A DNA stretch of 64,000 bases from an uncultured Methylophilaceae bacterium (lineage in GTDB: Bacteria; Pseudomonadota; Gammaproteobacteria; Burkholderiales; Methylophilaceae): positions 1 through 64,000 of the forward strand of contig CAJQTF010000002.1 in assembly GCA_905618945.1 (NCBI GenBank), given 5' to 3'. Each line of letters opens with the position of its first letter. Position 1 is the first letter of the stretch. Position numbers and translations under genes: made by a program. Of this stretch, positions 1 to 64,000 are shown piece by piece. The notes below the pieces were generated by a model, which was not told where the DNA came from, did no database searches, and was given only the letters and a program-made list of their open reading frames with translations.

Positions 1-969
1 ACATCTGATGAATTTTTAGAGCTATCTAAGTTTTTTTATTTAGATGGAGAGCCAAACTACGAAGGACAAACATGGCATTTGAATCTAAAAAGTTTTGATG
101 GAGTTGCAAAAGTTAAAACTATAAGAGAAAAATTAAATAGAATAAGGCAGGGTAGATTTAAACCCACAACTGATAAAAAAATTATAACTTCTTGGAATGC
201 CCTCCTTATAAAAAGTCTTTTAGTAGCTGGAGAGATTTTTAATGAGCCGCAATGGGTAAAATTAGCGCATGAAACAATTGACTTTATTTTTCATAATTTG
301 TTTAAAGATGAAAAACTTAAGTCTATTTATATAGATGAAAAACCTATATTAAATGCTTACCTGGATGATTATGCTTTTTTATTAGATGCCTTGATTCAGT
401 CTATTCAAACTAACTATAGAGAATGTGATTTACATCACGCAATTCAATTAGGGGATATCTTAAAAGACAAATTCCAATCGGAAGATGGAGCCTTTTATTT
501 TACAGATCATAAACATGAAGTATTATTTGACAGACAAATGATTGCAGAAGATAACGCCATACCATCAGGGAATGGATTAGCTTGCTTAGCATTACAAAAA
601 CTATCTCTGATAACCTCTGATTATTCTTATGCGGAATCAGCCGAAAGAGCATTGTTAAATTGGGATAACAGGGTAAGAGATAATGGACAATCTTACCCAA
701 GCCTACTTAGAGCCTATATGTATTATGCTGAACAAAAAAGTATACTTTACATAAGAGCTAATGATGAAGAGCTTAAGGAGTGGAGAAATAAAATTTCTAA
801 AAAAATAGATAAAAATATTTTAATTATTTATTTAAAAGAGGAAAAAGAATCAGATTTATTGACTAAAGATAGGCCTTACAAAAAAGGTGGCGTTGCTTAT
901 TTATGTCAAAATCAGACTTGTTTGCCCGCAATATACTCAACAACAGAATTAATAAAATATTTAAAATAA
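1..969 (+). CDS. YyaL/DUF255-type thioredoxin-domain protein, C-terminal part
   Basis: The frame is open from the first base, so about 322 C-terminal residues are present and the N-terminus lies outside the window. The visible part matches the helical (alpha/alpha barrel, glycosidase-like) half of the YyaL/SPATA20 family: a TSWNALLI motif near residue 60, a LDDYAFLLDALIQ segment, and a DNAIPSGNGLACLAL segment around residue 180. Full-length members are about 650-700 residues and begin with a thioredoxin-like DUF255 domain, which would be upstream. The biochemical role of the family is not settled. The gene ends a few bases from the convergent permease gene. Confidence 0.8.
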   Translation, partial: TSDEFLELSKFFYLDGEPNYEGQTWHLNLKSFDGVAKVKTIREKLNRIRQGRFKPTTDKKIITSWNALLIKSLLVAGEIFNEPQWVKLAHETIDFIFHNLFKDEKLKSIYIDEKPILNAYLDDYAFLLDALIQSIQTNYRECDLHHAIQLGDILKDKFQSEDGAFYFTDHKHEVLFDRQMIAEDNAIPSGNGLACLALQKLSLITSDYSYAESAERALLNWDNRVRDNGQSYPSLLRAYMYYAEQKSILYIRANDEELKEWRNKISKKIDKNILIIYLKEEKESDLLTKDRPYKKGGVAYLCQNQTCLPAIYSTTELIKYLK

Positions 970-973
970 AATT

Positions 974-2368
974 TTAATTTAACTTACTATTTCGGTAAGA
1001 ATAAATAAAGTACATCCCGATACCTATGAGTATCCAAATAAAAAATCTTACCCAAGTTTGTAAGGGCAAAAATATCATTAGCAAACTACAGGAAACAATT
1101 CCTAAAATAGGCACTAATGGATGCCACTTGTTCCTAAAAGTATTTTTATCCTTGGAGCCACTTTTTCTTAGAAAAATTACACCCAAACAAACTATTATAA
1201 AAGCAGATAAGGTTCCGATATTAACAATTTCTGCTAACGTTCCTAAAGATGTAAATCCAGCTATTGTGGATATTAAAATGCCGCAAATTAAAATAGTTTT
1301 GATAGGAGTTTGAGTTTTTTGGTTGACAGAGCTAAGGCTAGTTGGGAGTAAACCATCTCTACTCATTGCAAAAATAATTCTTGTCAGTGCGTAGTATAAA
1401 ACTAGCATTACCGTGGCAAGTCCGGCAATAACACCAATCGAAACAAGTGCAGAAGCCCATGGAAAACCAATTTTTGCTAGAGCAAATGCAACAGGTGATG
1501 AAACATTAAGCTCTTTATAGGGCACAACCCCTGTTAACAGAGCTGCTACAATAATATAAATAATAGTGCAAAATATTAGTGAATTAATTATTCCTTTAGG
1601 TAAATCTCTCTGAGGGTTGATAGCCTCTTCTGCTGCAGTTGAAACTGCATCAAAACCGACATATGCAAAAAAGACAATTGATGCCCCGGCTAAAACCCCA
1701 ACTGTTTTACCATTAGGAAGTGTTTCGAACCAACCATACGGCATAAAAGGACTCCAATTCTCAGGATTAACATTAAACATAGCAAATGCAATGAAGATTA
1801 AGATTGCGGAAACTTTAACAGCTACCATTACCTTATTGAATTTTGCACTTTCTTTTATGCCAACAATTAATAAAGACATAATCATTAAAATAATTAGTGA
1901 GGCAGGAAGGTTTATTAATCCGCCCAAACTCGGTGGTTTTGTTAAAGCTTCAGGCAATCCAATACCCATTGCAATAAGTGCATTATTGAAATATCCAGAC
2001 CAACCATTTGCAACAGCAGCAATGGACATACCGTACTCCATTAGAAGTATCCATCCAACAAGCCACGCAATAAATTCACCAAAAGCAACATAAGTATAGC
2101 CATATGCACTCCCGCACCCTCCTACAGATGATGATAGCTCAGCATAAGAGAGAGCAGCAAAAGCACAAGCAAAACCAGAAGCTAAGAACGATAAAATTAC
2201 AGCGGGGCCAGCTTGATTTGCAGCTGCAATGCCAGTTAGTACAAAAATTCCCGTACCAATAATGCAACCGACACCAAGAAGAGTTAAATCAAAAGAGGTA
2301 AGGCAGCGATTTAATTTCTCATCAACCTTAGAATTAATATTTTTTTTTCTAAAAAGTTTTTTTAGCAT
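974..2368 (-). CDS. APC-family amino acid permease
   Basis: This 464-residue protein has the 12 hydrophobic segments of an inner-membrane amino acid/polyamine/cation (APC) transporter. The first segment carries the family signature GVGCIIGTGIFVLTG (residues about 33-47), and FFAYVGFDAVSTAAEEA near residue 235 is typical of the cationic amino acid transporter/YfnA branch. It probably imports amino acids by proton symport; the substrate cannot be read from sequence. It starts 3 bases after the hemF stop and is the last gene of the dusB-fis-purH-purD-tsaC-hemF run, so it is probably cotranscribed. Length is normal. Confidence 0.85.
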   Translation of the reverse strand: MLKKLFRKKNINSKVDEKLNRCLTSFDLTLLGVGCIIGTGIFVLTGIAAANQAGPAVILSFLASGFACAFAALSYAELSSSVGGCGSAYGYTYVAFGEFIAWLVGWILLMEYGMSIAAVANGWSGYFNNALIAMGIGLPEALTKPPSLGGLINLPASLIILMIMSLLIVGIKESAKFNKVMVAVKVSAILIFIAFAMFNVNPENWSPFMPYGWFETLPNGKTVGVLAGASIVFFAYVGFDAVSTAAEEAINPQRDLPKGIINSLIFCTIIYIIVAALLTGVVPYKELNVSSPVAFALAKIGFPWASALVSIGVIAGLATVMLVLYYALTRIIFAMSRDGLLPTSLSSVNQKTQTPIKTILICGILISTIAGFTSLGTLAEIVNIGTLSAFIIVCLGVIFLRKSGSKDKNTFRNKWHPLVPILGIVSCSLLMIFLPLQTWVRFFIWILIGIGMYFIYSYRNSKLN

Positions 2369-2371
2369 AAT

Positions 2372-3280
2372 TTAAACCCAATCTTTAGGAGGTAGAAAGT
2401 CAGTATATAATTTCTCCTCAGGACTTCCTTTTTTCGCTTTCCAGTCATAAGACCATTTAACTAATGGCGGCATAGACATTAGTATAGATTCTACCCTTCC
2501 TTTTGATTGAATACCAAATAGGGTTCCACGATCTTGTAGTAAATTAAATTCCACATATCGACTTCTTCGATAAAGCTGAAAGTCTCTCTCTTTATTTGAA
2601 AATTTGTTATCTTTTCTTTTTTGCACAATTGGCAAATAGGCTTTGGTGAAACTACTTCCAATAGCTTTTATTAGCTCAAAGCAATATTTAAAATTATTAT
2701 CAGTAAAGTCATCAAAAAAAATACCACCAACTCCGCGAGCTTCGTTCCTGTGCTTAAGTAAAAAATAATCATCACAATTTCTCTTAAAGATTGGGTAAAG
2801 TTTTTTATCAAAAGGGTCTAATGTGTTTTTAAGTGTCCTGTGAAAATGAATAACATCTTCTACAAAAGTATAATAAGGAGTAAGATCTATTCCCCCGCCA
2901 AACCACCAAATATCAGCTTCTCCAGGCTTTGAAGCTACAAAGAATCTTACATTCATATGTACAGTTGGAACAAAAGGATTATGAGGGTGAAAAACTAAAG
3001 AAACACCCATGGCCTCCCATTTTCTATTCACAACTTGTGGATGAGTATCAGTTGCTGACTTTGGAAGTTTAGAGCCAGTAACGCATGAATAACCTATCCC
3101 AGCTCGCTCAAATACATTCCCACCCTCTAAGATTGATGTTGTTCCACCTCCACCTTCTTTTCGCTGCCAGGAGTCAATTAAAAAATTTTCTCCATCAACT
3201 AATTGTAAGGATTCAATAATTTCTGCTTGAAGGCTGGTTAAGTAATCTTTAACTACATTTTTATTAATTTCAATAGTCAT
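2372..3280 (-). CDS. hemF: oxygen-dependent coproporphyrinogen III oxidase
   Basis: HemF performs the oxygen-dependent decarboxylation of coproporphyrinogen III to protoporphyrinogen IX in heme synthesis. The 302-residue length is standard. Family motifs are clear: a Trp/Gly-rich [17 protein letters not shown] near residue 38, HMNVRFF with [13 protein letters not shown] around 105-135, GGIFFDDF near 185, and [16 protein letters not shown] near 237. Its start codon overlaps the last base of tsaC. The HemJ-type protoporphyrinogen oxidase at 52890-53300 would act on its product. Strong family match. Confidence 0.95.
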
Positions 3281-3819
3281 TATGATCTAATAATTTTTTT
3301 TGTTTTAAAATCTTGAATAACTGAAGGCTTTTTATTTTTTCCTATCCGCCCTCCAATTAGTTTAACTTGGTTGGGGAGAAATCTACAAACATCTCTATAG
3401 TTTTTTAGAGGTATTTTTCCACTTAAATTTAAACTTGTAGATGTAATGGCCATATCAATTGACCTAGCTAAATCCTGACACTTAGAAAAAGATGGAATTC
3501 TTAATGCTATTTTAGAATTATTCTTTAGCCAATTAGGACATTGATTATTTACATTTATAAGCCATGTATGTGGCCCTGGCCATTTAGAAAATAATGTTTT
3601 TTTTGTAGCATCATCTAATGGGTTTATAAAGTTATCAAATTGTTTTATAGAAGAGCCAATAAGAATAAAATTTTTATTACGTGATCTTTTTTTAAGTTTA
3701 ATAATTTTTTTTATTGCTTGTTTATTCTTAGGGTCACAACCAAGCCCAAAACATGATTCAGTAGGGTAGGCAATAATACCTCCTCGACGAATAAAGCGAG
3801 ATAACCTATGATTTTTCAT
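3280..3819 (-). CDS. tsaC: threonylcarbamoyl-AMP synthase (Sua5/YciO/YrdC family)
   Basis: TsaC makes threonylcarbamoyl-AMP from threonine, bicarbonate and ATP, the first step of tRNA t6A37 modification. The 179-residue protein is the short TsaC form without the Sua5 C-terminal domain. Motifs seen are [18 protein letters not shown] near the N-terminus, [12 protein letters not shown], a PGPHTWLI segment, and [18 protein letters not shown]. It overlaps purD by 4 bases and abuts hemF. The partner tsaB is in the same window at 35277. YciO-like paralogues share the fold, but TsaC length and motifs fit best. Confidence 0.88.
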
Positions 3820-5102
3820 AAACCTTTCTTTAATGCTTTGTTACCAATATCTGTTCTATATTGCATACCATTAAATTTAATTTTTTTAACTAAGGCATAA
3901 ACTTCTTTCTGAGCATTTTTTAATGAATCTCCTTTTGCTGTTACCCCAAGAACTCTCCCACCTGCTGTGTAGATTCTTTTATTTTTTAATATTGTGCCAG
4001 CATGAAATATGTAAGCATCTTTATGATTATGATTATGATTATGATTTAATATTTCATCATTAATTTTAGGTTGATCAGGATAATTATCTGCAGCGATAAC
4101 AACAGTTATTGCTGAACCAGGCTCCCATTTAGCTTTGTAATTTTTAATATCTTTATCTGCTGCAGCTAAAAGTATTTCAAATAAATCACTTTCAAGCCTA
4201 AATAGAATAGGTTGTGTTTCTGGGTCCCCCATTCGACAATTAAACTCAAGTGTTTTGATATTATTATCTTTATCAATCATTAAGCCAGCATATAAAAAAC
4301 CTGTAAATTCTATACCATCATTTTTCATACCTTTAGTAGTGGGCTCGATGACTTCACTCATAATTTTTCTATGTAACTCTGGGGTGACAATGGGGGCAGG
4401 TGAATAGGCCCCCATCCCACCTGTATTAGGACCTAAATCTAAATCTAATAGCCTTTTATGATCTTGGCTTGATGCTAAAGGAAGAATGGAATTACCATCA
4501 CATATAACAATAAAGCTAACCTCTTCCCCTGTTAAAAATTCTTCAATAACAACTCTTGCCCCTGCATCACCAAATAAATTATCTTCAAGCATTGAATCTA
4601 CTGCAACCAATGCATCATGAACAGTCATTGCGACTACGACCCCTTTTCCAGCAGCTAGCCCATCCGCCTTAATTACAATCGGAGCCCCCTCTTCATTTAT
4701 ATATCTATGAGCATCTTTGATGTTTGTAAATGTTTTATATTTTGCTGTTGGAATTTTATGGCGCTCCATAAAAGATTTTGCAAAATCTTTTGAGCTTTCA
4801 AGCTGAGCTGCTAATTTTCTTGGACCAAAAACTTTCAATTTATTTTCTATAAATGTATCTACAATTCCTTTCGAAAGAGGAATTTCTGGGCCAATAATTG
4901 TTAGATCTATTTTTTCTTTTTTTGCAAATAAAACTAATTGATTTATATCATTAATATCAATATCAATATTTTCTATTCTATCTTCTAAGTCAGTCCCACC
5001 ATTGCCTGGAGCAACAAAAACTTTTTTAACAAGTGGGCTTTGTTCAATCTTCCATGCAAGTGCATGTTCCCGACCTCCATTACCAATGATTAAAGCTTTC
5101 AT
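3816..5102 (-). CDS. purD: phosphoribosylamine-glycine ligase
   Basis: PurD is the ATP-grasp enzyme that joins glycine to 5-phosphoribosylamine in purine synthesis. The 428-residue length is normal. Visible motifs are IGNGGREHALAWK at the N-terminus, APGNGGT, IKADGLAAGKGVVVA near residue 145, LDLGPNTGGMGAYSPAP near 225, and FNCRMGDPETQ near 288. An oddity is four consecutive His-Asn pairs around residues 354-361, produced by a hexanucleotide repeat at 4021-4046, in the loop before the FHAGT segment. It overlaps tsaC by 4 bases and lies 2 bases after purH. Confidence 0.95.
   Translation of the reverse strand: MKALIIGNGGREHALAWKIEQSPLVKKVFVAPGNGGTDLEDRIENIDIDINDINQLVLFAKKEKIDLTIIGPEIPLSKGIVDTFIENKLKVFGPRKLAAQLESSKDFAKSFMERHKIPTAKYKTFTNIKDAHRYINEEGAPIVIKADGLAAGKGVVVAMTVHDALVAVDSMLEDNLFGDAGARVVIEEFLTGEEVSFIVICDGNSILPLASSQDHKRLLDLDLGPNTGGMGAYSPAPIVTPELHRKIMSEVIEPTTKGMKNDGIEFTGFLYAGLMIDKDNNIKTLEFNCRMGDPETQPILFRLESDLFEILLAAADKDIKNYKAKWEPGSAITVVIAADNYPDQPKINDEILNHNHNHNHKDAYIFHAGTILKNKRIYTAGGRVLGVTAKGDSLKNAQKEVYALVKKIKFNGMQYRTDIGNKALKKGL
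4021..4046. repeat. hexanucleotide microsatellite inside purD
   Basis: The unit TTATGA is repeated four full times plus two bases with no interruption. On the coding (minus) strand it encodes alternating Asn-His. The unit is a multiple of three, so copy-number changes would lengthen or shorten a surface loop of PurD without breaking the frame. Confidence 0.9.
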
Positions 5103-5104
5103 AT

Positions 5105-6670
5105 CTAATGTTTAAAGTGTCTTATGCCAGTGAATATCATTATTAAACCATGTTCATCAGCTGCTTCAATGACCTCATCATCTTTAATACTCCCACCAGG
5201 TTGGATAACACATTTTGCACCGTACCCTGCAAGAACATCTATACCGTCGCGGAAGGGAAAAAATGCATCTGAGGCAACCACACTGCCTGTTAGAATAATA
5301 TTAGCATTTTCTGCTTTTATTGCAGCTATACGAGTACTATCAACTCTACTCATCTGACCTGCACCAACCCCAAGAGTTTTTTTATCTTTACAGAAAATAA
5401 TTGCATTAGATTTAACATATCGTGCAACTTCCCAAGCAAAATTTAAATCTTCTAACTGTTCAGCATTAGGTTTTAATTTAGACACAACTTTACATGTATT
5501 AATGTCTAGTTTGTGATCATCGCTTGTTTGGACTAACCACCCCCCACCAATTTTTTTGAAATCCAAATTATTTTTCAATGTATTAATTTCAACTTGTAAT
5601 AATCTGATATTTATTTTTGTTTTAAAAATATTTAATGCAGCTTCCGAATAGCTGGGAGCAATAATGACCTCAACAAATTGATTTAGAATTAATTCAGCAG
5701 CTTCTGCATCCATTTCTTTATTGATTGAAATAATACCACCAAATGCAGAAGTCGGATCAGTTGAAAAAGCCCCTTTGTAAGCATCCTTAATTGTTATAGA
5801 AGTACATACTCCACACGGGTTTGCATGTTTGACAATTACGCAAGTTGGGGCAGAAAATAATTTAACACATTCCCATGCCGTATCTGAGTCATTTAAATTA
5901 TTGAACGATAGTTCTTTACCTTGAATTTGCTTAAAATTTGCAAGGGAGCCATTTTGAATTTTTGGTTCTACATAAAAAGCAGCTGCTTGATGAGGATTTT
6001 CTCCATAACGCATATCCATTTTCTTGTTCATATTTTGAGTTAAAGTGCTAGGAAAGTTCTCCTGTTTATTATTCTTGGAAAGATATTCGCTAATAACTTT
6101 ATCGTAATGTGCCGTATGTGAAAAAGCATTTTGGGCAAGTTTGAATCGATATGCTTCGTCTAGTGCACCATTATGCTCTATTAATTGCTTAGAAAAATTA
6201 TCGTATTCATTGGGGTTAGTCAACACGGCAACACTCTTAAAGTTTTTCGCAGCAGCTCTAACCATCGTGGGACCCCCAATATCAATATTTTCAATTGCTA
6301 GTTCTAAATTACATTTTGGATTATTAATGGTTGATTCAAATGGGTATAAGTTGACAATGACAAGATCAATTTGAGGGATACCATTTTTTTTAAGTGTTTC
6401 TATATGTTTTACGTTGTCTTTTTGAGCTAAGATTCCCCCATAAATTTTTGGATGTAAGGTTTTAACTCGACCATCAAGCATTTCAGGAAATTGAGTATAG
6501 TCACTAACTTCAGTGACTTTAATATTATTTTCTTTTAAAAGGGCGGCAGTCCCGCCTGTGGAAATAATTTCAATATTGAAGTTTTGTAATATTGTGACCA
6601 ATTTTAAAATATTCGATTTATCAGAAACGCTAACTAAGGCCCTGCTTAATTTAATCATCTTATGTTTCAA
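5105..6670 (-). CDS. purH: bifunctional AICAR formyltransferase/IMP cyclohydrolase
   Basis: PurH catalyses the last two steps of IMP synthesis. The 521-residue protein has the N-terminal MGS-like cyclohydrolase domain (ALVSVSDKSNI, ISTGGTAALL, FPEMLDGRVKTLHPKIYGGIL) and the C-terminal AICAR transformylase domain (MRYGENPHQAAAFY, VKHANPCGVC, AFGGIISINKEMD, DAFFPFRDGID and a terminal QPGGSIKDDEVI). It overlaps fis by 11 bases and precedes purD by 2 bases, placing two purine genes behind dusB-fis. No purine riboswitch-like structure is possible in such a short junction. Confidence 0.97.
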   Translation of the reverse strand: MKHKMIKLSRALVSVSDKSNILKLVTILQNFNIEIISTGGTAALLKENNIKVTEVSDYTQFPEMLDGRVKTLHPKIYGGILAQKDNVKHIETLKKNGIPQIDLVIVNLYPFESTINNPKCNLELAIENIDIGGPTMVRAAAKNFKSVAVLTNPNEYDNFSKQLIEHNGALDEAYRFKLAQNAFSHTAHYDKVISEYLSKNNKQENFPSTLTQNMNKKMDMRYGENPHQAAAFYVEPKIQNGSLANFKQIQGKELSFNNLNDSDTAWECVKLFSAPTCVIVKHANPCGVCTSITIKDAYKGAFSTDPTSAFGGIISINKEMDAEAAELILNQFVEVIIAPSYSEAALNIFKTKINIRLLQVEINTLKNNLDFKKIGGGWLVQTSDDHKLDINTCKVVSKLKPNAEQLEDLNFAWEVARYVKSNAIIFCKDKKTLGVGAGQMSRVDSTRIAAIKAENANIILTGSVVASDAFFPFRDGIDVLAGYGAKCVIQPGGSIKDDEVIEAADEHGLIMIFTGIRHFKH

Positions 6671-6896
6671 TTTTATGTTGTTTAAGTTTTTTTCTAAGTG
6701 TATTTCTATTGAGGCCTAGAATATCTGCAGCTCTACTTTGGTTACCTTCCGCAAGATTCATAATATAGAGTAAAAGTGGCTTTTCTACAGATTGAATAAC
6801 CATATCGTAAACACCATTAGGATTTTCACCAGATAAGTCTGTAAAGTATTGATCTAATAGAATATCAATATCATTAGATAAATTTGCTTTACTCAT
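6660..6896 (-). CDS. fis: Fis-family nucleoid/transcription factor
   Basis: This 78-residue protein is slightly shorter than the roughly 98-residue E. coli Fis. Its C-terminal 30 residues carry the Fis helix-turn-helix (GNQSRAADILGLNRNTLRKK), and the preceding segment (PLLLYIMNLAEGNQ) is the dimerisation helix. Fis bends DNA and activates rRNA, tRNA and growth-linked promoters. It sits directly after dusB (stop and start adjacent), the classical dusB-fis arrangement, and overlaps purH by 11 bases. The flexible N-terminal beta-hairpin arm seems shortened. Confidence 0.93.
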   Translation of the reverse strand: MSKANLSNDIDILLDQYFTDLSGENPNGVYDMVIQSVEKPLLLYIMNLAEGNQSRAADILGLNRNTLRKKLKQHKIET

Positions 6897-7918
6897 CAGG
6901 CAACAAGCCCAAGCTCATTTTCAGAACCTTCATATGTAATATACTCATCAAGCTCTCTTAATTCATTAAAATATTGTTTAATAAACTCAATTTGTTGAGT
7001 GGTCCCATCAATTTGATTCATATTAAATCTAAATTGAGCTGAATTTTTAAGTCCTTTTGTGTACCAAGAGATGTGTTTTCTTGCAATTCTATGACCCCTC
7101 TCTGCCCCATAAAAATTATATAAATCACTTACATGTTGAATTGTAGTTTTTTCTATTTCGCTTATGGTCGGCCTAGCCATATGTCTACCAGTCTTCAAAA
7201 AATATTCTATTTCTCTAAATATCCATGGCCGACCCTGTGCTGCCCGACCAATCATTACGCCATCCGCTTTTGTATATTCAAGAACAAACTTTGCTTTTTC
7301 TGGAGTCGTAATATCACCATTAGCTATAACTGGAATATTTATTATTTGCTTAACATTAGCAATAGTGTCATATTCAGCATCACCTTTATATAAACAAGCC
7401 CTCGTTCTTCCATGCATTGATAGAGCTTGTATGCCTGAATCTTCAGCTATTTTTGCTATTCTAGTAGCATTTCTATTTTCCTTGTCCCATCCCGTTCTTA
7501 TTTTTAGAGTTACCGGTATATCAACAGATTTAACTACTGCAGTAAGAATTTTTTCAACTAATTTTTCTTTTTGAAGAAGTGCTGACCCTGCCATAACATT
7601 ACATATTTTTTTTGCAGGACATCCCATATTGATATCGATAATTTGGGCTCCTTTTGCCATGTTAAATTTTGCAGCTTCTGCCATCATATCTGGATCAGCA
7701 CCAGCAATTTGAACAGAGATGGGTGCGACTTCGCCTTGATGATTTGCTCTTAGCAGAGTTTTTTCACTTCCATAAAGAAGGGAGTTAGAGGTAACCATTT
7801 CACTTACAGCCATACCAGCACCATAATGCTTACATAGCATGCGGAATGGACGATCAGTAACTCCAGCCATCGGAGCTAAAATCAAATTATTTTTAAGTTT
7901 ATGAGGCCCTATCTGCAT
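6896..7918 (-). CDS. dusB: tRNA-dihydrouridine synthase B
   Basis: DusB is the FMN-dependent enzyme that reduces uridine to dihydrouridine in the tRNA D-loop. The 340-residue protein has the Dus TIM-barrel motifs LAPMAGVTDRPFRMLC at the N-terminus, DINMGCPAKKICNVMAGSAL near residue 95 with the catalytic Cys, LKIRTGWD near 138, MHGRTRACLYKG near 168, and VIANGDITTPEKA near 198 followed by GVMIGRAAQGRPW. It is the first gene of a run of seven minus-strand genes. The 65-base gap upstream is the likely promoter region. Confidence 0.95.
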   Translation of the reverse strand: MQIGPHKLKNNLILAPMAGVTDRPFRMLCKHYGAGMAVSEMVTSNSLLYGSEKTLLRANHQGEVAPISVQIAGADPDMMAEAAKFNMAKGAQIIDINMGCPAKKICNVMAGSALLQKEKLVEKILTAVVKSVDIPVTLKIRTGWDKENRNATRIAKIAEDSGIQALSMHGRTRACLYKGDAEYDTIANVKQIINIPVIANGDITTPEKAKFVLEYTKADGVMIGRAAQGRPWIFREIEYFLKTGRHMARPTISEIEKTTIQHVSDLYNFYGAERGHRIARKHISWYTKGLKNSAQFRFNMNQIDGTTQQIEFIKQYFNELRELDEYITYEGSENELGLVA

Positions 7919-7983
7919 ATTTTTAAATTAACAAAATGTAAGCGAAGTGCTTATTTTATAATCAATTAGATGATTATCAAAGT

Positions 7984-8796
7984 TTAATTTTCTCGCCAAT
8001 TAAATTTTAATTTTTTTAACTGGCTCTTAAGGTCTTTCATTGCTTTATTTACATTCATAGAGGTACCTTTGATTCCAAGCTCTAATGTTTTATTTGGTCT
8101 TAATTTAGGAAGGCTATATATTTTAATTTCTTTATTTCTATTTTTTATTTCATTCATTGTGTCAATTAGCATACTTTCGCTTACATCATCTAGCCAAATT
8201 GATTGGTCCTCAACATCTTTTAAGTTTATAAGGGTTTTGTAGTGAGTATGAATTACCCAGTCAATCATTGGCCATGCCATTTCAGGAAAGCCTGGCATGA
8301 AATGATGGTGATTAATCAAGAACCCCGGAATATTATTAATAACGTTAGGTATCAGTTCAGCACTATCTGGAAGGTCTGCCATTAAAATTCTTTTTGGATA
8401 TGCATCTTTACCAAATTGATTTTCAATGAGTAGTTTTGCTTTAGAGTTTTGAACTATAGTCTGTTTATGTGCAAGTGCTGCTGCATGCCTAGTGCAATCA
8501 TCTGGTGTGGCACCTATGCCGCCAAAGCAAAAAACTATAGATCCGATTTTCTCTTGAATAGTTTTCCTGATTATCTCTAGATCATCTGGAATATAGTCAA
8601 CTTTTGAAAGCCATAATCCATAACCTTTTAATGTTTTAGATAAGTGCATAAGGTGTTTATCTTCTCTTTTTCCTGATAAAATTTCATCCCCGATGATTAC
8701 AGCATGGATTTCTTTTTTAGATATATCTAAAAAATTTATGGTATTTTCGGCGTTAATGAGCTTGCTCCCAATTTTCACCTTCTCCAATATCAGCAA
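7984..8796 (-). CDS. CinA-like MoaB/Mog-domain protein
   Basis: The protein contains a molybdopterin-binding-like domain of the CinA N-terminal type: AVIIGDEILSGKRED, a YIPDDLEIIR segment, and FCFGGIGATPDDCTRHAAA, which corresponds to the family GG(I/L)GPTxDD motif. It lacks the C-terminal nicotinamide-nucleotide deamidase domain of full CinA. The domain proper begins near position 8705. No ATG lies between the polA stop (8753-8755) and that point. The coordinate given uses a TTG inside polA; a GTG a few codons later is an alternative, so the start is uncertain. It is probably translated from polA mRNA by coupling. Confidence 0.75.
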   Translation of the reverse strand: MLILEKVKIGSKLINAENTINFLDISKKEIHAVIIGDEILSGKREDKHLMHLSKTLKGYGLWLSKVDYIPDDLEIIRKTIQEKIGSIVFCFGGIGATPDDCTRHAAALAHKQTIVQNSKAKLLIENQFGKDAYPKRILMADLPDSAELIPNVINNIPGFLINHHHFMPGFPEMAWPMIDWVIHTHYKTLINLKDVEDQSIWLDDVSESMLIDTMNEIKNRNKEIKIYSLPKLRPNKTLELGIKGTSMNVNKAMKDLKSQLKKLKFNWREN

Positions 8797-11485
8797 TCAG
8801 CGGAACAGACAAAGAAGTAACTTCCGCCATTAGTTTAGGAATTATTTTTTTAAAAGTCTGTACTTCATTATGAGGAACCTCGAAAACAAGCTCATCATGA
8901 ACTTGCATAATCATTTTTCCTTTAATATTAAGTTCCGTTTGTATCCAATTATGAACCGCAATCATAGCTAATTTAATTAAGTCAGCTGCTGTACCTTGCA
9001 TTGGCCCATTGATTGCAGCTCTCTCCGAAGCAGCACGCATAATTCCATTGGAGCCATTAATCTCAGGAAGCCATAATCTTCTCCCAAAAAAAGTTTCAAC
9101 ATATCCTTTTTCTTTAGCTGTATGTTTTGCATCCTCCATGTACTGCTTTACAGAGGGATATTGAGTAAAATAACGATCGATATAATTTTTAGCAGCACTT
9201 ATTTCAATATTAAGATTTTTAGCAAGGCCAAATGGGCTCATACCATATATAAGCCCGAAGTTAATTACTTTTGCATATCTTCTTTGTTCATTTGAAATAC
9301 TTTCTAGCGAGGTGTTGAATATTTCTGCGGCTGTAATTCTATGAATATCTTCATTATTTTTAAATGCTTGAATTAGACGTTTATCTTTTGATAAATGCGC
9401 CATGATTCTCAGTTCAATTTGAGAATAATCTGCAGACATTATCACCGACCCTTTTGGCGCAATAAATGCTTCCCTTACTTTTCTGCCCTCAGGAGTTCTG
9501 ATAGGAATATTTTGTAAGTTTGGATCAGAGCTAGCCAATCTTCCTGTAATTGCAACTGCTTGGTTATAGCTTGTATGAATCCTACCAGTACTTTGGTTAA
9601 TCATTTTTGGTAATTTGTCTGTATATGTATTTTTAAGTTTCGATAGACTTCGATGCTCTAAAATTAATTTAGGTAGCGGAAAGTCTTGGGCAAGGACTTG
9701 AAGAACCTCTTCACTTGTAGACGGTGTTCCAGTAGGTGTTTTTTTGAGGGGTTTAATTTTTAATTTTTCAAAAAGAATTTCTCGGAGTTGTTTGGGAGAT
9801 GATAAATTAAAAGGCTGGTCCGCAAGAATATAAGCCTCTTTCTCTAAGTTAATTAATTTTTCCCCAATTTCATGACTTTGTTTTTGTAATATTTTTGAGT
9901 CTATAAGCACTCCATTTCTTTCAATTTTAATTAGTGCTTGCATTGAAGGAATCTCAATTTCTTTATATACCTTTTGAAGATTTTTATTTTCTTTTAAAAT
10001 TTTTTGTAAGTGCTGGAAGAGTTGTAATGTGACATCAGCATCTTCTGCTGCATAAGGAGCAGCGTCTTCAATGTATACCTGATCAAAAGTAATTTGCTTA
10101 ACCCCTTTCCCTACAAGAGATTCATAACTTATACAATCATGCCCTAAGTACCGCTTGCTTAATTTGTCCATGCCATGGCTTTGATTGCTCTCCAAGATAT
10201 AGCTCATTAACATCGTATCTTCATCAATTCCTTGAAGGTTAACACCGTTGTTAAGAAAAATATGCGCATCATATTTTATATTCTGACCAATTTTAATAAT
10301 CTTTGGGTCTTCTAAAATAGGTTTTAGTTTTTCAATAACTACATCTAAACTTAATTGAATAAAATTATCTGCACTTTGGTGCTTTAGGGGTATATACGCT
10401 GCCGAACCAGGCTCAATTGAAATTGAGATACCGACTAAATTAGCTAGCATCACATTTAGAGAGTTCGTTTCAGTATCAATCGCAACAATTCTTTTTAATT
10501 TAATTTTTTGAATCCATTGGTTAAGCGTTTGTTCATCATTGATTGTTACATATGAATTTTTATCATTAAAATTCGAAATTTTGTTTAATGATTCAATATT
10601 TTTTATTTCATTTTTGATAAATCCATCACTATTAGAATCTTTTTGTTGAAGGTCTTGAAGCCATCTCGAGAAGTTAAATTCTTTGTATATTTTTTCTAAA
10701 ACTTTATTGTCAGGACTTTTTCTTACAAACTCATCCCAATTAACATTTATATCTAGGTCGCACCTAATAGTAATTAAATCTTTTGCAGTTGGAAGCCAGT
10801 CAATTGCTTTTCTGAGATTTTCACCAACGACACCTTCAAACATATTGGAATTATTAACAATTTTTTCAAGTGATTTGTGTTCATTTAGCCATTTTAATGC
10901 AGTTTTTGGGCCTACTTTATCTATGCCTGGAACGTTGTCAGCCTTGTCCCCAATTATTGTTAGATAATCTATTATCAGTGAGGGGGGTACCCCAAATTTA
11001 TTCTTGACACCATCGATATCAAGCTTTTCGTTGGTCATTGTATTAATTAATGTAGTGTCTTTATTTACAAGCTGGGCAAGATCTTTATCGCCAGTAGAAA
11101 TAATAACTTTAATTTTATTAGCATTTGCCTTCTTTGAAAGAGTCCCAATAACATCATCAGCCTCAACAGAATCTTTTATCATCATCGGCCACCCCATTGC
11201 TGATATAGCTTTTTTAAGTGGATCTATTTGCATTGCTAACTCTTCTGGCATCCTCGGCCGATTAGCCTTGTAATCGCTGTATATGTCATTACGGAAAGTC
11301 TTACCTTTTGCATCAAATATGCAGACACTATAATCAGATGGAAATTGACTATGAGTCAACCGCAGCATATTTAAGACACCATAAATAACCCCTGTGGGAT
11401 GATTTTCTTTATTTTTCAAGTCGGGTAGTGCATGAAAAGCTCTGTATAAATATGAGGAACCATCTACTAATAATAATGTTTTCAT
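8753..11485 (-). CDS. polA: DNA polymerase I
   Basis: PolA fills repair gaps and removes RNA primers. This 910-residue protein has all three domains: a 5'-3' nuclease (residues 1-290; LLVDGSSYLYRAFHALP, DAKGKTFRN, STGDKDLAQLV), a 3'-5' proofreading domain (about 310-500) that retains the DTET exo I motif, and the polymerase domain (about 520-910; SADYSQIELRIMAHLS, RRYAKVINFGLIYGMS, MIMQVHDELVFEVP). The proofreading site therefore looks intact, unlike in some relatives. A CinA-like gene overlaps its 3' end. The 140-base divergent gap to the DUF2782 gene carries an inverted repeat at 11515-11541. Confidence 0.97.
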   Translation of the reverse strand: MKTLLLVDGSSYLYRAFHALPDLKNKENHPTGVIYGVLNMLRLTHSQFPSDYSVCIFDAKGKTFRNDIYSDYKANRPRMPEELAMQIDPLKKAISAMGWPMMIKDSVEADDVIGTLSKKANANKIKVIISTGDKDLAQLVNKDTTLINTMTNEKLDIDGVKNKFGVPPSLIIDYLTIIGDKADNVPGIDKVGPKTALKWLNEHKSLEKIVNNSNMFEGVVGENLRKAIDWLPTAKDLITIRCDLDINVNWDEFVRKSPDNKVLEKIYKEFNFSRWLQDLQQKDSNSDGFIKNEIKNIESLNKISNFNDKNSYVTINDEQTLNQWIQKIKLKRIVAIDTETNSLNVMLANLVGISISIEPGSAAYIPLKHQSADNFIQLSLDVVIEKLKPILEDPKIIKIGQNIKYDAHIFLNNGVNLQGIDEDTMLMSYILESNQSHGMDKLSKRYLGHDCISYESLVGKGVKQITFDQVYIEDAAPYAAEDADVTLQLFQHLQKILKENKNLQKVYKEIEIPSMQALIKIERNGVLIDSKILQKQSHEIGEKLINLEKEAYILADQPFNLSSPKQLREILFEKLKIKPLKKTPTGTPSTSEEVLQVLAQDFPLPKLILEHRSLSKLKNTYTDKLPKMINQSTGRIHTSYNQAVAITGRLASSDPNLQNIPIRTPEGRKVREAFIAPKGSVIMSADYSQIELRIMAHLSKDKRLIQAFKNNEDIHRITAAEIFNTSLESISNEQRRYAKVINFGLIYGMSPFGLAKNLNIEISAAKNYIDRYFTQYPSVKQYMEDAKHTAKEKGYVETFFGRRLWLPEINGSNGIMRAASERAAINGPMQGTAADLIKLAMIAVHNWIQTELNIKGKMIMQVHDELVFEVPHNEVQTFKKIIPKLMAEVTSLSVPLIADIGEGENWEQAH

Positions 11486-11514
11486 AATATTGATTGCTTA
11501 ATTTATTTTCATGA

Positions 11515-11541
11515 ATAAACTAACGTATTGAGTTAGTTTAT
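11515..11541. promoter_or_regulatory. 10-bp perfect inverted repeat in the polA/DUF2782 divergent gap
   Basis: The arms ATAAACTAAC (11515-11524) and GTTAGTTTAT (11532-11541) are perfectly complementary around a 7-base spacer. It lies 30 bases upstream of the polA start and 85 bases upstream of the divergent gene. There is no adjacent T-run, so an operator is more likely than a terminator. No known binding motif was recognised. Confidence 0.5.
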
Positions 11542-11625
11542 ATTTGTTTTTATTTTAACATCTAGTTGCTTGTATGATTATGTCAGATTTTGATAGAATC
11601 AAGGCTTCGGTTAAGGGAATATTAA

Positions 11626-11961
11626 ATGTATAAGTTTTTAAGGTTATTGTTGCTTGTTTTTTATTTAATGATTTCGAACATCTCTTTTGGAGATGACACT
11701 ATTGTATTAGAAGATGTTACTCCAGTACAGTCTACTTTTGAATCTGATTATACAAACGAACCTGAAGTTACAATTATAAAAGATGGTGAAAATACAACGG
11801 AAGAATATCGAATTAATGGACAGCTTTATATGGTTAAAGTAACCCCAGATGGTGCTCCACCTTATTATCTTTATAAGGAAACTGAGGGTAGCGGATGGTT
11901 GAGGGTGGAAGGTATTTCAGAGCCTTTAATTGTTCCTCAATGGGTAGTATTCGAATTCTAA
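11626..11961 (+). CDS. DUF2782 family exported protein
   Basis: This 111-residue protein has an N-terminal signal peptide (hydrophobic residues 4-20, then ISFGDD) and a C-terminal domain with EPEVTIIKDGENTTEEYRIN, a QLYMVKVTPDGAPPYYL segment and a tryptophan-containing tail (VPQWVVFEF) typical of DUF2782. Its place between polA and thrB is a standing betaproteobacterial arrangement. Function is unknown; a periplasmic location is expected. Confidence 0.8.
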   Translation: MYKFLRLLLLVFYLMISNISFGDDTIVLEDVTPVQSTFESDYTNEPEVTIIKDGENTTEEYRINGQLYMVKVTPDGAPPYYLYKETEGSGWLRVEGISEPLIVPQWVVFEF

Positions 11962-12005
11962 TAATTTTCTAAGAACAAAGGTGGGTAACCCCCTTTTTTT
12001 AATTT

Positions 12006-12944
12006 ATGGCTGTCTATACATCTATTAACGCAAGCGATCTTAGCGAATGGTTTAAGAAATTTAAATTTAAAGATTTTGTTGACTTTAAAGGTATTTCTTC
12101 TGGCGTTACTAATTCTAACTTCGTAATTTTCATGAACCATTCAAATTATATTTTGACAATTTTTGAGCATAATAGTATCGAAGAACTTCCCTTTTACGTT
12201 GATTTGATGACTTATTTGTCTAAGGAAAATTTTTTATGTCCTAGGCCTATCGAAGATAATAGTGGACAAGCATTAGCCATATTAAAAGAGAAGCCTGCAT
12301 TAATGGTCTCATTTCTAGATGGAACAGAAATAGCAATTAGGGATTCAAAGAGCTGTTATTCAGTTGGCAAATATTTAGCTAAGCTACATTTAACAACAAA
12401 TAATTTTCCACAATCAAATAAAAATACTAGAGGTTTGAGTTGGATGTCTGATATATATTTAAACCTTAAAAAATATTTATCTTTGGAAGATCAAAAATTA
12501 ATAGAATTGGAAATAAATTACCATAAAAATATAGACAAGGTTGAGCTTCCTGAAGGAATTATACATGGAGACCTTTTTAGAGATAACGTACTATTTTTAA
12601 ACGATAATGTTTCTGGGTTTATTGATTTTTATTATGCATGCAATGATAGATTTATTTACGATATTGCTATAGCAATGAACGATTGGTGTATAGATGAAGA
12701 TGGAAAAATTAATAATTTAATGTACCAAGAGTTTATCAAAGGATACCAGTCAGAAAGAGAGCTTACAGATAATGAGCAGAAGTATTTAAATGAAGCTTTG
12801 AGATTGGCAGCTCTTAGGTTCTGGCTATCTAGATTAGATGATTTTCACAATATGAAAGAGGGTGAAATTACATCTACAAAAGACCCAAATCATTTTAAAG
12901 AGATTTTGATTGATCGACATATTGTGAGAAATTATGCTAATTAA
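12006..12944 (+). CDS. thrB: homoserine kinase (ThrB, aminoglycoside phosphotransferase fold)
   Basis: This is the type of homoserine kinase used by beta- and some gammaproteobacteria; it belongs to the APH/choline kinase fold rather than the GHMP family of E. coli ThrB. It phosphorylates homoserine on the way to threonine. The 312-residue protein shows GISSGVTNSNF near residue 29, the catalytic-loop motif HGDLFRDNVLF near residue 189 (Asp/Asn), and FIDFYYACNDRFIYDIAIA for the metal-binding Asp. It overlaps the next gene by 11 bases. A distant APH kinase would look similar, but neighbourhood and length support ThrB. Confidence 0.88.
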   Translation: MAVYTSINASDLSEWFKKFKFKDFVDFKGISSGVTNSNFVIFMNHSNYILTIFEHNSIEELPFYVDLMTYLSKENFLCPRPIEDNSGQALAILKEKPALMVSFLDGTEIAIRDSKSCYSVGKYLAKLHLTTNNFPQSNKNTRGLSWMSDIYLNLKKYLSLEDQKLIELEINYHKNIDKVELPEGIIHGDLFRDNVLFLNDNVSGFIDFYYACNDRFIYDIAIAMNDWCIDEDGKINNLMYQEFIKGYQSERELTDNEQKYLNEALRLAALRFWLSRLDDFHNMKEGEITSTKDPNHFKEILIDRHIVRNYAN

Positions 12945-13686
12945 AGTTAAAAATTGGATATATAGCTCTTTGATTTTATTTAGACAATCTGTCAGACAGT
13001 CTTTATTTTTGGGGATGCTCTACATAACTATAATTTTGTTTATCCCAATGCTTCCAGTGTTAGCATTCTTTTCACCAATTACAATTTTTCTATATCCATT
13101 TATAGTTCTGATTTATATTCATTTTTATAGAGAATTAGATGCAAAAAGAAATTTTGACATTCAGCATATTTTTAATTTATTAAAAATTAAATTTAGACCC
13201 CTTCTTTTTATAGGTGGCCTCACTTTTATTTTTTCAACATTATTGTCAATGGTTTTTTATGCTGACCTTGTTCCAAAAACTGAGGAAATTAAGTCAATTA
13301 CTGAGTTTAGTGAAAAATACCAACTTACCTTTATTAAGCTTATTTTGATTTCAATACCATTTATTATGGCAACATGGTTTTCTCCCATGCTTATTTTTTA
13401 TAACCAATACGGACCTATGAAAGCAATTAAATCTAGCCTAGCAGGCACTTTAATGTTTTCTATACCACTTTTATTGGGGTGGGCTATATTGACAGGAAGT
13501 TTCGTTGTTATTATTTTGTTAACAACTTTTTTCTTTTCATTGTTATCATTTTTGGGACAAAATTCTATTTCATTTTTATCAAGTCTCTTTTTGCTAGTAT
13601 CTTTTACTGCTTATATTTCAATATTGTTCATATTCCAGTATGTCACGTACAGAGATATTTTTGAGTCAATAAAAACTAAACTTTAG
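12934..13686 (+). CDS. BPSS1780-like integral membrane protein
   Basis: This 250-residue protein has about six hydrophobic segments, including residues 22-60, 82-105, 130-160, 172-200 and 215-240. It starts inside the end of thrB (11-base overlap) and so is translationally coupled to it. Its position after polA, DUF2782 and thrB matches the BPSS1780-type conserved membrane proteins of Betaproteobacteria, and that assignment rests mainly on context. Function is unknown. Its stop overlaps the convergent uvrD stop by 11 bases. Confidence 0.6.
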   Translation: MLIKVKNWIYSSLILFRQSVRQSLFLGMLYITIILFIPMLPVLAFFSPITIFLYPFIVLIYIHFYRELDAKRNFDIQHIFNLLKIKFRPLLFIGGLTFIFSTLLSMVFYADLVPKTEEIKSITEFSEKYQLTFIKLILISIPFIMATWFSPMLIFYNQYGPMKAIKSSLAGTLMFSIPLLLGWAILTGSFVVIILLTTFFFSLLSFLGQNSISFLSSLFLLVSFTAYISILFIFQYVTYRDIFESIKTKL

Positions 13687-15832
13687 TAAGTTTAGCAAAT
13701 TCCATTGCCAGCCATTTGATGCCTTGTGTAGCGAATTTAATTTGAATGCGCAAATCATTTTCATTACCCTCATAGCCAGTCACTACTCCTTGCCCAAATT
13801 TTGGATGGGTTACTGAGGATCCAATCTTTATTTCATGTTTGGATTCGGAACGAGGAGCTGTTTTTATTGAACTTGTAATAATATCGTGCTTTTTCATCGA
13901 GTTGAGCCTTTTTACAAGCTGATCAGGAATTTCGTCTAGAAAGCGTGATGGAATATTATATCTAGTTTGGCCATGAAGCATTCTAGATTGTGCCAAAGTA
14001 AGGTAGAGTTTATTTTTAGCTCTAGTTACTGCTACATACATCAACCTCCTTTCTTCTTCTAAGCCATCAGATTCAGATAAACTTTGCTCATGCGGACATA
14101 AACCATCTTCAAGCCCAGTAATAAATACAGCATCAAACTCTAATCCTTTTGATGAGTGAATAGTCATTAATTGAAGAGCATCATCACTAGCTGATGCTTG
14201 AAGTTCACCACTCTCTAGAGAGGTAAAGTTAAGAAATTCTACTAAGGTGAGTGCCTCATTTTCAATCTCAGTAGTATTTATGAAAGTTACAGCAGCAGAA
14301 ACTAATTCGTTTAAGTTTGATACGCGATCAATTCCATCTTTATCTTTTAGATAGTGATCTTTCAAACCTGAATGAGTAACTATAGATTCTATAGATTCTG
14401 CAATGGAGGTGCCTTGAATTTCATCTTCTAAGTTTTTAATTAATCTTACAAAAAATGGCACTCCTTTTTGAATATTTTCATTTTGAGATTCAATTTCTTT
14501 TGCAGCTTCCCATAGTGAGTAATTGTTCAACTTCGCTTGGTCTTGTAACTGCTCTATAGCTCTAGCACCAATCCCCCTGGTTGGGAAATTAATTATCCTT
14601 AAAAAAGCATTATCATCTGTTTTATTTGAAATTAATCGGAGATAAGCCAATGAATTTTTAATCTCAGCACGCTCAAAGAACCTTAAGCCACCATAAACTC
14701 GATAAGGGATATTATTAGACACAATGGCATGTTCTAGAACGCGAGACTGAGCATTACTTCTATATAAAATTGCAATCTGACTGTAGTTTAGACCACCTCG
14801 GTGGAGCATCTTTATTTCATCTAGAATAAAATTAGCTTCATCATAATCACTTAAACCAATGTATTGACGAATTGGATCACCATCCCCAGATGCTGCCCAA
14901 AGGTTTTTTCCAAGTCTATTTGTATTATTATCTATTATTGCATTTGCAGCATTTAGGATATTATTTTTAGAGCGATAATTTTGTTCAAGTTTGATAATAT
15001 TTTTAATTTTGAAATCTCTTTCAAGGTCCTGCATATTTCCAACTCTTGCCCCTCTAAATGCATATATGGATTGATCATCATCCCCGACAGCGAACACAAA
15101 ATTATCTTTACCTGCTAACAATTTAAGCCATTTGTATTGAAGCTCGCTAGTATCCTGAAATTCATCAACTAAGATATGCTTAAATCTTTGTTGATAATGT
15201 TCTTTAATGGAAATATTATTTTTTAACAACTCATAACACCCTAAAAGCAATTCTGGAAAGTCAGCAACCCCTTCTCTTTGGCATTGCTTTTCATACTCAC
15301 CATAAATTTCATTAACTCTTTTTGTGTGTGGATCATACGGTTTAACATTAACAGACCTGATTCCTTCATCCTTTTTTCCATTAATAAAATATTGAATCTC
15401 TTTTGGGGGAAAGGTATCAGTATCAACATTCATTGCCTTCATAAGTCTTTTGATTGCTGATAATTGATCTGAGCTATCTAAAATTTGGAATGTTTCTGGA
15501 AGTTTTGCTTCTCTATGATGAATTCGTAACATGCGATTACATAAACCATGGAATGTTCCAACCCACATACCTCTTGTGTGTATTGGTAGCTGATCAGTCA
15601 CTCTCATTAACATTTCTTTAGCTGCTTTATTTGTAAAAGTAACAGCAAGCAAGCCTGTTGGATTTGTTATTTGATTTTGAATAAGCCAAGAAATCCTTGA
15701 AGTAAGTACTTTGGTTTTTCCACTACCGGCACCAGCCAGTATCAAAGCCGACTGATTTTCTAAAGTTATGGCCTTAATTTGCTCTTCATTTAGATTTTCT
15801 AAAAATTTTGTATTTTCTTGAGGTTGATTCAT
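13676..15832 (-). CDS. uvrD: UvrD/Rep-family DNA helicase II
   Basis: This superfamily 1A 3'-5' helicase unwinds DNA in nucleotide excision and mismatch repair. The 718-residue protein has all SF1 motifs: LNEEQIKAI (Q motif), AGAGSGKTKVLTSRISWL (Walker A), DEFQDTSELQYKWL (Walker B), GDDDQSIYAFRGA (motif III), LEQNYRS (IV), TIHSSKGLEFDAVFI (V) and EEERRLMYVAVTRAKN (VI). The C-terminus has the short Tudor-like tail (VTHPKFGQGVVTGYEG) that binds RNA polymerase in UvrD/PcrA. It starts just downstream of the groESL terminator. Confidence 0.95.
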   Translation of the reverse strand: MNQPQENTKFLENLNEEQIKAITLENQSALILAGAGSGKTKVLTSRISWLIQNQITNPTGLLAVTFTNKAAKEMLMRVTDQLPIHTRGMWVGTFHGLCNRMLRIHHREAKLPETFQILDSSDQLSAIKRLMKAMNVDTDTFPPKEIQYFINGKKDEGIRSVNVKPYDPHTKRVNEIYGEYEKQCQREGVADFPELLLGCYELLKNNISIKEHYQQRFKHILVDEFQDTSELQYKWLKLLAGKDNFVFAVGDDDQSIYAFRGARVGNMQDLERDFKIKNIIKLEQNYRSKNNILNAANAIIDNNTNRLGKNLWAASGDGDPIRQYIGLSDYDEANFILDEIKMLHRGGLNYSQIAILYRSNAQSRVLEHAIVSNNIPYRVYGGLRFFERAEIKNSLAYLRLISNKTDDNAFLRIINFPTRGIGARAIEQLQDQAKLNNYSLWEAAKEIESQNENIQKGVPFFVRLIKNLEDEIQGTSIAESIESIVTHSGLKDHYLKDKDGIDRVSNLNELVSAAVTFINTTEIENEALTLVEFLNFTSLESGELQASASDDALQLMTIHSSKGLEFDAVFITGLEDGLCPHEQSLSESDGLEEERRLMYVAVTRAKNKLYLTLAQSRMLHGQTRYNIPSRFLDEIPDQLVKRLNSMKKHDIITSSIKTAPRSESKHEIKIGSSVTHPKFGQGVVTGYEGNENDLRIQIKFATQGIKWLAMEFAKLTKV

Positions 15833-15870
15833 GAGTTGTAATGCTACACCAAATAATTTTTATCAGGTAT

Positions 15871-15898
15871 AAAAAAGGCCTCAAAAGAGACCTTTTTT
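15871..15898 (-). terminator. Rho-independent terminator of groESL
   Basis: A near-perfect 12-bp stem (AAAAAAGG, one mismatch, CTC; partner GAG, mismatch, CCTTTTTT) closes on an AAAA loop, 20 bases after the groEL stop. On the minus strand the stem ends in a T-run. It separates groEL from uvrD, whose start is at 15832. Confidence 0.85.
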
Positions 15899-15917
15899 AC
15901 TAATTAAATTATAATTA

Positions 15918-17576
<1,659 letters not shown>

Positions 17577-17619
17577 TTATTCTCTCTCCAATTGTGTATT
17601 TAATAATTTTAATGGTATG

Positions 17620-17910
17620 TTATTCAACAATACCCATAATATCTTCTTCTCTCATTACAAGAAGCTCTTCACCGTCTACCTTCACTGCTTGGCCGGCGTA
17701 TTTACCAAAAAGAACCTTTTCACCAACTTTTACGTCTAGTTTACGACTTGAACCATCTTCAAGGATTTTTCCATTCCCGATAGCTTGTATTGTTCCTTGA
17801 TCAGGTTTTTCACCTTCAACACTTTCAGGGATAACGATGCCTGATGCAGTTGTTCTATCTTCTTCAAGACGCTTTACAATTACACGATCATGTAAAGGAC
17901 GAATTTTCAT
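17620..17910 (-). CDS. groS: co-chaperonin GroES
   Basis: GroES is the 10-kDa heptameric lid of GroEL. The 96-residue protein has [17 protein letters not shown], the mobile loop ([12 protein letters not shown], residues about 19-31), [12 protein letters not shown] near 64 and the C-terminal [11 protein letters not shown]. An AGGAG ribosome-binding site lies 11 bases upstream of ATG. It is the first gene of groESL, with the CIRCE element 64 bases upstream of its start. Confidence 0.98.
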
Positions 17911-17973
17911 GTGTAAGTTCTCCTAGTAGTTTATTCTTTAAAAAGTTAAAATTAATCTTGTCTTTAAGTAAAT

Positions 17974-18000
17974 TTAGCACTCAATGACATAGAGTGCTAA
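17974..18000 (-). promoter_or_regulatory. CIRCE operator (HrcA binding site) of groESL
   Basis: The sequence is exactly TTAGCACTC, nine bases, GAGTGCTAA, the full consensus CIRCE inverted repeat with no mismatch. CIRCE is bound by the heat-shock repressor HrcA, which implies an hrcA gene elsewhere in the genome. It lies between the groES start and the sigma-32-like promoter, as expected for a repressor site at the start of the transcript. Confidence 0.97.
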
Positions 18001-18029
18001 TAATAGGGACAAATAGTGATAAATTCAAG
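18001..18029 (-). promoter_or_regulatory. sigma-32-like promoter of groESL
   Basis: On the minus strand CTTGAA (18029-18024) is followed after 15 bases by CCCTATTA (18008-18001), close to the RpoH consensus (CTTGAAA, 13-16 bases, CCCCATNT). The -10 box abuts the CIRCE operator. Heat-shock sigma activation and HrcA repression are therefore both predicted. The match was made by eye. Confidence 0.65.
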
Positions 18030-18074
18030 GGGAAAGGTAAAAAATAATTCATAAGTAATTGTTTTTAAAAAAAT

Positions 18075-19142
18075 ATGTTTGAAAAAAAAGATTATAAAAA
18101 AGTTGCTCATACAGAGCTAAGAGTGTCACCAATAACACTGGGGACGATGACATTTGGAGATCAAAATAGTCAAAAAGAAGCATTTGACCAACTAGACTAC
18201 GCTTTAGACCAAGGTATTAATAGTTTTGATGTGGCAGAAATGTATCCTGTACCTCCGAAGGCAGAAACTTGCAACGCGACGGAATTAATTATCGGAAACT
18301 GGATTGAAAAGAAAAAAAGAGATGAATTAATACTATCAACAAAAATAGCTGGACCAAGGCGCTCTATTGATTGGATTAGGGGTGGACCAAAATCCCTGGA
18401 CGATAAAAATATAAGTGAAGCTGTAAATAATTCATTAAGAAGAATGAAAACAGATTACGTAGATTTGCTTTATCTTCACTGGCCAGAAAGAAACGTGCCT
18501 ATGTTTGGACAATACAAATTTGACCCAAAAGATGAATATAAAAATAGTAAAAAGATACAATGGGTTTCAATTGAAGAGCAGTTGGAAAGCTTAATGAAGC
18601 TAGTTGATGATGGGAAGGTAAGGTATATCGCTTTATCAAATGAGCAACCTTGGGGTGTGATGGAGTTTATTAGGGTTGCTAAAGAAAAAAAATTACCCTT
18701 AATTTGTGCAGTTCAAAATAGCTATAGCTTGATAAATAGAATCGCTGAATTAGGGTTGAGTGAAATACTATATAGAGAAGATTTAGGATTTTTTGCTTAC
18801 TCACCATTAGGATTTGGGCATTTAACAGGAAAGTATATTCAGAACCCAGAATCATCTGGAAGGGTAAATTTATTTCCTGGCTATGCAAAACGATATAGTA
18901 AGCCAGGCGTCACTCTTGCTGTTGAGGATTATCTTCATATAGCAAAAGAGGCTAATTTATCTTTAACACAGATGGCATTAAGTTTTGCCTACAGACAATG
19001 GTTTGTAACAAGCACCATTGTGGGTGCCACCTCAATAAATCAATTAAAAGAAAATATATCTGCATATGAAATAATCTTAAAAGATGATATTTTAGAAAAA
19101 ATTGACCAGACACATTTAAAAAGAATGAATCCAGCCCCTTAA
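18075..19142 (+). CDS. tas: aldo/keto reductase, Tas-like
   Basis: This 355-residue NADPH-dependent reductase of the AKR superfamily has strong Tas-type features: LGTMTFGDQNSQKEAFDQLD near residue 22, GINSFDVAEMYPVPP (catalytic Asp and Tyr), a STKIAGP segment (Lys), YVDLLYLHWPER (His), YIALSNEQPWG, NSYSLINR, FFAYSPLGFGHLTGKY, and STIVGATSINQLKENI near the coenzyme-binding C-terminus. The physiological substrate of Tas is not established. It heads a plus-strand run with bioA (3-base gap) and dacB. Confidence 0.9.
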   Translation: MFEKKDYKKVAHTELRVSPITLGTMTFGDQNSQKEAFDQLDYALDQGINSFDVAEMYPVPPKAETCNATELIIGNWIEKKKRDELILSTKIAGPRRSIDWIRGGPKSLDDKNISEAVNNSLRRMKTDYVDLLYLHWPERNVPMFGQYKFDPKDEYKNSKKIQWVSIEEQLESLMKLVDDGKVRYIALSNEQPWGVMEFIRVAKEKKLPLICAVQNSYSLINRIAELGLSEILYREDLGFFAYSPLGFGHLTGKYIQNPESSGRVNLFPGYAKRYSKPGVTLAVEDYLHIAKEANLSLTQMALSFAYRQWFVTSTIVGATSINQLKENISAYEIILKDDILEKIDQTHLKRMNPAP

Positions 19143-19145
19143 CTT

Positions 19146-20444
19146 ATGAAAAATAAAAAATATATTAAAGAAAGCATGAAGTATATTTGGCATCCATGTT
19201 CCCAAATGAAGCATCATGAAAAAACTCCTTTGATACCAATAAGAGAAGGTAGGGGAAGTTGGCTAATCGATTTTAATAATAAAAAATATTTAGATGTGAC
19301 TAGTTCTTGGTGGGTAAATTTATTTGGCCATAATAATAAAATAATTAAGCAGCACATCACAAAGCAGTTAAATAAAATTGAACATGTAATGCTTGCAGGG
19401 GCAACGCATGAGGCTGCTATTGATTTATCAAAAAAATTAAGCAAACTCACAAAACTAAGCCATTGCTCCTATGGAAGTGATGGGGCAAATGCCGTTGAAA
19501 TTGCATTAAAAATGAGCTCTCATTATTGGAAAAGAGTAGGGTTACCAAAAAAGAATAAATTTGTTTACCTTGAGAATAGTTATCATGGTGAAACAATAGG
19601 GGCCCTATCTGTAACAGATATACCTATATTTAGAAAACAGTACGCCTCGTTAATAAAACCATATTTCTCAGTCCCATCTCCTGATCTTAGGTTAAATAAA
19701 GCTAATAAAACATCCGAAGAATTTATTCAAGAAAAAATAAAATCGTTAAAAATATTATTTGAGAATAAGCATGAAGTTATTTCAAGCATTATTTTAGAGC
19801 CACTCGTTCAGTGTGCGACAGGTATGGGAATCTATGACTCAATTTATCTAAAAAAAGTAAGAGAATTATGCGATGAATATGAGATTCATCTAATTGTTGA
19901 TGAGATTGCTGTGGGCTTTGGAAGAACAGGTAAGATGTTTGCACATCAGTATGAAAAAATTATTCCAGACTTTATATGTTTATCAAAAGGGCTAACCGGT
20001 GGTTATCTTCCGCTCTCTGTCACACTTACAACTGATAAGGTTTATTCAGCTTTTTATTCTGACAAAATGGCTGATGCTTTTCTTCATTCTCACAGTTATA
20101 CAGGTAACCCCTTAGCATGTAGTGCCGCATTAGGAACTTTATCAATATTCGAGAAGGAAGACGTACTTAAGAATAATAAAATAAAATCAAATTTAATTAA
20201 TAAACTAATGATTGATTATAAAAACTTACCAATTAGAAGCCTTAGAAACATCGGGATGATTTGGGCGTTTGAAGTTGATAATAAAATCGATATAGATAAA
20301 TTCACTGAGTATTCAATATCTAATGGAGTTTTAATAAGGCCAATTAATAATACTGTTTACTTTATGCCACCTTATTGTATCTCTGAAAAAGAAGCTCATC
20401 ATATGGTTGCGATAACCTCTGAAGCAATCAAGCAGGCTATATAG
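19146..20444 (+). CDS. bioA: adenosylmethionine-8-amino-7-oxononanoate aminotransferase
   Basis: BioA is the PLP-dependent enzyme that converts KAPA to DAPA in biotin synthesis with S-adenosylmethionine as amino donor. The 432-residue protein starts with the BioA-specific IWHPCSQMK and has SSWWVNLFGHNN near residue 53, SDGANAVEIALKM, NSYHGETIGALSVTD, DEIAVGFGRTGKMFAH with the PLP-pairing Asp, and LSKGLTGGYLPLS with the Schiff-base Lys. The remaining bio genes are not nearby. A related class-III aminotransferase is unlikely given the N-terminal motif. Confidence 0.92.
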   Translation: MKNKKYIKESMKYIWHPCSQMKHHEKTPLIPIREGRGSWLIDFNNKKYLDVTSSWWVNLFGHNNKIIKQHITKQLNKIEHVMLAGATHEAAIDLSKKLSKLTKLSHCSYGSDGANAVEIALKMSSHYWKRVGLPKKNKFVYLENSYHGETIGALSVTDIPIFRKQYASLIKPYFSVPSPDLRLNKANKTSEEFIQEKIKSLKILFENKHEVISSIILEPLVQCATGMGIYDSIYLKKVRELCDEYEIHLIVDEIAVGFGRTGKMFAHQYEKIIPDFICLSKGLTGGYLPLSVTLTTDKVYSAFYSDKMADAFLHSHSYTGNPLACSAALGTLSIFEKEDVLKNNKIKSNLINKLMIDYKNLPIRSLRNIGMIWAFEVDNKIDIDKFTEYSISNGVLIRPINNTVYFMPPYCISEKEAHHMVAITSEAIKQAI

Positions 20445-20446
20445 TT

Positions 20447-21847
20447 ATGAATATTCTAAGGGTTTTAATTATATGGTTGATACCATTGTCGGTTTTTGCA
20501 GAGATTCCGCTAGAATATAAAAAAATTATCAATAAATATAAAGTCTCACAAGATTCATTCACTTTTGTCGTAAAGAATCTAACAAATAAATCTGAACCTA
20601 TAGTCGCACATAATGAAAAAAAATTTTTTAATCCTGCTTCATTAGTTAAAATAATCTCAACTTTCATAGCTGTAGAAGAATTAGGCCCACAATTTAAATG
20701 GCAATCAGATTTTTTTCACAATGGCGACATTATTGGGGAAACTTTGGATGGGGACTTAATCTTTAAGGGAAGAGGGGATGCTACTTTTTCAATCACTAAT
20801 TTAGAAAACTCGATAAGAAAAATTCAACGTAATGGGATAAAGAAGATAAAAGGAGATTTAATCCTAGATTTAAGTTATTTTGGATTAGCCTCAAAAGAAA
20901 AACCATTTGATAGTGATCCAATGAGGGCTTACAACGCTTTACCAAATCCGGTTGTTGTTCAAAGTAATACTATGAATTTTATATTTACTATGAAAGATAA
21001 AAATTTAATTATCGAATCTAATCCTAACTTAGAACACTTCAGTATTAAAAATAATATCAAAATTACAAATGACAGATGTATTGATTGGAAAAGTAAACTC
21101 AATTACCGAACTCAACAAAACAAGCTTAAGTCTCAGGTTATTTTTGATGGTAAATTTAGCCGAAAATGCGGCACAAAAGAAATCAATTTATCAGTTCTAA
21201 ATGACGAAGAATATTTTTATAGGATTTTTAAGAAAACATGGAAGGCGAATGGTGGAGAATTTAGTGGTAATTTAGACACGACTTATATTCAGGATTCTAA
21301 TTGGAAAGTTTTGTATAGACATAATTCAAGACCTTTGAGTGAAATAATAAGGGATGTTAATAAATATAGCCTAAACCTTATGGCCAGAAACACTATGCTG
21401 ACTATCTTGGCTGAGGATAGTGATTTACTTGTTTTGGAATCATCGGTAAATAAATATGTGAATACATGGTTTGAAAAGATGAGTTTGCCACACAACGGTA
21501 TGTTCCTTCAAAATGGTGCTGGATTATCAAGAAACTCTATTTTAACTTCTGAGCAGCTTTTGTTGTTAATGGAAAAGATATATCATAATCCTTTGATGCC
21601 TGAAATGCTTTCGTCCTTTCCAATTTCTGGAGTAGATGGGACCCTAAAAAGAAGAATGAATTACTCAACTTTTAGAAAGTCTGCTCACTTTAAGACTGGA
21701 TCAATGAGGAATGTAAATGCAATTGCAGGTTTTTTACTGGATAAAAATAAGGAAATGAAAATTTTTATTTTTATTATGAACGATTTGACTGCTAAAGATT
21801 CTCATATATTACAAGAGGCTCTCATTGCTCAAGCTTATAAAAATTAA
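20447..21847 (+). CDS. dacB: D-alanyl-D-alanine carboxypeptidase/endopeptidase (PBP4 family)
   Basis: This 466-residue periplasmic penicillin-binding protein trims and cleaves peptidoglycan cross-links. It has an N-terminal signal peptide (about residues 1-19) and the serine-peptidase S13 motifs: SLVK (SxxK, after FFNPA, near residue 66), SLN (SxN, in NKYSLNLMARN) and KTG (in HFKTGSMRNV). The large insertion between the first two motifs is typical of PBP4. It starts 2 bases after bioA and precedes the FKBP gene by 14 bases. Confidence 0.92.
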   Translation: MNILRVLIIWLIPLSVFAEIPLEYKKIINKYKVSQDSFTFVVKNLTNKSEPIVAHNEKKFFNPASLVKIISTFIAVEELGPQFKWQSDFFHNGDIIGETLDGDLIFKGRGDATFSITNLENSIRKIQRNGIKKIKGDLILDLSYFGLASKEKPFDSDPMRAYNALPNPVVVQSNTMNFIFTMKDKNLIIESNPNLEHFSIKNNIKITNDRCIDWKSKLNYRTQQNKLKSQVIFDGKFSRKCGTKEINLSVLNDEEYFYRIFKKTWKANGGEFSGNLDTTYIQDSNWKVLYRHNSRPLSEIIRDVNKYSLNLMARNTMLTILAEDSDLLVLESSVNKYVNTWFEKMSLPHNGMFLQNGAGLSRNSILTSEQLLLLMEKIYHNPLMPEMLSSFPISGVDGTLKRRMNYSTFRKSAHFKTGSMRNVNAIAGFLLDKNKEMKIFIFIMNDLTAKDSHILQEALIAQAYKN

Positions 21848-21861
21848 ATTAGGATTTGACT

Positions 21862-22311
21862 ATGCATAAAAAAATATGGCTATTATTAATTTTAATGATG
21901 TACTTTACAAATAGTTTTTCAATTGAAATTTCAACAGGAGACACAAAAAAAATGAATGAAAAAATTCAAGAATTAGTTATAGAAGACAGTAAAGTGGGAG
22001 AGGGAAGGGAAGCTGAAAAGGGCTTGACTATATCAGTTCACTACACAGGTTGGATTTTGGATGCCACAAAAAATGACAAAAAAGGGCAAAAGTTTGACAG
22101 CTCACTTGATCGAAGAGAACCTTTCACATTTGTACTTGGAGTTGGTCAGGTTATTAAAGGTTGGGATGATGGTTTTGATGGAATGAAGATTGGGGGTAGC
22201 AGAACTATTTTAATTCCATCAGAGATGGGTTATGGAAGTAGGGGTGCTGGTGGCGCAATCCCGCCTAATGCTGATTTAATATTTGAAGTTGAATTGCTAG
22301 AGATTTTATAA
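21862..22311 (+). CDS. FKBP-type peptidyl-prolyl isomerase, exported
   Basis: The protein has a hydrophobic N-terminal signal segment (residues 4-20) followed by one FKBP domain: [44 protein letters not shown], and [20 protein letters not shown]. It should catalyse proline cis-trans isomerisation in the periplasm. The ATG at 21862 is preferred over an upstream TTG because an AGGA ribosome-binding site lies 8 bases before it. It is followed immediately by the OsmC gene. Confidence 0.92.
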
Positions 22312-22734
22312 TTGAAATCGACAATAAAATGGCTTGATGGAGTAAGTTTTGAAGGAGGCTCTGAGTCAGGTCATTCAGTTGTTATGGATGGAGCACCAGA
22401 ATCTGGTGGTAAGAACCTTGGTATGAGACCAATGGAGATGTTACTGCTTGGGCTGGGTGGCTGCACATCCTACGATGTCGTAACTATTTTAAAAAAATCA
22501 CGGCAAGATGTAAAAGATTGTAGCGCAGAAATTAGCGCAGAAAGATCAGAAAACATTCCTAAAGTATTTACAAAGATTCATATTCATTTTATCTTAGAAG
22601 GCAATGATTTAGATGCCTCAGTTGTAGAAAGAACGATCAACTTATCTGCCACTAAGTATTGCTCGGCTTCTATTATGCTCGAAAAATCAGTGATCATAAC
22701 TCATGATTTCGAGATAGTTGGAACAATAAAATAA
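22312..22734 (+). CDS. OsmC family protein (YhfA-like)
   Basis: This 140-residue OsmC/Ohr-fold protein has the family's GMRPMEMLLLGLGGCTSYDV segment with the first redox Cys, and the second Cys in TKYCSASIML near the C-terminus. OsmC/Ohr members reduce organic peroxides; the YhfA branch, which this resembles in length, is less well characterised. It starts with TTG directly on the stop codon of the FKBP gene, so it is probably coupled. A weak hairpin with a T-run (22791-22815) follows. Confidence 0.88.
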   Translation: MKSTIKWLDGVSFEGGSESGHSVVMDGAPESGGKNLGMRPMEMLLLGLGGCTSYDVVTILKKSRQDVKDCSAEISAERSENIPKVFTKIHIHFILEGNDLDASVVERTINLSATKYCSASIMLEKSVIITHDFEIVGTIK

Positions 22735-22790
22735 ATATTTTTAATTCAAATATCAACGTAAAGTCTTAATTTAATTCCTTTCTTATAAAA

Positions 22791-22815
22791 TGTTGTAATT
22801 AAACAACAATTTTTT
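22791..22815 (+). terminator. weak Rho-independent terminator after the OsmC gene
   Basis: TGTTGT (22791-22796) and ACAACA (22803-22808) form a 6-bp stem with a 6-base loop, followed by a run of T. It separates the dacB-FKBP-OsmC run from the iron-type promoter that follows. Confidence 0.45.
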
Positions 22816-22844
22816 CTTATTTAGAATCAATAACTTATACATTC

Positions 22845-22880
22845 AATGCGAATCTAAATAAGAATGCGAATGTAAATGAG
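22845..22880 (+). repeat. 18-bp tandem repeat upstream of the porin gene
   Basis: AATGCGAATCTAAATAAG (22845-22862) is followed directly by AATGCGAATGTAAATGAG (22863-22880), 16 of 18 positions identical. Each unit ends in an AAATRAG half-site like those in the Fur box that overlaps the second unit. A further TTCTTATTT half-site lies upstream at 22814. Together they could form a multi-dimer repressor landing site. Confidence 0.7.
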
Positions 22881-22894
22881 AATGATTCTTATTT
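22874..22894 (+). promoter_or_regulatory. Fur box controlling the porin-FMN protein operon
   Basis: The 21-bp element AAATGAGAAT, G, ATTCTTATTT is a palindrome with one mismatched pair and fits the 9-1-9 and 7-1-7 forms of the Fur consensus (TGATAATNATTATCA core). Its right half overlaps the -35 box of the promoter below. Fur with iron would thus block RNA polymerase. Related metalloregulators (Zur, Mur) bind similar palindromes, so iron is the likeliest but not the only reading. Confidence 0.75.
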
Positions 22895-22920
22895 ACAATT
22901 AATACTATAAGCACTATAAT
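22892..22920 (+). promoter_or_regulatory. sigma-70 promoter of the porin gene
   Basis: TTTACA (22892-22897) and a perfect TATAAT (22915-22920) are separated by exactly 17 bases, 51 bases upstream of the GTG start. The -35 box overlaps the Fur box. An optimal, strong promoter under repression is predicted. Confidence 0.75.
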
Positions 22921-22971
22921 CAATCCAACGTTAATAAAACGTAAATTTAAACATTTAAGGAAACATAAATA

Positions 22972-24177
22972 GTGAATATTAAAAAATCTTTAAAAGGCTT
23001 AGTAGCTTTAGCAATTGTTGGATCATTTGCATCAAGCGCAATTGCAGCTCCATCTAATGCAGAAATCTTTGACATGATGCAGGAAATGAAAAAAGAGCTT
23101 AAAAATTTAAAAGCTGAAAATAATGCATTAAAAGGTACAGTTGAAGAAGTGGCAGTATCAACTGATGAAGCAATTAAAGCACAAATTAAATTAGCTAATA
23201 AAAGTACATGGGGTGGTTACGGCGAGCTTCATTACAACAACTTAGAAGGAAATGGTGCTGGTGTAGCAGACAAAGACAATATAGACTTCCATCGTTTCGT
23301 CCTATACTTTGGCCATGAATTCCGTGATGACCTAAGATTCTTCTCAGAATTTGAATTAGAGCACAGTCTTGCTGGTGAAGGCAAACCTGGTGAAGTTGAG
23401 CTTGAGCAAGCTTATATCCAGTATGACTATAACGATACAACACAAATTACCAGTGGACTGTTTTTAATGCCAGTTGGTATTATGAACGAGACACACGAAC
23501 CAGATACCTTCTATGGTGTAGAGCGTAATACTGTAGAAAAAAATATTATTCCTTCAACTTGGTGGGAAGCTGGTTTGATGGTAACGAAAGAATTAAAACC
23601 TGGTCTTACTGCTGATGTAGCATTAACCAGTGGGCTTGATGGAACAGCTGCTTCAAGTTATAAAATTAGAAGCGGACGTCAAAAAGTTGCTTCAGCAGAT
23701 GCAGTTAGTTTAGCTGGGATAGCTAGACTTAAATATACTGCAATACCGGGCCTTGAGTTAGGTGCATCACTATTTGTACAGCCTGATTTTTGTCAGGAAA
23801 AAGTGAGTGGTTGTGGATCAGCAAAAATGATCGAAACTCATGCTGTATACAAAAAAGATAAGTTCCAAGTAAGAGCTTTATATGCTCGTTGGGATATACA
23901 AGGCAATGTTGTTGCAACAGCAGGTGCTGATCAGCAAGACGGTTACTATGTTGAACCTTCATACAGATTAAATGAAAAATGGGGCGCTTTTGCTCGATTC
24001 GAAACTTATGACAACAAGGCTGGTAATACTACAGACACTGAAGTTGATGCAAGAAGTATTGGTTTCAATTACTGGATAGACCCAACTGTGGTAGCTAAAT
24101 TTGATTACGTTGATCAAAGTAAAGCAAACGATCAAGATCAAGACGGATTTAATATTGGTCTAGGATACTCATTCTAA
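22972..24177 (+). CDS. outer-membrane porin with N-terminal coiled coil
   Basis: The 401-residue protein starts at GTG with AAGG 11 bases upstream. It has a signal peptide ending near ASSAIAAPS, then a heptad-rich segment (residues about 30-65, EMKKELKNLKAENNALKGTV) and a beta-barrel region with alternating hydrophobic residues, ending in the aromatic GYSF that is the outer-membrane insertion signal. It resembles phosphate-selective-porin-like or short-coiled-coil porins; the substrate is not known. The Fur-box promoter suggests an iron-related role. An FMN-binding gene follows by 23 bases. Confidence 0.85.
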   Translation: MNIKKSLKGLVALAIVGSFASSAIAAPSNAEIFDMMQEMKKELKNLKAENNALKGTVEEVAVSTDEAIKAQIKLANKSTWGGYGELHYNNLEGNGAGVADKDNIDFHRFVLYFGHEFRDDLRFFSEFELEHSLAGEGKPGEVELEQAYIQYDYNDTTQITSGLFLMPVGIMNETHEPDTFYGVERNTVEKNIIPSTWWEAGLMVTKELKPGLTADVALTSGLDGTAASSYKIRSGRQKVASADAVSLAGIARLKYTAIPGLELGASLFVQPDFCQEKVSGCGSAKMIETHAVYKKDKFQVRALYARWDIQGNVVATAGADQQDGYYVEPSYRLNEKWGAFARFETYDNKAGNTTDTEVDARSIGFNYWIDPTVVAKFDYVDQSKANDQDQDGFNIGLGYSF

Positions 24178-24200
24178 TATAAGGTATATGAAACACTAGA

Positions 24201-24731
24201 ATGGTTATAAAAAAATATTCACTATTAATAATTGCGACACTGTTACTTGTAACAGTGTCGTCTTTATTTGCACGTGGGGTATACCAAACTGACGAAGATT
24301 TCATATCTGAGGCATTCTTCAAAAAACCACCAGAAAATAGCAGAATAATGTTGGGAGGCGATGTGAGAAAGAGAGTCGCTGCACTCTTAGGTCATCCTTA
24401 CGGTGGACTAATAATAAAGTATTGGGAAAAAGAAGGTCGAACAGCATGGATATTGAAAGAGATTGGTAAAACAGAGCCAATTACATTTGGAATCATAATT
24501 AAAAATAGTAAGATTGAAAAAATAAAAGTATTAGAATTCCGTGAAAGTCGAGGTTGGGAAGTAAAGTACCCAGCTTTTACTAAACAATATAATGGCGTGA
24601 GGTTAGAAGGTGATAAACTAGATAAAAATATTGATGGAGTATCTGGTGCAACATTGTCTCTTTGGGCTATGAATGGCGTATCAAGAGTAGCTTTATATCT
24701 CAGCCAACATCTATCAAACAAACCTAAGTAA
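24201..24731 (+). CDS. exported FMN-binding domain flavoprotein
   Basis: This 176-residue protein has a signal peptide or anchor (residues 5-25) and an FMN_bind domain like those of RnfG/NqrC/NosR. The flavinylation motif DGVSGAT (residues 145-151) matches the ApbE target DgxsGAT, so Thr151 is the predicted covalent FMN site. It would carry electrons outside the cytoplasmic membrane. Clustered with a Fur-controlled porin, it is a candidate for reduction of ferric iron or another extracytoplasmic acceptor; that is inference. The start of the coding region holds a 12-bp perfect hairpin. Confidence 0.82.
   Translation: MVIKKYSLLIIATLLLVTVSSLFARGVYQTDEDFISEAFFKKPPENSRIMLGGDVRKRVAALLGHPYGGLIIKYWEKEGRTAWILKEIGKTEPITFGIIIKNSKIEKIKVLEFRESRGWEVKYPAFTKQYNGVRLEGDKLDKNIDGVSGATLSLWAMNGVSRVALYLSQHLSNKPK
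24235..24260 (+). promoter_or_regulatory. 12-bp perfect hairpin in the start of the FMN-binding gene
   Basis: CGACACTGTTAC (24235-24246) and GTAACAGTGTCG (24249-24260) are exactly complementary with a 2-base TT between (a DNA cruciform or an RNA stem with a 4-base loop after fraying). It lies 35 bases inside the coding region, over the signal-peptide codons, and is followed by a T-rich stretch. It could attenuate transcription after the porin, stabilise the porin mRNA 3' end, or bind a dimeric protein. Confidence 0.7.
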
Positions 24732-24761
24732 AATTTTAAAGTAAGTTAAAAAGTTGGTTAT

Positions 24762-25508
24762 ATGGAGCAAGTGCGCATATCAAAGATATTGTCTGAGCTT
24801 GGTCTTTGCTCAAGACGGGAAGCTGATAAGTATATAGAGCAGGGTTTAGTTTTGCTTGATGGAAAAGTTGTTGATGAACTAGGCACTAAAGCATACCGTA
24901 GTCAAAAAGTTGAGCTTTTAAAAAAAGCCAGACTTAATCAATCACTTAAAGCAACAGTGATATTAAACAAACCAGTCAGCTATATTTCTCATTTAGATGA
25001 TGACAAAGAATTTACACCAGCATCAAGCTTAATCACTCCAGATAATTATTATAATTCAAAAAATGAAGAAACTACCTCAAAGCGAAATCCAATATTCAAT
25101 AGAGAAGGACTAGCTCCAGCAGGAAGGTTAGACATTGACTCGTCAGGAATGCTTGTATTGACTCAGGATGGGCGTATTGCAAAAAAAATAATAGGGGAAG
25201 AAAGTGCTGATATTGAAAAAGAATATTTGGTGAGGGTCGAAGGAGCCATTACTGATGAAGATTTAAAATTATTAAACCATGGCATAACCCTAGATGACTA
25301 TGAATTAAAACCAGCCAAAGTAAATTGGCAAAATAAAGATCAGCTTAAATTTATTTTAATTGAAGGCAGAAATCGGCAAATAAGAAAAATGTGTGAATTA
25401 GTTAGTTTAAAAGTCAATGGTTTGAAAAGAGTTAGAATTGGAAATGTTAGGCTAAATGATTTACCGGAAGGTAAGTGGCGGTTTTTATCTGAAGAGGAAT
25501 CATTTTAA
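24762..25508 (+). CDS. RsuA/RluB/RluF-family rRNA pseudouridine synthase
   Basis: This 248-residue enzyme isomerises a uridine of rRNA. It has an N-terminal S4 RNA-binding domain (VRISKILSELGLCSRREADK, residues 4-23), a catalytic domain with AGRLDIDSSGMLVLTQDG near residue 118 (catalytic Asp), EKEYLVRVEG, and the C-terminal EGRNRQIRKMCE motif. The C-terminal order of motifs is closest to RluF, but an insertion of about 25 residues around 80-105 precludes an exact subtype. The target position cannot be deduced. Confidence 0.88.
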   Translation: MEQVRISKILSELGLCSRREADKYIEQGLVLLDGKVVDELGTKAYRSQKVELLKKARLNQSLKATVILNKPVSYISHLDDDKEFTPASSLITPDNYYNSKNEETTSKRNPIFNREGLAPAGRLDIDSSGMLVLTQDGRIAKKIIGEESADIEKEYLVRVEGAITDEDLKLLNHGITLDDYELKPAKVNWQNKDQLKFILIEGRNRQIRKMCELVSLKVNGLKRVRIGNVRLNDLPEGKWRFLSEEESF

Positions 25509-25541
25509 CTAAAATAGAAATAAACTTGATAAACTATTCTT

Positions 25542-26057
25542 ATGATTAAAAAATATTTTTTATTTACTTTTTTACTGTTAAATTTTTCTGTTGCAAATGG
25601 GCAATCATTTAAAGAGTTCACTGAGGGTAATTATTTTGCACCAATTGATGAGAAGTATTTGGAATTAAATGTAGTTTGTAGAAAGAATTATGATGAAAAA
25701 GAAAAAAAGAAATATTTTGAAATATTATTTTACAATCAAGGTAAAAATGTTTTTGATATGAATAAGCATTATAAAATATATCAAAAAGGATATAAAAATC
25801 TCAAACCACCAATTTATTCATTTACTGTTAGGAACTGGTTCCAAACTATTGCAATCCAGAGTGGAAAGCCTAAATTTATTACAACAACTCAACAATCCTC
25901 GATAAGGAGGAATGAGGTAATACCTGGCAATCTAGCAGAGGCAATATTAAGTTCGGGGCAATTGGATATATATTTCCATTTTCAAAATGACAATACCAAA
26001 AGCATTGGAAAATTTAAAGTATCAAATAATAAGGTGCTGATTGATTGTTTTGATTAA
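25542..26057 (+). CDS. exported hypothetical protein
   Basis: I do not recognise this 171-residue protein. It has a clear signal peptide (MIKKYFLFTFLLLNFSVANG, cleavage near residue 20), then a soluble, Lys/Tyr/Asn-rich domain with two cysteines (residues about 47 and 169) that could pair in the periplasm. It lies between a pseudouridine synthase and a TauE permease with small gaps on both sides. Confidence 0.6.
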   Translation: MIKKYFLFTFLLLNFSVANGQSFKEFTEGNYFAPIDEKYLELNVVCRKNYDEKEKKKYFEILFYNQGKNVFDMNKHYKIYQKGYKNLKPPIYSFTVRNWFQTIAIQSGKPKFITTTQQSSIRRNEVIPGNLAEAILSSGQLDIYFHFQNDNTKSIGKFKVSNNKVLIDCFD

Positions 26058-26078
26058 AGCAATTATTTAAATCTCTGC

Positions 26079-26825
26079 ATGACATTCCAATTATTTGAAT
26101 ATATTACAGCTGGGTTAATTTTTTTTAGTGCGATATTGTATTCATCTGTCGGGCATGGAGGAGCTTCATCTTATATTGCAATTATGTCACTAATGGGTAC
26201 GCCAATCGATTCGATTAAGCCTATTGGATTAGTTTTAAATATAATTGTATCGTCGATTGCAAGTTTTCGCTTTATTAAAAATAAATTATTTAACCTTAAA
26301 GTTTTTATACCAGTAGTTTTAGGGTCTGTTCCTACAGCATTTTTAGGCGGCTACCTCCATTTGCCTTCAGAAACTTATAGGATTTTAGTTGGAATTATTT
26401 TAATATTTGCTGGATTTCAATTTTTATTTGATATTTTTAAATATTTTAAGAAGAGATCTAATCAACCAGTAAATTTTGTATTCGGAATATTTGCTGGTGT
26501 AATTATTGGATTTCTCTCTGGGCTCACAGGTACAGGAGGTGGTATTTTTCTATCACCTTTGATAGTTTTTTTAGGTTGGACAAATGTGAAAGGTGCTTCA
26601 GGAACTGCAGCTGCATTTATTTTATTTAATTCAATTTCAGGGCTTCTAGGTAATATATCTTCGGTTAGCTTAATACCAAATACAATATTTTTATATGCTT
26701 TCTCTGTGATTGTAGGGGTTTTAATTGGTACCCAGCTTGGTATTAAGATATTAAATGAACATCATATGAAAAGAGCATTGGGAATAGTTTTAGTAGTTGC
26801 CGGATTTAAATTTATTTTTATATAG
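26079..26825 (+). CDS. TauE/SafE family membrane permease
   Basis: The 248-residue protein has about eight membrane segments and the two-fold internal repeat of the TauE/SafE (DUF81) family: FSAILYSSVGHGGASSY near residue 16 and GFLSGLTGTGGGIFLSPLIV near residue 148. Members move sulfite, sulfoacetate or other organosulfur and carboxylate anions. No sulfur gene is adjacent, though a SoxYZ-like carrier is 400 bases away on the other strand. The substrate is unknown. Confidence 0.85.
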   Translation: MTFQLFEYITAGLIFFSAILYSSVGHGGASSYIAIMSLMGTPIDSIKPIGLVLNIIVSSIASFRFIKNKLFNLKVFIPVVLGSVPTAFLGGYLHLPSETYRILVGIILIFAGFQFLFDIFKYFKKRSNQPVNFVFGIFAGVIIGFLSGLTGTGGGIFLSPLIVFLGWTNVKGASGTAAAFILFNSISGLLGNISSVSLIPNTIFLYAFSVIVGVLIGTQLGIKILNEHHMKRALGIVLVVAGFKFIFI

Positions 26826-26866
26826 TTCTGTTATTGTGTAGTTATCTAGTTAAAAGGTGATGGATA

Positions 26867-27232
26867 ATGATATCAGAATTTAGTAAACAATTTTTTTGGC
26901 TGTTTGCAATTGTTGGATTTTTTTTATCTCTTATTTTGTTGGCTAATGACTATTTTTCACATCAAATTTTTCTCGAAGAATATGAGAGACAGATGGCCTT
27001 TTGTATCGAATCTACCAAGCAATGCAATATTGAAAATATCTCTACTAAAGAAGTTAGTAAATTAAATGCCAATCAATTAAAGTTAATTGAATTAAATACC
27101 CTCATTATTAATTTTAAAAACTACCTAATAAATATATTGATTACATTTGGCGTATTTAATTTAATCGCAATTATTCCAATGATCATAAATATTTATAGTG
27201 AAATTAGGTCAAGAATTAAACTTAGTAGATAG
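26867..27232 (+). CDS. small membrane protein with two transmembrane segments
   Basis: I do not recognise this 121-residue protein. It has hydrophobic segments at about residues 9-27 and 82-108, with a roughly 50-residue loop that holds two cysteines (CIESTKQC) six residues apart and may be periplasmic. It follows the TauE permease by 41 bases and ends at the convergent SoxYZ-like gene. Confidence 0.55.
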   Translation: MISEFSKQFFWLFAIVGFFLSLILLANDYFSHQIFLEEYERQMAFCIESTKQCNIENISTKEVSKLNANQLKLIELNTLIINFKNYLINILITFGVFNLIAIIPMIINIYSEIRSRIKLSR

Positions 27233-27233
27233 T

Positions 27234-27992
27234 TTAAATGGTCTTTGTTTTAAGGAATATTTGACCCTTGGTGTCAGTAGCAGAGACTGTAATTGTTCCG
27301 GGCTCATTAGGGAAGAATTTAAATTTTAGGTATGGATCTTGACTCATACTTATTCCATTCTCAGCAACTAGTATAGACTCACCATTAAAGTCATACCTTA
27401 CTTGAGTTACAATCCATTCTGGCACAAACCATCCATTTATTGAGTCTTTTTGTAATCCTGTAAAGTTAGGATGTTTGATGCGGGTTGTTAGATATTTTTC
27501 TTTAGCCTTTACTAAAATTTTACCTAAATCTTTAGTTAATTCTGGGTCAGCACTATTCATATAACCACTACAACCACCTGAAGCCCTGATAGCTACCTTA
27601 CTCATATATAATTTTCCATTACTATCTTCTCCTACTACACGAACAAAAGAGTCAGTTTCCATTCTAATTCTAGTTGAGAGATCTAGTTCCTGAGTATTTC
27701 TTGTGAGATGGTAGGTTGCAGCATGTTGAACAGGGTTACTATCAATAATAATAGTAATTTTTTTTATTTCAATACCATCTTTTGGAGTTAATTTAACATT
27801 TATTGGAACCTGAGCACCACTTGATGCACGTTTTGGACCATCAATTTTTAGAAAGCTAACTTCTTCTATTGGCTTATCTTTAAACATTCTTTCTTTTATA
27901 TAAGGCCAAACATCTGGATTAGCATCTGCGTTAGCTATAAAAGAGCTGCCTAATAATGTTAAAAATACTAATAAATGTTTAATAATTGCCAT
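27234..27992 (-). CDS. quinoprotein dehydrogenase-associated SoxYZ-like carrier
   Basis: The 252-residue exported protein (signal peptide ending FIANADA) fuses a SoxY-like domain (residues about 25-140) to a SoxZ-like domain (about 150-252). The carrier cysteine of SoxY, normally at the C-terminal GGCGG swinging arm, appears here as a single Cys in ASGGCSGY at the domain junction. This fused form is known from methylotrophs next to PQQ-dependent (methanol) dehydrogenases; no such dehydrogenase is in this window. It supports a methylotrophic host. Its exact role is not established. Confidence 0.8.
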   Translation of the reverse strand: MAIIKHLLVFLTLLGSSFIANADANPDVWPYIKERMFKDKPIEEVSFLKIDGPKRASSGAQVPINVKLTPKDGIEIKKITIIIDSNPVQHAATYHLTRNTQELDLSTRIRMETDSFVRVVGEDSNGKLYMSKVAIRASGGCSGYMNSADPELTKDLGKILVKAKEKYLTTRIKHPNFTGLQKDSINGWFVPEWIVTQVRYDFNGESILVAENGISMSQDPYLKFKFFPNEPGTITVSATDTKGQIFLKTKTI

Positions 27993-28061
27993 AGTTATTT
28001 TGTGTTTTTTGCCTGCTTATGTATGATTACAATACTCCTAATAAGAATAATTGTCTAATAA

Positions 28062-28673
28062 ATGAACCTATATCTAAAACTAATATTACCCATTTTTTTA
28101 TGTTTTTTATCCGGCACAGTTTATACAAAAAGTTTGTTAGATAATGCTCAAGATGGACATCCAGGCTCACAATTTGAGTTAGCCCTTAATGAGACATCTG
28201 CTGATACTAGCTTTATTTCTGATTGGTTACTAATAGCCGCCTTACAAGGTCATCAAAAATCTATTCATTATTTGAGAAAATTTTCTAATAATAAAACCTT
28301 AATAATTGATGAATTAAGATTAATAAACAAAAAAAATAAAGACTTTCTCCACGCTTATTCTTCTATAGTGAAAGTTAAAAAGAAGGATTTAAATAAATTA
28401 AGAAAAAAGGGTAATGAGGGCGATGTAGATACTCAGTACTTAATGTGGCTTTTATATGTCAATGATAAAGGGGTTAAAAAAGCAGAAGCTTATACTTGGC
28501 TAAAACAAGCGGCAGGTAACAATCATCAAAAAGCATTATTTGGGCTTGGGCTTCTTTATTACTATGGGTATATTGTCCCAGAAGAAAAAGATAAAGCGCA
28601 AAAATTAATTCAAAAATCAGGAAAGTTAGGTTTGAGCATAGCGTCTATTTTCCTAGCGTCTATTTTTAAATAA
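28062..28673 (+). CDS. exported Sel1-repeat protein
   Basis: This 203-residue protein has a signal peptide (residues 1-22) and helical Sel1/TPR-type repeats. The clearest are YLMWLLYVNDKGVKKAEAYT with WLKQAAGNNHQKALFGLGLL (residues about 127-165) and a following YYYGYIVPEEKDKAQKLIQK. An earlier repeat (residues 25-75) is more degenerate. Sel1 proteins are protein-interaction scaffolds. The last 8 bases overlap the convergent 103-residue gene. Confidence 0.7.
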   Translation: MNLYLKLILPIFLCFLSGTVYTKSLLDNAQDGHPGSQFELALNETSADTSFISDWLLIAALQGHQKSIHYLRKFSNNKTLIIDELRLINKKNKDFLHAYSSIVKVKKKDLNKLRKKGNEGDVDTQYLMWLLYVNDKGVKKAEAYTWLKQAAGNNHQKALFGLGLLYYYGYIVPEEKDKAQKLIQKSGKLGLSIASIFLASIFK

Positions 28674-28977
28674 TTTCTATTCTAAGAGTCTCATTTTTTT
28701 TAACAATATCTAGTAAGCGATCAATATTAGGATGTTTTCCTGGATTATTTTTAGCATCTTCAACATGCTCACAATAAAGATCTAAACCTTCAATCGCTGC
28801 ATTCTTATTTAATTCACCAAAAATAAGAAATAGATGGTTATATAGCTTTATCGATCTTTGTGAGCCTGGCTTATTTAAAATATTACCAGCTTCATGACCA
28901 TTAGCATTAAATAATTTAATTTCCTTAATATTGTTTATATTTTCAAATATTGCCAATGTGTCATTAAAATTTTTCAT
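28666..28977 (-). CDS. DUF2322-like small protein
   Basis: The 103-residue soluble protein has NKPGSQRSIKLYNHLF (residues about 35-50), LDLYCEHVEDAKNNPGKHPN and IDRLL, a pattern I associate with DUF2322; that match is from memory. Function is unknown. Its start touches the stop of the TPR/GT41 gene, so it is the distal gene of that transcript and perhaps works with it. Confidence 0.6.
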   Translation of the reverse strand: MKNFNDTLAIFENINNIKEIKLFNANGHEAGNILNKPGSQRSIKLYNHLFLIFGELNKNAAIEGLDLYCEHVEDAKNNPGKHPNIDRLLDIVKKNETLRIEII

Positions 28978-31034
28978 TAGATATGAGTAGGGGGTAAATT
29001 TGATTGAGACCTATTATAAATTTTTTGATAACCATCTTCAATATTTTTTGTAAATAAATTAATGTCATATAATAGGGCTGCGGGTAAGTTCTTATCAAGC
29101 TTATCTTTGATAATTTTTAACTGTTCCGGATTATTTGCTAGCTTAATTGCAAGAGATTCATATTGCTCAAGATTTTCAGTTATTAGCTCAGGCATGTTAA
29201 CAGCATTTAATAAACTAGAGCCCATTCGACCAGCAAATATTTTTCCTTTGCAAGTGAGCACTGGCAAACCAGATTGAAGTGCATCACTACATGTAGTTCC
29301 AGCATTAAAAGGGACTGTGTCTAGAAAAAGATCAACCACTTTGTATCTTGCCAAATACTCAGGAATAGGCAAACGATCTCCAAAAAATAGTCTAGCAGGC
29401 TGAATTCCCCTGGCAGCAATTTCTTTTTTTAAATTTATTTTTACTGCTTCGTTGTCTGCAAAAAGGAGCAAAATACTATTATCAACTTTACTTAGTATTT
29501 TTACCCAACTATCAAAAATAGATGGGTTGTATTTATTAGCATTATTAAAACAGCAGAATATAAAACCTGTTTTAGGAAGCCCAAGATCTTGACGTGTAAA
29601 TAAAGTACTTGGAGCAGGGCGAGTGGAATCATTCGCTTGAAAGCTAGGTAGATAAATAATCTTTTCAGAGTAATATTGTTGATCATTTTGTGGAATTAGA
29701 ACTGGATCGGCAATCATGTAATCAAAGTAATCAGCCCCTGATGTACCAGGAAAACCTAAGTAATTAATTTGAATGGGGGCTGTACGCATAGCAAAAATTT
29801 CAGGCCTAGTTTGTCCAGTATAAACTGCCAGATCAATCGTGATATCAATTTCCATTTCCCTGGCAAGCTTAACAATATCTTTGGTGAGTTTATTTTCTAC
29901 GTTTATATATTTTGTGAATGCTTGTTTAAGCCTCATATTAACTAGATCATTTGGCTTATCAACTAATGCAAATCCATATATTTCAAATTTCGATTGATCA
30001 TGTTTTTCTATGCATTCAACCATCAGATTTGAAACAGGATGGGTCCAAAAATCTGGAGAAAAATATGCAATACGAATTTTTTTATGATTCTTGTAAGGCA
30101 AGACTTTATTAAACAAATTATTAGGAAGTTTATATTTAGAAGCATATGTCCCAGATATTTTTTTTTGTACAGCAGGGTCATTAAAATATGATAATGAAGA
30201 AAAGGGTCCAACTGACTCCTCATTATCATTTATTTTTTTCAATGTATATGACATATCTTTTTCATAACATGACCAATCACAGGTCATTTTTCTTATTTTT
30301 ATACTTAATAAAATTGTTTGACTATGGCCTGAATCAATAGCGAGTATTTGAGCGCAGTAAGTTAGGGCTAAATCTAATTCTTTTTTAGCTTTAAAGAGCA
30401 CAGCAATTTGAAATAGACTTTTAAGGTTGTTAGATTCTATTTTAACTATTGCTTGGAATTCCTCAATAGACTCCCTATTCATTCCTAATAACTTTAAGGC
30501 AAGCCCCCGGTTATATCTTGCATTTATAAAATTAGAATTAATCTGGATAGCTTTATCGTAATCAGCAATCCCATCTTTAATTTTATTAAGGTCAACAAGA
30601 GCCACCCCTCTATTAGAATAGGCTAAAAAAGAATTTGGGTTAAGCTTAATAGATTCGTCATAACTTGCTAAAGCCTCATTAAATTTTTTAATTTCATATA
30701 AGGCTATTCCCTTTAATAAATAAAGTTCATAGTCTGGTTTAATACTAATCGCTTTATCGTAACTCTCAATAGCATCATTGATTTTATTAAGTTCTTTTAA
30801 GACATTCCCAAGGTTAAAATGTGCTGAAGCAATATTCGGATTTATAGTGATCGCTTTTGAGATTAGCTCAAAGGCTGATAGATATTCTTTATTATTTTTA
30901 GCAATAAGACCAAGATGATGAAGGCAGTTAAAATCATTTGGAGTTTCTTTTAAGATTAACTCATAAATTTTTCTTGCTTCTTGAAGATTCCCATTTTTAT
31001 GGTGCTCAAAAGCTTCTTGAAAGTTTTTTCCCAT
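28977..31034 (-). CDS. TPR protein with O-GlcNAc transferase-like (GT41) domain
   Basis: The 685-residue protein has six or so tetratricopeptide repeats (residues about 5-240) followed by a GT41/SPINDLY-type glycosyltransferase domain (about 315-670). Signature stretches are RIAYFSPDFWTHPVSNLM, DLAVYTGQTRPEIFAMR, INYLGFPGTSGADYFDYMIA, FCCFNNANKYNP and DLFLDTVPFNAGTTCSDALQ with the GLPVLT nucleotide-sugar segment. It should transfer a sugar from a nucleotide sugar to protein Ser/Thr (or, as in HMW1C relatives, Asn). No adjacent adhesin, flagellin or pilin reveals the substrate. It is cytoplasmic (no signal peptide). Confidence 0.88.
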   Translation of the reverse strand: MGKNFQEAFEHHKNGNLQEARKIYELILKETPNDFNCLHHLGLIAKNNKEYLSAFELISKAITINPNIASAHFNLGNVLKELNKINDAIESYDKAISIKPDYELYLLKGIALYEIKKFNEALASYDESIKLNPNSFLAYSNRGVALVDLNKIKDGIADYDKAIQINSNFINARYNRGLALKLLGMNRESIEEFQAIVKIESNNLKSLFQIAVLFKAKKELDLALTYCAQILAIDSGHSQTILLSIKIRKMTCDWSCYEKDMSYTLKKINDNEESVGPFSSLSYFNDPAVQKKISGTYASKYKLPNNLFNKVLPYKNHKKIRIAYFSPDFWTHPVSNLMVECIEKHDQSKFEIYGFALVDKPNDLVNMRLKQAFTKYINVENKLTKDIVKLAREMEIDITIDLAVYTGQTRPEIFAMRTAPIQINYLGFPGTSGADYFDYMIADPVLIPQNDQQYYSEKIIYLPSFQANDSTRPAPSTLFTRQDLGLPKTGFIFCCFNNANKYNPSIFDSWVKILSKVDNSILLLFADNEAVKINLKKEIAARGIQPARLFFGDRLPIPEYLARYKVVDLFLDTVPFNAGTTCSDALQSGLPVLTCKGKIFAGRMGSSLLNAVNMPELITENLEQYESLAIKLANNPEQLKIIKDKLDKNLPAALLYDINLFTKNIEDGYQKIYNRSQSNLPPTHI

Positions 31035-31063
31035 AAATCATTATACGATAAGAATAAAATTCT

Positions 31064-31687
31064 TTAAATTTTATATGTTGAGGCAGTCATAATTTTAGAT
31101 GTAAATTTCATGGTTTTTTGGATAAAGCTAGGTAATTCTTTAGCCCCCATTAACTTTGCTGAAGCTTCATGGCTTTCTTCATCCTTTTTCATTTGCTTAA
31201 TTATTGCAATTGTTCTTTTATCTCTTGGAGAAATGATGTTTAAATGATTTTCTAGGTGAGATGAAACTTGTTTTTCTGTTTCTGACAAAAAGCCTAAATT
31301 ATATTTTTCATCAATAATACTAGCAATGCTTCCAACAGCAAAAGAACCTAAATAAAGAAATGGATTGAGAACACTTGTTCTACCACCCAGTTCTTTAATT
31401 CGTGACTGGCACCATGCTAAATGATCAAGTTCTTCAGTTGCAGCCTCTTCTAATTTTTCCTCTATTTTTTTATTTTTATTAAAAAAAAGTTGTCCACGAT
31501 ATAAAGCTTGTGCACATATTTCACCAGAGTGATTAACGCGCATATATTTACTGTGATTTTTCTTTTCTTGGGGGGTTAGAGTATCCGATTTTTTCAGATT
31601 TATATCTGGCCTTGATCTTTGCGGGTATGGAGAAACAGTCAGAACCTTAAGGGCTTTATCAATCTCATTAATGATTGAATCAATCAT
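31064..31687 (-). CDS. coq7: demethoxyubiquinone hydroxylase (Coq7 family)
   Basis: Coq7 is the di-iron monooxygenase that hydroxylates demethoxyubiquinone in ubiquinone synthesis. The 207-residue protein has the ferritin-like ligands: MRVNHSGEICAQALYRGQ near residue 48, EELDHLAWCQSR near 92, and DEESHEASA near 176, plus a membrane-associating hydrophobic segment (LGSFAVGSIAS). The product serves the aerobic chain encoded at 41538-51151. It starts 11 bases after ctpA and is followed by the GT41 gene. Confidence 0.93.
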   Translation of the reverse strand: MIDSIINEIDKALKVLTVSPYPQRSRPDINLKKSDTLTPQEKKNHSKYMRVNHSGEICAQALYRGQLFFNKNKKIEEKLEEAATEELDHLAWCQSRIKELGGRTSVLNPFLYLGSFAVGSIASIIDEKYNLGFLSETEKQVSSHLENHLNIISPRDKRTIAIIKQMKKDEESHEASAKLMGAKELPSFIQKTMKFTSKIMTASTYKI

Positions 31688-31698
31688 AATTGTTCAAC

Positions 31699-33096
31699 TT
31701 AGTTCTTTTGATAAAGCTCAATACCTTTGAGAATGTTTAATGCTTCAATAAATTGCTTATCATCTTTCTCACCAAATTTTGTAGGCTTAAAGTTTCTCAA
31801 TGCTTCTGATCCATCACCAGTTGGCCCATCTTGAACTTCTTCAAGTTTTGGTTTTGTTTCTTTGGACACGGCCTTATCATCCTCAGGATTAGATAAACTA
31901 TTATTTAAATCTGCCTCTCGAATAGCAAGATTTTCCATACCGTCTTCAACAACAATATCTGGCACAATACCTTTTGCCTGAATAGATCTTCCATTAGGGG
32001 TAAAATATCTTGCAGTTGTTAGTTTAATGGCAGTTCCATTAGCCATTGGCAGAATACTTTGGACTGATCCCTTACCAAAACTTCTAGTACCGACTATCAA
32101 TGCACGTTTATGATCTTGTAATGCACCTGCAACAATTTCTGAAGCAGAAGCAGACCCATTATTAATTAGAACTACCATTGGAGTATCTTTAATATCTGAA
32201 GGTAAATCTTTAAGAAAATTATTTTTTTCCGGATTGTTCCTAACAAAATTTTCTGGGGATGTTGTTAAATTCATTCTTGAATCGGGAGCTCTACCTTCTG
32301 TATAAACAACTAAATCTCCTTCTTTCAAAAAAGCAGCGGATACTGCTACTGATGAATTAAGAAGTCCGCCAGGGTTGTTTCTCATATCAAGAATAATCCC
32401 ATTAAAAGCAAATTTATTTTCAGCTCTTAATTTTTTTAGGGCTTTAGCAAGATCCTCACCAGTTCTCTCTTGAAATTGAGTGATTCTAATATATGCATAG
32501 TTAGGTTCAACAAGCTTTGCTTTGACACTTTTTGTTTTAATCTGAGCTCTAGTTACTTTTAAATCAAAAGGAGCGTTAACACCTTTTCTTAAAATCTGTA
32601 AAGTTATTGATGAGCCTGGTTTTCCTCTCATTAGTTTTACAGCCTCATTTAGAGTTAAGCCCTTAACAGGAGTAGAATCAAGTTTCATAATTAAATCACC
32701 ACTTTTTAATCCAGCCTTGTATGCAGGAGTATCCTCAATAGGTGAGATTACCAAAACAAATCCATCTTCCATTCCAACTTCAATTCCAAGCCCACCAAAC
32801 TCGCCAGCGGTTCCTGCTTGTAGGTCTTTAGTTTGATCCAAATCTAAAAAAGATGAATGTGGGTCTAATCCAGACAACATTCCACTCAAAGCTTCATTAA
32901 TTAATTTTTTATCTCCAATCTCTTCAACATAATCAGATTTTATTTTACCAAAAACTTCTGCAAAGGTTCTAAGTTCGTCGATTGGAAGGGCTGATGATTT
33001 TGCCTTATCTGCAAAAACTGGCAAATTAATGCTGATAAGAATACCAACAATTGCTCCGCTTAGGATTAGTAAGACTTTTTCTAGTTTTGTTCGCAT
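31699..33096 (-). CDS. ctpA: C-terminal processing protease (S41 family)
   Basis: This 465-residue periplasmic serine protease degrades or trims proteins from the C-terminus. It has an N-terminal membrane segment (residues 7-27), a PDZ domain (about 90-175; GLKSGDLIMKLDSTPVKG) and the S41 catalytic domain with LDMRNNPGGLL, INNGSASASEIVAGAL (nucleophilic Ser) and GTRSFGKGSVQSI (general-base Lys). The last 60 residues are charged and low-complexity. It is divergent from the dinG-like helicase gene across a 238-base gap. Confidence 0.93.
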   Translation of the reverse strand: MRTKLEKVLLILSGAIVGILISINLPVFADKAKSSALPIDELRTFAEVFGKIKSDYVEEIGDKKLINEALSGMLSGLDPHSSFLDLDQTKDLQAGTAGEFGGLGIEVGMEDGFVLVISPIEDTPAYKAGLKSGDLIMKLDSTPVKGLTLNEAVKLMRGKPGSSITLQILRKGVNAPFDLKVTRAQIKTKSVKAKLVEPNYAYIRITQFQERTGEDLAKALKKLRAENKFAFNGIILDMRNNPGGLLNSSVAVSAAFLKEGDLVVYTEGRAPDSRMNLTTSPENFVRNNPEKNNFLKDLPSDIKDTPMVVLINNGSASASEIVAGALQDHKRALIVGTRSFGKGSVQSILPMANGTAIKLTTARYFTPNGRSIQAKGIVPDIVVEDGMENLAIREADLNNSLSNPEDDKAVSKETKPKLEEVQDGPTGDGSEALRNFKPTKFGEKDDKQFIEALNILKGIELYQKN

Positions 33097-33334
33097 ATTA
33101 AACTTTCATCTTTAAATTTAGTAATTTATAAATCAGAATATACATCAAATTCCTCTCATAATGTGTGAGAAAAACATTAAATTTTTAAAATTGCATTACA
33201 AAATATATTTTTTGTACAAAATGTTAATGTTTAATGTGTGTAACATAAGCATCATATAAATTTCTCGACATCTATTTACATGACATAAGGCTTGCTAATT
33301 TAGTTCCTAGTATCGATGGTAAATTTGAAATTAC

Positions 33335-35269
33335 ATGAAAAAAAAACAAATAATAGAAAATTTTTTTAAAACCTCAGGGCCTCTCAGCAAGATTGTTAGC
33401 AATTTTCACGAGCGAGAGGATCAAGTTGAGATGGCTAAAATTGTTAATGAAGCAATTGAAGATAAAAATTCATTAATTGTGGAAGCTGGAACGGGTGTAG
33501 GAAAAACTTTCTCTTATTTAGTCCCAGCTTTAATAAATGGTGGAAAAGTAGTCATTTCTACTGCAACTAAGAACTTACAGGACCAATTATTTTTTAAAGA
33601 TATACCAACAATTCGTGACGCCCTTAAAATTCCAATTGATATTAATATCCTTAAGGGGAGATCAAATTATATCTGCCAGTTAAGAATGGAAAATGCATTA
33701 CTTGAAGGTAAATTTTTAAATAAAGCAGATGCAAAATACATTCATGAAATAAAGAAAATATCAGACCATAGTGAGTCAGGAGAAATATCTGAGTTTAATA
33801 ATATTCCAGAAGTATCAACCATATGGCCCTTTGTAACCTCAACTAAAGAAAATTGCTTGGGACAAGATTGTGAATTTTATAAAAGCTGTTTTTTAATAAA
33901 GGCTAGAAAAAAAGCAATCACTTCTGAAGTTGTGATTGTTAATCACCACCTTTTTTTTGCTGATTTAGTTTTAAAAGATGCTGAGTTATCAGAAATTTTG
34001 CCAAAAGCTACCACAGTTATTTTTGATGAAGCCCATCAAATACCCGAAATCGCTTCCATTTTTTTCGGTCAAAATATTTCTACAAATCAAATTATTTACT
34101 TAATTCAAGATGCACAACAGATTCTTTCGCATCATATAAGTGATAAAGAAAAATTAATAGAATTATCACAATCAATAATAGATGCAACTCATTTATTGAG
34201 TTCTTTTTTTGAGATAAGAAATCAAAGGATTGGTATTGAAAAAATAGAAAAATTAGATTCTTTTAAAGGAAAGATAATAGATTTATTAGTTCATCTCGAT
34301 AAACTTTGTAAATTTTTTAATGCTTATAGCGATCAAGACGTCGAATTTAAAAAACTTTTAGAGCGAACTGAAGACATTGTTTCCAAATTAAAAAATTGGA
34401 ATAAACAAAATGAGAAAAATTATGTTTACTGGATTGAGATATTCTTAAAATCGATTCAGTTCAATATAACTCCTATAAGTATTGCGGATAATTTTAGAAA
34501 ATTTCAAGAGTCTAACGAAACAGCTTGGATTTTTACTTCAGCAACGTTAGCAGTAAATTCAAGCTTCGATCATTTTCAATCTTTAATGGGCCTAGAAACT
34601 GCAAATACTAAATTACTTAAAAGCCCTTTTAACTATTCTGAAAATGCATATTTATATGTACCTAAAGATATGCCAGAAACTTCTAATCGATTATTTAATA
34701 ATCATTTAGTGAGCCATATTTACCCACTAATTATTGCCTCCAAGGGAAGAGCATTTATTTTATCAACTAGTATTAAGTCAATGAATGAAATAACCAGTTT
34801 GATAAAAGAGGAATTTGAAAGAAATAATATTAGTTATCCTATTCTCACTCAGGGTAACGGATCTAAAACAAAACTATTGGAGCAATTTAAGAGCCATGGC
34901 AATGCCATTTTAATTGGTTCTCTAAGTTTTTGGGAAGGAGTTGACGTAAGAGGATCTAATCTTTCATTAGTAATAATTGATAAACTCCCATTCCAATCTC
35001 CTGGAGACCCCATATTCGAATCAAAAATTAATATGCTTTCAGACAAAGGTATTAATGCCTTTATGACATTTCAATTACCAAAAGCAATTATTGCACTCAA
35101 ACAAGGAGCCGGAAGGTTGATACGTGATGAAATGGATAAAGGAGTATTGATGATTTGTGATCAGAGAATTGTATCTAAACCCTATGGGAAAAGATTCTGG
35201 CGTAGTCTCCCTGATTTTAAAAGAACGAGAGAGCAAGATGATGTAATAGAATTCCTAAAACACTTATAA
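33335..35269 (+). CDS. DinG/YoaA-type ATP-dependent Fe-S helicase
   Basis: This 644-residue XPD-like superfamily 2 helicase has Walker A (EAGTGVGKTFSYLVPAL, near residue 50), DEAH (residues about 232-235), a Cys cluster for a 4Fe-4S domain (CQLRMENALL, then CLGQDCEFYKSC, residues about 110-190), and the C-terminal motifs GSLSFWEGVDVRG and QGAGRLIRD. It should unwind 5'-overhang or R-loop structures during replication stress. Length and missing exonuclease domain match YoaA/DinG of proteobacteria. YoaA in E. coli works with the HolC clamp-loader subunit. It heads a run with tsaB, rimI and holD. Confidence 0.9.
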   Translation: MKKKQIIENFFKTSGPLSKIVSNFHEREDQVEMAKIVNEAIEDKNSLIVEAGTGVGKTFSYLVPALINGGKVVISTATKNLQDQLFFKDIPTIRDALKIPIDINILKGRSNYICQLRMENALLEGKFLNKADAKYIHEIKKISDHSESGEISEFNNIPEVSTIWPFVTSTKENCLGQDCEFYKSCFLIKARKKAITSEVVIVNHHLFFADLVLKDAELSEILPKATTVIFDEAHQIPEIASIFFGQNISTNQIIYLIQDAQQILSHHISDKEKLIELSQSIIDATHLLSSFFEIRNQRIGIEKIEKLDSFKGKIIDLLVHLDKLCKFFNAYSDQDVEFKKLLERTEDIVSKLKNWNKQNEKNYVYWIEIFLKSIQFNITPISIADNFRKFQESNETAWIFTSATLAVNSSFDHFQSLMGLETANTKLLKSPFNYSENAYLYVPKDMPETSNRLFNNHLVSHIYPLIIASKGRAFILSTSIKSMNEITSLIKEEFERNNISYPILTQGNGSKTKLLEQFKSHGNAILIGSLSFWEGVDVRGSNLSLVIIDKLPFQSPGDPIFESKINMLSDKGINAFMTFQLPKAIIALKQGAGRLIRDEMDKGVLMICDQRIVSKPYGKRFWRSLPDFKRTREQDDVIEFLKHL

Positions 35270-35276
35270 TGTTGCA

Positions 35277-35957
35277 ATGAGAATACTATCTATAGATACT
35301 TGCACTGAAATTATTTCAATTGCTTTGATAGTTGGAAAAGTAATTACTGAGAAGGACTTTCCATTAGGTAAGGATTATTCTGGAAATATTATTCCAGAAA
35401 TTAAAATATTATTAAATGAAAGTAATTTAAAGATACAAGACATAGAGGCTATTGCTTTTGGTGCAGGCCCAGGTTCATTTACTGGTATTAGGGTTGCTTG
35501 CGGCATTGCATATGGAATTGCTTATGCTAATAATTTACCAATTATTGGTATTAATACGCTTGAGGCTTTAGCATTTTTATCAAAGCATGAAAATTCTATT
35601 TCATTTATTGACGCAAGGATGGGCCAAGTTTATTTAGGAATATATCAAAATAGGAATAACACTATCACCTCCCTTATAGAGCCAGGAATTTTTAACCCAA
35701 GCGAATTACCTAAACTACCAAAAATAAAAAAAGCGATAGTTATTGGCTCTGGTCTTAGCCTCTATAAAGAGGAATTAAAATCTCAATATAGCGATATTGA
35801 GCTAGAGTATTTTGAAGATAAATGTTCGCTAGCTTCAGCAATTGGTATTCTTTCAATTGGCCAATTTAGTAATGGGTTTAATTTAAAGAATGCTGCCCCA
35901 ATTTATATTAGGAATAAGGTTGCCCAAACTACAAAAGAAAGGCTTAATAAAAAATAA
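35277..35957 (+). CDS. tsaB: tRNA t6A37 threonylcarbamoyltransferase complex subunit TsaB
   Basis: TsaB is the ASKHA-fold partner of TsaD in t6A formation. The 226-residue protein begins LSIDTCTEIISIALI and has the AFGAGPGSFTGIRVACGIAY signature near residue 64. It is 7 bases after the helicase gene and 8 bases before rimI. Together with tsaC at 3280 it supplies two of the four t6A genes; tsaD and tsaE are not in the window. Confidence 0.95.
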   Translation: MRILSIDTCTEIISIALIVGKVITEKDFPLGKDYSGNIIPEIKILLNESNLKIQDIEAIAFGAGPGSFTGIRVACGIAYGIAYANNLPIIGINTLEALAFLSKHENSISFIDARMGQVYLGIYQNRNNTITSLIEPGIFNPSELPKLPKIKKAIVIGSGLSLYKEELKSQYSDIELEYFEDKCSLASAIGILSIGQFSNGFNLKNAAPIYIRNKVAQTTKERLNKK

Positions 35958-35965
35958 TATTTTAG

Positions 35966-36415
35966 ATGATTAAAACTAATAAAATAGATTTTTTTACTAA
36001 AAAAGATTTGGGTAGGGTTGTTAAAATCGAAAATAAATGTCACCTGACCCCATGGACTAATAAAAATTTTATTGATTCATATGATGCTAAAAATTTATTT
36101 AAGGTTTTAAAAGATGAAACTGATATTATCGGTTATTACATTGCTTTATTTGCATCAGATGAATGTGAATTATTAAATATAACTGTAAAGTCAGAGTTAC
36201 AAAAAAATGGCTTTGGAGAGTTGATGCTTAAAGATCTTTTTAATGAATGCAGAAATGCAAATATTGTGAATATCTTTCTTGAGGTCAGAAGATCTAATTT
36301 ATTAGCAATTCGATTGTATAAAAATAATGGATTCAATGAGATAGGAATTCGGAATAATTATTATCAAAATAGAGGCGGCAAAGAAGATGCAATTTTAATG
36401 GGCTTGGCTATATGA
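35966..36415 (+). CDS. rimI: ribosomal-protein-S18-alanine N-acetyltransferase
   Basis: This 149-residue GNAT acetyltransferase has CHLTPWTNKNFIDS near residue 26, the acetyl-CoA loop LQKNGFGELMLKDL near residue 79, and LEVRRSNLLAIRLYKNNGF near residue 109 with the family Asn/Tyr ending in GKEDAILMGL. RimI acetylates the N-terminus of S18. The stop overlaps the start of the probable holD gene by 4 bases. Confidence 0.92.
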   Translation: MIKTNKIDFFTKKDLGRVVKIENKCHLTPWTNKNFIDSYDAKNLFKVLKDETDIIGYYIALFASDECELLNITVKSELQKNGFGELMLKDLFNECRNANIVNIFLEVRRSNLLAIRLYKNNGFNEIGIRNNYYQNRGGKEDAILMGLAI

Positions 36416-36900
36416 ACAAGGAAATAATAAAAGAGTCATTAATATACGATGAGCTCGACTTAAGTCCGATATGGATAACCCTTCCAAAAAAAGTTGAAGT
36501 TGAAAGCGTTCGATTACCAACTAATTCATCTATATTTTATTTAAAAAAAATTAAATTAAATGATCTTAATGTTTTGTTTATAGCTCTAATTTCTCATTCG
36601 TCCGATAATGGCGAATTAGAATTATTTAAAAAAATTAGTGTCTATTTGGATACACTCTCTGATAAATTAAATCAGCTACAACCTCTAAAGATAATCCAAG
36701 AGTTGGAACTTGCAAGTGAAATCGAATCTAGCGAGTATTTAATCTTTCTTGAACAGGGCCTAGATAAATTAATAGAGAAAGAAAATTTAACTATTCCATA
36801 CATTTCGTCTGTTTCTTTAAAAGAAATGGTTGAAAACCCAGAGAAAAAGAAAAAATTGTGGCAAGATATCAAAAAATTAACAAAATCAATAAAGCAATAA
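36412..36900 (+). CDS. holD: probable DNA polymerase III psi subunit (divergent HolD)
   Basis: This 162-residue protein lines up with E. coli HolD (137 residues, compared from memory) at both ends. The N-terminal LDLSPIWITLPKK (residues 15-27) matches the chi-binding LGITQWSLRRP stretch, and the C-terminal SLKEMVENPEKKKKLWQDI (135-153) matches TDLRANPTARAALWQQI. The middle is a beta/alpha domain with LNVLFIALIS. In E. coli holD is beside rimI; here it is just downstream and overlaps rimI by 4 bases, which supports the call. Psi bridges the clamp loader and chi/SSB. Identity in the middle is low. Confidence 0.68.
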   Translation: MNKEIIKESLIYDELDLSPIWITLPKKVEVESVRLPTNSSIFYLKKIKLNDLNVLFIALISHSSDNGELELFKKISVYLDTLSDKLNQLQPLKIIQELELASEIESSEYLIFLEQGLDKLIEKENLTIPYISSVSLKEMVENPEKKKKLWQDIKKLTKSIKQ

Positions 36901-36912
36901 TAGATAATAATT

Positions 36913-38142
36913 ATGCGCGCATCTAGATTCTATATTTCCACTCTTAAAGAGGCCCCAGCGGAGGCTGAACTAATTAGTCATAAACTAATGATTCGTTCAG
37001 GCTTAATTCGCCGACTAGGATCTGGACTCTATAGTTGGATGCCAATGGGCCTAAAGATATTAAGAAAGATTGAATCTATAATTAGATTAAAAATGAATGA
37101 AGCTGGGGCAATTGAGTTACTTATGCCTGCAATTCAACCATCGGAGCTTTGGGAAGAATCTGACCGATGGGATGTCTTTGGACCTCAAATGCTTAAAATA
37201 AAAGATAGGCATGATCGACTTTTTTGTTTTGGTCCTACGCATGAAGAAGTAATAACCGATATTGTAAGAAAAGAAATTAATAGCTATAAGCAGCTACCTA
37301 TTAACTTTTATCAGATACAAACTAAGTTTAGAGATGAAATAAGACCGAGGTTTGGCGTGATGCGTGCAAGAGAGTTTTTAATGAAAGATTCGTATTCATT
37401 TCATACAGATATCGATTGCTTAAAAAATACTTATGAAAAAATGTACAAGACATATAGTGAAATCTTTGAAACTATAGGGTTAAATTTTAGGGCTGTTCAA
37501 GCTGACAATGGAGCAATAGGTGGTGATGGTTCGCATGAATTTCATGTTTTAGCAGATTCTGGTGAAGATGAACTTGTTTATAGCGAAGAGACAGATTTTG
37601 CAGCCAATAGCGAAGTTGCAAAAAATCATCCCGATCGAGATAAATTAAAAACATGTCGTGGAATTGAAGTTGGACATATTTTTCAATTAGGAACAAAGTA
37701 TTCTGAGGCAATGAAAGCAGAATTCATTGATGAATCAGGAAAGCCAAAACCTTTATTGATGGGTTGTTATGGCATTGGTGTTTCAAGAATTGTGGCTGCA
37801 GCTATAGAGCAAGGCCATGATGAAAGAGGAATTATATTTCCAAGCTCTATAGCTCCATTTGAAGTAATTATCACACCAATTGGCTATGATAAAAGTGAGG
37901 AAGTTAAAAAAGTTACAGACTCTATTTATAATCAACTATTAGAATTGGGTTGCGATGTTATTTTGGATGATAGAGGTTTAAGGCCAGGGGTAATGTTTAG
38001 TGAAGCAGAGCTGCTAGGAATTCCTCATCGCATAACGATAAGTGATAAAACGATTGAAGCAAAGAAGGTAGAATATAAAAAAAGAGAAGTAGAAAATTCT
38101 AAGCTGATTGATTTAGAATCTTTAGAAGAATATTTAATATAA
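36913..38142 (+). CDS. proS: prolyl-tRNA synthetase lacking the INS editing domain
   Basis: ProRS charges tRNA-Pro. The catalytic core is complete: motif 1 ([20 protein letters not shown]), motif 2 ([20 protein letters not shown]), motif 3 ([19 protein letters not shown]) and the anticodon-binding domain (from about residue 310; [20 protein letters not shown]). Bacterial-type ProRS is about 570 residues, with an approximately 160-180 residue INS domain between motifs 2 and 3 that hydrolyses Ala-tRNA-Pro. Here only 409 residues remain; DFAANSE is joined by a 12-residue linker directly to [18 protein letters not shown]. Editing must then be absent or supplied in trans. Confidence 0.93.
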
Positions 38143-38144
38143 CC

Positions 38145-39017
38145 TTATTTTAGCACTTTATAGGCATGGTAACTTCCAAATTCTCCATCCGAATCTAAGT
38201 AGATAAAGTAGTAACCATTTAAGGTATAACCTAGGCCATTGAAATGATTTTGCGCTCTAATTTTTAAAGATTTAGGAAGTGCACTTGATCCTTGATATTT
38301 CCCATCTTTGTTATAGATAAGAAATCTTTTATGATCGATATCTAATAAAATTAACTCTTCACCAGGCTTACCAGTAAACGCTACAAAATGTGAGGCAACA
38401 TCATGATGCATTACATTAGGCGTATCAAAGTCCAATTTAATTTCTTTTTGTAATTTTTTTGATTTTCCATCTAATACAAAAACGCGATTAGAGTTTTCTT
38501 GCTTTGCATAATATAGGTTATTTTTTGAATCATAAGTTGGCATCGTTCCTGCACTACCAAATGACGCTGAAGGCTGAGAAACGACCTCTGATTTTGCTGT
38601 CAACAAACCCTTTTCATCTAATTCCAATGAAAATATACCTGTCATTGGTGCAAATCCGGCAGCAGTTGATACATTGTATGTAATTGTTTCTAGCTTAAAA
38701 GTTTTTTCATTAAAGTAAATTGACCGATTATCAAATCCAGCCCTTGTAGACTCTATGTATTTGCCATTTTCATCGAACGTGTGAATAAGAGATTTTGATA
38801 TTGGAGCCTCATAGTCAGAACCGCGAGCCGCCAAGCCACCATCTGCAATGTAATATTTTTTCTCACCTGGAACATAGGCGACAGTTTGAGGCCTAGTGGT
38901 TGGTTTTTTCGTAAGGTTTATTTTAAAAATAAATTCAGCATTTTCATTTATCTCAGCATATGTATAACTGATATTTAAAATTGTTAAGCAAACTAATATA
39001 AGTATATTTTTGAGCAT
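38145..39017 (-). CDS. exported beta-propeller-like protein of unknown function
   Basis: I do not recognise this 290-residue protein with certainty. It has a signal peptide (residues 1-21) and repeated short segments typical of propeller blades (YYIADGGLAARG, MPTYDSKNNLYYAKQENSNR, ILLDIDHKRFLIYNKDGKYQ, YFIYLDSDGEFG), as in SMP-30/gluconolactonase or NHL-like proteins. No catalytic site could be assigned. It is convergent with proS (2-base gap) and 22 bases downstream of queA on the same strand. Confidence 0.6.
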   Translation of the reverse strand: MLKNILILVCLTILNISYTYAEINENAEFIFKINLTKKPTTRPQTVAYVPGEKKYYIADGGLAARGSDYEAPISKSLIHTFDENGKYIESTRAGFDNRSIYFNEKTFKLETITYNVSTAAGFAPMTGIFSLELDEKGLLTAKSEVVSQPSASFGSAGTMPTYDSKNNLYYAKQENSNRVFVLDGKSKKLQKEIKLDFDTPNVMHHDVASHFVAFTGKPGEELILLDIDHKRFLIYNKDGKYQGSSALPKSLKIRAQNHFNGLGYTLNGYYFIYLDSDGEFGSYHAYKVLK

Positions 39018-39039
39018 GTGATTTCCTAATTTAATTTAA

Positions 39040-40077
39040 TTAGTCATTATTTATAAATTTTTGTTCAATAAACATCGCATCCCCATAACTAAAGAACCGA
39101 TAATTTTTTTTTATTGCATGACTATACATTTTTTTTGTAAATTCATAACCAGCAAAAGCAGACACTAACATAAGTAATGTACTTTTAGGTAGATGAAAAT
39201 TAGTAAAAAGACTATCAACTAGTTTAAATTTATATCCCGGCTTTATAAAAATTTTTGTTTCTTGATGGCCGGTCATAATTTCATCATTAATACATGCGCT
39301 CTCTAACGCTCGTAAAACTGTCGTACCTATTGCAATTATTCGACCACCATTTTTTTTTGCCGTCTCAATTTTATTTTTTGTTTGATTTGTAATCTCAAAT
39401 TTTTCACTATGCATATTATGTTGATCTATATCTATGACCTTAACTGGTTGGAATGTTCCAGAACCGACATGAAGTGTTATAAAAGTATAATTAATAGTAT
39501 TTTGATTAAATAATTCGAAATCACCCTCTGAAAAATGAAGCCCCGCAGTTGGTGCTGCAATAGCGCCTTTATTTTTTGCAAATACAGTTTGATATCTATC
39601 AATATCAGCGACTTCATCTGGGCGATTTATGTATGGAGGGAGAGGAACATGCCCATTTAAATCCATTAACTCGTGAAATGACCCTTGATTGAGTTGTATT
39701 AAAAATAAATTTTCACTTCTTTCAAGAATTTTAACGACATAATTATTTGAAAGTATTATTTTTAAATCCATATTTATTTTTTTTGAAGATTTAATCATTG
39801 CTAATGCTTTTTGATTATCAACAACTTGCTCAATTAAAATTTCAATCTTACCGCCAGTCTCTTTTTGACCAAATAACCTAGCCTTTATAACTTTAGTATT
39901 ATTAAAAATGAGTAAATCATTTGGGCGTACAAGGCTTATAAAATTTTGAAATGATAAATCTTGAAGTTTCTGAAGAAAAGGGTTGGTCACTAATAACTTG
40001 CTATCACCACGATTTTTCGGAGGATATTGGGCTATTAATTTATTTGGTAATTCGTAATTAAAATTTTCAATATTCAT
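39040..40077 (-). CDS. queA: S-adenosylmethionine:tRNA ribosyltransferase-isomerase
   Basis: QueA transfers the ribosyl group of S-adenosylmethionine to preQ1 in the tRNA wobble position to make epoxyqueuosine. The 345-residue protein shows FNYELPNKLIAQYPPKNRGDSKLL at the N-terminus (given here in part: ELPNKLIAQYPP), FNNTKVIKARLFGQK, GHVPLPPYINR near residue 138, and AAPTAGLHFSEG, ITLHVGSGTFQPV and MHSEKFEI, all invariant. Its start is 37 bases from the divergent tRNA-Leu gene. tgt is not adjacent. Confidence 0.96.
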   Translation of the reverse strand: MNIENFNYELPNKLIAQYPPKNRGDSKLLVTNPFLQKLQDLSFQNFISLVRPNDLLIFNNTKVIKARLFGQKETGGKIEILIEQVVDNQKALAMIKSSKKINMDLKIILSNNYVVKILERSENLFLIQLNQGSFHELMDLNGHVPLPPYINRPDEVADIDRYQTVFAKNKGAIAAPTAGLHFSEGDFELFNQNTINYTFITLHVGSGTFQPVKVIDIDQHNMHSEKFEITNQTKNKIETAKKNGGRIIAIGTTVLRALESACINDEIMTGHQETKIFIKPGYKFKLVDSLFTNFHLPKSTLLMLVSAFAGYEFTKKMYSHAIKKNYRFFSYGDAMFIEQKFINND

Positions 40078-40094
40078 TTAATGTTATAGGTTGC

Positions 40095-40100
40095 TATAAT
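40095..40100 (+). promoter_or_regulatory. -10 box of the tRNA-Leu promoter
   Basis: A perfect TATAAT lies 14 bases upstream of the mature tRNA 5' end, in the gap between queA and the tRNA. A -35 element at 17 bases distance (ATTCAT) is poor, so only the -10 is called. Confidence 0.6.
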
Positions 40101-40114
40101 GTTCTTTCTATCTT

Positions 40115-40201
40115 GCCGGGATGGCGAAATTGGTAGACGCACGGGATTCAAAATCCCGCGTTGGTGACAACGTGCGAGTTCGATTCTCGCTCTCGGCACC
40201 A
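40115..40201 (+). tRNA. leuX-like: tRNA-Leu (anticodon CAA)
   Basis: A complete tRNA with a long variable arm folds from the sequence. The acceptor stem GCCGGGA pairs with TCTCGGC (one G-T pair). The anticodon stem is CGGGA/TCCCG around the loop TTCAAAA, giving anticodon CAA (reads UUG). The variable arm is GTTGGTGACAACGT-like, the T-loop is GTTCGATTC, and the discriminator A is followed by an encoded CCA (40199-40201). It is a lone tRNA gene with its own terminator. Confidence 0.95.
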
Positions 40202-40204
40202 TTT

Positions 40205-40234
40205 AAAAAGGGCTTCAAAGGGAAGCCCTTTTTT
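40205..40234 (+). terminator. Rho-independent terminator of tRNA-Leu
   Basis: AAAAAGGGCTTC (40205-40216) and GAAGCCCTTTTT (40222-40233) form a perfect 12-bp stem with a 5-base loop, ending in a T-run, 4 bases after the CCA end. Confidence 0.93.
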
Positions 40235-40267
40235 ATGCTCAAAAATAATGTTACACACTAGTTACGC

Positions 40268-40305
40268 ATTATATTTTTATCCAATTTATTGGATAAAAAT
40301 ATAAT
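40268..40305. repeat. 17-bp perfect inverted repeat downstream of tRNA-Leu
   Basis: The arms ATTATATTTTTATCCAA (40268-40284) and TTGGATAAAAATATAAT (40289-40305) are exactly complementary around TTTA. It lies between the tRNA terminator and the glycosyltransferase-like gene, and no second terminator is needed there. It could be an operator, an extruding cruciform, or the mark of a lost mobile element. No copies were noticed elsewhere in the window. Confidence 0.75.
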
Positions 40306-40352
40306 TATGTATTAGTAAGTATCTCATTGAACAATTATGGCATAATTTTTAT

Positions 40353-40430
40353 ATGAAATTACCTTACTGTTCTGAAATTGATGGTTTACGCAAGATTAAA
40401 ATAAATCTGCTGAGAATTAAAAAAAGGTAA
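40353..40430 (+). pseudogene. 25-codon ORF, possible remnant of an acyltransferase-3 gene
   Basis: A small ORF ends 4 bases before the next gene. Its residues 5-16 (YCSEIDGLRKIK) resemble the highly conserved N-terminus of OafA/YrhL-type O-acyltransferases (Y-R-x-E-I-D-G-L-R-A-I-A), after which the similarity stops. It may be a decayed gene fragment, or a leader peptide that resembles one by chance. The ribosome-binding site of the following gene (AAAGG) lies inside its last codons. Confidence 0.35.
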
Positions 40431-40434
40431 ATAA

Positions 40435-41421
40435 ATGAAGAATATTCATTGGTTAGTGCCATACAAAATAAATCACCCTGATGATATTGTGAAGAAAAAT
40501 ATTGCTAGCATAAGAATTAGAACTGGGCTATTTACACTTCCAATTTTTAAAAGTTACAGCTTAACCATTGATGAATCTATTTCTAATATAAATAATATAA
40601 ATTTTTTGTTTATCGGTAAATTTCCTGGAAACAGAAAAGATTTATTTGACAAATGGTCTGGATATATCAAGTCCCAAAGAGGCAAAGGTAAAATTATATA
40701 TTTTGACTACACAGATAGTCACCTTCTTCAGGAAACATTAGCAGGTAAATTTTATAGCGATGCCTTAAAAGAAAATGATCAAATAATTACTTCAAGTGAA
40801 ACATTAAAAAAAAATCTTATATCAAAATTTAAGAATGTTTCGATTATAGAGGATCCAATTGAGATAGAAATTCAAAAAATAAAAGATAATCAAAATAATT
40901 ATTTTTTATTTTTTGGGCATCATACAAATTTAAAATATTTATTTAACGTTATACCAAATTGGGATTCCTCAAAAGAATATAACTTAATAATTCAAACATC
41001 TGAAATAGGATTAGAGATAATTCAAGAGCAATCAAGGTTTATAAAAAAACCTGATAATTTAAATATCCAACTGCAACTTTGGAGCATAACTAATATGCTA
41101 AAGGCAGCAGAATTAGTTTCTGGAATTATTATTCCTGGAGATATTACAGATAATAAAAAAAATGGTGTTAGTCATAATCGCTTGATAACCGCATTTGCTC
41201 TTGGATTACCAGTTGCTGCTACTAGATATAAATCATATCTTGAATTTGATAATCAATTTGCTGACATAGATAATCACGATGAATTCAAAAACTTTCTCTT
41301 AAATCCAAATTTATACTCAAGTCGGCTAAAAATCGCACAAAATAAAACGAAAAACTTTACAAAAGAAATTTTGGCTCGTAAGTGGTTAAAGTTACTAACA
41401 GTCAAAAGCTCTGAAAATTAA
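40435..41421 (+). CDS. glycosyltransferase-like (GT-B fold) protein
   Basis: This 328-residue cytoplasmic protein has a degenerate GT-B/GT4-like plan: an N-terminal Rossmann-like half, then FLFFGHHTNLKYLFNVIPNW (residues about 158-177), where donor-binding domains begin, and the C-terminal SHNRLITAFALGLPVAATRY (residues about 244-263), which matches the NRVxEAxAxGLPVVAT donor motif of GT4 enzymes. No partner genes of a polysaccharide cluster are next to it. It is exceptionally rich in Ile, Asn and Lys. The assignment is moderate; substrate unknown. Confidence 0.55.
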   Translation: MKNIHWLVPYKINHPDDIVKKNIASIRIRTGLFTLPIFKSYSLTIDESISNINNINFLFIGKFPGNRKDLFDKWSGYIKSQRGKGKIIYFDYTDSHLLQETLAGKFYSDALKENDQIITSSETLKKNLISKFKNVSIIEDPIEIEIQKIKDNQNNYFLFFGHHTNLKYLFNVIPNWDSSKEYNLIIQTSEIGLEIIQEQSRFIKKPDNLNIQLQLWSITNMLKAAELVSGIIIPGDITDNKKNGVSHNRLITAFALGLPVAATRYKSYLEFDNQFADIDNHDEFKNFLLNPNLYSSRLKIAQNKTKNFTKEILARKWLKLLTVKSSEN

Positions 41422-41537
41422 TATTGAGATATCACTATTTTATTTAAAGCTGGTTGTAAATGATTTGGTACAATTCAAAATTGCAGAATTATAATAATTA
41501 ATTAATTAAGCGTGCTTAAGAGATACTAAAAATATTT

Positions 41538-41999
41538 ATGATTGAACATACAGCCTTAAAACTAGAAGAGCATCGTTTAATTATTCGCCCTAATCCTGCG
41601 ATGTCCTGGAAGTTGATAAAAAAAATTTATATAGCTTTCGCTCTGTTCGTTTTAGTAATTGCTGTGATATTAAGTATGATTAATGTTTATTTAGCAATTC
41701 CTTTTTATGGTGTGGAAGTTATTTTCTTAGGGTATGCATTATATATAACGGCACTTAAAAGCTCATATTATGAAGAAGTAAAAATTGATAAATTTAATAT
41801 TAAAATTTCATTTGTAAACAGAAAGAATGTTAAGAATTATGATTTTGTTCGGCAGTGGGCAGAATTTAAATTTAAACCAGCAACTAATTTAACTCCATCT
41901 GAGATTTCAATCTCAAAAAAAGGAAAAATTCTATTAATAGCAAAAAGGGTGAATGAAGCTGATAGAAAAAAGTTATTCAATCTTCTTAAAACTTTCTGA
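41538..41999 (+). CDS. DUF2244 membrane protein
   Basis: The 153-residue protein begins with a short soluble part containing LIIRPNPAMSWK, then two membrane segments (residues about 30-48 and 52-72) and a C-terminal soluble domain with QWAEFKFKPA and a basic tail. This is the DUF2244 pattern. Members sit directly upstream of coxB in Betaproteobacteria, as here (132 bases), so a role in oxidase assembly is commonly supposed but unproven. Confidence 0.8.
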   Translation: MIEHTALKLEEHRLIIRPNPAMSWKLIKKIYIAFALFVLVIAVILSMINVYLAIPFYGVEVIFLGYALYITALKSSYYEEVKIDKFNIKISFVNRKNVKNYDFVRQWAEFKFKPATNLTPSEISISKKGKILLIAKRVNEADRKKLFNLLKTF

Positions 42000-42131
42000 A
42001 AAAACAGTTGTCAATCTTTGTATAAAAAGTAAACTAGTAAACGAATGATTATTGATATATATTTTATAAGCTGATAATATTCCTCAGGTTTTAAAAAAAT
42101 TCTCGCTGTTCGAAATAATCGAAATTAATTG

Positions 42132-43304
42132 ATGAAAGGTATCTCAAAATTGAAATCAAGTCTGCAAAAATTAGTTTTAGCTTTAATTTTTATGCCGCTA
42201 TCAGCAATGGCTGAGTGGGCACTTAATTTGCGTCAAGGAGTAACTCCAATTAGTCAAGAAATTTACCAAATGCATATGGTAACTCTTTGGGTTGTTACCG
42301 TAATTGGTGTCTTAGTTTTTGGTGTAATGTTTTGGTCAATTTTTCATCATCGAAAATCTAAGGGCGTGAAGGCTGCCAAATTTTCACACAGTACAACAGT
42401 TGAAATTATTTGGACGATTATTCCGACTGCAATTATTATCTCTTTAGCAATCCCTGCAACAAAATTATTAATTAAAATGGATGATACATCTGAATCTGCT
42501 ATCACAATTAAGGCGACTGGTTCGCAGTGGAAGTGGAAATATGATTATTTAGATGGTGTGGGTGAGGGAATAACTATGTTTAGTAGTTTAGATGATAAAA
42601 GCAAAGAAATAAGTCAACGAGATTCAGGATTAGATCCAATGGACCATGAGTTTTATTTGAGAGACGTTGATGAGCCAATCGTATTACCAATTAATACTAA
42701 AATTAGAATTTTAACTACATCACAAGACGTTATTCATGCTTGGTGGCTTCCGGATCTTGGTTGGAAGAGAGATGCCATACCAGGATTTATAAATGACAAC
42801 TGGGCTGTAATAGAAAAAACTGGAACTTATCGAGGAAAGTGTACAGAGATATGTGGCGCTGGACATGGCTATATGCCAATTGTTTTAAAGGCTGTTACGA
42901 TGGATGATTACACTACATGGGTTGATGAGAAAAAATTAGCTCAAGCGGCATCAAAGAATACAAGTAATATTGTTCTAAATATGGAAGAATTAATGACCAA
43001 GGGTGAAAAAGTATATAAAGCACAATGTCTTGTTTGTCATCAAGCAAACGGCCAAGGTCTTAAGGGAGCTTTCCCTTCTATTGTTGGAAGTCCTGTTGCT
43101 ATTGAGGTGAGTAATAGAATGAGACATATTCAACAAATTATTTATGGAAAAGGACTAATGCCGGCTTTTGGTGAGCAATTATCTGATGTTGATATTGCAT
43201 CAGTAGTATCCTTCACTAGAAATGCTTGGGGAAATAATACTGGAGATATTGTCCAAGCTAAAGAAGTTTCTGAAGCAAGAAAAGCACCAAAGGTTATCAA
43301 GTAA
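42132..43304 (+). CDS. coxB: cytochrome c oxidase subunit II with fused cytochrome c domain
   Basis: Subunit II of an aa3-type oxidase, 390 residues from the ATG; an adjacent TTG is less likely. It has a signal peptide (to about residue 27, MAEWA), two membrane helices (about 50-70 and 90-112), the CuA domain with IHAWWLPDLG and CTEICGAGHGYMPIV (two Cys, His, Met ligands near residues 236-248), and a C-terminal mono-heme domain with CLVCHQANGQG near residue 297 and the distal Met in LMPAFGEQL. The fused caa3-type arrangement lets it accept electrons from soluble cytochrome c. First oxidase gene of the cluster. Confidence 0.96.
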   Translation: MKGISKLKSSLQKLVLALIFMPLSAMAEWALNLRQGVTPISQEIYQMHMVTLWVVTVIGVLVFGVMFWSIFHHRKSKGVKAAKFSHSTTVEIIWTIIPTAIIISLAIPATKLLIKMDDTSESAITIKATGSQWKWKYDYLDGVGEGITMFSSLDDKSKEISQRDSGLDPMDHEFYLRDVDEPIVLPINTKIRILTTSQDVIHAWWLPDLGWKRDAIPGFINDNWAVIEKTGTYRGKCTEICGAGHGYMPIVLKAVTMDDYTTWVDEKKLAQAASKNTSNIVLNMEELMTKGEKVYKAQCLVCHQANGQGLKGAFPSIVGSPVAIEVSNRMRHIQQIIYGKGLMPAFGEQLSDVDIASVVSFTRNAWGNNTGDIVQAKEVSEARKAPKVIK

Positions 43305-43350
43305 ATAAGATTTAATTTGATTAATATAATTTTAATTTAGGAAGCGAATT

Positions 43351-44946
43351 ATGAGTACACTTGCACATGATGACCATCACGATCATAAGCCAACAGGCTT
43401 TAAACGCTGGTTTTTTTCTACTAACCATAAAGATATTGGGACGCTATATTTAATATTTGCGTTAACTATGTTTTTTGTTGGCGGTGCAATGGCTATGATT
43501 ATTCGTGCAGAATTATTTCAGCCTGGACTTCAGTTTGTTGATCCTCAGTTTTATAACTCAATGGTTACTGTGCATGCGTTGATTATGATTTTTGGTGCGG
43601 TCATGCCAGCCGGTGTGGGTTTAGCAAATTGGATGATTCCTTTAATGATAGGTGCCCCTGATATGGCTTTGCCTCGAATGAATAACATGAGCTTTTGGAT
43701 TCTACCTTTTGCATTTGCACTTTTATTAAGTACTTTATTTATGGATGGTGGAGCGCCAGCAGGGGGTTGGACAATGTATCCCCCATTAGTTCTTCAGACA
43801 GGCGATGCATTTCCATTCCTTATTTTTGCAGTTCATTTTTTAGGCATCTCATCCATAATGGGTGCAATTAATATTATTGCGACTGTATTTAATATGCGCG
43901 CTCCTGGAATGACCCTTATGCAAATGCCATTATTTGTATGGACTTGGGTGATTACATCATTTCTATTAATTGCATCTTTACCAGTCCTTGCTGGTGGTGT
44001 AACAATGCTGTTAACTGATAAATATTTTGGGACTAGTTTCTTTGATGCTGCAGGTGGTGGCGACCCAGTTTTATTTCAACATATTTTTTGGTTCTTTGGC
44101 CACCCTGAGGTTTATATTTTAGCTTTACCAGCATTTGGAATAGTGTCTCAAATTATCCCTGCATTTGCTAGAAAGCCTCTATTTGGTTATGCATCAATGG
44201 TTTATGCAACAGCATCAATTGCAATCCTTTCCTTCTTTGTTTGGGCACACCATATGTTTACGGTGGGCCTACCAATTAAAGGAGAATTATTTTTTATGTA
44301 CGCAACCATGTTGATTGCAGTTCCAACGGGAGTAAAAGTCTTCAATTGGATTGCTACTATGTGGAAGGGATCAATGACTTTTGAAACCCCTATGTTATTT
44401 TCTGTCGCATTTGTTATTTTATTTACAATTGGAGGGTTCTCTGGTTTGATGCTTGGAATTACACCAGTTGATTTTCAATACCATGATACTTACTTTGTAG
44501 TTGCTCACTTCCATTATGTACTATTAACGGGAGCTATATTTGCTTTAATGGCTGCAGCTTATTATTGGCTACCAAAATGGACAGGAAATATGTACGATGA
44601 GCGATTAGGTAAAATTCATTTCTGGCTGTCTTTAATTTCATCAAATGTATTGTTCTTCCCTCAGCATTTCCTTGGCCTAGCAGGTATGCCAAGAAGAATA
44701 CCTGACTATAATATTCAATTTGCTGATTTCAACATGATTTCTAGTATCGGTGGATTTGCATATGGCATTACCCAATTACTATTTGTTTATATAGTTATCA
44801 AGTGTGCTATGGGTGGAAAAAGAGCTAGAGCTAGATCATGGGAGGGCGCCAAAGGTCTTGAATGGGAAGTTCCATCACCGGCACCATTCCATACTTTTGA
44901 AACACCGCCTAAATTAACAAAGAAAGTGCTTGAAGGTTTGTATTAA
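43351..44946 (+). CDS. coxA: cytochrome c oxidase subunit I
   Basis: This 531-residue catalytic subunit holds heme a, heme a3 and CuB in 12 membrane helices and pumps protons. Visible signatures are [17 protein letters not shown] at the N-terminus, [16 protein letters not shown] (heme a His), [17 protein letters not shown] (CuB His cross-linked to Tyr), [11 protein letters not shown] (CuB His pair) and [15 protein letters not shown] (heme a3 and heme a His). The N-terminal tail is rich in His. It has a good ribosome-binding site (AGGAAG). An A-type heme-copper oxidase is indicated. Confidence 0.98.
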
Positions 44947-44952
44947 ATCTTA

Positions 44953-45081
44953 ATGGCTGAAAAAAAGGATACTGTAGAAGTGCAATTACGAAAAAAGAAT
45001 AAGCGATTGGCTCTAGTTCTGAGCTTGCTCGCTTGTTTTTTTTATGGGTTTTTTGTCTTGATGCATGCTATAAATGGATAA
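44953..45081 (+). CDS. cytochrome oxidase small assembly protein (42 residues)
   Basis: This tiny gene follows coxA by 6 bases and overlaps ctaG by 8 bases. It encodes a basic N-terminal 18 residues (MAEKKDTVEVQLRKKNKR) and one transmembrane helix (LALVLSLLACFFYGFFVLMH). A protein of this size and plan sits at this place in many betaproteobacterial cox clusters and is usually missed by annotation. It is probably an assembly factor or accessory subunit acting near Cox11. The function has not been shown. Confidence 0.8.
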   Translation: MAEKKDTVEVQLRKKNKRLALVLSLLACFFYGFFVLMHAING

Positions 45082-45613
45082 TAAGAAAGGTATAAAGAAA
45101 ACAACGGCTAGTTTATTTTTATTTACAGTTTTCATGTTTGGTTTTGGTTACGGATTGGTTCCTTTGTATGATGTTTTTTGTAAAATAACCGGATTAAATG
45201 GTAAAACCATCCGTGTTACAGAAAATATAAATAGAGAAGTAATAGTTTCAGATCGATTAATCAAAGTTCAGTTTGATGCGAATATAAACGGTGATTTGCC
45301 ATGGACATTGAAGCCCAACCAAAGAATAATGAGGGTACAGCCAGGTAAGTTTTATGAAGCGGTATATACTGTTAAAAATATAAAGGATAAAGATATTGTT
45401 GGGCAAGCAATTCCTAGTGTTTCTCCCCAAATTGCTTCATTGTATTTTAAGAAAGCTGAATGTTTTTGTTTTGTAAATCAACTTCTTAAAGCTGGTGAAA
45501 CTAAAGAGATGGTAGTTAGGTTTGAAGTAGATAAAGACCTGCCTGAGGACGTTGAAGAACTGACACTTTCATATACTTTTTTTAGGGTAAAGAAAGTAGC
45601 ATCAATAAATTAA
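45074..45613 (+). CDS. ctaG: cytochrome c oxidase assembly protein Cox11
   Basis: Cox11 delivers copper to the CuB centre of subunit I. The 179-residue protein has one N-terminal membrane anchor (residues 10-30) and the Cox11 domain with PLYDVFCKITGLNGKT near residue 30, VRFDANINGDLPW-type start of the beta-sandwich, and the copper-binding YFKKAECFCFVNQ (Cys-Phe-Cys) near residue 128. It starts inside the small assembly gene and precedes coxC by 27 bases. Confidence 0.96.
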   Translation: MDNKKGIKKTTASLFLFTVFMFGFGYGLVPLYDVFCKITGLNGKTIRVTENINREVIVSDRLIKVQFDANINGDLPWTLKPNQRIMRVQPGKFYEAVYTVKNIKDKDIVGQAIPSVSPQIASLYFKKAECFCFVNQLLKAGETKEMVVRFEVDKDLPEDVEELTLSYTFFRVKKVASIN

Positions 45614-45640
45614 TTAAATTTTTAAGACAGGAAACTTAAT

Positions 45641-46519
45641 ATGGCAACTCAAGAAATATACTATATTCCAGAAGGCAGTAAGTGGCCAATTGTTGGAACC
45701 CTTTCTTTATTCGTTACCTTTTTAGGTGGCGCCATGATGTTTAATAGTGTTGATGCCGGTAAGTATATATTGATTGTTGGCTTAGCTTTATTAACCTATA
45801 TGTTCGCTGGCTGGTTTGCTGATGTGATTTCAGAAAGTATTGCAGGAAAATATAGTAAACAGGTTGATGTAAGTTTTAGGATGGGAATGGGTTGGTTCAT
45901 TTTATCTGAAGTTATGTTTTTTGCAGCGTTTTTTGGCGCACTTTATTATGCACGAATGTTTTCGATTCCATGGTTAAGTGGAGAAGGGCAAGGAGGACAT
46001 AATGGAACGCATGAATTTTTATGGTCGTCTTTCCAGGCTAGTTGGCCAATGAATGTTATGCCAGATCCATCTAAATATACTCAATACAATGATGTAGTCC
46101 CTGCATTTGGAGTCCCAGCTGTTAACACTGCTCTTTTATTAGCTAGTGGAGTAACTGTCACATTTGCTCATTGGGCATTAAAAAAAGCAAATAGGACAGC
46201 CTTAAGCGCATGGCTTTTTGCTACAGTCGCTTTAGGGTTTATATTTGTTTATTTTCAAGCGGGGGAATATGCACATGCTATGCATGAGTTAGACTTAACT
46301 ATTAATGGCGGAATTTATGGCTCAACATTCTATTTATTGACAGGATTCCATGGATTTCATGTAACAATGGGCGCCGTAATGCTATCAGTTATTTTATTTA
46401 GGTCTTTAAAGGGACACTTTACTAACAAAGATCATTTTGCTTTTGAGGCGGTAGCTTGGTACTGGCATTTTGTTGATGTTGTCTGGCTAGGTTTATTTAT
46501 ATTCGTTTACTGGATATAA
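45641..46519 (+). CDS. ctaE: cytochrome c oxidase subunit III
   Basis: Subunit III has seven membrane helices and stabilises the oxidase. The 292-residue protein shows FRMGMGWFILSEVMFFAAFF near residue 80, the loop VPAFGVPAVNTALLLASGVT, a QAGEYAHAMH segment near 205, TGFHGFHVTMGA, and the C-terminal WYWHFVDVVWLGLFIFVY. It ends the coxB-coxA-small-ctaG-ctaE run, with a terminator 5 bases downstream. Confidence 0.97.
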   Translation: MATQEIYYIPEGSKWPIVGTLSLFVTFLGGAMMFNSVDAGKYILIVGLALLTYMFAGWFADVISESIAGKYSKQVDVSFRMGMGWFILSEVMFFAAFFGALYYARMFSIPWLSGEGQGGHNGTHEFLWSSFQASWPMNVMPDPSKYTQYNDVVPAFGVPAVNTALLLASGVTVTFAHWALKKANRTALSAWLFATVALGFIFVYFQAGEYAHAMHELDLTINGGIYGSTFYLLTGFHGFHVTMGAVMLSVILFRSLKGHFTNKDHFAFEAVAWYWHFVDVVWLGLFIFVYWI

Positions 46520-46523
46520 CACT

Positions 46524-46550
46524 AAAAAAGCTACTATATGTAGCTTTTTT
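46524..46550 (+). terminator. bidirectional terminator after ctaE
   Basis: AAAAAAGCTAC (46524-46534) and GTAGCTTTTTT (46540-46550) form a perfect 11-bp stem around TATAT. A-runs and T-runs flank it on both sides, so it can stop transcription from ctaE and from the convergent DUF2909 gene, whose stop codon overlaps it. Confidence 0.92.
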
Positions 46551-46764
46551 AAATATGATTTGGTGTAATCCACCCCATTGAGTAACCAAAAAATATTAAA
46601 ATGAAAAGAAAGACAGAGAGCACTACTCTAATAGTTAATGATTTCGCCATCTTAGTAGACTGATCGTCATCTTTCATTAAAAAGTGCAACCCCTTAGTTA
46701 AAGAGATTAATATAATTGCTAGAATAAAAATTATTAAGAATTTAAAAACTACTGAGATATCCAT
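46549..46764 (-). CDS. DUF2909 twin-transmembrane protein
   Basis: A 71-residue inner-membrane protein with two hydrophobic helices (about residues 7-24 and 46-64 of the mature frame) joined by a short charged loop (KGLHFLMKDDDQSTKMAKSL). Size, placement between coxC and surf1, and opposite orientation match DUF2909. The second of two adjacent ATGs is chosen because of its better distance to a GGAG site. Presumed accessory to the oxidase, without direct evidence. Confidence 0.75.
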   Translation of the reverse strand: MDISVVFKFLIIFILAIILISLTKGLHFLMKDDDQSTKMAKSLTIRVVLSVFLFILIFFGYSMGWITPNHI

Positions 46765-46788
46765 CATTTCTCCAAAAAAGGATAAAAA

Positions 46789-47538
46789 TTGTTTTTTAAA
46801 AAATATGAATTGAATTTCACATTAGTTCCAACCATTGCATTTCTGGTTGCATTTATTTGCTTTATTCAGCTAGGATTTTGGCAGCTTGAAAGAGCTAGCG
46901 AAAAAAATAACATTAATTCCAATTATACTTTACGCCAAGATGATACTTTAATAAATCTTAACAGTTCAAAATCAATAAATAATAAAGAAGCAATATTATG
47001 GAGGCGCGCTGAAGTAAATGGTTCATTTTTGAATAAAAAAAATATAATTTTAGATAATCAAATCTTTAATCAAATTGCAGGCTTTAATATTCTGACTCCA
47101 TTTTTAATTAAAGATAGTAAGTATGTAGTTTTGATTAATCGGGGCTGGCAGCCCAATCTGGCTCGCCGTGATTTGATTCCAAATATTAAAAATCTAGAAG
47201 GCACTAAAATCTTAAAAGGTAATATTGCTAAATTTCCTACCAGTGGGATAAGCTTGGGTCAAAATAATATTGAGACATTAAACGCCTCAGTCTTCAGGAT
47301 GCAAAGATTAGACTTCGACGAGTTAAAATATTTTTTAACATTTAACTTATTACCTTACATGGTTTATATAGATCCTTTACTTGATGACGAAAGTTATAAT
47401 ACGTTTAAACTGCCAGCACCAGATTCTCAGAAAAACTATGGTTATTCTTTTCAGTGGTTTGCTTTTGCTTTTACATTATTAATTATCTTTATAAAGATTG
47501 GAATTAGGAGAAAAAATGTCATTAAGTCAAAAAAATAA
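46789..47538 (+). CDS. SURF1 family oxidase assembly protein
   Basis: SURF1 binds heme A and helps insert it into subunit I. The 249-residue protein has two terminal membrane helices (residues about 9-28 and 222-240) enclosing a periplasmic domain with FIQLGFWQLERASEKN, a RRAEVNGSF segment, ILDNQIFN, VLINRGWQPN (family signature) and PYMVYIDP. TTG is the start, with AAGGA 7 bases upstream. Its 3' end overlaps the next gene's start region, so the two are coupled. Confidence 0.9.
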   Translation: MFFKKYELNFTLVPTIAFLVAFICFIQLGFWQLERASEKNNINSNYTLRQDDTLINLNSSKSINNKEAILWRRAEVNGSFLNKKNIILDNQIFNQIAGFNILTPFLIKDSKYVVLINRGWQPNLARRDLIPNIKNLEGTKILKGNIAKFPTSGISLGQNNIETLNASVFRMQRLDFDELKYFLTFNLLPYMVYIDPLLDDESYNTFKLPAPDSQKNYGYSFQWFAFAFTLLIIFIKIGIRRKNVIKSKK

Positions 47539-48100
47539 AGGAAAACTAACTTTAATTGGTATCTTTCTTTTATTTTTCATTCCAATTATTGTCTCATGGT
47601 ACCTAGTTTTTTATACTGATTTTATGCAAGACTCTCAAGGAATACAGCATGGAAAATTAGTGAGTCCCGTAGTTAGTATTGGACCTATAAAGGCAAAAGA
47701 AATTTCAACTATGAGTGAGGTTGAAATTACTAAAAAATGGGTTTTAGTTTTTATTCAAAATAACGTATGTGACGAATTTTGCAGCGAAAGGTTGTATCAA
47801 CTGCGACAGATTCGTTTGGCATTAGGGGAAGATAGAGATAAGGTTGATCGACTAGTAATTTTTAACCAAATAAATAATTTTAACGAACTTAAAGACCTAT
47901 ATTCTGGGCAAAAATTTATTGACGATAGTTTTAAGGATTACCAATTTTTAGTTAAAAAATTTAACGTGGTACATTCAGACAAAACAAACCCAATTTTCTT
48001 ATTGGACCCATATGGTTTTTTAATGATGCAATACCCTAAAGGGACAGATCCAAAAGGGATTATTAAGGATATTGAGAGGCTTATTAAGAACTCGAAATAG
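47516..48100 (+). CDS. SCO-like membrane-anchored thioredoxin-fold protein
   Basis: A 194-residue protein with an N-terminal anchor (residues 12-32). It is probably a divergent SCO copper chaperone: VLVFIQNNVCDEFCSERLYQ holds a CxxxC pair like the copper-binding site of SCO1, followed by LRQIRLALGEDRDKVDRLVI, as in SCO. The third ligand, a His, is present in VVHSDKTNPIFLLDPYG, which aligns with the SCO DH/YLIDPxG segment. It begins within the end of surf1 (ATG preceded by AGGAG). Annotators usually list this family as hypothetical. Confidence 0.62.
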   Translation: MSLSQKNKGKLTLIGIFLLFFIPIIVSWYLVFYTDFMQDSQGIQHGKLVSPVVSIGPIKAKEISTMSEVEITKKWVLVFIQNNVCDEFCSERLYQLRQIRLALGEDRDKVDRLVIFNQINNFNELKDLYSGQKFIDDSFKDYQFLVKKFNVVHSDKTNPIFLLDPYGFLMMQYPKGTDPKGIIKDIERLIKNSK

Positions 48101-48593
48101 ATTTTTTAATTGCTTTCTGAAGCAATGAGTCAAATTCATCAAAATTGATTTCACCGATTATTCGATTAATTATTTTTCCTTCATGGTTAATAAGAAATGA
48201 AGTGGGTGTAAGAGTAACATTGTTAAATTGAGCTGAAATTTTCTTTTCAATATCCAGTACTACAGGAAATGGAAGATTATTATTTTTTGAGAAGTTTAAA
48301 ACATGACTTGGTGGATCATAAAACATTGATACTGCTATGACCTCAAAATTTTGGTTCTTATACTTATTGTATGTTTTTATTAAGCCTGGCATTTCGGCAA
48401 TGCAACCAGGGCAATCAGTGGCCCAGAAATTAATTAACACTACTTTTCCTAAAAGATTCTTTGAGGTAATTTTTTCTCCGCTAATAGTCGTCATGTCTAA
48501 ATTATCCACAACATCTTTTTGGAAACTTATTAATACAAGACTAGTCAATATAATGACTACGGAAGATATAATAGTATTTTTTTTTATGCTCAT
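48084..48593 (-). CDS. TlpA-like membrane-anchored thiol-disulfide oxidoreductase
   Basis: This protein has one N-terminal membrane anchor and a thioredoxin fold with the active site FWATDCPGCIAEMPGL (CPGC), AVSMFYDPPSHV, and a cis-Pro loop LTPTSFLINHEG. It probably keeps periplasmic cysteines of copper-handling proteins reduced; TlpA of Bradyrhizobium does so for ScoI and CoxB. It is oriented opposite to the cox genes and overlaps the SCO-like gene by 17 bases tail to tail. ATG at 48593 is preferred to an upstream TTG. Confidence 0.82.
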   Translation of the reverse strand: MSIKKNTIISSVVIILTSLVLISFQKDVVDNLDMTTISGEKITSKNLLGKVVLINFWATDCPGCIAEMPGLIKTYNKYKNQNFEVIAVSMFYDPPSHVLNFSKNNNLPFPVVLDIEKKISAQFNNVTLTPTSFLINHEGKIINRIIGEINFDEFDSLLQKAIKKSISSS

Positions 48594-48669
48594 AGTTTTT
48601 TTAATTAGTATCTTTTTTGATTTTTTTTTCGTAACCAATGTTAAGATTGTTAAAAAATTTATTAGATGT

Positions 48670-48722
48670 TATCTGGTTATTTCTCATGAATATACGTAAG
48701 GCACGAATAAAATAACCAGATA
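48670..48722. promoter_or_regulatory. 13-bp inverted repeat in the tlpA-like/ctaA divergent gap
   Basis: The arms TATCTGGTTATTT (48670-48682) and AAATAACCAGATA (48710-48722) are exactly complementary, separated by 27 bases, giving 40 bases between equivalent positions (about four helical turns). The right arm runs into a TATAAT (48721-48726) that could be the -10 of ctaA. Two bound dimers or a looped repressor are possible. No known regulator motif was recognised. Confidence 0.55.
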
Positions 48723-48776
48723 TAATTCTTACATTCTACATCAAGTATAACTCAACGTTTTTAGGACACCATAGCT

Positions 48777-49778
48777 TTGATTTGGTTTAAACGATTAATT
48801 CTTTCTGCTGCATTTTTGACACTGTGCGTTGTAGTTTTTGGTGCCTATGTAAGGCTTACAGATGCAGGTCTCGGTTGCCCTGATTGGCCTGGTTGTTTTG
48901 GGACACTAACAGTGCCAGAAAGTGAGTTTGCAATTATGGAAGCTCAAGGCCTATATCCGGGTAGTATTGTTGAAGTTGGTAAGGCATGGAGAGAAATGAT
49001 CCACAGATACTTAGCGGGGGTTCTTGGATTATTGATTTTATTGATTTCGTTTGTAAGTTACAAAATTTGTGATGAACTTAAAGTAAGCCTTACCTTACCT
49101 TTTTCTATACTTGCCCTAGTTATTTTCCAAGCCACTTTAGGGATGTGGACAGTTACGGAACTTCTAAAGCCAGCTATTGTGACCGCACATTTAATGGGGG
49201 GCATGACAATATTGGCATTATTAACTTATTTAACCCATCGTCATATAGGTGCGGTTAGCAATACCATCATCATTAATCCAGGGATTAAACCCTATATTCG
49301 ATTTGGTTTTGTATTATTATTTATTCAAATTTTGCTTGGTGGCTGGACAAGCACGAATTATGCCGCATTAGCGTGTACAGATTTCCCAACTTGCCATGGC
49401 TCACTTATGCCAGATATGGACTTTAAAAATGGCTTTAACCCTTTTAGGGAGCTTGGAATGACGGCATCAGGCGAGGGTTTATCTATTAAGGCTCTTCAAG
49501 CAATTCAATGGGTTCATAGAGTCGGAGCTCTTGTATTGACTGCTTATTTTATTTTTATGGCTTATTTATTAAGAAATTATCCATCAACTAGGTTCTATCG
49601 AAACCTTTTACTTTTAGTCTTACTTCTTCAGGTTATTATTGGTATTGCTAATTTGGTACTGTATTTACCATTATTTTTAGCCACTCTTCACAACTTAGGC
49701 GCTGCGTTATTAGTTATAATAACAACTATTATTAATTCAAGAATTACTCCGCAATATGATAAAAACTATACCTATTAA
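48777..49778 (+). CDS. ctaA: heme A synthase (COX15/CtaA)
   Basis: CtaA oxidises the C8 methyl group of heme O to the formyl group of heme A. The 333-residue protein has eight membrane helices and the family's [19 protein letters not shown] near residue 24, [14 protein letters not shown] (His ligand), [24 protein letters not shown] (second Cys pair) and [20 protein letters not shown]. The start is TTG with AGGA 11 bases upstream. It overlaps ctaB by 23 bases. Confidence 0.95.
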
Positions 49779-50664
49779 AAGTTATTGCTCGATTGAAAAT
49801 TTAAAATCTTTTTTTGCACTCTGTAAACCAAGAGTAAATGCTTTAATAGTCTTTACAGCTGTTATCGGAATGTTTTTATCTACACCTGGCATGGTTCCAC
49901 TAAATGTATTGATTAGTGCAATTCTTGGAATCGGTTTTGTATCTGGAGCTGCAGCAGCTTTTAATTGTTTAATTGAAGAAAAAATTGATGCTCGAATGGC
50001 GAGAACTCGAGGCAGGCCCTTACCTATGGGAAAAGTGTCCCAAAAAGAAACTATTTTCTTTGCCTCTGTATTAGGTGGATTAGGATTATTTATTCTTTTT
50101 TATTTTGTAAATTTCTTAACTATGTGGCTCACCGCACTAACCTTTTTTGCTTATGCGGTAATCTATACAATTTTCCTTAAACCCGCAACACCTATGAATA
50201 TAGTTATTGGCGGCGCTTCTGGAGCAATGCCACCAGTTTTAGGGTGGGCAGCGGTAAATAATCACTTATCACCTGAGGCATGGATTCTATTCTTAATTAT
50301 TTTTTGTTGGACACCCCCTCATTTTTGGGCATTGGCGTTATATCGTCGCGTAGAGTACGCTAAAGTGGGCATACCAATGCTACCAGTTACGCATGGAGAA
50401 AAATTTACCTTACTTCATATTGTCCTTTACACAATTATTTTAGTTATTGTTACCATGATGCCTTTCAGTATAGGTATGACAGGCCTTATTTATTTATTTT
50501 TTGCAACAATATTAAATGCCATATTTCTTTATTATGTAGTCATGCTCTATAGGAATTATTCTGATAAACTAACAATGAAAATTTTTAGATATTCAATATT
50601 ATATCTCGGCTTAATATTCACAGCATTTTTGATAGACCACTATTTTAAATTTATTTTTGTTTAA
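49756..50664 (+). CDS. ctaB: heme O synthase (protoheme IX farnesyltransferase)
   Basis: CtaB adds the farnesyl tail to protoheme, giving heme O for CtaA. The 302-residue protein has nine membrane helices and the UbiA-family motifs [20 protein letters not shown] (residues about 70-89) and an Asp/Tyr second site region, with [36 protein letters not shown] and [10 protein letters not shown]. It starts within the end of ctaA. In most relatives an SCO gene follows; here it is a cytochrome c. Confidence 0.96.
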
Positions 50665-50683
50665 CTTTTAAGAAGGAAGATTT

Positions 50684-51151
50684 ATGAGTGAGAAAAGGAA
50701 ATTAAAAGACATTTTAGAAACAGTTGGGGTTGTTGTTGGTAGCTTGGTGGGGGCAATTATAATTATTACTGCCGCTACAACTAAATATGATTTTAGCCAA
50801 TCAGAGGAAGCTAAGATTGTAGAAAATAATTCACAAGAAAATATAATGCCAGTGGCTCAAGTTGTAGTTGCTAATGAATCAGTTCCTAAAGCTGGGAATT
50901 TAATATCTGCAGATGCAATTATAAAAGCAAATTGTGCGATGTGTCACGCAGGTGGCCTAATGGGTGCACCAAAAATTGGAGATGTTGGTCTTTGGGCCCC
51001 AAGAATTGCTCAAGGTAAAGAAATGCTTATCAATAATGCCATCAAAGGAATCAGAATGATGCCAGCTAAAGGTGGCAACGCAAAACTTACAGATGAGGAA
51101 GTTGCTGCAGCTGTTATAAGTATGGCAAATGCATCTGGAGGTAAGTTATAA
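50684..51151 (+). CDS. membrane-anchored mono-heme c-type cytochrome (c5-like)
   Basis: The 155-residue protein has one N-terminal membrane anchor (residues about 17-35), a 35-residue linker and a class I cytochrome c domain with the heme site CAMCHAGGLMGAPKIGD near residue 88 and a distal Met in RMMPAKGGNAKLTDEE. It probably feeds electrons to the caa3 oxidase. It follows ctaB by 19 bases, at the place where an SCO gene is often found. A soluble-domain c5 homologue is the closest type. Confidence 0.88.
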   Translation: MSEKRKLKDILETVGVVVGSLVGAIIIITAATTKYDFSQSEEAKIVENNSQENIMPVAQVVVANESVPKAGNLISADAIIKANCAMCHAGGLMGAPKIGDVGLWAPRIAQGKEMLINNAIKGIRMMPAKGGNAKLTDEEVAAAVISMANASGGKL

Positions 51152-51159
51152 ATTTCTAG

Positions 51160-51969
51160 ATGTCAATTTATGCTATTGGCGATTTACAAGGATGTTTCTA
51201 TTCACTTCAATCTTTATTAAACGCTGTAAATTTTGATAAAAGAGAGGATCAGCTATGGTTAGTTGGGGATTTAATTAATCGTGGCCAAGGCTCACTAGAG
51301 GTTCTCGACTGGTGCTACAAGCATCGAGATAATATAAAAATTGTTTTAGGTAATCATGACCTTCATTTTCTAGCAGTTGCCTTTAAAGCAAAATCAATTT
51401 CCACCAAAGATACATTTGAATCTGTTCTTAAAAATAAGAATTTATCAAAATTCATTGACTGGCTATTGTCAATTCCATTAGCTCATGGAAATGATAAATA
51501 TTTAATGGTCCATGCTGGTATCGCCCCATCTTGGTCTACAAGATTAACAAAACAATTATCTAATGAAGTAACATTCGAATTAAATAAGAACCCAAAAAAA
51601 TTTTTAAAAGCGATGTATGGAAATTTCCCAATCATATGGGATGAAAATTATAAAAAAGCTGATCGTCTAAGGTTTGCAATTAACACTATGACAAGAATGC
51701 GTGCTTTAAATAAAGATGGCTCAATTGATTTTTCTTTTAAGAAGAATATAAATAAACTACCATCCAACCTTACGCCTTGGTATCTTTTTCCTAATAAAGA
51801 AAGAAAAGAGTTTATTTTATCAGGCCATTGGTCTGCAATTGGAATACAAACTTATGCAAATGGTATTACTTTAGATTCAGGGTGTGTATGGGGGAGAAAG
51901 TTAAGTGCTTACAGCTTTAAAGAGAAAAAAATTATATCAATCGATTCAGACCCTAGAGACCTACTTTAA
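51160..51969 (+). CDS. apaH: symmetrical bis(5'-nucleosyl)-tetraphosphatase
   Basis: ApaH hydrolyses Ap4A to two ADP. The 269-residue protein has the metallophosphatase motifs YAIGDLQGCFYSLQSLL, LVGDLINRGQGSLEVL, VLGNHDLHFLA, a MVHAGIAPSW His, and FILSGHWSAIGIQ with LDSGCVWG near the C-terminus. It starts 8 bases after the cytochrome c gene and is probably cotranscribed with the respiration genes, a chance neighbourhood as far as I can see. Its stop overlaps the PfkB kinase stop. Confidence 0.95.
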   Translation: MSIYAIGDLQGCFYSLQSLLNAVNFDKREDQLWLVGDLINRGQGSLEVLDWCYKHRDNIKIVLGNHDLHFLAVAFKAKSISTKDTFESVLKNKNLSKFIDWLLSIPLAHGNDKYLMVHAGIAPSWSTRLTKQLSNEVTFELNKNPKKFLKAMYGNFPIIWDENYKKADRLRFAINTMTRMRALNKDGSIDFSFKKNINKLPSNLTPWYLFPNKERKEFILSGHWSAIGIQTYANGITLDSGCVWGRKLSAYSFKEKKIISIDSDPRDLL

Positions 51970-52890
51970 AGAACTGCCAAGAAGGCTTTCAATTTCAGGC
52001 AATGTCGCTGTGTGATTTTGGCCGCCTTGAGATTTAATCTTTATTGCCCCCATAACAGACGCAAGTTTTCCCGTTTTAATCCAATCATATTTATTTAAAA
52101 TTCCATATATTAAACCTGCCCTATAAGCATCGCCACATCCTGTTGGGTCAACTGGTATTTTGATTGGGATAGCATCGATGACAATTTCCTCACCTTTAGA
52201 GTAAATAGATGAGCCTTGAGATCCTTTCGTTACTATTAAAGCATCTACAGAAGATGCTAATTTAGATAGAGTTAGATCGGTTTTGTCTAATACAAGTTGT
52301 AATTCATAATCATTTAGAGCGATGTAATTTGCTTGACCTATAAAAACCATCAATTCATCTTTATTGAACATAGGTAATCCTTGACCTGGGTCGAATAGAA
52401 AAGGAATACTATTTTCAACACATTCATTGGCATGTTGAATCATCCCGTCTTTCCCGTCAGGAGCAATTATTGCAAGGCTTATCTTTTCAGTAATTGATAA
52501 GATATTATTTTGATGAGACTCGCTCATAGCTCCAGGATGGAAAGCTGTAATTTGGTTATCATCTAGGTCGGTTGTAATATAGGCTTGCGCAGTAAAAGTA
52601 TCAGGAATTTTCTTTATATAATCTTGAATAATCTCAAACTTACTTAAGCGCTCAACATATGGTTGGAAGTCCTCTCCTACGGTTGCCATAACCAAAGGGG
52701 AAGTGTTAAGTAGTGATAAATTGTATGCAATATTGCCAGCAGTTCCACCAAAATTTCTTTTTAACTCAGGCACATAAAATGAAACACTTAGTTTATGAAT
52801 TTGGTCAGGTAAAATATGATTTTTAAAATAGTCATTAAAAACCATAATCGAATCATATGCCATTGAACCACAAATTAGCACATTACTCAT
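51961..52890 (-). CDS. PfkB-family sugar/nucleoside kinase (adenosine kinase-like)
   Basis: The 309-residue ribokinase-fold protein starts VLICGSMAYDSIMVF and has the two PfkB signatures: the N-terminal GGTAGNIAYNLSLLN near residue 48 and the C-terminal DPTGCGDAYRAGLIYGI near residue 245, including the catalytic Asp. ITAFHPGAMSESH near residue 125 resembles betaproteobacterial proteins annotated as adenosine kinase or carbohydrate kinase. The substrate is not certain. Its start is adjacent to the stop of hemJ, and they share a strand. Confidence 0.82.
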   Translation of the reverse strand: MSNVLICGSMAYDSIMVFNDYFKNHILPDQIHKLSVSFYVPELKRNFGGTAGNIAYNLSLLNTSPLVMATVGEDFQPYVERLSKFEIIQDYIKKIPDTFTAQAYITTDLDDNQITAFHPGAMSESHQNNILSITEKISLAIIAPDGKDGMIQHANECVENSIPFLFDPGQGLPMFNKDELMVFIGQANYIALNDYELQLVLDKTDLTLSKLASSVDALIVTKGSQGSSIYSKGEEIVIDAIPIKIPVDPTGCGDAYRAGLIYGILNKYDWIKTGKLASVMGAIKIKSQGGQNHTATLPEIESLLGSSLK

Positions 52891-53300
52891 TAAGGTTTTA
52901 CCACCACTAAAATAACTATTGCGAAAAGAAGAATGACAGGCACCTCATTAAACCATCGAAAGAAGATATGGGAATGTTTATTTTTTTTAAGTTTAAAATC
53001 AATCAAATATTTAAAGCAAGCTATGTGATAAAAGACCAAAAGAATAACACAAAATAATTTTAAGTGAACCCATAATCCACTATATCCATAACCTAACCAC
53101 AGCCAAATACCTAAAATTAATGTAATTAGTGCGCCTGGTGTCATAATTCCATAAAATAATTTTCTTTCCATAACAATAAATCGTTCGTGACTAATTTTAT
53201 CTTTTGACATCGCGTGATAAACAAAAAGTCTTGGCAGGTAAAATAAACCAGCGAACCAAGTAACCATGAAAATAATATGAAAGGATTTTATCCAAAGCAT
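52890..53300 (-). CDS. hemJ: HemJ-type protoporphyrinogen IX oxidase
   Basis: HemJ oxidises protoporphyrinogen IX to protoporphyrin IX and passes electrons to the quinone pool. The 136-residue protein has four membrane helices with the conserved [20 protein letters not shown] (His8-region heme ligand) at the N-terminus, and [19 protein letters not shown] near residue 66. It is often annotated as a CopD-family protein. With hemF it gives two late heme genes in this window. It is divergent from the large DUF3683 dehydrogenase gene. Confidence 0.85.
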
Positions 53301-53393
53301 GAACCGTTACCTATAAAAAATGTTCGTAATAATTATGATAAATTTTCTCATAAAATGTACAATAACCCTAATAGAAATAGCACAGAAAAATTA

Positions 53394-56300
53394 ATGAACG
53401 CACCTATGTCCCCAGGTTTTATGAAAGCTCAATCGCAGCTTTCAACACGGTTGCGTGAAATTCCTTATAATTACACTTCCTTTTCAGACAAAGAGATTGT
53501 ACTTCGGTTTCTTGGGGATGAGATTTGGATAATTTTAGAAGAATTACGAGGCGAGAGAAAAACAGGGCATTCAGCTAGAATGCTTTTTGAGGTCTTAGGT
53601 GACCTTTGGGTGGTGAATAGAAACCCCTATCTTCAAGACGATCTTTTAGAAAATCCTAAAAGACTCAAGATGCTTATTCAAGCGATGCACCATAGAGTTC
53701 AATCAATAGAAGATAGAAGTTTTGGTAATATGAAAGTAGCTCAATTAACAACTGCGGCATTGTCTGCAATCAGCATATTTGAATCTGAATTTAAGAAAAC
53801 AAAAAAACTAAGAAAGCGGGTATCTTCCCGTTTAAGGCGCCACACAAAGAAACATAATATCCAATTTGATGGGTTAGCTAGGGTATCCCATGTTACAGAT
53901 GCAACAGACTGGAGGGTTGAATATCCCTTCGTTGTAATAAACCCAGACACAGAAGAAGAAATTGCCGACATAGTAAAAGAATGTATAGCCTTAGAGCTAA
54001 CAATTATACCTAGAGGTGGAGGTACGGGATATACAGGAGGAGCAATTCCGTTAACTCCTCTGTCCGCAGTAATTAATACTGAAAAATTAGATAATATAAG
54101 TCCAATAGAGTATAAAAATTTACCTGGGTTAAATAAGACAATTCCAACTATTCATTGTGGGGCTGGTGTTGTGACAAGAAGAGCAATGGACTTGGCTTCA
54201 AATGCTGGATTAGAATTTGCGACTGACCCAACATCTGCTGATGCATGTTGTATCGGTGGTAATGTTGCGATGAATGCTGGCGGGAAAAAAGCAGTGCTAT
54301 GGGGGACAGCCATAGATAATCTAGCTTCATGGCGAATGGTTGATCCAGATGGTAATTGGGTGGAGGTTGAAAGGCTAGATCATAATTTAGGTAAAATTCA
54401 CGATGTTGATAAAGCACGCTTTAAGGTTAATAGATTTTCGAGCAATGGAAAACTAGCAGAGGGTAAAGAAGAAATATTGGAAATTCCTGGCGCAAGTTTT
54501 AGAAAAATTGGTTTAGGTAAAGACGTTACAGACAAGTTTTTAAGTGGTTTACCTGGCATACAAAAAGAGGGGTGTGATGGGCTTATTACTTCTGCTACTT
54601 TCATTCTCCACAAAATGCCTCAACATATAAGAACTATTTGCCTTGAATTTTTTGGTAAGGTTTCTGAGGCAGTTCCAACCATTGTTGAGATTAAAGATTA
54701 TGTGGATAATTTAGATGACGTATTACTTGCCGGCTTAGAGCATTTAGATGAAAGATATATCAAGGCGGTAGGTTATAGCACAAAATCAACTCGCACTATG
54801 AGACCTAAGATGGTTTTAATTGCAGATATTGCCAGTGATAATGAAGATGCTGTTGGTAAAGCTGCGTCCCAGGTTGTTCAAATATCAAATATAAAAGACG
54901 GAGAAGGATTTATTGCTGTGTCGCCTGAGGCGAGAAAACGGTTTTGGCTTGATAGAGCCAGAACTGCTGCAATTGCTAAACATACTAATGCATTTAAAAT
55001 TAATGAAGATGTTGTTATTCCCCTTCATAACTTAGGTGATTACTCAAATGGTATAGAAAGAATTAATATTGAGTTATCGATTAATAATAAATTAAAGCTT
55101 ATTTATGAGCTTGAGCAATATATAGAGACAGCTCCAATAAGCCTAGAAGATGAGGATAATGATACTCAGTTATTTGAAAATAAAAAATCTATAGCATTAT
55201 CACTTCTTAATAAGGTTAAAGAGAAGTGGGTTTATTTTCTTTCCAATCTTGATACCCCTCTCAATATGCTTGAGAATTTTATAGATGTAAAGGAGAGCAA
55301 TTTAAATTTACTGGAAGCTATTCAGTCTCATGAGATTAGGGTATCTTGGAAATCGGAACTAAAAGAACCTTTAAATGAAATTTTTTCTGGTCGTAATTTT
55401 GAAGTAATTTTTAAAAGAATAACTGCTATCCACCAAGAAGTTTTGAAGTCCCGTGTCTTCATTGCTTTGCATATGCATGCGGGTGATGGAAATGTTCATA
55501 GCAATATTCCAGTTAATTCAGATGACTATGAAATGATGCAGGATGCTAATAGAGCTGTTGCAAGAGTCATGAAGCTTGCTAAAAGCCTAGACGGTGTTAT
55601 TTCTGGTGAGCATGGAATTGGCATTACAAAAATGGAGTTTATAGATGAATCTACAATTAATACATTTGCAAACTATAAGGCAAAAGTAGATCCAAATGGC
55701 CATTTCAATAAAGGTAAGTTAATGCCCGGATCTGGTTTAGGTAATGCCTATACCCCAAGTTTTGGATTACTTGAACAAGAGTCAATTATTATGGAGCAAT
55801 CCGCTATAGGAGAAATTGCAGATTCAATCAGTGATTGCCTAAGATGCGGAAAGTGTAAGCCAGTTTGCACAACACATGTCCCAAGGGCAAATTTACTTTA
55901 TAGTCCTAGAAATAAAATCTTAGCAACTTCACTGTTGATAGAGGCTTTTCTTTATGAAGAGCAAACAAGAAGAGGGATTTCATTTAAACATTTTGATGAG
56001 TTTAACGATGTAGCTGACCATTGCACTGTCTGCCACAAATGCCTGTCACCTTGTCCGGTAGATATTGATTATGGCGATGTTTCTATAGCTATGAGAAATT
56101 TTCTAAGAGAGCAGAACAAGAAAAACTTTAACGCCGGCACTTTGATGGCAATGACTTATCTAAATCTTAAAGACCCATTAACCATTAAGATAATGAGAAA
56201 GTTTATGGTTGATGTTGGCTACAAGGCTCAGAGATGGGGACATTCTGTCTTTAAGAAGCTTGGCTTAGTAAATTATTTAAAGAAATCACCAACACCAACT

Positions 56301-57245
56301 GTTGGGAAAGCATCAATAACTGCTCAGGTTATTCATTTCATGAATAGACCTATGCCAAAAGATATGCCGACAAAGACATCTAGAGGACTTTTAGGAATTG
56401 AGGATGATAAAGTCATTCCGGTAATAAGAAATTTAGATCGAATTGATGATGATGCAGAGGCTGTATTTTATTTTCCTGGTTGTGGTTCAGAGCGCCTATT
56501 TTCACAAGTTGGATTGGCAACACAGGCCATGCTTTATGAAGTTGGAGCGATTACAGTTTTACCCCCAGGCTATTTATGTTGCGGCTATCCTCAAACTTCA
56601 TCTGGCGACCATGACAAAGGGCAAGAGATAACATCAGATAATAGAGTTCAATTCCACAGGGTGGCAAATACATTAAATTATTTAGATATTAAGACTGTTA
56701 TTGTTTCTTGTGGAACATGTATGGATCAATTACAAAAATATGAATTTGACAAAATTTTCCCAGGCTGTCGTTTACTCGATATCCATGAGTATTTAATGGA
56801 AAAAGGCGTTAAGATGAAAGGAGTTAATGGGCAGCAATATATGTACCATGACCCTTGTCATAGCCCAATGAAAACTTACTCGCCCACCGAAGTGACAAAT
56901 ACATTAATGGACCAAACTGTCCCACTCAATGATAGATGTTGTGGAGAATCAGGTACGTTTGCTGTAGCAAGGCCGGATATTGCATCGCAAGTTAAAATGA
57001 GGAAGCAAGAAGAAATTGAGAAAGGCTTAAAAGAACTACCAAAAACAACTGACATTCAGAAGCCAGTAAAGATTCTTACATCCTGCCCTTCTTGTCTCCA
57101 AGGTTTGGCAAGGTATGGTGATGACACTAACACCGAAGCAGACTATATTGTTGTAGAGCTTGCAAAACATAATTTAGGAGATAGGTGGCTTCAAGAATAT
57201 GTCGATAAAGTTACAAAAGGTGGAATTGAAAAAATTCTATTGTAA
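53394..57245 (+). CDS. giant FAD/4Fe-4S oxidoreductase with DUF3683 and CCG domains
   Basis: A 1283-residue fusion. The MNAP start is chosen because relatives begin like this; 39 more upstream codons are open, partly inside the hemJ start. The order is: DUF3683 (about 1-130, [17 protein letters not shown]), FAD-binding type 4 domain (about 170-420, [14 protein letters not shown] near 205), FAD-oxidase C domain (to about 790, [12 protein letters not shown]), two 4Fe-4S motifs ([11 protein letters not shown] near 815, [14 protein letters not shown] near 876), and two CCG domains (CCGYPQ near 1061, CCGESG near 1181). It joins GlcD-, GlcF- and heterodisulfide-reductase-like parts, suggesting a D-2-hydroxyacid (lactate/glycolate) dehydrogenase; substrate unproven. 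Confidence 0.88.
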
Positions 57246-57947
57246 TTAAAAAGGTAAGAAGATCCCAGTTGTAACGCTTTGGATGATTCGCGTTACAGCT
57301 CTTTCAGTTTTTTCAGATAAGGTAAATGCAAAATAATCAGTGCGACCTATTATTTTCCCAAATTCTCTTTCAAAAGATAAATTAGCCGCTGAAGAATTAA
57401 TCTCATTAGATAGAAGATATGGCTGACCTTTACTATCTTTTTTTGAGGACAATTTCCAAACAATCATTTCAAAATTTCTAGAGGCATTATAAATTTTCTG
57501 AGGGTCTAATGAGTCAAACATATAAAATTCTTTTTTATCCCCATGAGCCTTTATAAGCATTGTATATAATCCAGCTATTAAAGATAAAACTCTATCACCT
57601 TCAAAATTATCGTTAAAAACTAGATTTAATGCATCAATTCCTTGGGCATTATTGATTCTCTCAAATTCCCAATTATGGCCACCATTAAATACCCAGTTAG
57701 TCATTTTTTCAGCATTATCTGACGTGCTCTTTTTTAGTTGACCAGGGTTTTTTTTATAGAACTTTATCATTAATAATTTTAGACTTTCAATATTTTCACG
57801 AATCTCATAGTCAGCCATTCGATCAACGTCAGATTTACCAAATTGATTTATAGAGCCCTTATCATATTGAGTTGAATCTTTCTTTTGAAGGGTTGAGGTT
57901 GAGCATGCAGATAAGGCAAGGGCTAGTAAGAATATTAAAATCTTCAT
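57246..57947 (-). CDS. lipoprotein of unknown function
   Basis: The 233-residue protein has a lipoprotein signal peptide with lipobox LSAC (Cys near residue 15). The mature part is soluble and mostly helical, with MTNWVFNGGHNWEFERINN near residue 90, VLSLIAGLYTMLIKAHG near 130, and a final SVTTGIFLPF. I cannot name its family or role. It lies immediately after the large dehydrogenase (convergent, adjacent stops) and 6 bases downstream of phoR on the same strand. Confidence 0.65.
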   Translation of the reverse strand: MKILIFLLALALSACSTSTLQKKDSTQYDKGSINQFGKSDVDRMADYEIRENIESLKLLMIKFYKKNPGQLKKSTSDNAEKMTNWVFNGGHNWEFERINNAQGIDALNLVFNDNFEGDRVLSLIAGLYTMLIKAHGDKKEFYMFDSLDPQKIYNASRNFEMIVWKLSSKKDSKGQPYLLSNEINSSAANLSFEREFGKIIGRTDYFAFTLSEKTERAVTRIIQSVTTGIFLPF

Positions 57948-57953
57948 TTGTAT

Positions 57954-59246
57954 TTAAATAACTGATTCCTTGTTAAAAATTAGTTTAAACGAACTCCCTT
58001 CTCCTACTTCGCTAGTAATTTTTAATTCTCCATCATGTTGATTTATAATATTTTTAACTATTGATAGCCCTAAACCGGTACCACCGGTACTTCTACTTCT
58101 ATCTGCATCAACCCTATAAAACCTTTCTGTAATTCTATTGATATGTTTTTGTTCAATTCCACTTCCTGTATCCTTTACTTCAAAAATTGGTAATCCATTA
58201 ATTAATCCCCAGCTAATTGAGATGAGCCCATTTCTCTCCGTATATCTTATTGCATTAGTGATTAAATTAAGAAAAGCACTTTCGATTTCTTTTTTTGAAC
58301 CATAGATATTAGGCTTGACATCAATTCGGTATTTAATTTTATGACCCTTATTATTTAAAATAGAAATATTTTTCTTAAGCTTAGTTATTATTGTATTTAT
58401 TATTAACTTTTCAGAACGGTTTTGAAAAAGACTAGATTCAACATTTGATAGTGTTAATAAGTCATCAATAAGTTTAGACATTCTATTGGCTTGCCCACTC
58501 ATTGTTTTAAGTATATTTTTGTGCTCAGTATTTTTGGGTGTAAACATATTTTCTAATGTTTCAATAAAGCCTGAAATAACTGTAAGTGGGGTTTTTAATT
58601 CATGGGAAACATTTGAGATAAATTCTTTTCTTTCAGATTCAATTTTAATTGACTGACTTATATCTTTCGCAATCATCACTTTTTGTTTCTCACCAAAAGG
58701 TATAATTTTAATTTCAATCACTTTATCGGTTTGAGTATCTAAACTTACCTTAATTGATTCTTCGTAGTTTTCTTGTTCAAGATACTTTATTAGATCTGTA
58801 TTTCTAAATATATAATTTATAGGTTGCCCTGTATCTTTTCTAGAGTTTAAATTTAGCATTATTTGAGATTTTCTATTACTCCAAATAATTTCATTATTCT
58901 CATTTAAAGCAACAACTCCGTCCATTAGTGCTTCTGCAGCTTTAGTAAATTGATCTAATGCAGAAATAAGCCCTTTTTTTGATTTTTTATTAACTTTAAG
59001 GATTTGGTAGTGCTTTGTAAATATATATTGCCAAACCCCAGTTCCATGGGGTAGGTTAGACAGGGATGGGTTATCAAGCCATTTTGCAAGCATATGAATC
59101 CAATATATATGAAGAAGTAAAAAGGAACTCAGTGATATTAAGCATAAAATTAACCCATATTTGACAGAATAAATATTAGAAATAATTATAAATAATAATA
59201 TTTCAAATACAAAAAACCAGAATGTACTCCAACGGATATCTTGCAA
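57954..59246 (-). CDS. phoR: phosphate regulon sensor histidine kinase PhoR
   Basis: PhoR senses phosphate limitation (through the Pst/PhoU system) and phosphorylates PhoB. The 430-residue protein has two N-terminal membrane helices (about residues 8-50), a PAS domain (about 90-190; FTKAAEALMDGVVALNENNE), the H-box FISNVSHELKTPLTVISGFI with the phosphorylated His (residue about 217), and the ATPase motifs NLITNAIRYTERNG (N), VKDTGSGIEQKH (G1) and GTGLGLSIVKNI (G2). It follows phoB by 67 bases. No pst or phoU gene is in the window. Confidence 0.92.
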   Translation of the reverse strand: MQDIRWSTFWFFVFEILLFIIISNIYSVKYGLILCLISLSSFLLLHIYWIHMLAKWLDNPSLSNLPHGTGVWQYIFTKHYQILKVNKKSKKGLISALDQFTKAAEALMDGVVALNENNEIIWSNRKSQIMLNLNSRKDTGQPINYIFRNTDLIKYLEQENYEESIKVSLDTQTDKVIEIKIIPFGEKQKVMIAKDISQSIKIESERKEFISNVSHELKTPLTVISGFIETLENMFTPKNTEHKNILKTMSGQANRMSKLIDDLLTLSNVESSLFQNRSEKLIINTIITKLKKNISILNNKGHKIKYRIDVKPNIYGSKKEIESAFLNLITNAIRYTERNGLISISWGLINGLPIFEVKDTGSGIEQKHINRITERFYRVDADRSRSTGGTGLGLSIVKNIINQHDGELKITSEVGEGSSFKLIFNKESVI

Positions 59247-59313
59247 AATATTTATCTCTTTATTGAATAGTTAATTTATTATAACGACCATTTTATTGCT
59301 TTGTTTATTATTT

Positions 59314-60000
59314 CTATTCATTAGAAAATCTATAGCCTGCTCCACGCACTGTTTGAATTAATTTATCATAGCCAGATTGTTTGAGCGACTCCCTTAATCT
59401 TTTTATATGGACGTCAACTGTCCTATCATCTATCACTGATTTATCTCCCCAAATTTTATCTAGAATTTGATTTCTACTGTACACACGGTTATTGTTCTTC
59501 ATAAAGAAATGGAGCAATTTAAATTCAGTTGGGCCTATATTTATACTTTTATTATTTACTTGGACTCTATGTGAGCTTGGGTCTAGAACTAAGCCTTCAA
59601 CTATTATCGGGTCATTTACTAATTCTGGACTCCTTCTTCTAATCAGCGCCTTAATTCTCGCTACTAATTCTCTCGGGCTAAAAGGTTTTGTCAGGTAATC
59701 ATCAGCACCTTCATTTAAACCTTCAATTTTATTATCCTCATCACTTTTTGCAGTTAGCATAATAATTGGAATTAACTTAGTTGCTGAATTTGCTCTAAGT
59801 CTTTTTGCAAATTCAATTCCATTCATTCCGGGTAACATCCAGTCAAGTACTATTAAGTCAGGTATGGTTTCCTTTACAATATTATCAGCATATTCAGCAC
59901 TAATAGCTCGAATTGGATTAAATCCAGCCTGATGAAGGTTTAGTGCAATTAATTCTAATATTGAGCTTTCATCTTCTACTATTAGAATATTTGCTGCCAT
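59314..60000 (-). CDS. phoB: phosphate regulon response regulator PhoB
   Basis: The 228-residue OmpR-family regulator has an N-terminal receiver domain (ILIVEDESSILELIALNL, DLIVLDWMLPGMNGIEFAKR with the phospho-Asp near residue 54, MLTAKSDEDN and the Lys of the YLTKPFSPRELVARI switch) and a C-terminal winged-helix domain (residues about 130-228; FKLLHFFMKNNNRVYSRNQI, VDVHIKRLRESL, VRGAGYRF). A ribosome-binding AAAGG lies upstream. The Pho box and TATAAT upstream imply positive autoregulation. Confidence 0.95.
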   Translation of the reverse strand: MAANILIVEDESSILELIALNLHQAGFNPIRAISAEYADNIVKETIPDLIVLDWMLPGMNGIEFAKRLRANSATKLIPIIMLTAKSDEDNKIEGLNEGADDYLTKPFSPRELVARIKALIRRRSPELVNDPIIVEGLVLDPSSHRVQVNNKSINIGPTEFKLLHFFMKNNNRVYSRNQILDKIWGDKSVIDDRTVDVHIKRLRESLKQSGYDKLIQTVRGAGYRFSNE

Positions 60001-60019
60001 CTCGAAGACCTTTTAAATT

Positions 60020-60025
60020 ATTATA
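60020..60025 (-). promoter_or_regulatory. -10 box of the phoB promoter
   Basis: Read on the minus strand this is TATAAT, 12 bases downstream of the last Pho-box repeat and 20 bases before the phoB start. There is no good -35, as expected for a promoter where PhoB replaces the -35 contact. Confidence 0.65.
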
Positions 60026-60037
60026 ATTTTATATATT

Positions 60038-60077
60038 ATGACATTTATATGACATTCTTGTGACATTTTTGTGAAAT
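60038..60077 (-). promoter_or_regulatory. Pho box with four 11-bp direct repeats
   Basis: On the minus strand the heptamers ATTTCAC, ATGTCAC, ATGTCAT and ATGTCAT follow at exact 11-base intervals (plus-strand positions 60071, 60060, 60049, 60038), with A/T-rich 4-base spacers. This matches the PhoB consensus CTGTCAT with 4-base spacers, in the correct orientation and distance from the -10 for phoB. Two repeats bind one PhoB dimer, so two dimers could bind here. The OFA transporter lies 70 bases on the other side and may be affected too. Confidence 0.85.
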
Positions 60078-60147
60078 ATTTTAATTTAATAAAATCCCAA
60101 GAAATAGCTTATGATTAAACTAATTTTTAAAAATATAGGTATTTATT

Positions 60148-61701
60148 ATGTTTGAATCTTTAGCTAAGAGTAAAATCGTTGCAGACAAATCGTTTAATCG
60201 TTGGATGGTTCCTCCTGCAGCATTATTTATTCACTTATCGATTGGCATGATTTATGGCTTTAGTATATTTTGGCCCGGCCTTACAAAATTAATTGGAACA
60301 GAGTGTGCAGAGTCAATAGGTATCTGGGAAAGAGTATTCACCACCTCTTGTGACTGGTTAAGAAGCGACGTTGTCTGGACTTTTGCTATAGCTATAGTTT
60401 TTCTGGGCATGTCAGCAGCAGTTTTTGGTCATTGGCTTGAGAAAGCTGGACCAAGAAAGGCTGGGGTTGCAGCAGCAATATTTTGGGGTGGCGGCTTAAT
60501 GATTACATCATTAGGCGTTTCTTTGCATCAATTGTGGTTAATTTGGCTAGGGGCCGGTGTCATTGGTGGTATTGGACTCGGACTTGGCTATATTTCTCCT
60601 GTCTCAACATTAATTAAATGGTTCCCGGATAGAAGAGGTTTGGCCACTGGTATGGCAATTATGGGATTTGGTGGAGGAGCTATGATTGGAATGCCTCTAG
60701 GGGACAACCTTATAAGTAGCTATGGTATTGCTCAAACCTTTTTCATTATGGGCTGTATTTATCTAACCTCTATGACAATTGGTGCTTTTGGGTATCGAGT
60801 TCCTGCCGAAGGTTGGAAGCCTGAGGGTTGGACACCTGAAGTTAAAAAAACTAGTGCAATGATTTCTTCTAACCATGTTCATGTTGGAATTGCCCATAAA
60901 ACCCCACAATTTTGGCTTTTGTGGGGAGTACTTTGCTTAAATGTGTCAGCAGGTATAGGTGTTTTATCTGTTGCAAAGCCAATGTTCCAAGAAATTGCTG
61001 CTAGTAGCTTTGATCCATTAATTATCGGTGCAATTGCTACAGGATTTGGTGCACTATTATCCTTATCAAATATTATTGGTAGGATTTTTTGGGCATCTTC
61101 ATCTGACTTCCTTGGAAGAAAGTTGACTTACGCAATATTTTTTAGCTTAGGAACGGTGCTGTATTTATTGGTACCCTGGGCTGGTTTAAATCAATACATT
61201 GCAACTTTTGTTATAATTACATTAGTTATACTAACGATGTATGGCGGAGGTTTCGCAACTATCCCTGCATATCTAGCAGATATTTTTGGAACTCAGCATG
61301 TAGGAGCTATTCATGGTCGACTTTTAACTGCATGGTCATTTGCAGGAATTATAGGACCAATGCTTATTTCATATTTAAGGGAGTATCAACTATCGCAAGG
61401 CATTCCTCCTGATCAAGCATATAATTCTAGCTTTAAAATATTAGCTCTGCTTCTAGTTGTTGGCTTTATTCTCAATTTGTTGATTAAGCCTGTAAATAAG
61501 AAATTTTTTATGACTGAAAAACAATTAAAAGTTGAGCAAGCTACCACACAGAGTAACAAAGAAAAACTAGTAGTTGCAACAACACATACCAATAAAGCAC
61601 TTCAAACTATATTATTACCAATTGCATGGTTAGTTGTTAGCGTCCCAATTGGCTGGGGAATAGTAAACGCATTACAAAAAGGGTTGATAATTTTTCAATA
61701 A
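60148..61701 (+). CDS. OFA-family MFS transporter (oxalate/formate antiporter-like)
   Basis: The 517-residue protein has 12 membrane segments of the major facilitator fold with the OFA features GMIYGFSIFWPGLTKLIG near residue 32 and GGIGLGLGYISPVSTLIKWF near residue 130 (helix 4), PDRRGLATGMAIMGFGGGAM, and SNIIGRIFWASSSDFLGRK (loop 8-9 motif). The N-terminal region holds two Cys in a long first loop (TECAESIGIWERVFTTSCDW), which may be disulfide-linked. The substrate, probably a small carboxylate, cannot be inferred. It is 7 bases before ribH. Confidence 0.85.
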   Translation: MFESLAKSKIVADKSFNRWMVPPAALFIHLSIGMIYGFSIFWPGLTKLIGTECAESIGIWERVFTTSCDWLRSDVVWTFAIAIVFLGMSAAVFGHWLEKAGPRKAGVAAAIFWGGGLMITSLGVSLHQLWLIWLGAGVIGGIGLGLGYISPVSTLIKWFPDRRGLATGMAIMGFGGGAMIGMPLGDNLISSYGIAQTFFIMGCIYLTSMTIGAFGYRVPAEGWKPEGWTPEVKKTSAMISSNHVHVGIAHKTPQFWLLWGVLCLNVSAGIGVLSVAKPMFQEIAASSFDPLIIGAIATGFGALLSLSNIIGRIFWASSSDFLGRKLTYAIFFSLGTVLYLLVPWAGLNQYIATFVIITLVILTMYGGGFATIPAYLADIFGTQHVGAIHGRLLTAWSFAGIIGPMLISYLREYQLSQGIPPDQAYNSSFKILALLLVVGFILNLLIKPVNKKFFMTEKQLKVEQATTQSNKEKLVVATTHTNKALQTILLPIAWLVVSVPIGWGIVNALQKGLIIFQ

Positions 61702-61707
61702 GACAAT

Positions 61708-62151
61708 ATGAGTGAAGAAGAAATAAAAAATTTATCTATTGGGATAGTCTCATCTAGATTTAATAATGAAATTGTAGAAAAAATTTCTAAAGCTTGCATA
61801 TCAAAACTGCTAGCTTTAGGGGTAAGTAAAACAAAGATTATTCATAAAACTGTACCTGGTGCATTAGAAATACCTATTGCATTGCAAAAAATGAAAGAAT
61901 CTGGAAATAGCATTGATGTAATGATTGCAATTGGATTAGTTATTAGAGGTGATACATACCATTTTGAGATAGTCTCTAATGAATCAGCGAGTGGTATTAT
62001 GAGAGTCCAGTTAGACCATTCAATTTCAATTATAAATGCTGTATTAACTACAAATAGTACCAAGGAAGCTCTTTCGAGAGTTAATATTAAGGGAGAGGAG
62101 GCAGCAGAAGGAGCCATTGAAATGGCATTAAAAAATTACCATAATGATTGA
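61708..62151 (+). CDS. ribH: 6,7-dimethyl-8-ribityllumazine synthase
   Basis: RibH condenses the pyrimidine dione with butanone phosphate in riboflavin synthesis. The 147-residue protein has IGIVSSRFNNEIVEKI at the N-terminus, VPGALEIPIALQKM near residue 49, IAIGLVIRGDTYHFEIVSNE near residue 75 with the catalytic His, and a C-terminal EAAEGAIEMAL. No FMN riboswitch is present in the short space upstream. It overlaps nusB by 8 bases, the usual ribH-nusB pairing. Confidence 0.95.
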   Translation: MSEEEIKNLSIGIVSSRFNNEIVEKISKACISKLLALGVSKTKIIHKTVPGALEIPIALQKMKESGNSIDVMIAIGLVIRGDTYHFEIVSNESASGIMRVQLDHSISIINAVLTTNSTKEALSRVNIKGEEAAEGAIEMALKNYHND

Positions 62152-62611
62152 TTCTAAAATAACTAAAAGTAAATCAAGAAAAAAAATTAATAACCGAAGA
62201 AAGTCTCGAGAGTTAGCTATGAAAAGTATTTATCGTGGCTTGGTTAATACGTTTGATTTAACACAAATTCAAAAAGATATTCGTGATGACCCAGATTTTA
62301 TAAGAGCAGACGAAAAATTTTACGTTGAGATTTTAAAGGGCGTTTTTAAAAATATAGAAACATTAAAATTAGAAATCATAAGTTATATAGATCGTTCTTA
62401 CGAGGAGTTAAGTCCAATTGAATTATCTATTATATATAGCTCTTTGTACGAATTAAAATATTCTCCATCAGTACCATACAAAGTTGTAATCAATGAAGCA
62501 ATAGAGGTAGCAAAATCATTTGGTGGCGTCGATGGGTTTAAATATATCAATGGAATTCTAAATCAAGCAGCTGAGAAAAATAGAAAAGAAGAATTTGATA
62601 AGCAGAAATAA
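62144..62611 (+). CDS. nusB: transcription antitermination factor NusB
   Basis: NusB binds BoxA RNA with S10 in rRNA antitermination. The 155-residue all-helical protein has a Lys/Arg-rich start (SKSRKKINNRRKSRELAMKS), the helix-1 RRKSRELAMKSIYRGL pattern, YEELSPIELSIIYSSLYEL near residue 86, and the C-terminal PYKVVINEAIEVAKSFGGVD with KYINGILNQAA. It overlaps ribH by 8 bases and converges with lpxH (1-base gap). Confidence 0.94.
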   Translation: MIDSKITKSKSRKKINNRRKSRELAMKSIYRGLVNTFDLTQIQKDIRDDPDFIRADEKFYVEILKGVFKNIETLKLEIISYIDRSYEELSPIELSIIYSSLYELKYSPSVPYKVVINEAIEVAKSFGGVDGFKYINGILNQAAEKNRKEEFDKQK

Positions 62612-62612
62612 A

Positions 62613-63347
62613 TTACAGTATTTTGGAATTTAATTGGCCATCATTCCAAATTAAGTAGCTACCAGAATCATACCAGTCGTTTAAAACCCATCTTTCGCAG
62701 GTATGATTATCTAGCAAGTATTCGTGTCTTTTGGGGCGGTGGGTATGGCCATGAATCATTAAAGAAGGATAGTTTAATTCTTTAAATAAATTTTTTACTT
62801 CATCCTCATTTACATCCATTAATAATTCACTTTTATTTTTTTGAGCCTCATAGCTTTTTTTTCTTAAATCTTTGCAAATCCCCAACCTAGTATGAATTTT
62901 TTGATTTAAAAATTCTTTTTTCCAGTCTTCTGACCTAACCTTTGTTCTAAATTCTTGATATTCTTTATCATCAATACATAAAGTATCACCATGAAGAATG
63001 ACAGTTTTTTTATTTCCAAGTTGAATCAAGGTGAGATCTTCAAGGATAGTGATATTAGTTTTATCTAAGAAATCAGAACCAATAAGGAAATCTCGATTAC
63101 CTGGAATAAAATAAATCTTAGTTTTTAATTTTTGAAGGGTTGTAACTACTGATTCAAATTGATTAGCATCATCACCAATCCAATATTCAAAAAGATCACC
63201 AAGAATAAATAGAAACTCATGCTTATTAGCATGAGTTTCTAAAAATCTATTAAATTTATCAATTACAGATGGAGAATCTTCACTTAGGTGAGTATCGGAA
63301 ACAAATATTGCGCTTGTATCAACCTTAATCAGTTGATATTTCCTCAA
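62613..63347 (-). CDS. lpxH: UDP-2,3-diacylglucosamine diphosphatase
   Basis: LpxH hydrolyses UDP-diacylglucosamine to lipid X in lipid A synthesis, so a Gram-negative outer membrane is confirmed. The 244-residue metallophosphatase shows FVSDTHLSEDSPSV, LGDLFEYWIGDD, IPGNRDFLIGSDF, LHGDTLCIDDKEYQEF and IHGHTHRPKRHEY. It overlaps the upstream cyclophilin gene by 23 bases on the same strand, so the pair is translationally coupled. Confidence 0.94.
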   Translation of the reverse strand: MRKYQLIKVDTSAIFVSDTHLSEDSPSVIDKFNRFLETHANKHEFLFILGDLFEYWIGDDANQFESVVTTLQKLKTKIYFIPGNRDFLIGSDFLDKTNITILEDLTLIQLGNKKTVILHGDTLCIDDKEYQEFRTKVRSEDWKKEFLNQKIHTRLGICKDLRKKSYEAQKNKSELLMDVNEDEVKNLFKELNYPSLMIHGHTHRPKRHEYLLDNHTCERWVLNDWYDSGSYLIWNDGQLNSKIL

Positions 63348-63807
63348 TAATTATAGACTCAATAGGAACATCCTGATGACCATTTTTTGATCCAGTCTGG
63401 GCAGTGTTAATTTTGTCGACAATATCAAAACCATCAATGACTTTAGCAAAAACACAGTAACCAGCCCCATCTTGTCCTGGATAATCTAGAAAGTCATTAT
63501 CAGATGTGTTAATAAAAAATTGAGAAGTAGCAGAATCGGGATCACTAGTTCTTGCCATTGCAACGGTATACTTTTCATTTTTTAAACCATTGCTGGCTTC
63601 ATTCTTGATAGGAGAATTAGTTTCTTTCTGGGTCATATCTAATTCGAAACCACCACCTTGAATCATAAATCCATCTATTACTCGATGGAAAATAGTCTTG
63701 TTATAAAAACCTTTTTTAACGTAATCTTTAAAGTTCTTTGATGATATCGGTGCTTTTCCTTCATTAAGTTCTAATGAAAAACTACCAAGATTTGTTTTAA
63801 TTTTCAT
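63325..63807 (-). CDS. ppiB: cyclophilin-type peptidyl-prolyl isomerase B
   Basis: The 160-residue cytoplasmic cyclophilin has no signal peptide. Features are KTNLGSFSLELNEGKAP at the N-terminus, GFYNKTIFHRVIDGFMIQGG with the catalytic Arg near residue 41, TVAMARTSDPDSATSQFFIN, and YCVFAKVIDGFDIVDKI near the C-terminus. It overlaps lpxH by 23 bases. A second cyclophilin gene lies 7 bases upstream on the same strand. Confidence 0.94.
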   Translation of the reverse strand: MKIKTNLGSFSLELNEGKAPISSKNFKDYVKKGFYNKTIFHRVIDGFMIQGGGFELDMTQKETNSPIKNEASNGLKNEKYTVAMARTSDPDSATSQFFINTSDNDFLDYPGQDGAGYCVFAKVIDGFDIVDKINTAQTGSKNGHQDVPIESIIIEEISTD

Positions 63808-63814
63808 TTAATAT

Positions 63815-64000
63815 CTACCTTTGTTTAATTGATTTAATAATGACTTTTTTGATGGGTACGTCGCCTTGCCCATTTTTTGTTTGTGTTTTAAATTTACCTA
63901 TTTTATCTACAATATCTTTTCCTTCAATTACGCTTCCAAAAACACAATAACCTATTTTACTTGAGCTTTTGTCAGTGTAGTTTAGAAATCCGTTATCTAT
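63815..64000 (-). CDS. second cyclophilin-type isomerase, C-terminal part
   Basis: The visible 61 residues (the start lies beyond the window end) read IDNGFLNYTDKSSS, IGYCVFGSVIEGKDIVDKIG, and a tail with GQGDVPIKKVII. This parallels the end of the ppiB product (YCVFAKVIDGFDIVDKI, DVPIESIII), so it is a paralogue in tandem. It is likely the periplasmic PpiA type, as in many proteobacteria with a ppiA-ppiB-lpxH order, but the signal peptide is outside the window. Confidence 0.85.
   Translation of the reverse strand: MDNGFLNYTDKSSSKIGYCVFGSVIEGKDIVDKIGKFKTQTKNGQGDVPIKKVIIKSIKQR

Follow-up and report, generated by a model that had tools for sequence, protein, structure and literature searches.

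The predominant bacterial form of prolyl-tRNA synthetase (ProRS), represented by the E. coli-type enzymes (NF006625 / TIGR00409), has motifs 2 and 3 separated by INS, a domain with editing function. The loss of editing domains in host-restricted organisms was reportedly described by Melnikov in 2018, a work cited in PMC7373986 and PMC11415595. The INS superfamily is described as uniting the INS, YbaK, and ProXp families (PMC11295145), and 34% of bacteria are reported to have a ProRS without a functional editing domain, many of them relying on ProXp-ala (PMC3973320). Caulobacter is reported to employ both ProXp-ala and YbaK (PMC3973320, PMC6344894), while PMC4014445 describes Mollicutes as having neither cis-editing nor homologues of YbaK, ProX, or AlaX. 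The loss of editing is tied mainly to intracellular, parasitic, or host-restricted organisms (PMC7373986, PMC11415595). Removal of INS from the E. coli enzyme is reported to lower amino acid activation 1200-fold, with no rescue by INS supplied in trans (PMC12547528).

The locus analyzed here differs from each of these systems. Its ProRS shares the core, the anticodon-binding domain, and the motifs with the E. coli type, but has a 14-residue linker instead of INS. The enzymes of Caulobacter crescentus and Rhodopseudomonas palustris (2i4l) and the family NF008979, in which INS is truncated, are likewise short and have no working editing domain; however, Caulobacter has ProXp-ala and YbaK according to the cited reports, whereas the short-form genomes of the genus under study show no INS-fold protein. 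The Mollicutes ProRS, as described in PMC4014445, also lacks cis-editing, but it is an archaeal/eukaryotic-type enzyme of parasites, while the genus studied here has a beta-type ProRS, consists of small-genome aquatic bacteria, and includes an INS-bearing sister clade. With host-restricted organisms it has in common that editing was lost in reduced genomes.

The proS gene and its product

The window, i.e., the whole stretch of 64,000 nucleotides from an uncultured Methylophilaceae bacterium, contains proS as a single unbroken open reading frame (ORF) of 409 codons and a stop (Table 1). Sequence comparisons confirmed the central claim of the initial annotation, namely that this continuous frame encodes an intact E. 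coli-type ProRS from which the whole INS (Ala-tRNA-Pro editing) domain is gone. The protein matched the NCBIfam profile for proline--tRNA ligase, NF006625 (profile length, 559), with 641.5 bits against a cut-off of 558, in two stretches, the best of which includes residues 1 to 239. A Pfam search of the protein found solely the class II core and the anticodon-binding domain, i.e., the bacterial-type arrangement of class II core and HGTP anticodon domain, and no match to PF04073, the INS fold. The nearest solved structures were the full-length bacterial ProRS 8w8j/5ucm (572 bits), with the R. palustris enzyme 2i4l behind them (385 bits). When aligned with the 572-aa ProRS of E. coli and with the nine full-length enzymes of the sister clade (561 to 566 aa), the protein had no INS segment between motifs 2 and 3, and 14 residues led from DFAANSE to RGIEVG, not 12 as first counted; the missing part, initially put at about 160 to 180 residues, amounts to 150 to 157 relative to the sister clade. 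An AlphaFold model of the enzyme had a mean pLDDT of 71.5, with low values across much of the N-terminal half, and a Foldseek search with this weak model returned ProRS as the best matches at poor rmsd; neither was used as evidence.

Table 1. Coordinates of proS, its domains, and its neighbors in the window.
Feature	Position	Strand	Evidence
proS, 409-aa bacterial-type ProRS without INS	36913..38142	+	ORF, NCBIfam, Pfam, structure matches
Class II core PF00587, residues 95-300; INS interrupts the same domain in full-length relatives	37195..37812	+	Pfam
14-residue linker, residues 235-248, at the INS site of relatives	37615..37656	+	Alignments; coordinates by arithmetic
Anticodon-binding domain PF03129, residues 318-408; contains clade-specific residues 321 and 363 (two of three)	37864..38136	+	Pfam, alignment
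ORF of 162 aa immediately before proS, without Pfam match	36412..36900	+	Pfam, synteny
Syntenic upstream genes (dinG-like, tsaB, rimI-like)	33335..36415	+	Synteny; Pfam assigns the rimI-like product to GNAT
Downstream neighbors in conserved order: ORF of 290 aa (no Pfam match) and queA-like	38145..40077	-	Pfam, synteny

The window enzyme also scored 546.1 bits against NF008979 (PRK12325), which we take to be the alphaproteobacterial short ProRS, just under the cut-off of 550; its phylogenetic place is inside beta-type ProRS, apart from the phylum's remaining short ProRS. Two of the latter aligned without a DYAAN segment at the junction, unlike the window enzyme.

The closest named record was that of Methylophilaceae bacterium AH-578-O07, which is 94% identical. 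The dN/dS of the gene against two close relatives was approximately 0.05 to 0.07 (dN 0.032 / dS 0.63 and dN 0.052 / dS 0.75). Since the same architecture is shared by 17 genomes, the window's own included, and dN/dS is this low, proS is a maintained gene, and an assembly artefact as the source of the short form was rejected because the 17 genomes agree. The short ProRS likely charges tRNA-Pro with proline, as it is encoded by the sole proS found in all 17 genomes that carry it and is under strong purifying selection.

Distribution and origin in the genus

Among 31 genomes of the genus, the short ProRS (409 to 411 aa) was found in 17 and the full form (561 to 566 aa) in nine. The remaining five comprise G029, with a frame-broken copy of short-form spacing, and G002, G009, G012, and G025, which are 60 to 69% complete and in which no proS was detected. 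The G029 copy lies in a two-contig assembly that is 47% complete (L219), and its frame breaks are probably assembly errors. A further proS-like match in 16 of the 17 short-form genomes (21 to 25% identity, in a frame of 636 to 678 aa) was taken as ThrRS, so that the available sequence of the 17 genomes holds no second, full-length proS of the kind that the initial annotation had considered. The genomes of the genus measure 0.7 to 1.4 Mb, a size with which the genus fits the streamlined pelagic Methylophilaceae that PMC6794327 describes as plankton. The labels beta, gamma, and alpha on the compared genomes were inferred from kinship and enzyme type. On the identity of the genus, we infer that it is the Methylopumilus/OM43 group.

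We built the main ProRS tree from 75 chosen rows and 391 core columns, with the junction and INS excluded. The 17 short ProRS formed one clade (100/97) and the nine full ProRS another (100/99), and these two joined as sisters with full support (100/100) among the beta-type ProRS. A branch of 1.28 separated them from the short enzyme L135 and from nine further short ProRS of the phylum, which we take as alphaproteobacterial. The N-terminal (230) and C-terminal (161) columns gave the same pairing, with SH-aLRT values of 98 and 99, respectively; a chimaera of two ProRS was therefore rejected, as both parts place the clade alike.

The gene order dinG-tsaB-rimI-ORF-proS-ORF290-queA was identical in the regions from nine full-form and nine short-form genomes, and two further short loci (L043 and L045) have the same order around proS. 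Some of these names are assumed, dinG-like and tsaB being what we take the upstream genes to be from their sequence and the downstream gene being presumably queA-like. A tree of five neighboring proteins, which used 13 of the 17 short-form genomes and lost one outgroup row (L030) for lack of data, gave the same split of 13 short versus nine full genomes. Of the two unnamed ORFs, the 290-aa one (38145 to 39017, minus strand) has no Pfam match and is 57 to 70% identical to its counterparts in the genus beyond the closest relatives. The 162-aa ORF upstream of proS is fast evolving, yet every genus region that we compared has an ORF at this position. In the nine full-length genomes its place is filled by an ORF of 141 to 149 aa, with homology detected by BLAST in three of the nine, and for this reason it is not the excised INS. 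A split gene with INS next door, a possibility raised by the initial annotation, was rejected on the same ground and because the ORF has no Pfam match.

A single loss of INS in the genus, in place and without transfer, is well supported by these comparisons, since the 17 short enzymes are one clade, sister to the nine full ones; both belong to the beta type, a long way from the short ProRS found elsewhere in the phylum. The gene tree, the synteny, and the neighbor-gene tree thus bear out the earlier proposal of domain loss as opposed to gene replacement, and the trees reject a lineage that never had INS as well as horizontal acquisition from the other short ProRS. That proS came from some other INS-less lineage, such as one of the Alphaproteobacteria, is extremely improbable: short ProRS do exist elsewhere in the phylum, and some small genomes scattered over the class have them too, but the trees, the synteny, and the AU tests described below (p 0.0006 and p 0.0097) argue against it, and no donor lineage whose short ProRS nests with the short clade of the genus to the exclusion of its full sisters was seen.

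Editing functions and the synthetic site

We searched the genomes with PF04073, a profile that presumably covers the INS, YbaK, and ProXp families. Each of the nine full-length genomes had exactly one match, always inside the ProRS frame, and the other 22 of the 31 genomes had none; among the genomes at least 90% complete, the profile matched in 7/7 full-length versus 0/7 short-form genomes, one of the latter being a single contig. At E<=10 the 17 short-form genomes still gave no match, while two full genomes run alongside were positive. Free-standing INS-fold deacylases of the ProXp-ala / YbaK type were thus not found in any of the 17 short-form genomes, within the completeness of their assemblies. 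In other Methylophilaceae genera, a free-standing PF04073 frame of 168 to 169 aa was present in three of six genomes (G032, G035, and G036). All nine INS domains of the sister clade keep Lys279 and His369, the latter being, as we assume, a residue with a role in INS editing, and the K279A change is reported to be editing-defective (PMC3973320). The initial annotation had left the choice between tolerance of errors and a trans-editor outside the window; tolerance may still apply, and the second option lost its INS-fold candidates, none being found in the 17 genomes within their completeness. An INS-fold editor hidden in unassembled sequence, or too divergent for the profile, is quite improbable. 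The window assembly is 77.6% complete, and extreme divergence does escape profile searches, but the zero counts in the seven most complete short-form genomes and in all 17 at the relaxed threshold, obtained with a profile that finds 9/9 sister INS domains, stand against it.

The AlaRS/ThrRS editing domain PF07973 matched in 30 of the 31 genomes, twice in 24 of them, and its persistence indicates that the loss of editing is specific and not part of a general decay. Among its 54 matches, 51 lie in frames of 577 to 898 aa, a length that suits AlaRS and ThrRS. Shorter frames hold the other three (G013, G012, and G000), which by eye read as pieces of one or the other of these enzymes, and no free-standing AlaX was seen. 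In the window genome (G000), the ThrRS-type editing frame on contig C27 (L222:364-1344) stops after 326 aa, and the ORF that comes next is unrelated to it; this contig is perhaps misjoined. PF02580 (D-Tyr-tRNA deacylase) matched none of the 31 genomes, whichever form of proS they carry. These results bear on the idea that a trans-editor of another fold clears Ala-tRNA-Pro. An Ala-tRNA deacylase of an unrelated fold (OB-fold) is reported from eukaryotes (PMC12021450), but the lack of PF02580 matches, the confinement of PF07973 to AlaRS/ThrRS-size frames and pieces with no AlaX seen, and the presence in full-length genomes of a counterpart to the gene adjoining proS make such an enzyme unlikely.

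We then compared the short and full enzymes position by position. Only 237, in the linker, and 321 and 363, both in the anticodon-binding domain, combine fixation in the short clade (at least 16 of 17) with rarity among full-length enzymes (at most 2 of 47); the catalytic core contains no such position. A set of 38 full beta/gamma ProRS has 157 columns with a conservation of at least 95%; at a level of at least 90%, the short clade retains 137 of these columns and the full sister clade 145. T109, E111, R140, E142, and C443 (E. coli numbering), which we take to be residues of the pocket, are identical in the 17 short, the nine full sister, and the 38 other full enzymes; other positions listed, e.g., 169, 173, 206, and 405, are variable. 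In the 75-row tree the short clade does not have the longer stem (0.18, against 0.19 for the full clade). Given the unchanged pocket positions and the location of the three fixed positions outside the catalytic core, nothing points clearly to a remodeling of the synthetic site for the exclusion of alanine. An active site that evolved sufficient rejection of alanine to do without editing is somewhat less improbable than a trans-editor of another fold, but still unlikely. A review reports that some bacterial-type ProRS without an editing domain have gained specificity (PMC11415595), and T137, beside motif 2, is M in nine of the 17 short enzymes and in none of the nine full sisters, the same position being W in eight of the nine other short ProRS of the phylum. 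However, the window enzyme keeps T137, the five pocket residues named above do not differ between short and full enzymes, and the fixed changes are those of the linker and of the anticodon-binding domain, outside the catalytic core.

We favor, with a probability of roughly 70%, the reading that INS-family proofreading of Ala-tRNA-Pro is gone and that accuracy would rest on the synthetic site and on tolerance. Free-standing INS-family deacylases would most simply have been lost first in the genus, before the INS domain; INS was then excised cleanly from proS, in place and once, in one sub-clade, leaving the 14-residue linker. The shortened enzyme, the only prolyl-tRNA synthetase found in these genomes, stays under strong purifying selection, and INS-fold post-transfer editing of Ala-tRNA-Pro (or Cys-tRNA-Pro) would no longer remain. 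The accuracy of proline codons would then depend on the synthetic active site, on the ratios in the amino acid pool, and on tolerance of residual Ala-for-Pro errors. As the proofreading domain is lost and no known backup proofreader was found, short-form cells may tolerate alanine-for-proline errors; the loss of editing activity and this tolerance are both read from gene content. The proline content of the five neighboring proteins showed no consistent trend, being higher in the short clade in three and lower in two; tolerance has thus left no visible proteome signature in them.

Short ProRS in other lineages and the value of proofreading

Clean INS deletions also occur outside the genus, in two named metagenome-assembled genomes of Rhodocyclaceae (L050) and Legionellaceae (L051), whose genomes (1.7 and 1.4 Mb, respectively) have no PF04073 match. 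A class-wide sample of 369 genomes, searched at E<=1e-130, a threshold that would miss more divergent short ProRS, yielded 15 short ProRS, that of the window and 14 others (L200 to L213), the latter all from genomes of 0.9 to 2.0 Mb. Their junctions are unlike that of the window enzyme, several keeping the SPDGxG stretch that in full enzymes comes after INS and others not. The class tree retained 87 of 101 aligned rows, the 14 dropped ones thinning near relatives, and on it, when L135 and the rows of alphaproteobacterial type are excluded, the short and full forms require five changes. A single clade of the 27 short rows was rejected by the AU test (p 0.0006), as was a clade uniting the short ProRS of the genus with L050 (p 0.0097), a pair named after the tree had been seen. 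The number of loss events among the other short forms is unsure owing to long branches.

All 14 of the other short-form genomes are at most 2.0 Mb, versus five of the 20 listed genomes without a match (Fisher p 1e-5), the other 334 without a match being outside this comparison. In a second comparison, 10 of 86 class genomes with a ProRS match were at most 2.0 Mb, in a sample that was filtered for completeness and has frames of at least 522 aa among the matches listed, the weakest matches lying outside these. A link of the short ProRS to small genome size is suggestive only. Four genomes of 1.0 to 1.2 Mb in the same class keep INS (frame, 577 to 583 aa), so a small genome alone does not force its loss. 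Two genomes that are 100% complete, G107 (L160; 2.6 Mb) and G123 (L135; 1.9 Mb), have short ProRS in open frames of 446 and 436 aa, respectively, and no PF04073 match; the lack of both INS and a PF04073 editor is hence not unique to the clade of the genus. Both are possible further cases without Ala-tRNA-Pro editing. A broader proposition, which we put forward as tentative and hold to be somewhat more doubtful than not, is that genome reduction has repeatedly and independently led to ordinary beta/gamma-type ProRS losing INS completely, also in free-living plankton, and that this leaves permanently unedited proline decoding and a core that would not need INS for catalysis.

The organisms in which editing loss has been reported are mainly intracellular or host-restricted, whereas PMC6794327 describes streamlined pelagic Methylophilaceae as plankton. 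Within the open-access literature, with subscription papers mostly outside it, we found no report of the present case among papers on ProRS or editing in Methylophilaceae and in streamlined or free-living small-genome bacteria, and the words "synthetase" and "tRNA" do not occur in the main text of PMC6794327.

The gene, its single origin in the genus, and the absence of INS-fold matches are well supported. With them, a probable loss of synthetase editing, of a kind linked chiefly to parasites and symbionts, comes to light in a genus of aquatic bacteria with small genomes. Because the sister clade keeps INS, has the same gene order, and shares with the short clade the PF07973 editing domains, the two clades form a matched natural experiment on the value of proline proofreading. 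The finding also concerns mechanism: deletion of INS is reported to cost the E. coli enzyme 1200-fold in amino acid activation (PMC12547528), yet here nature removed INS with the core almost unchanged. A comparison of the sister enzymes would reveal how the coupling between INS and the core became dispensable.
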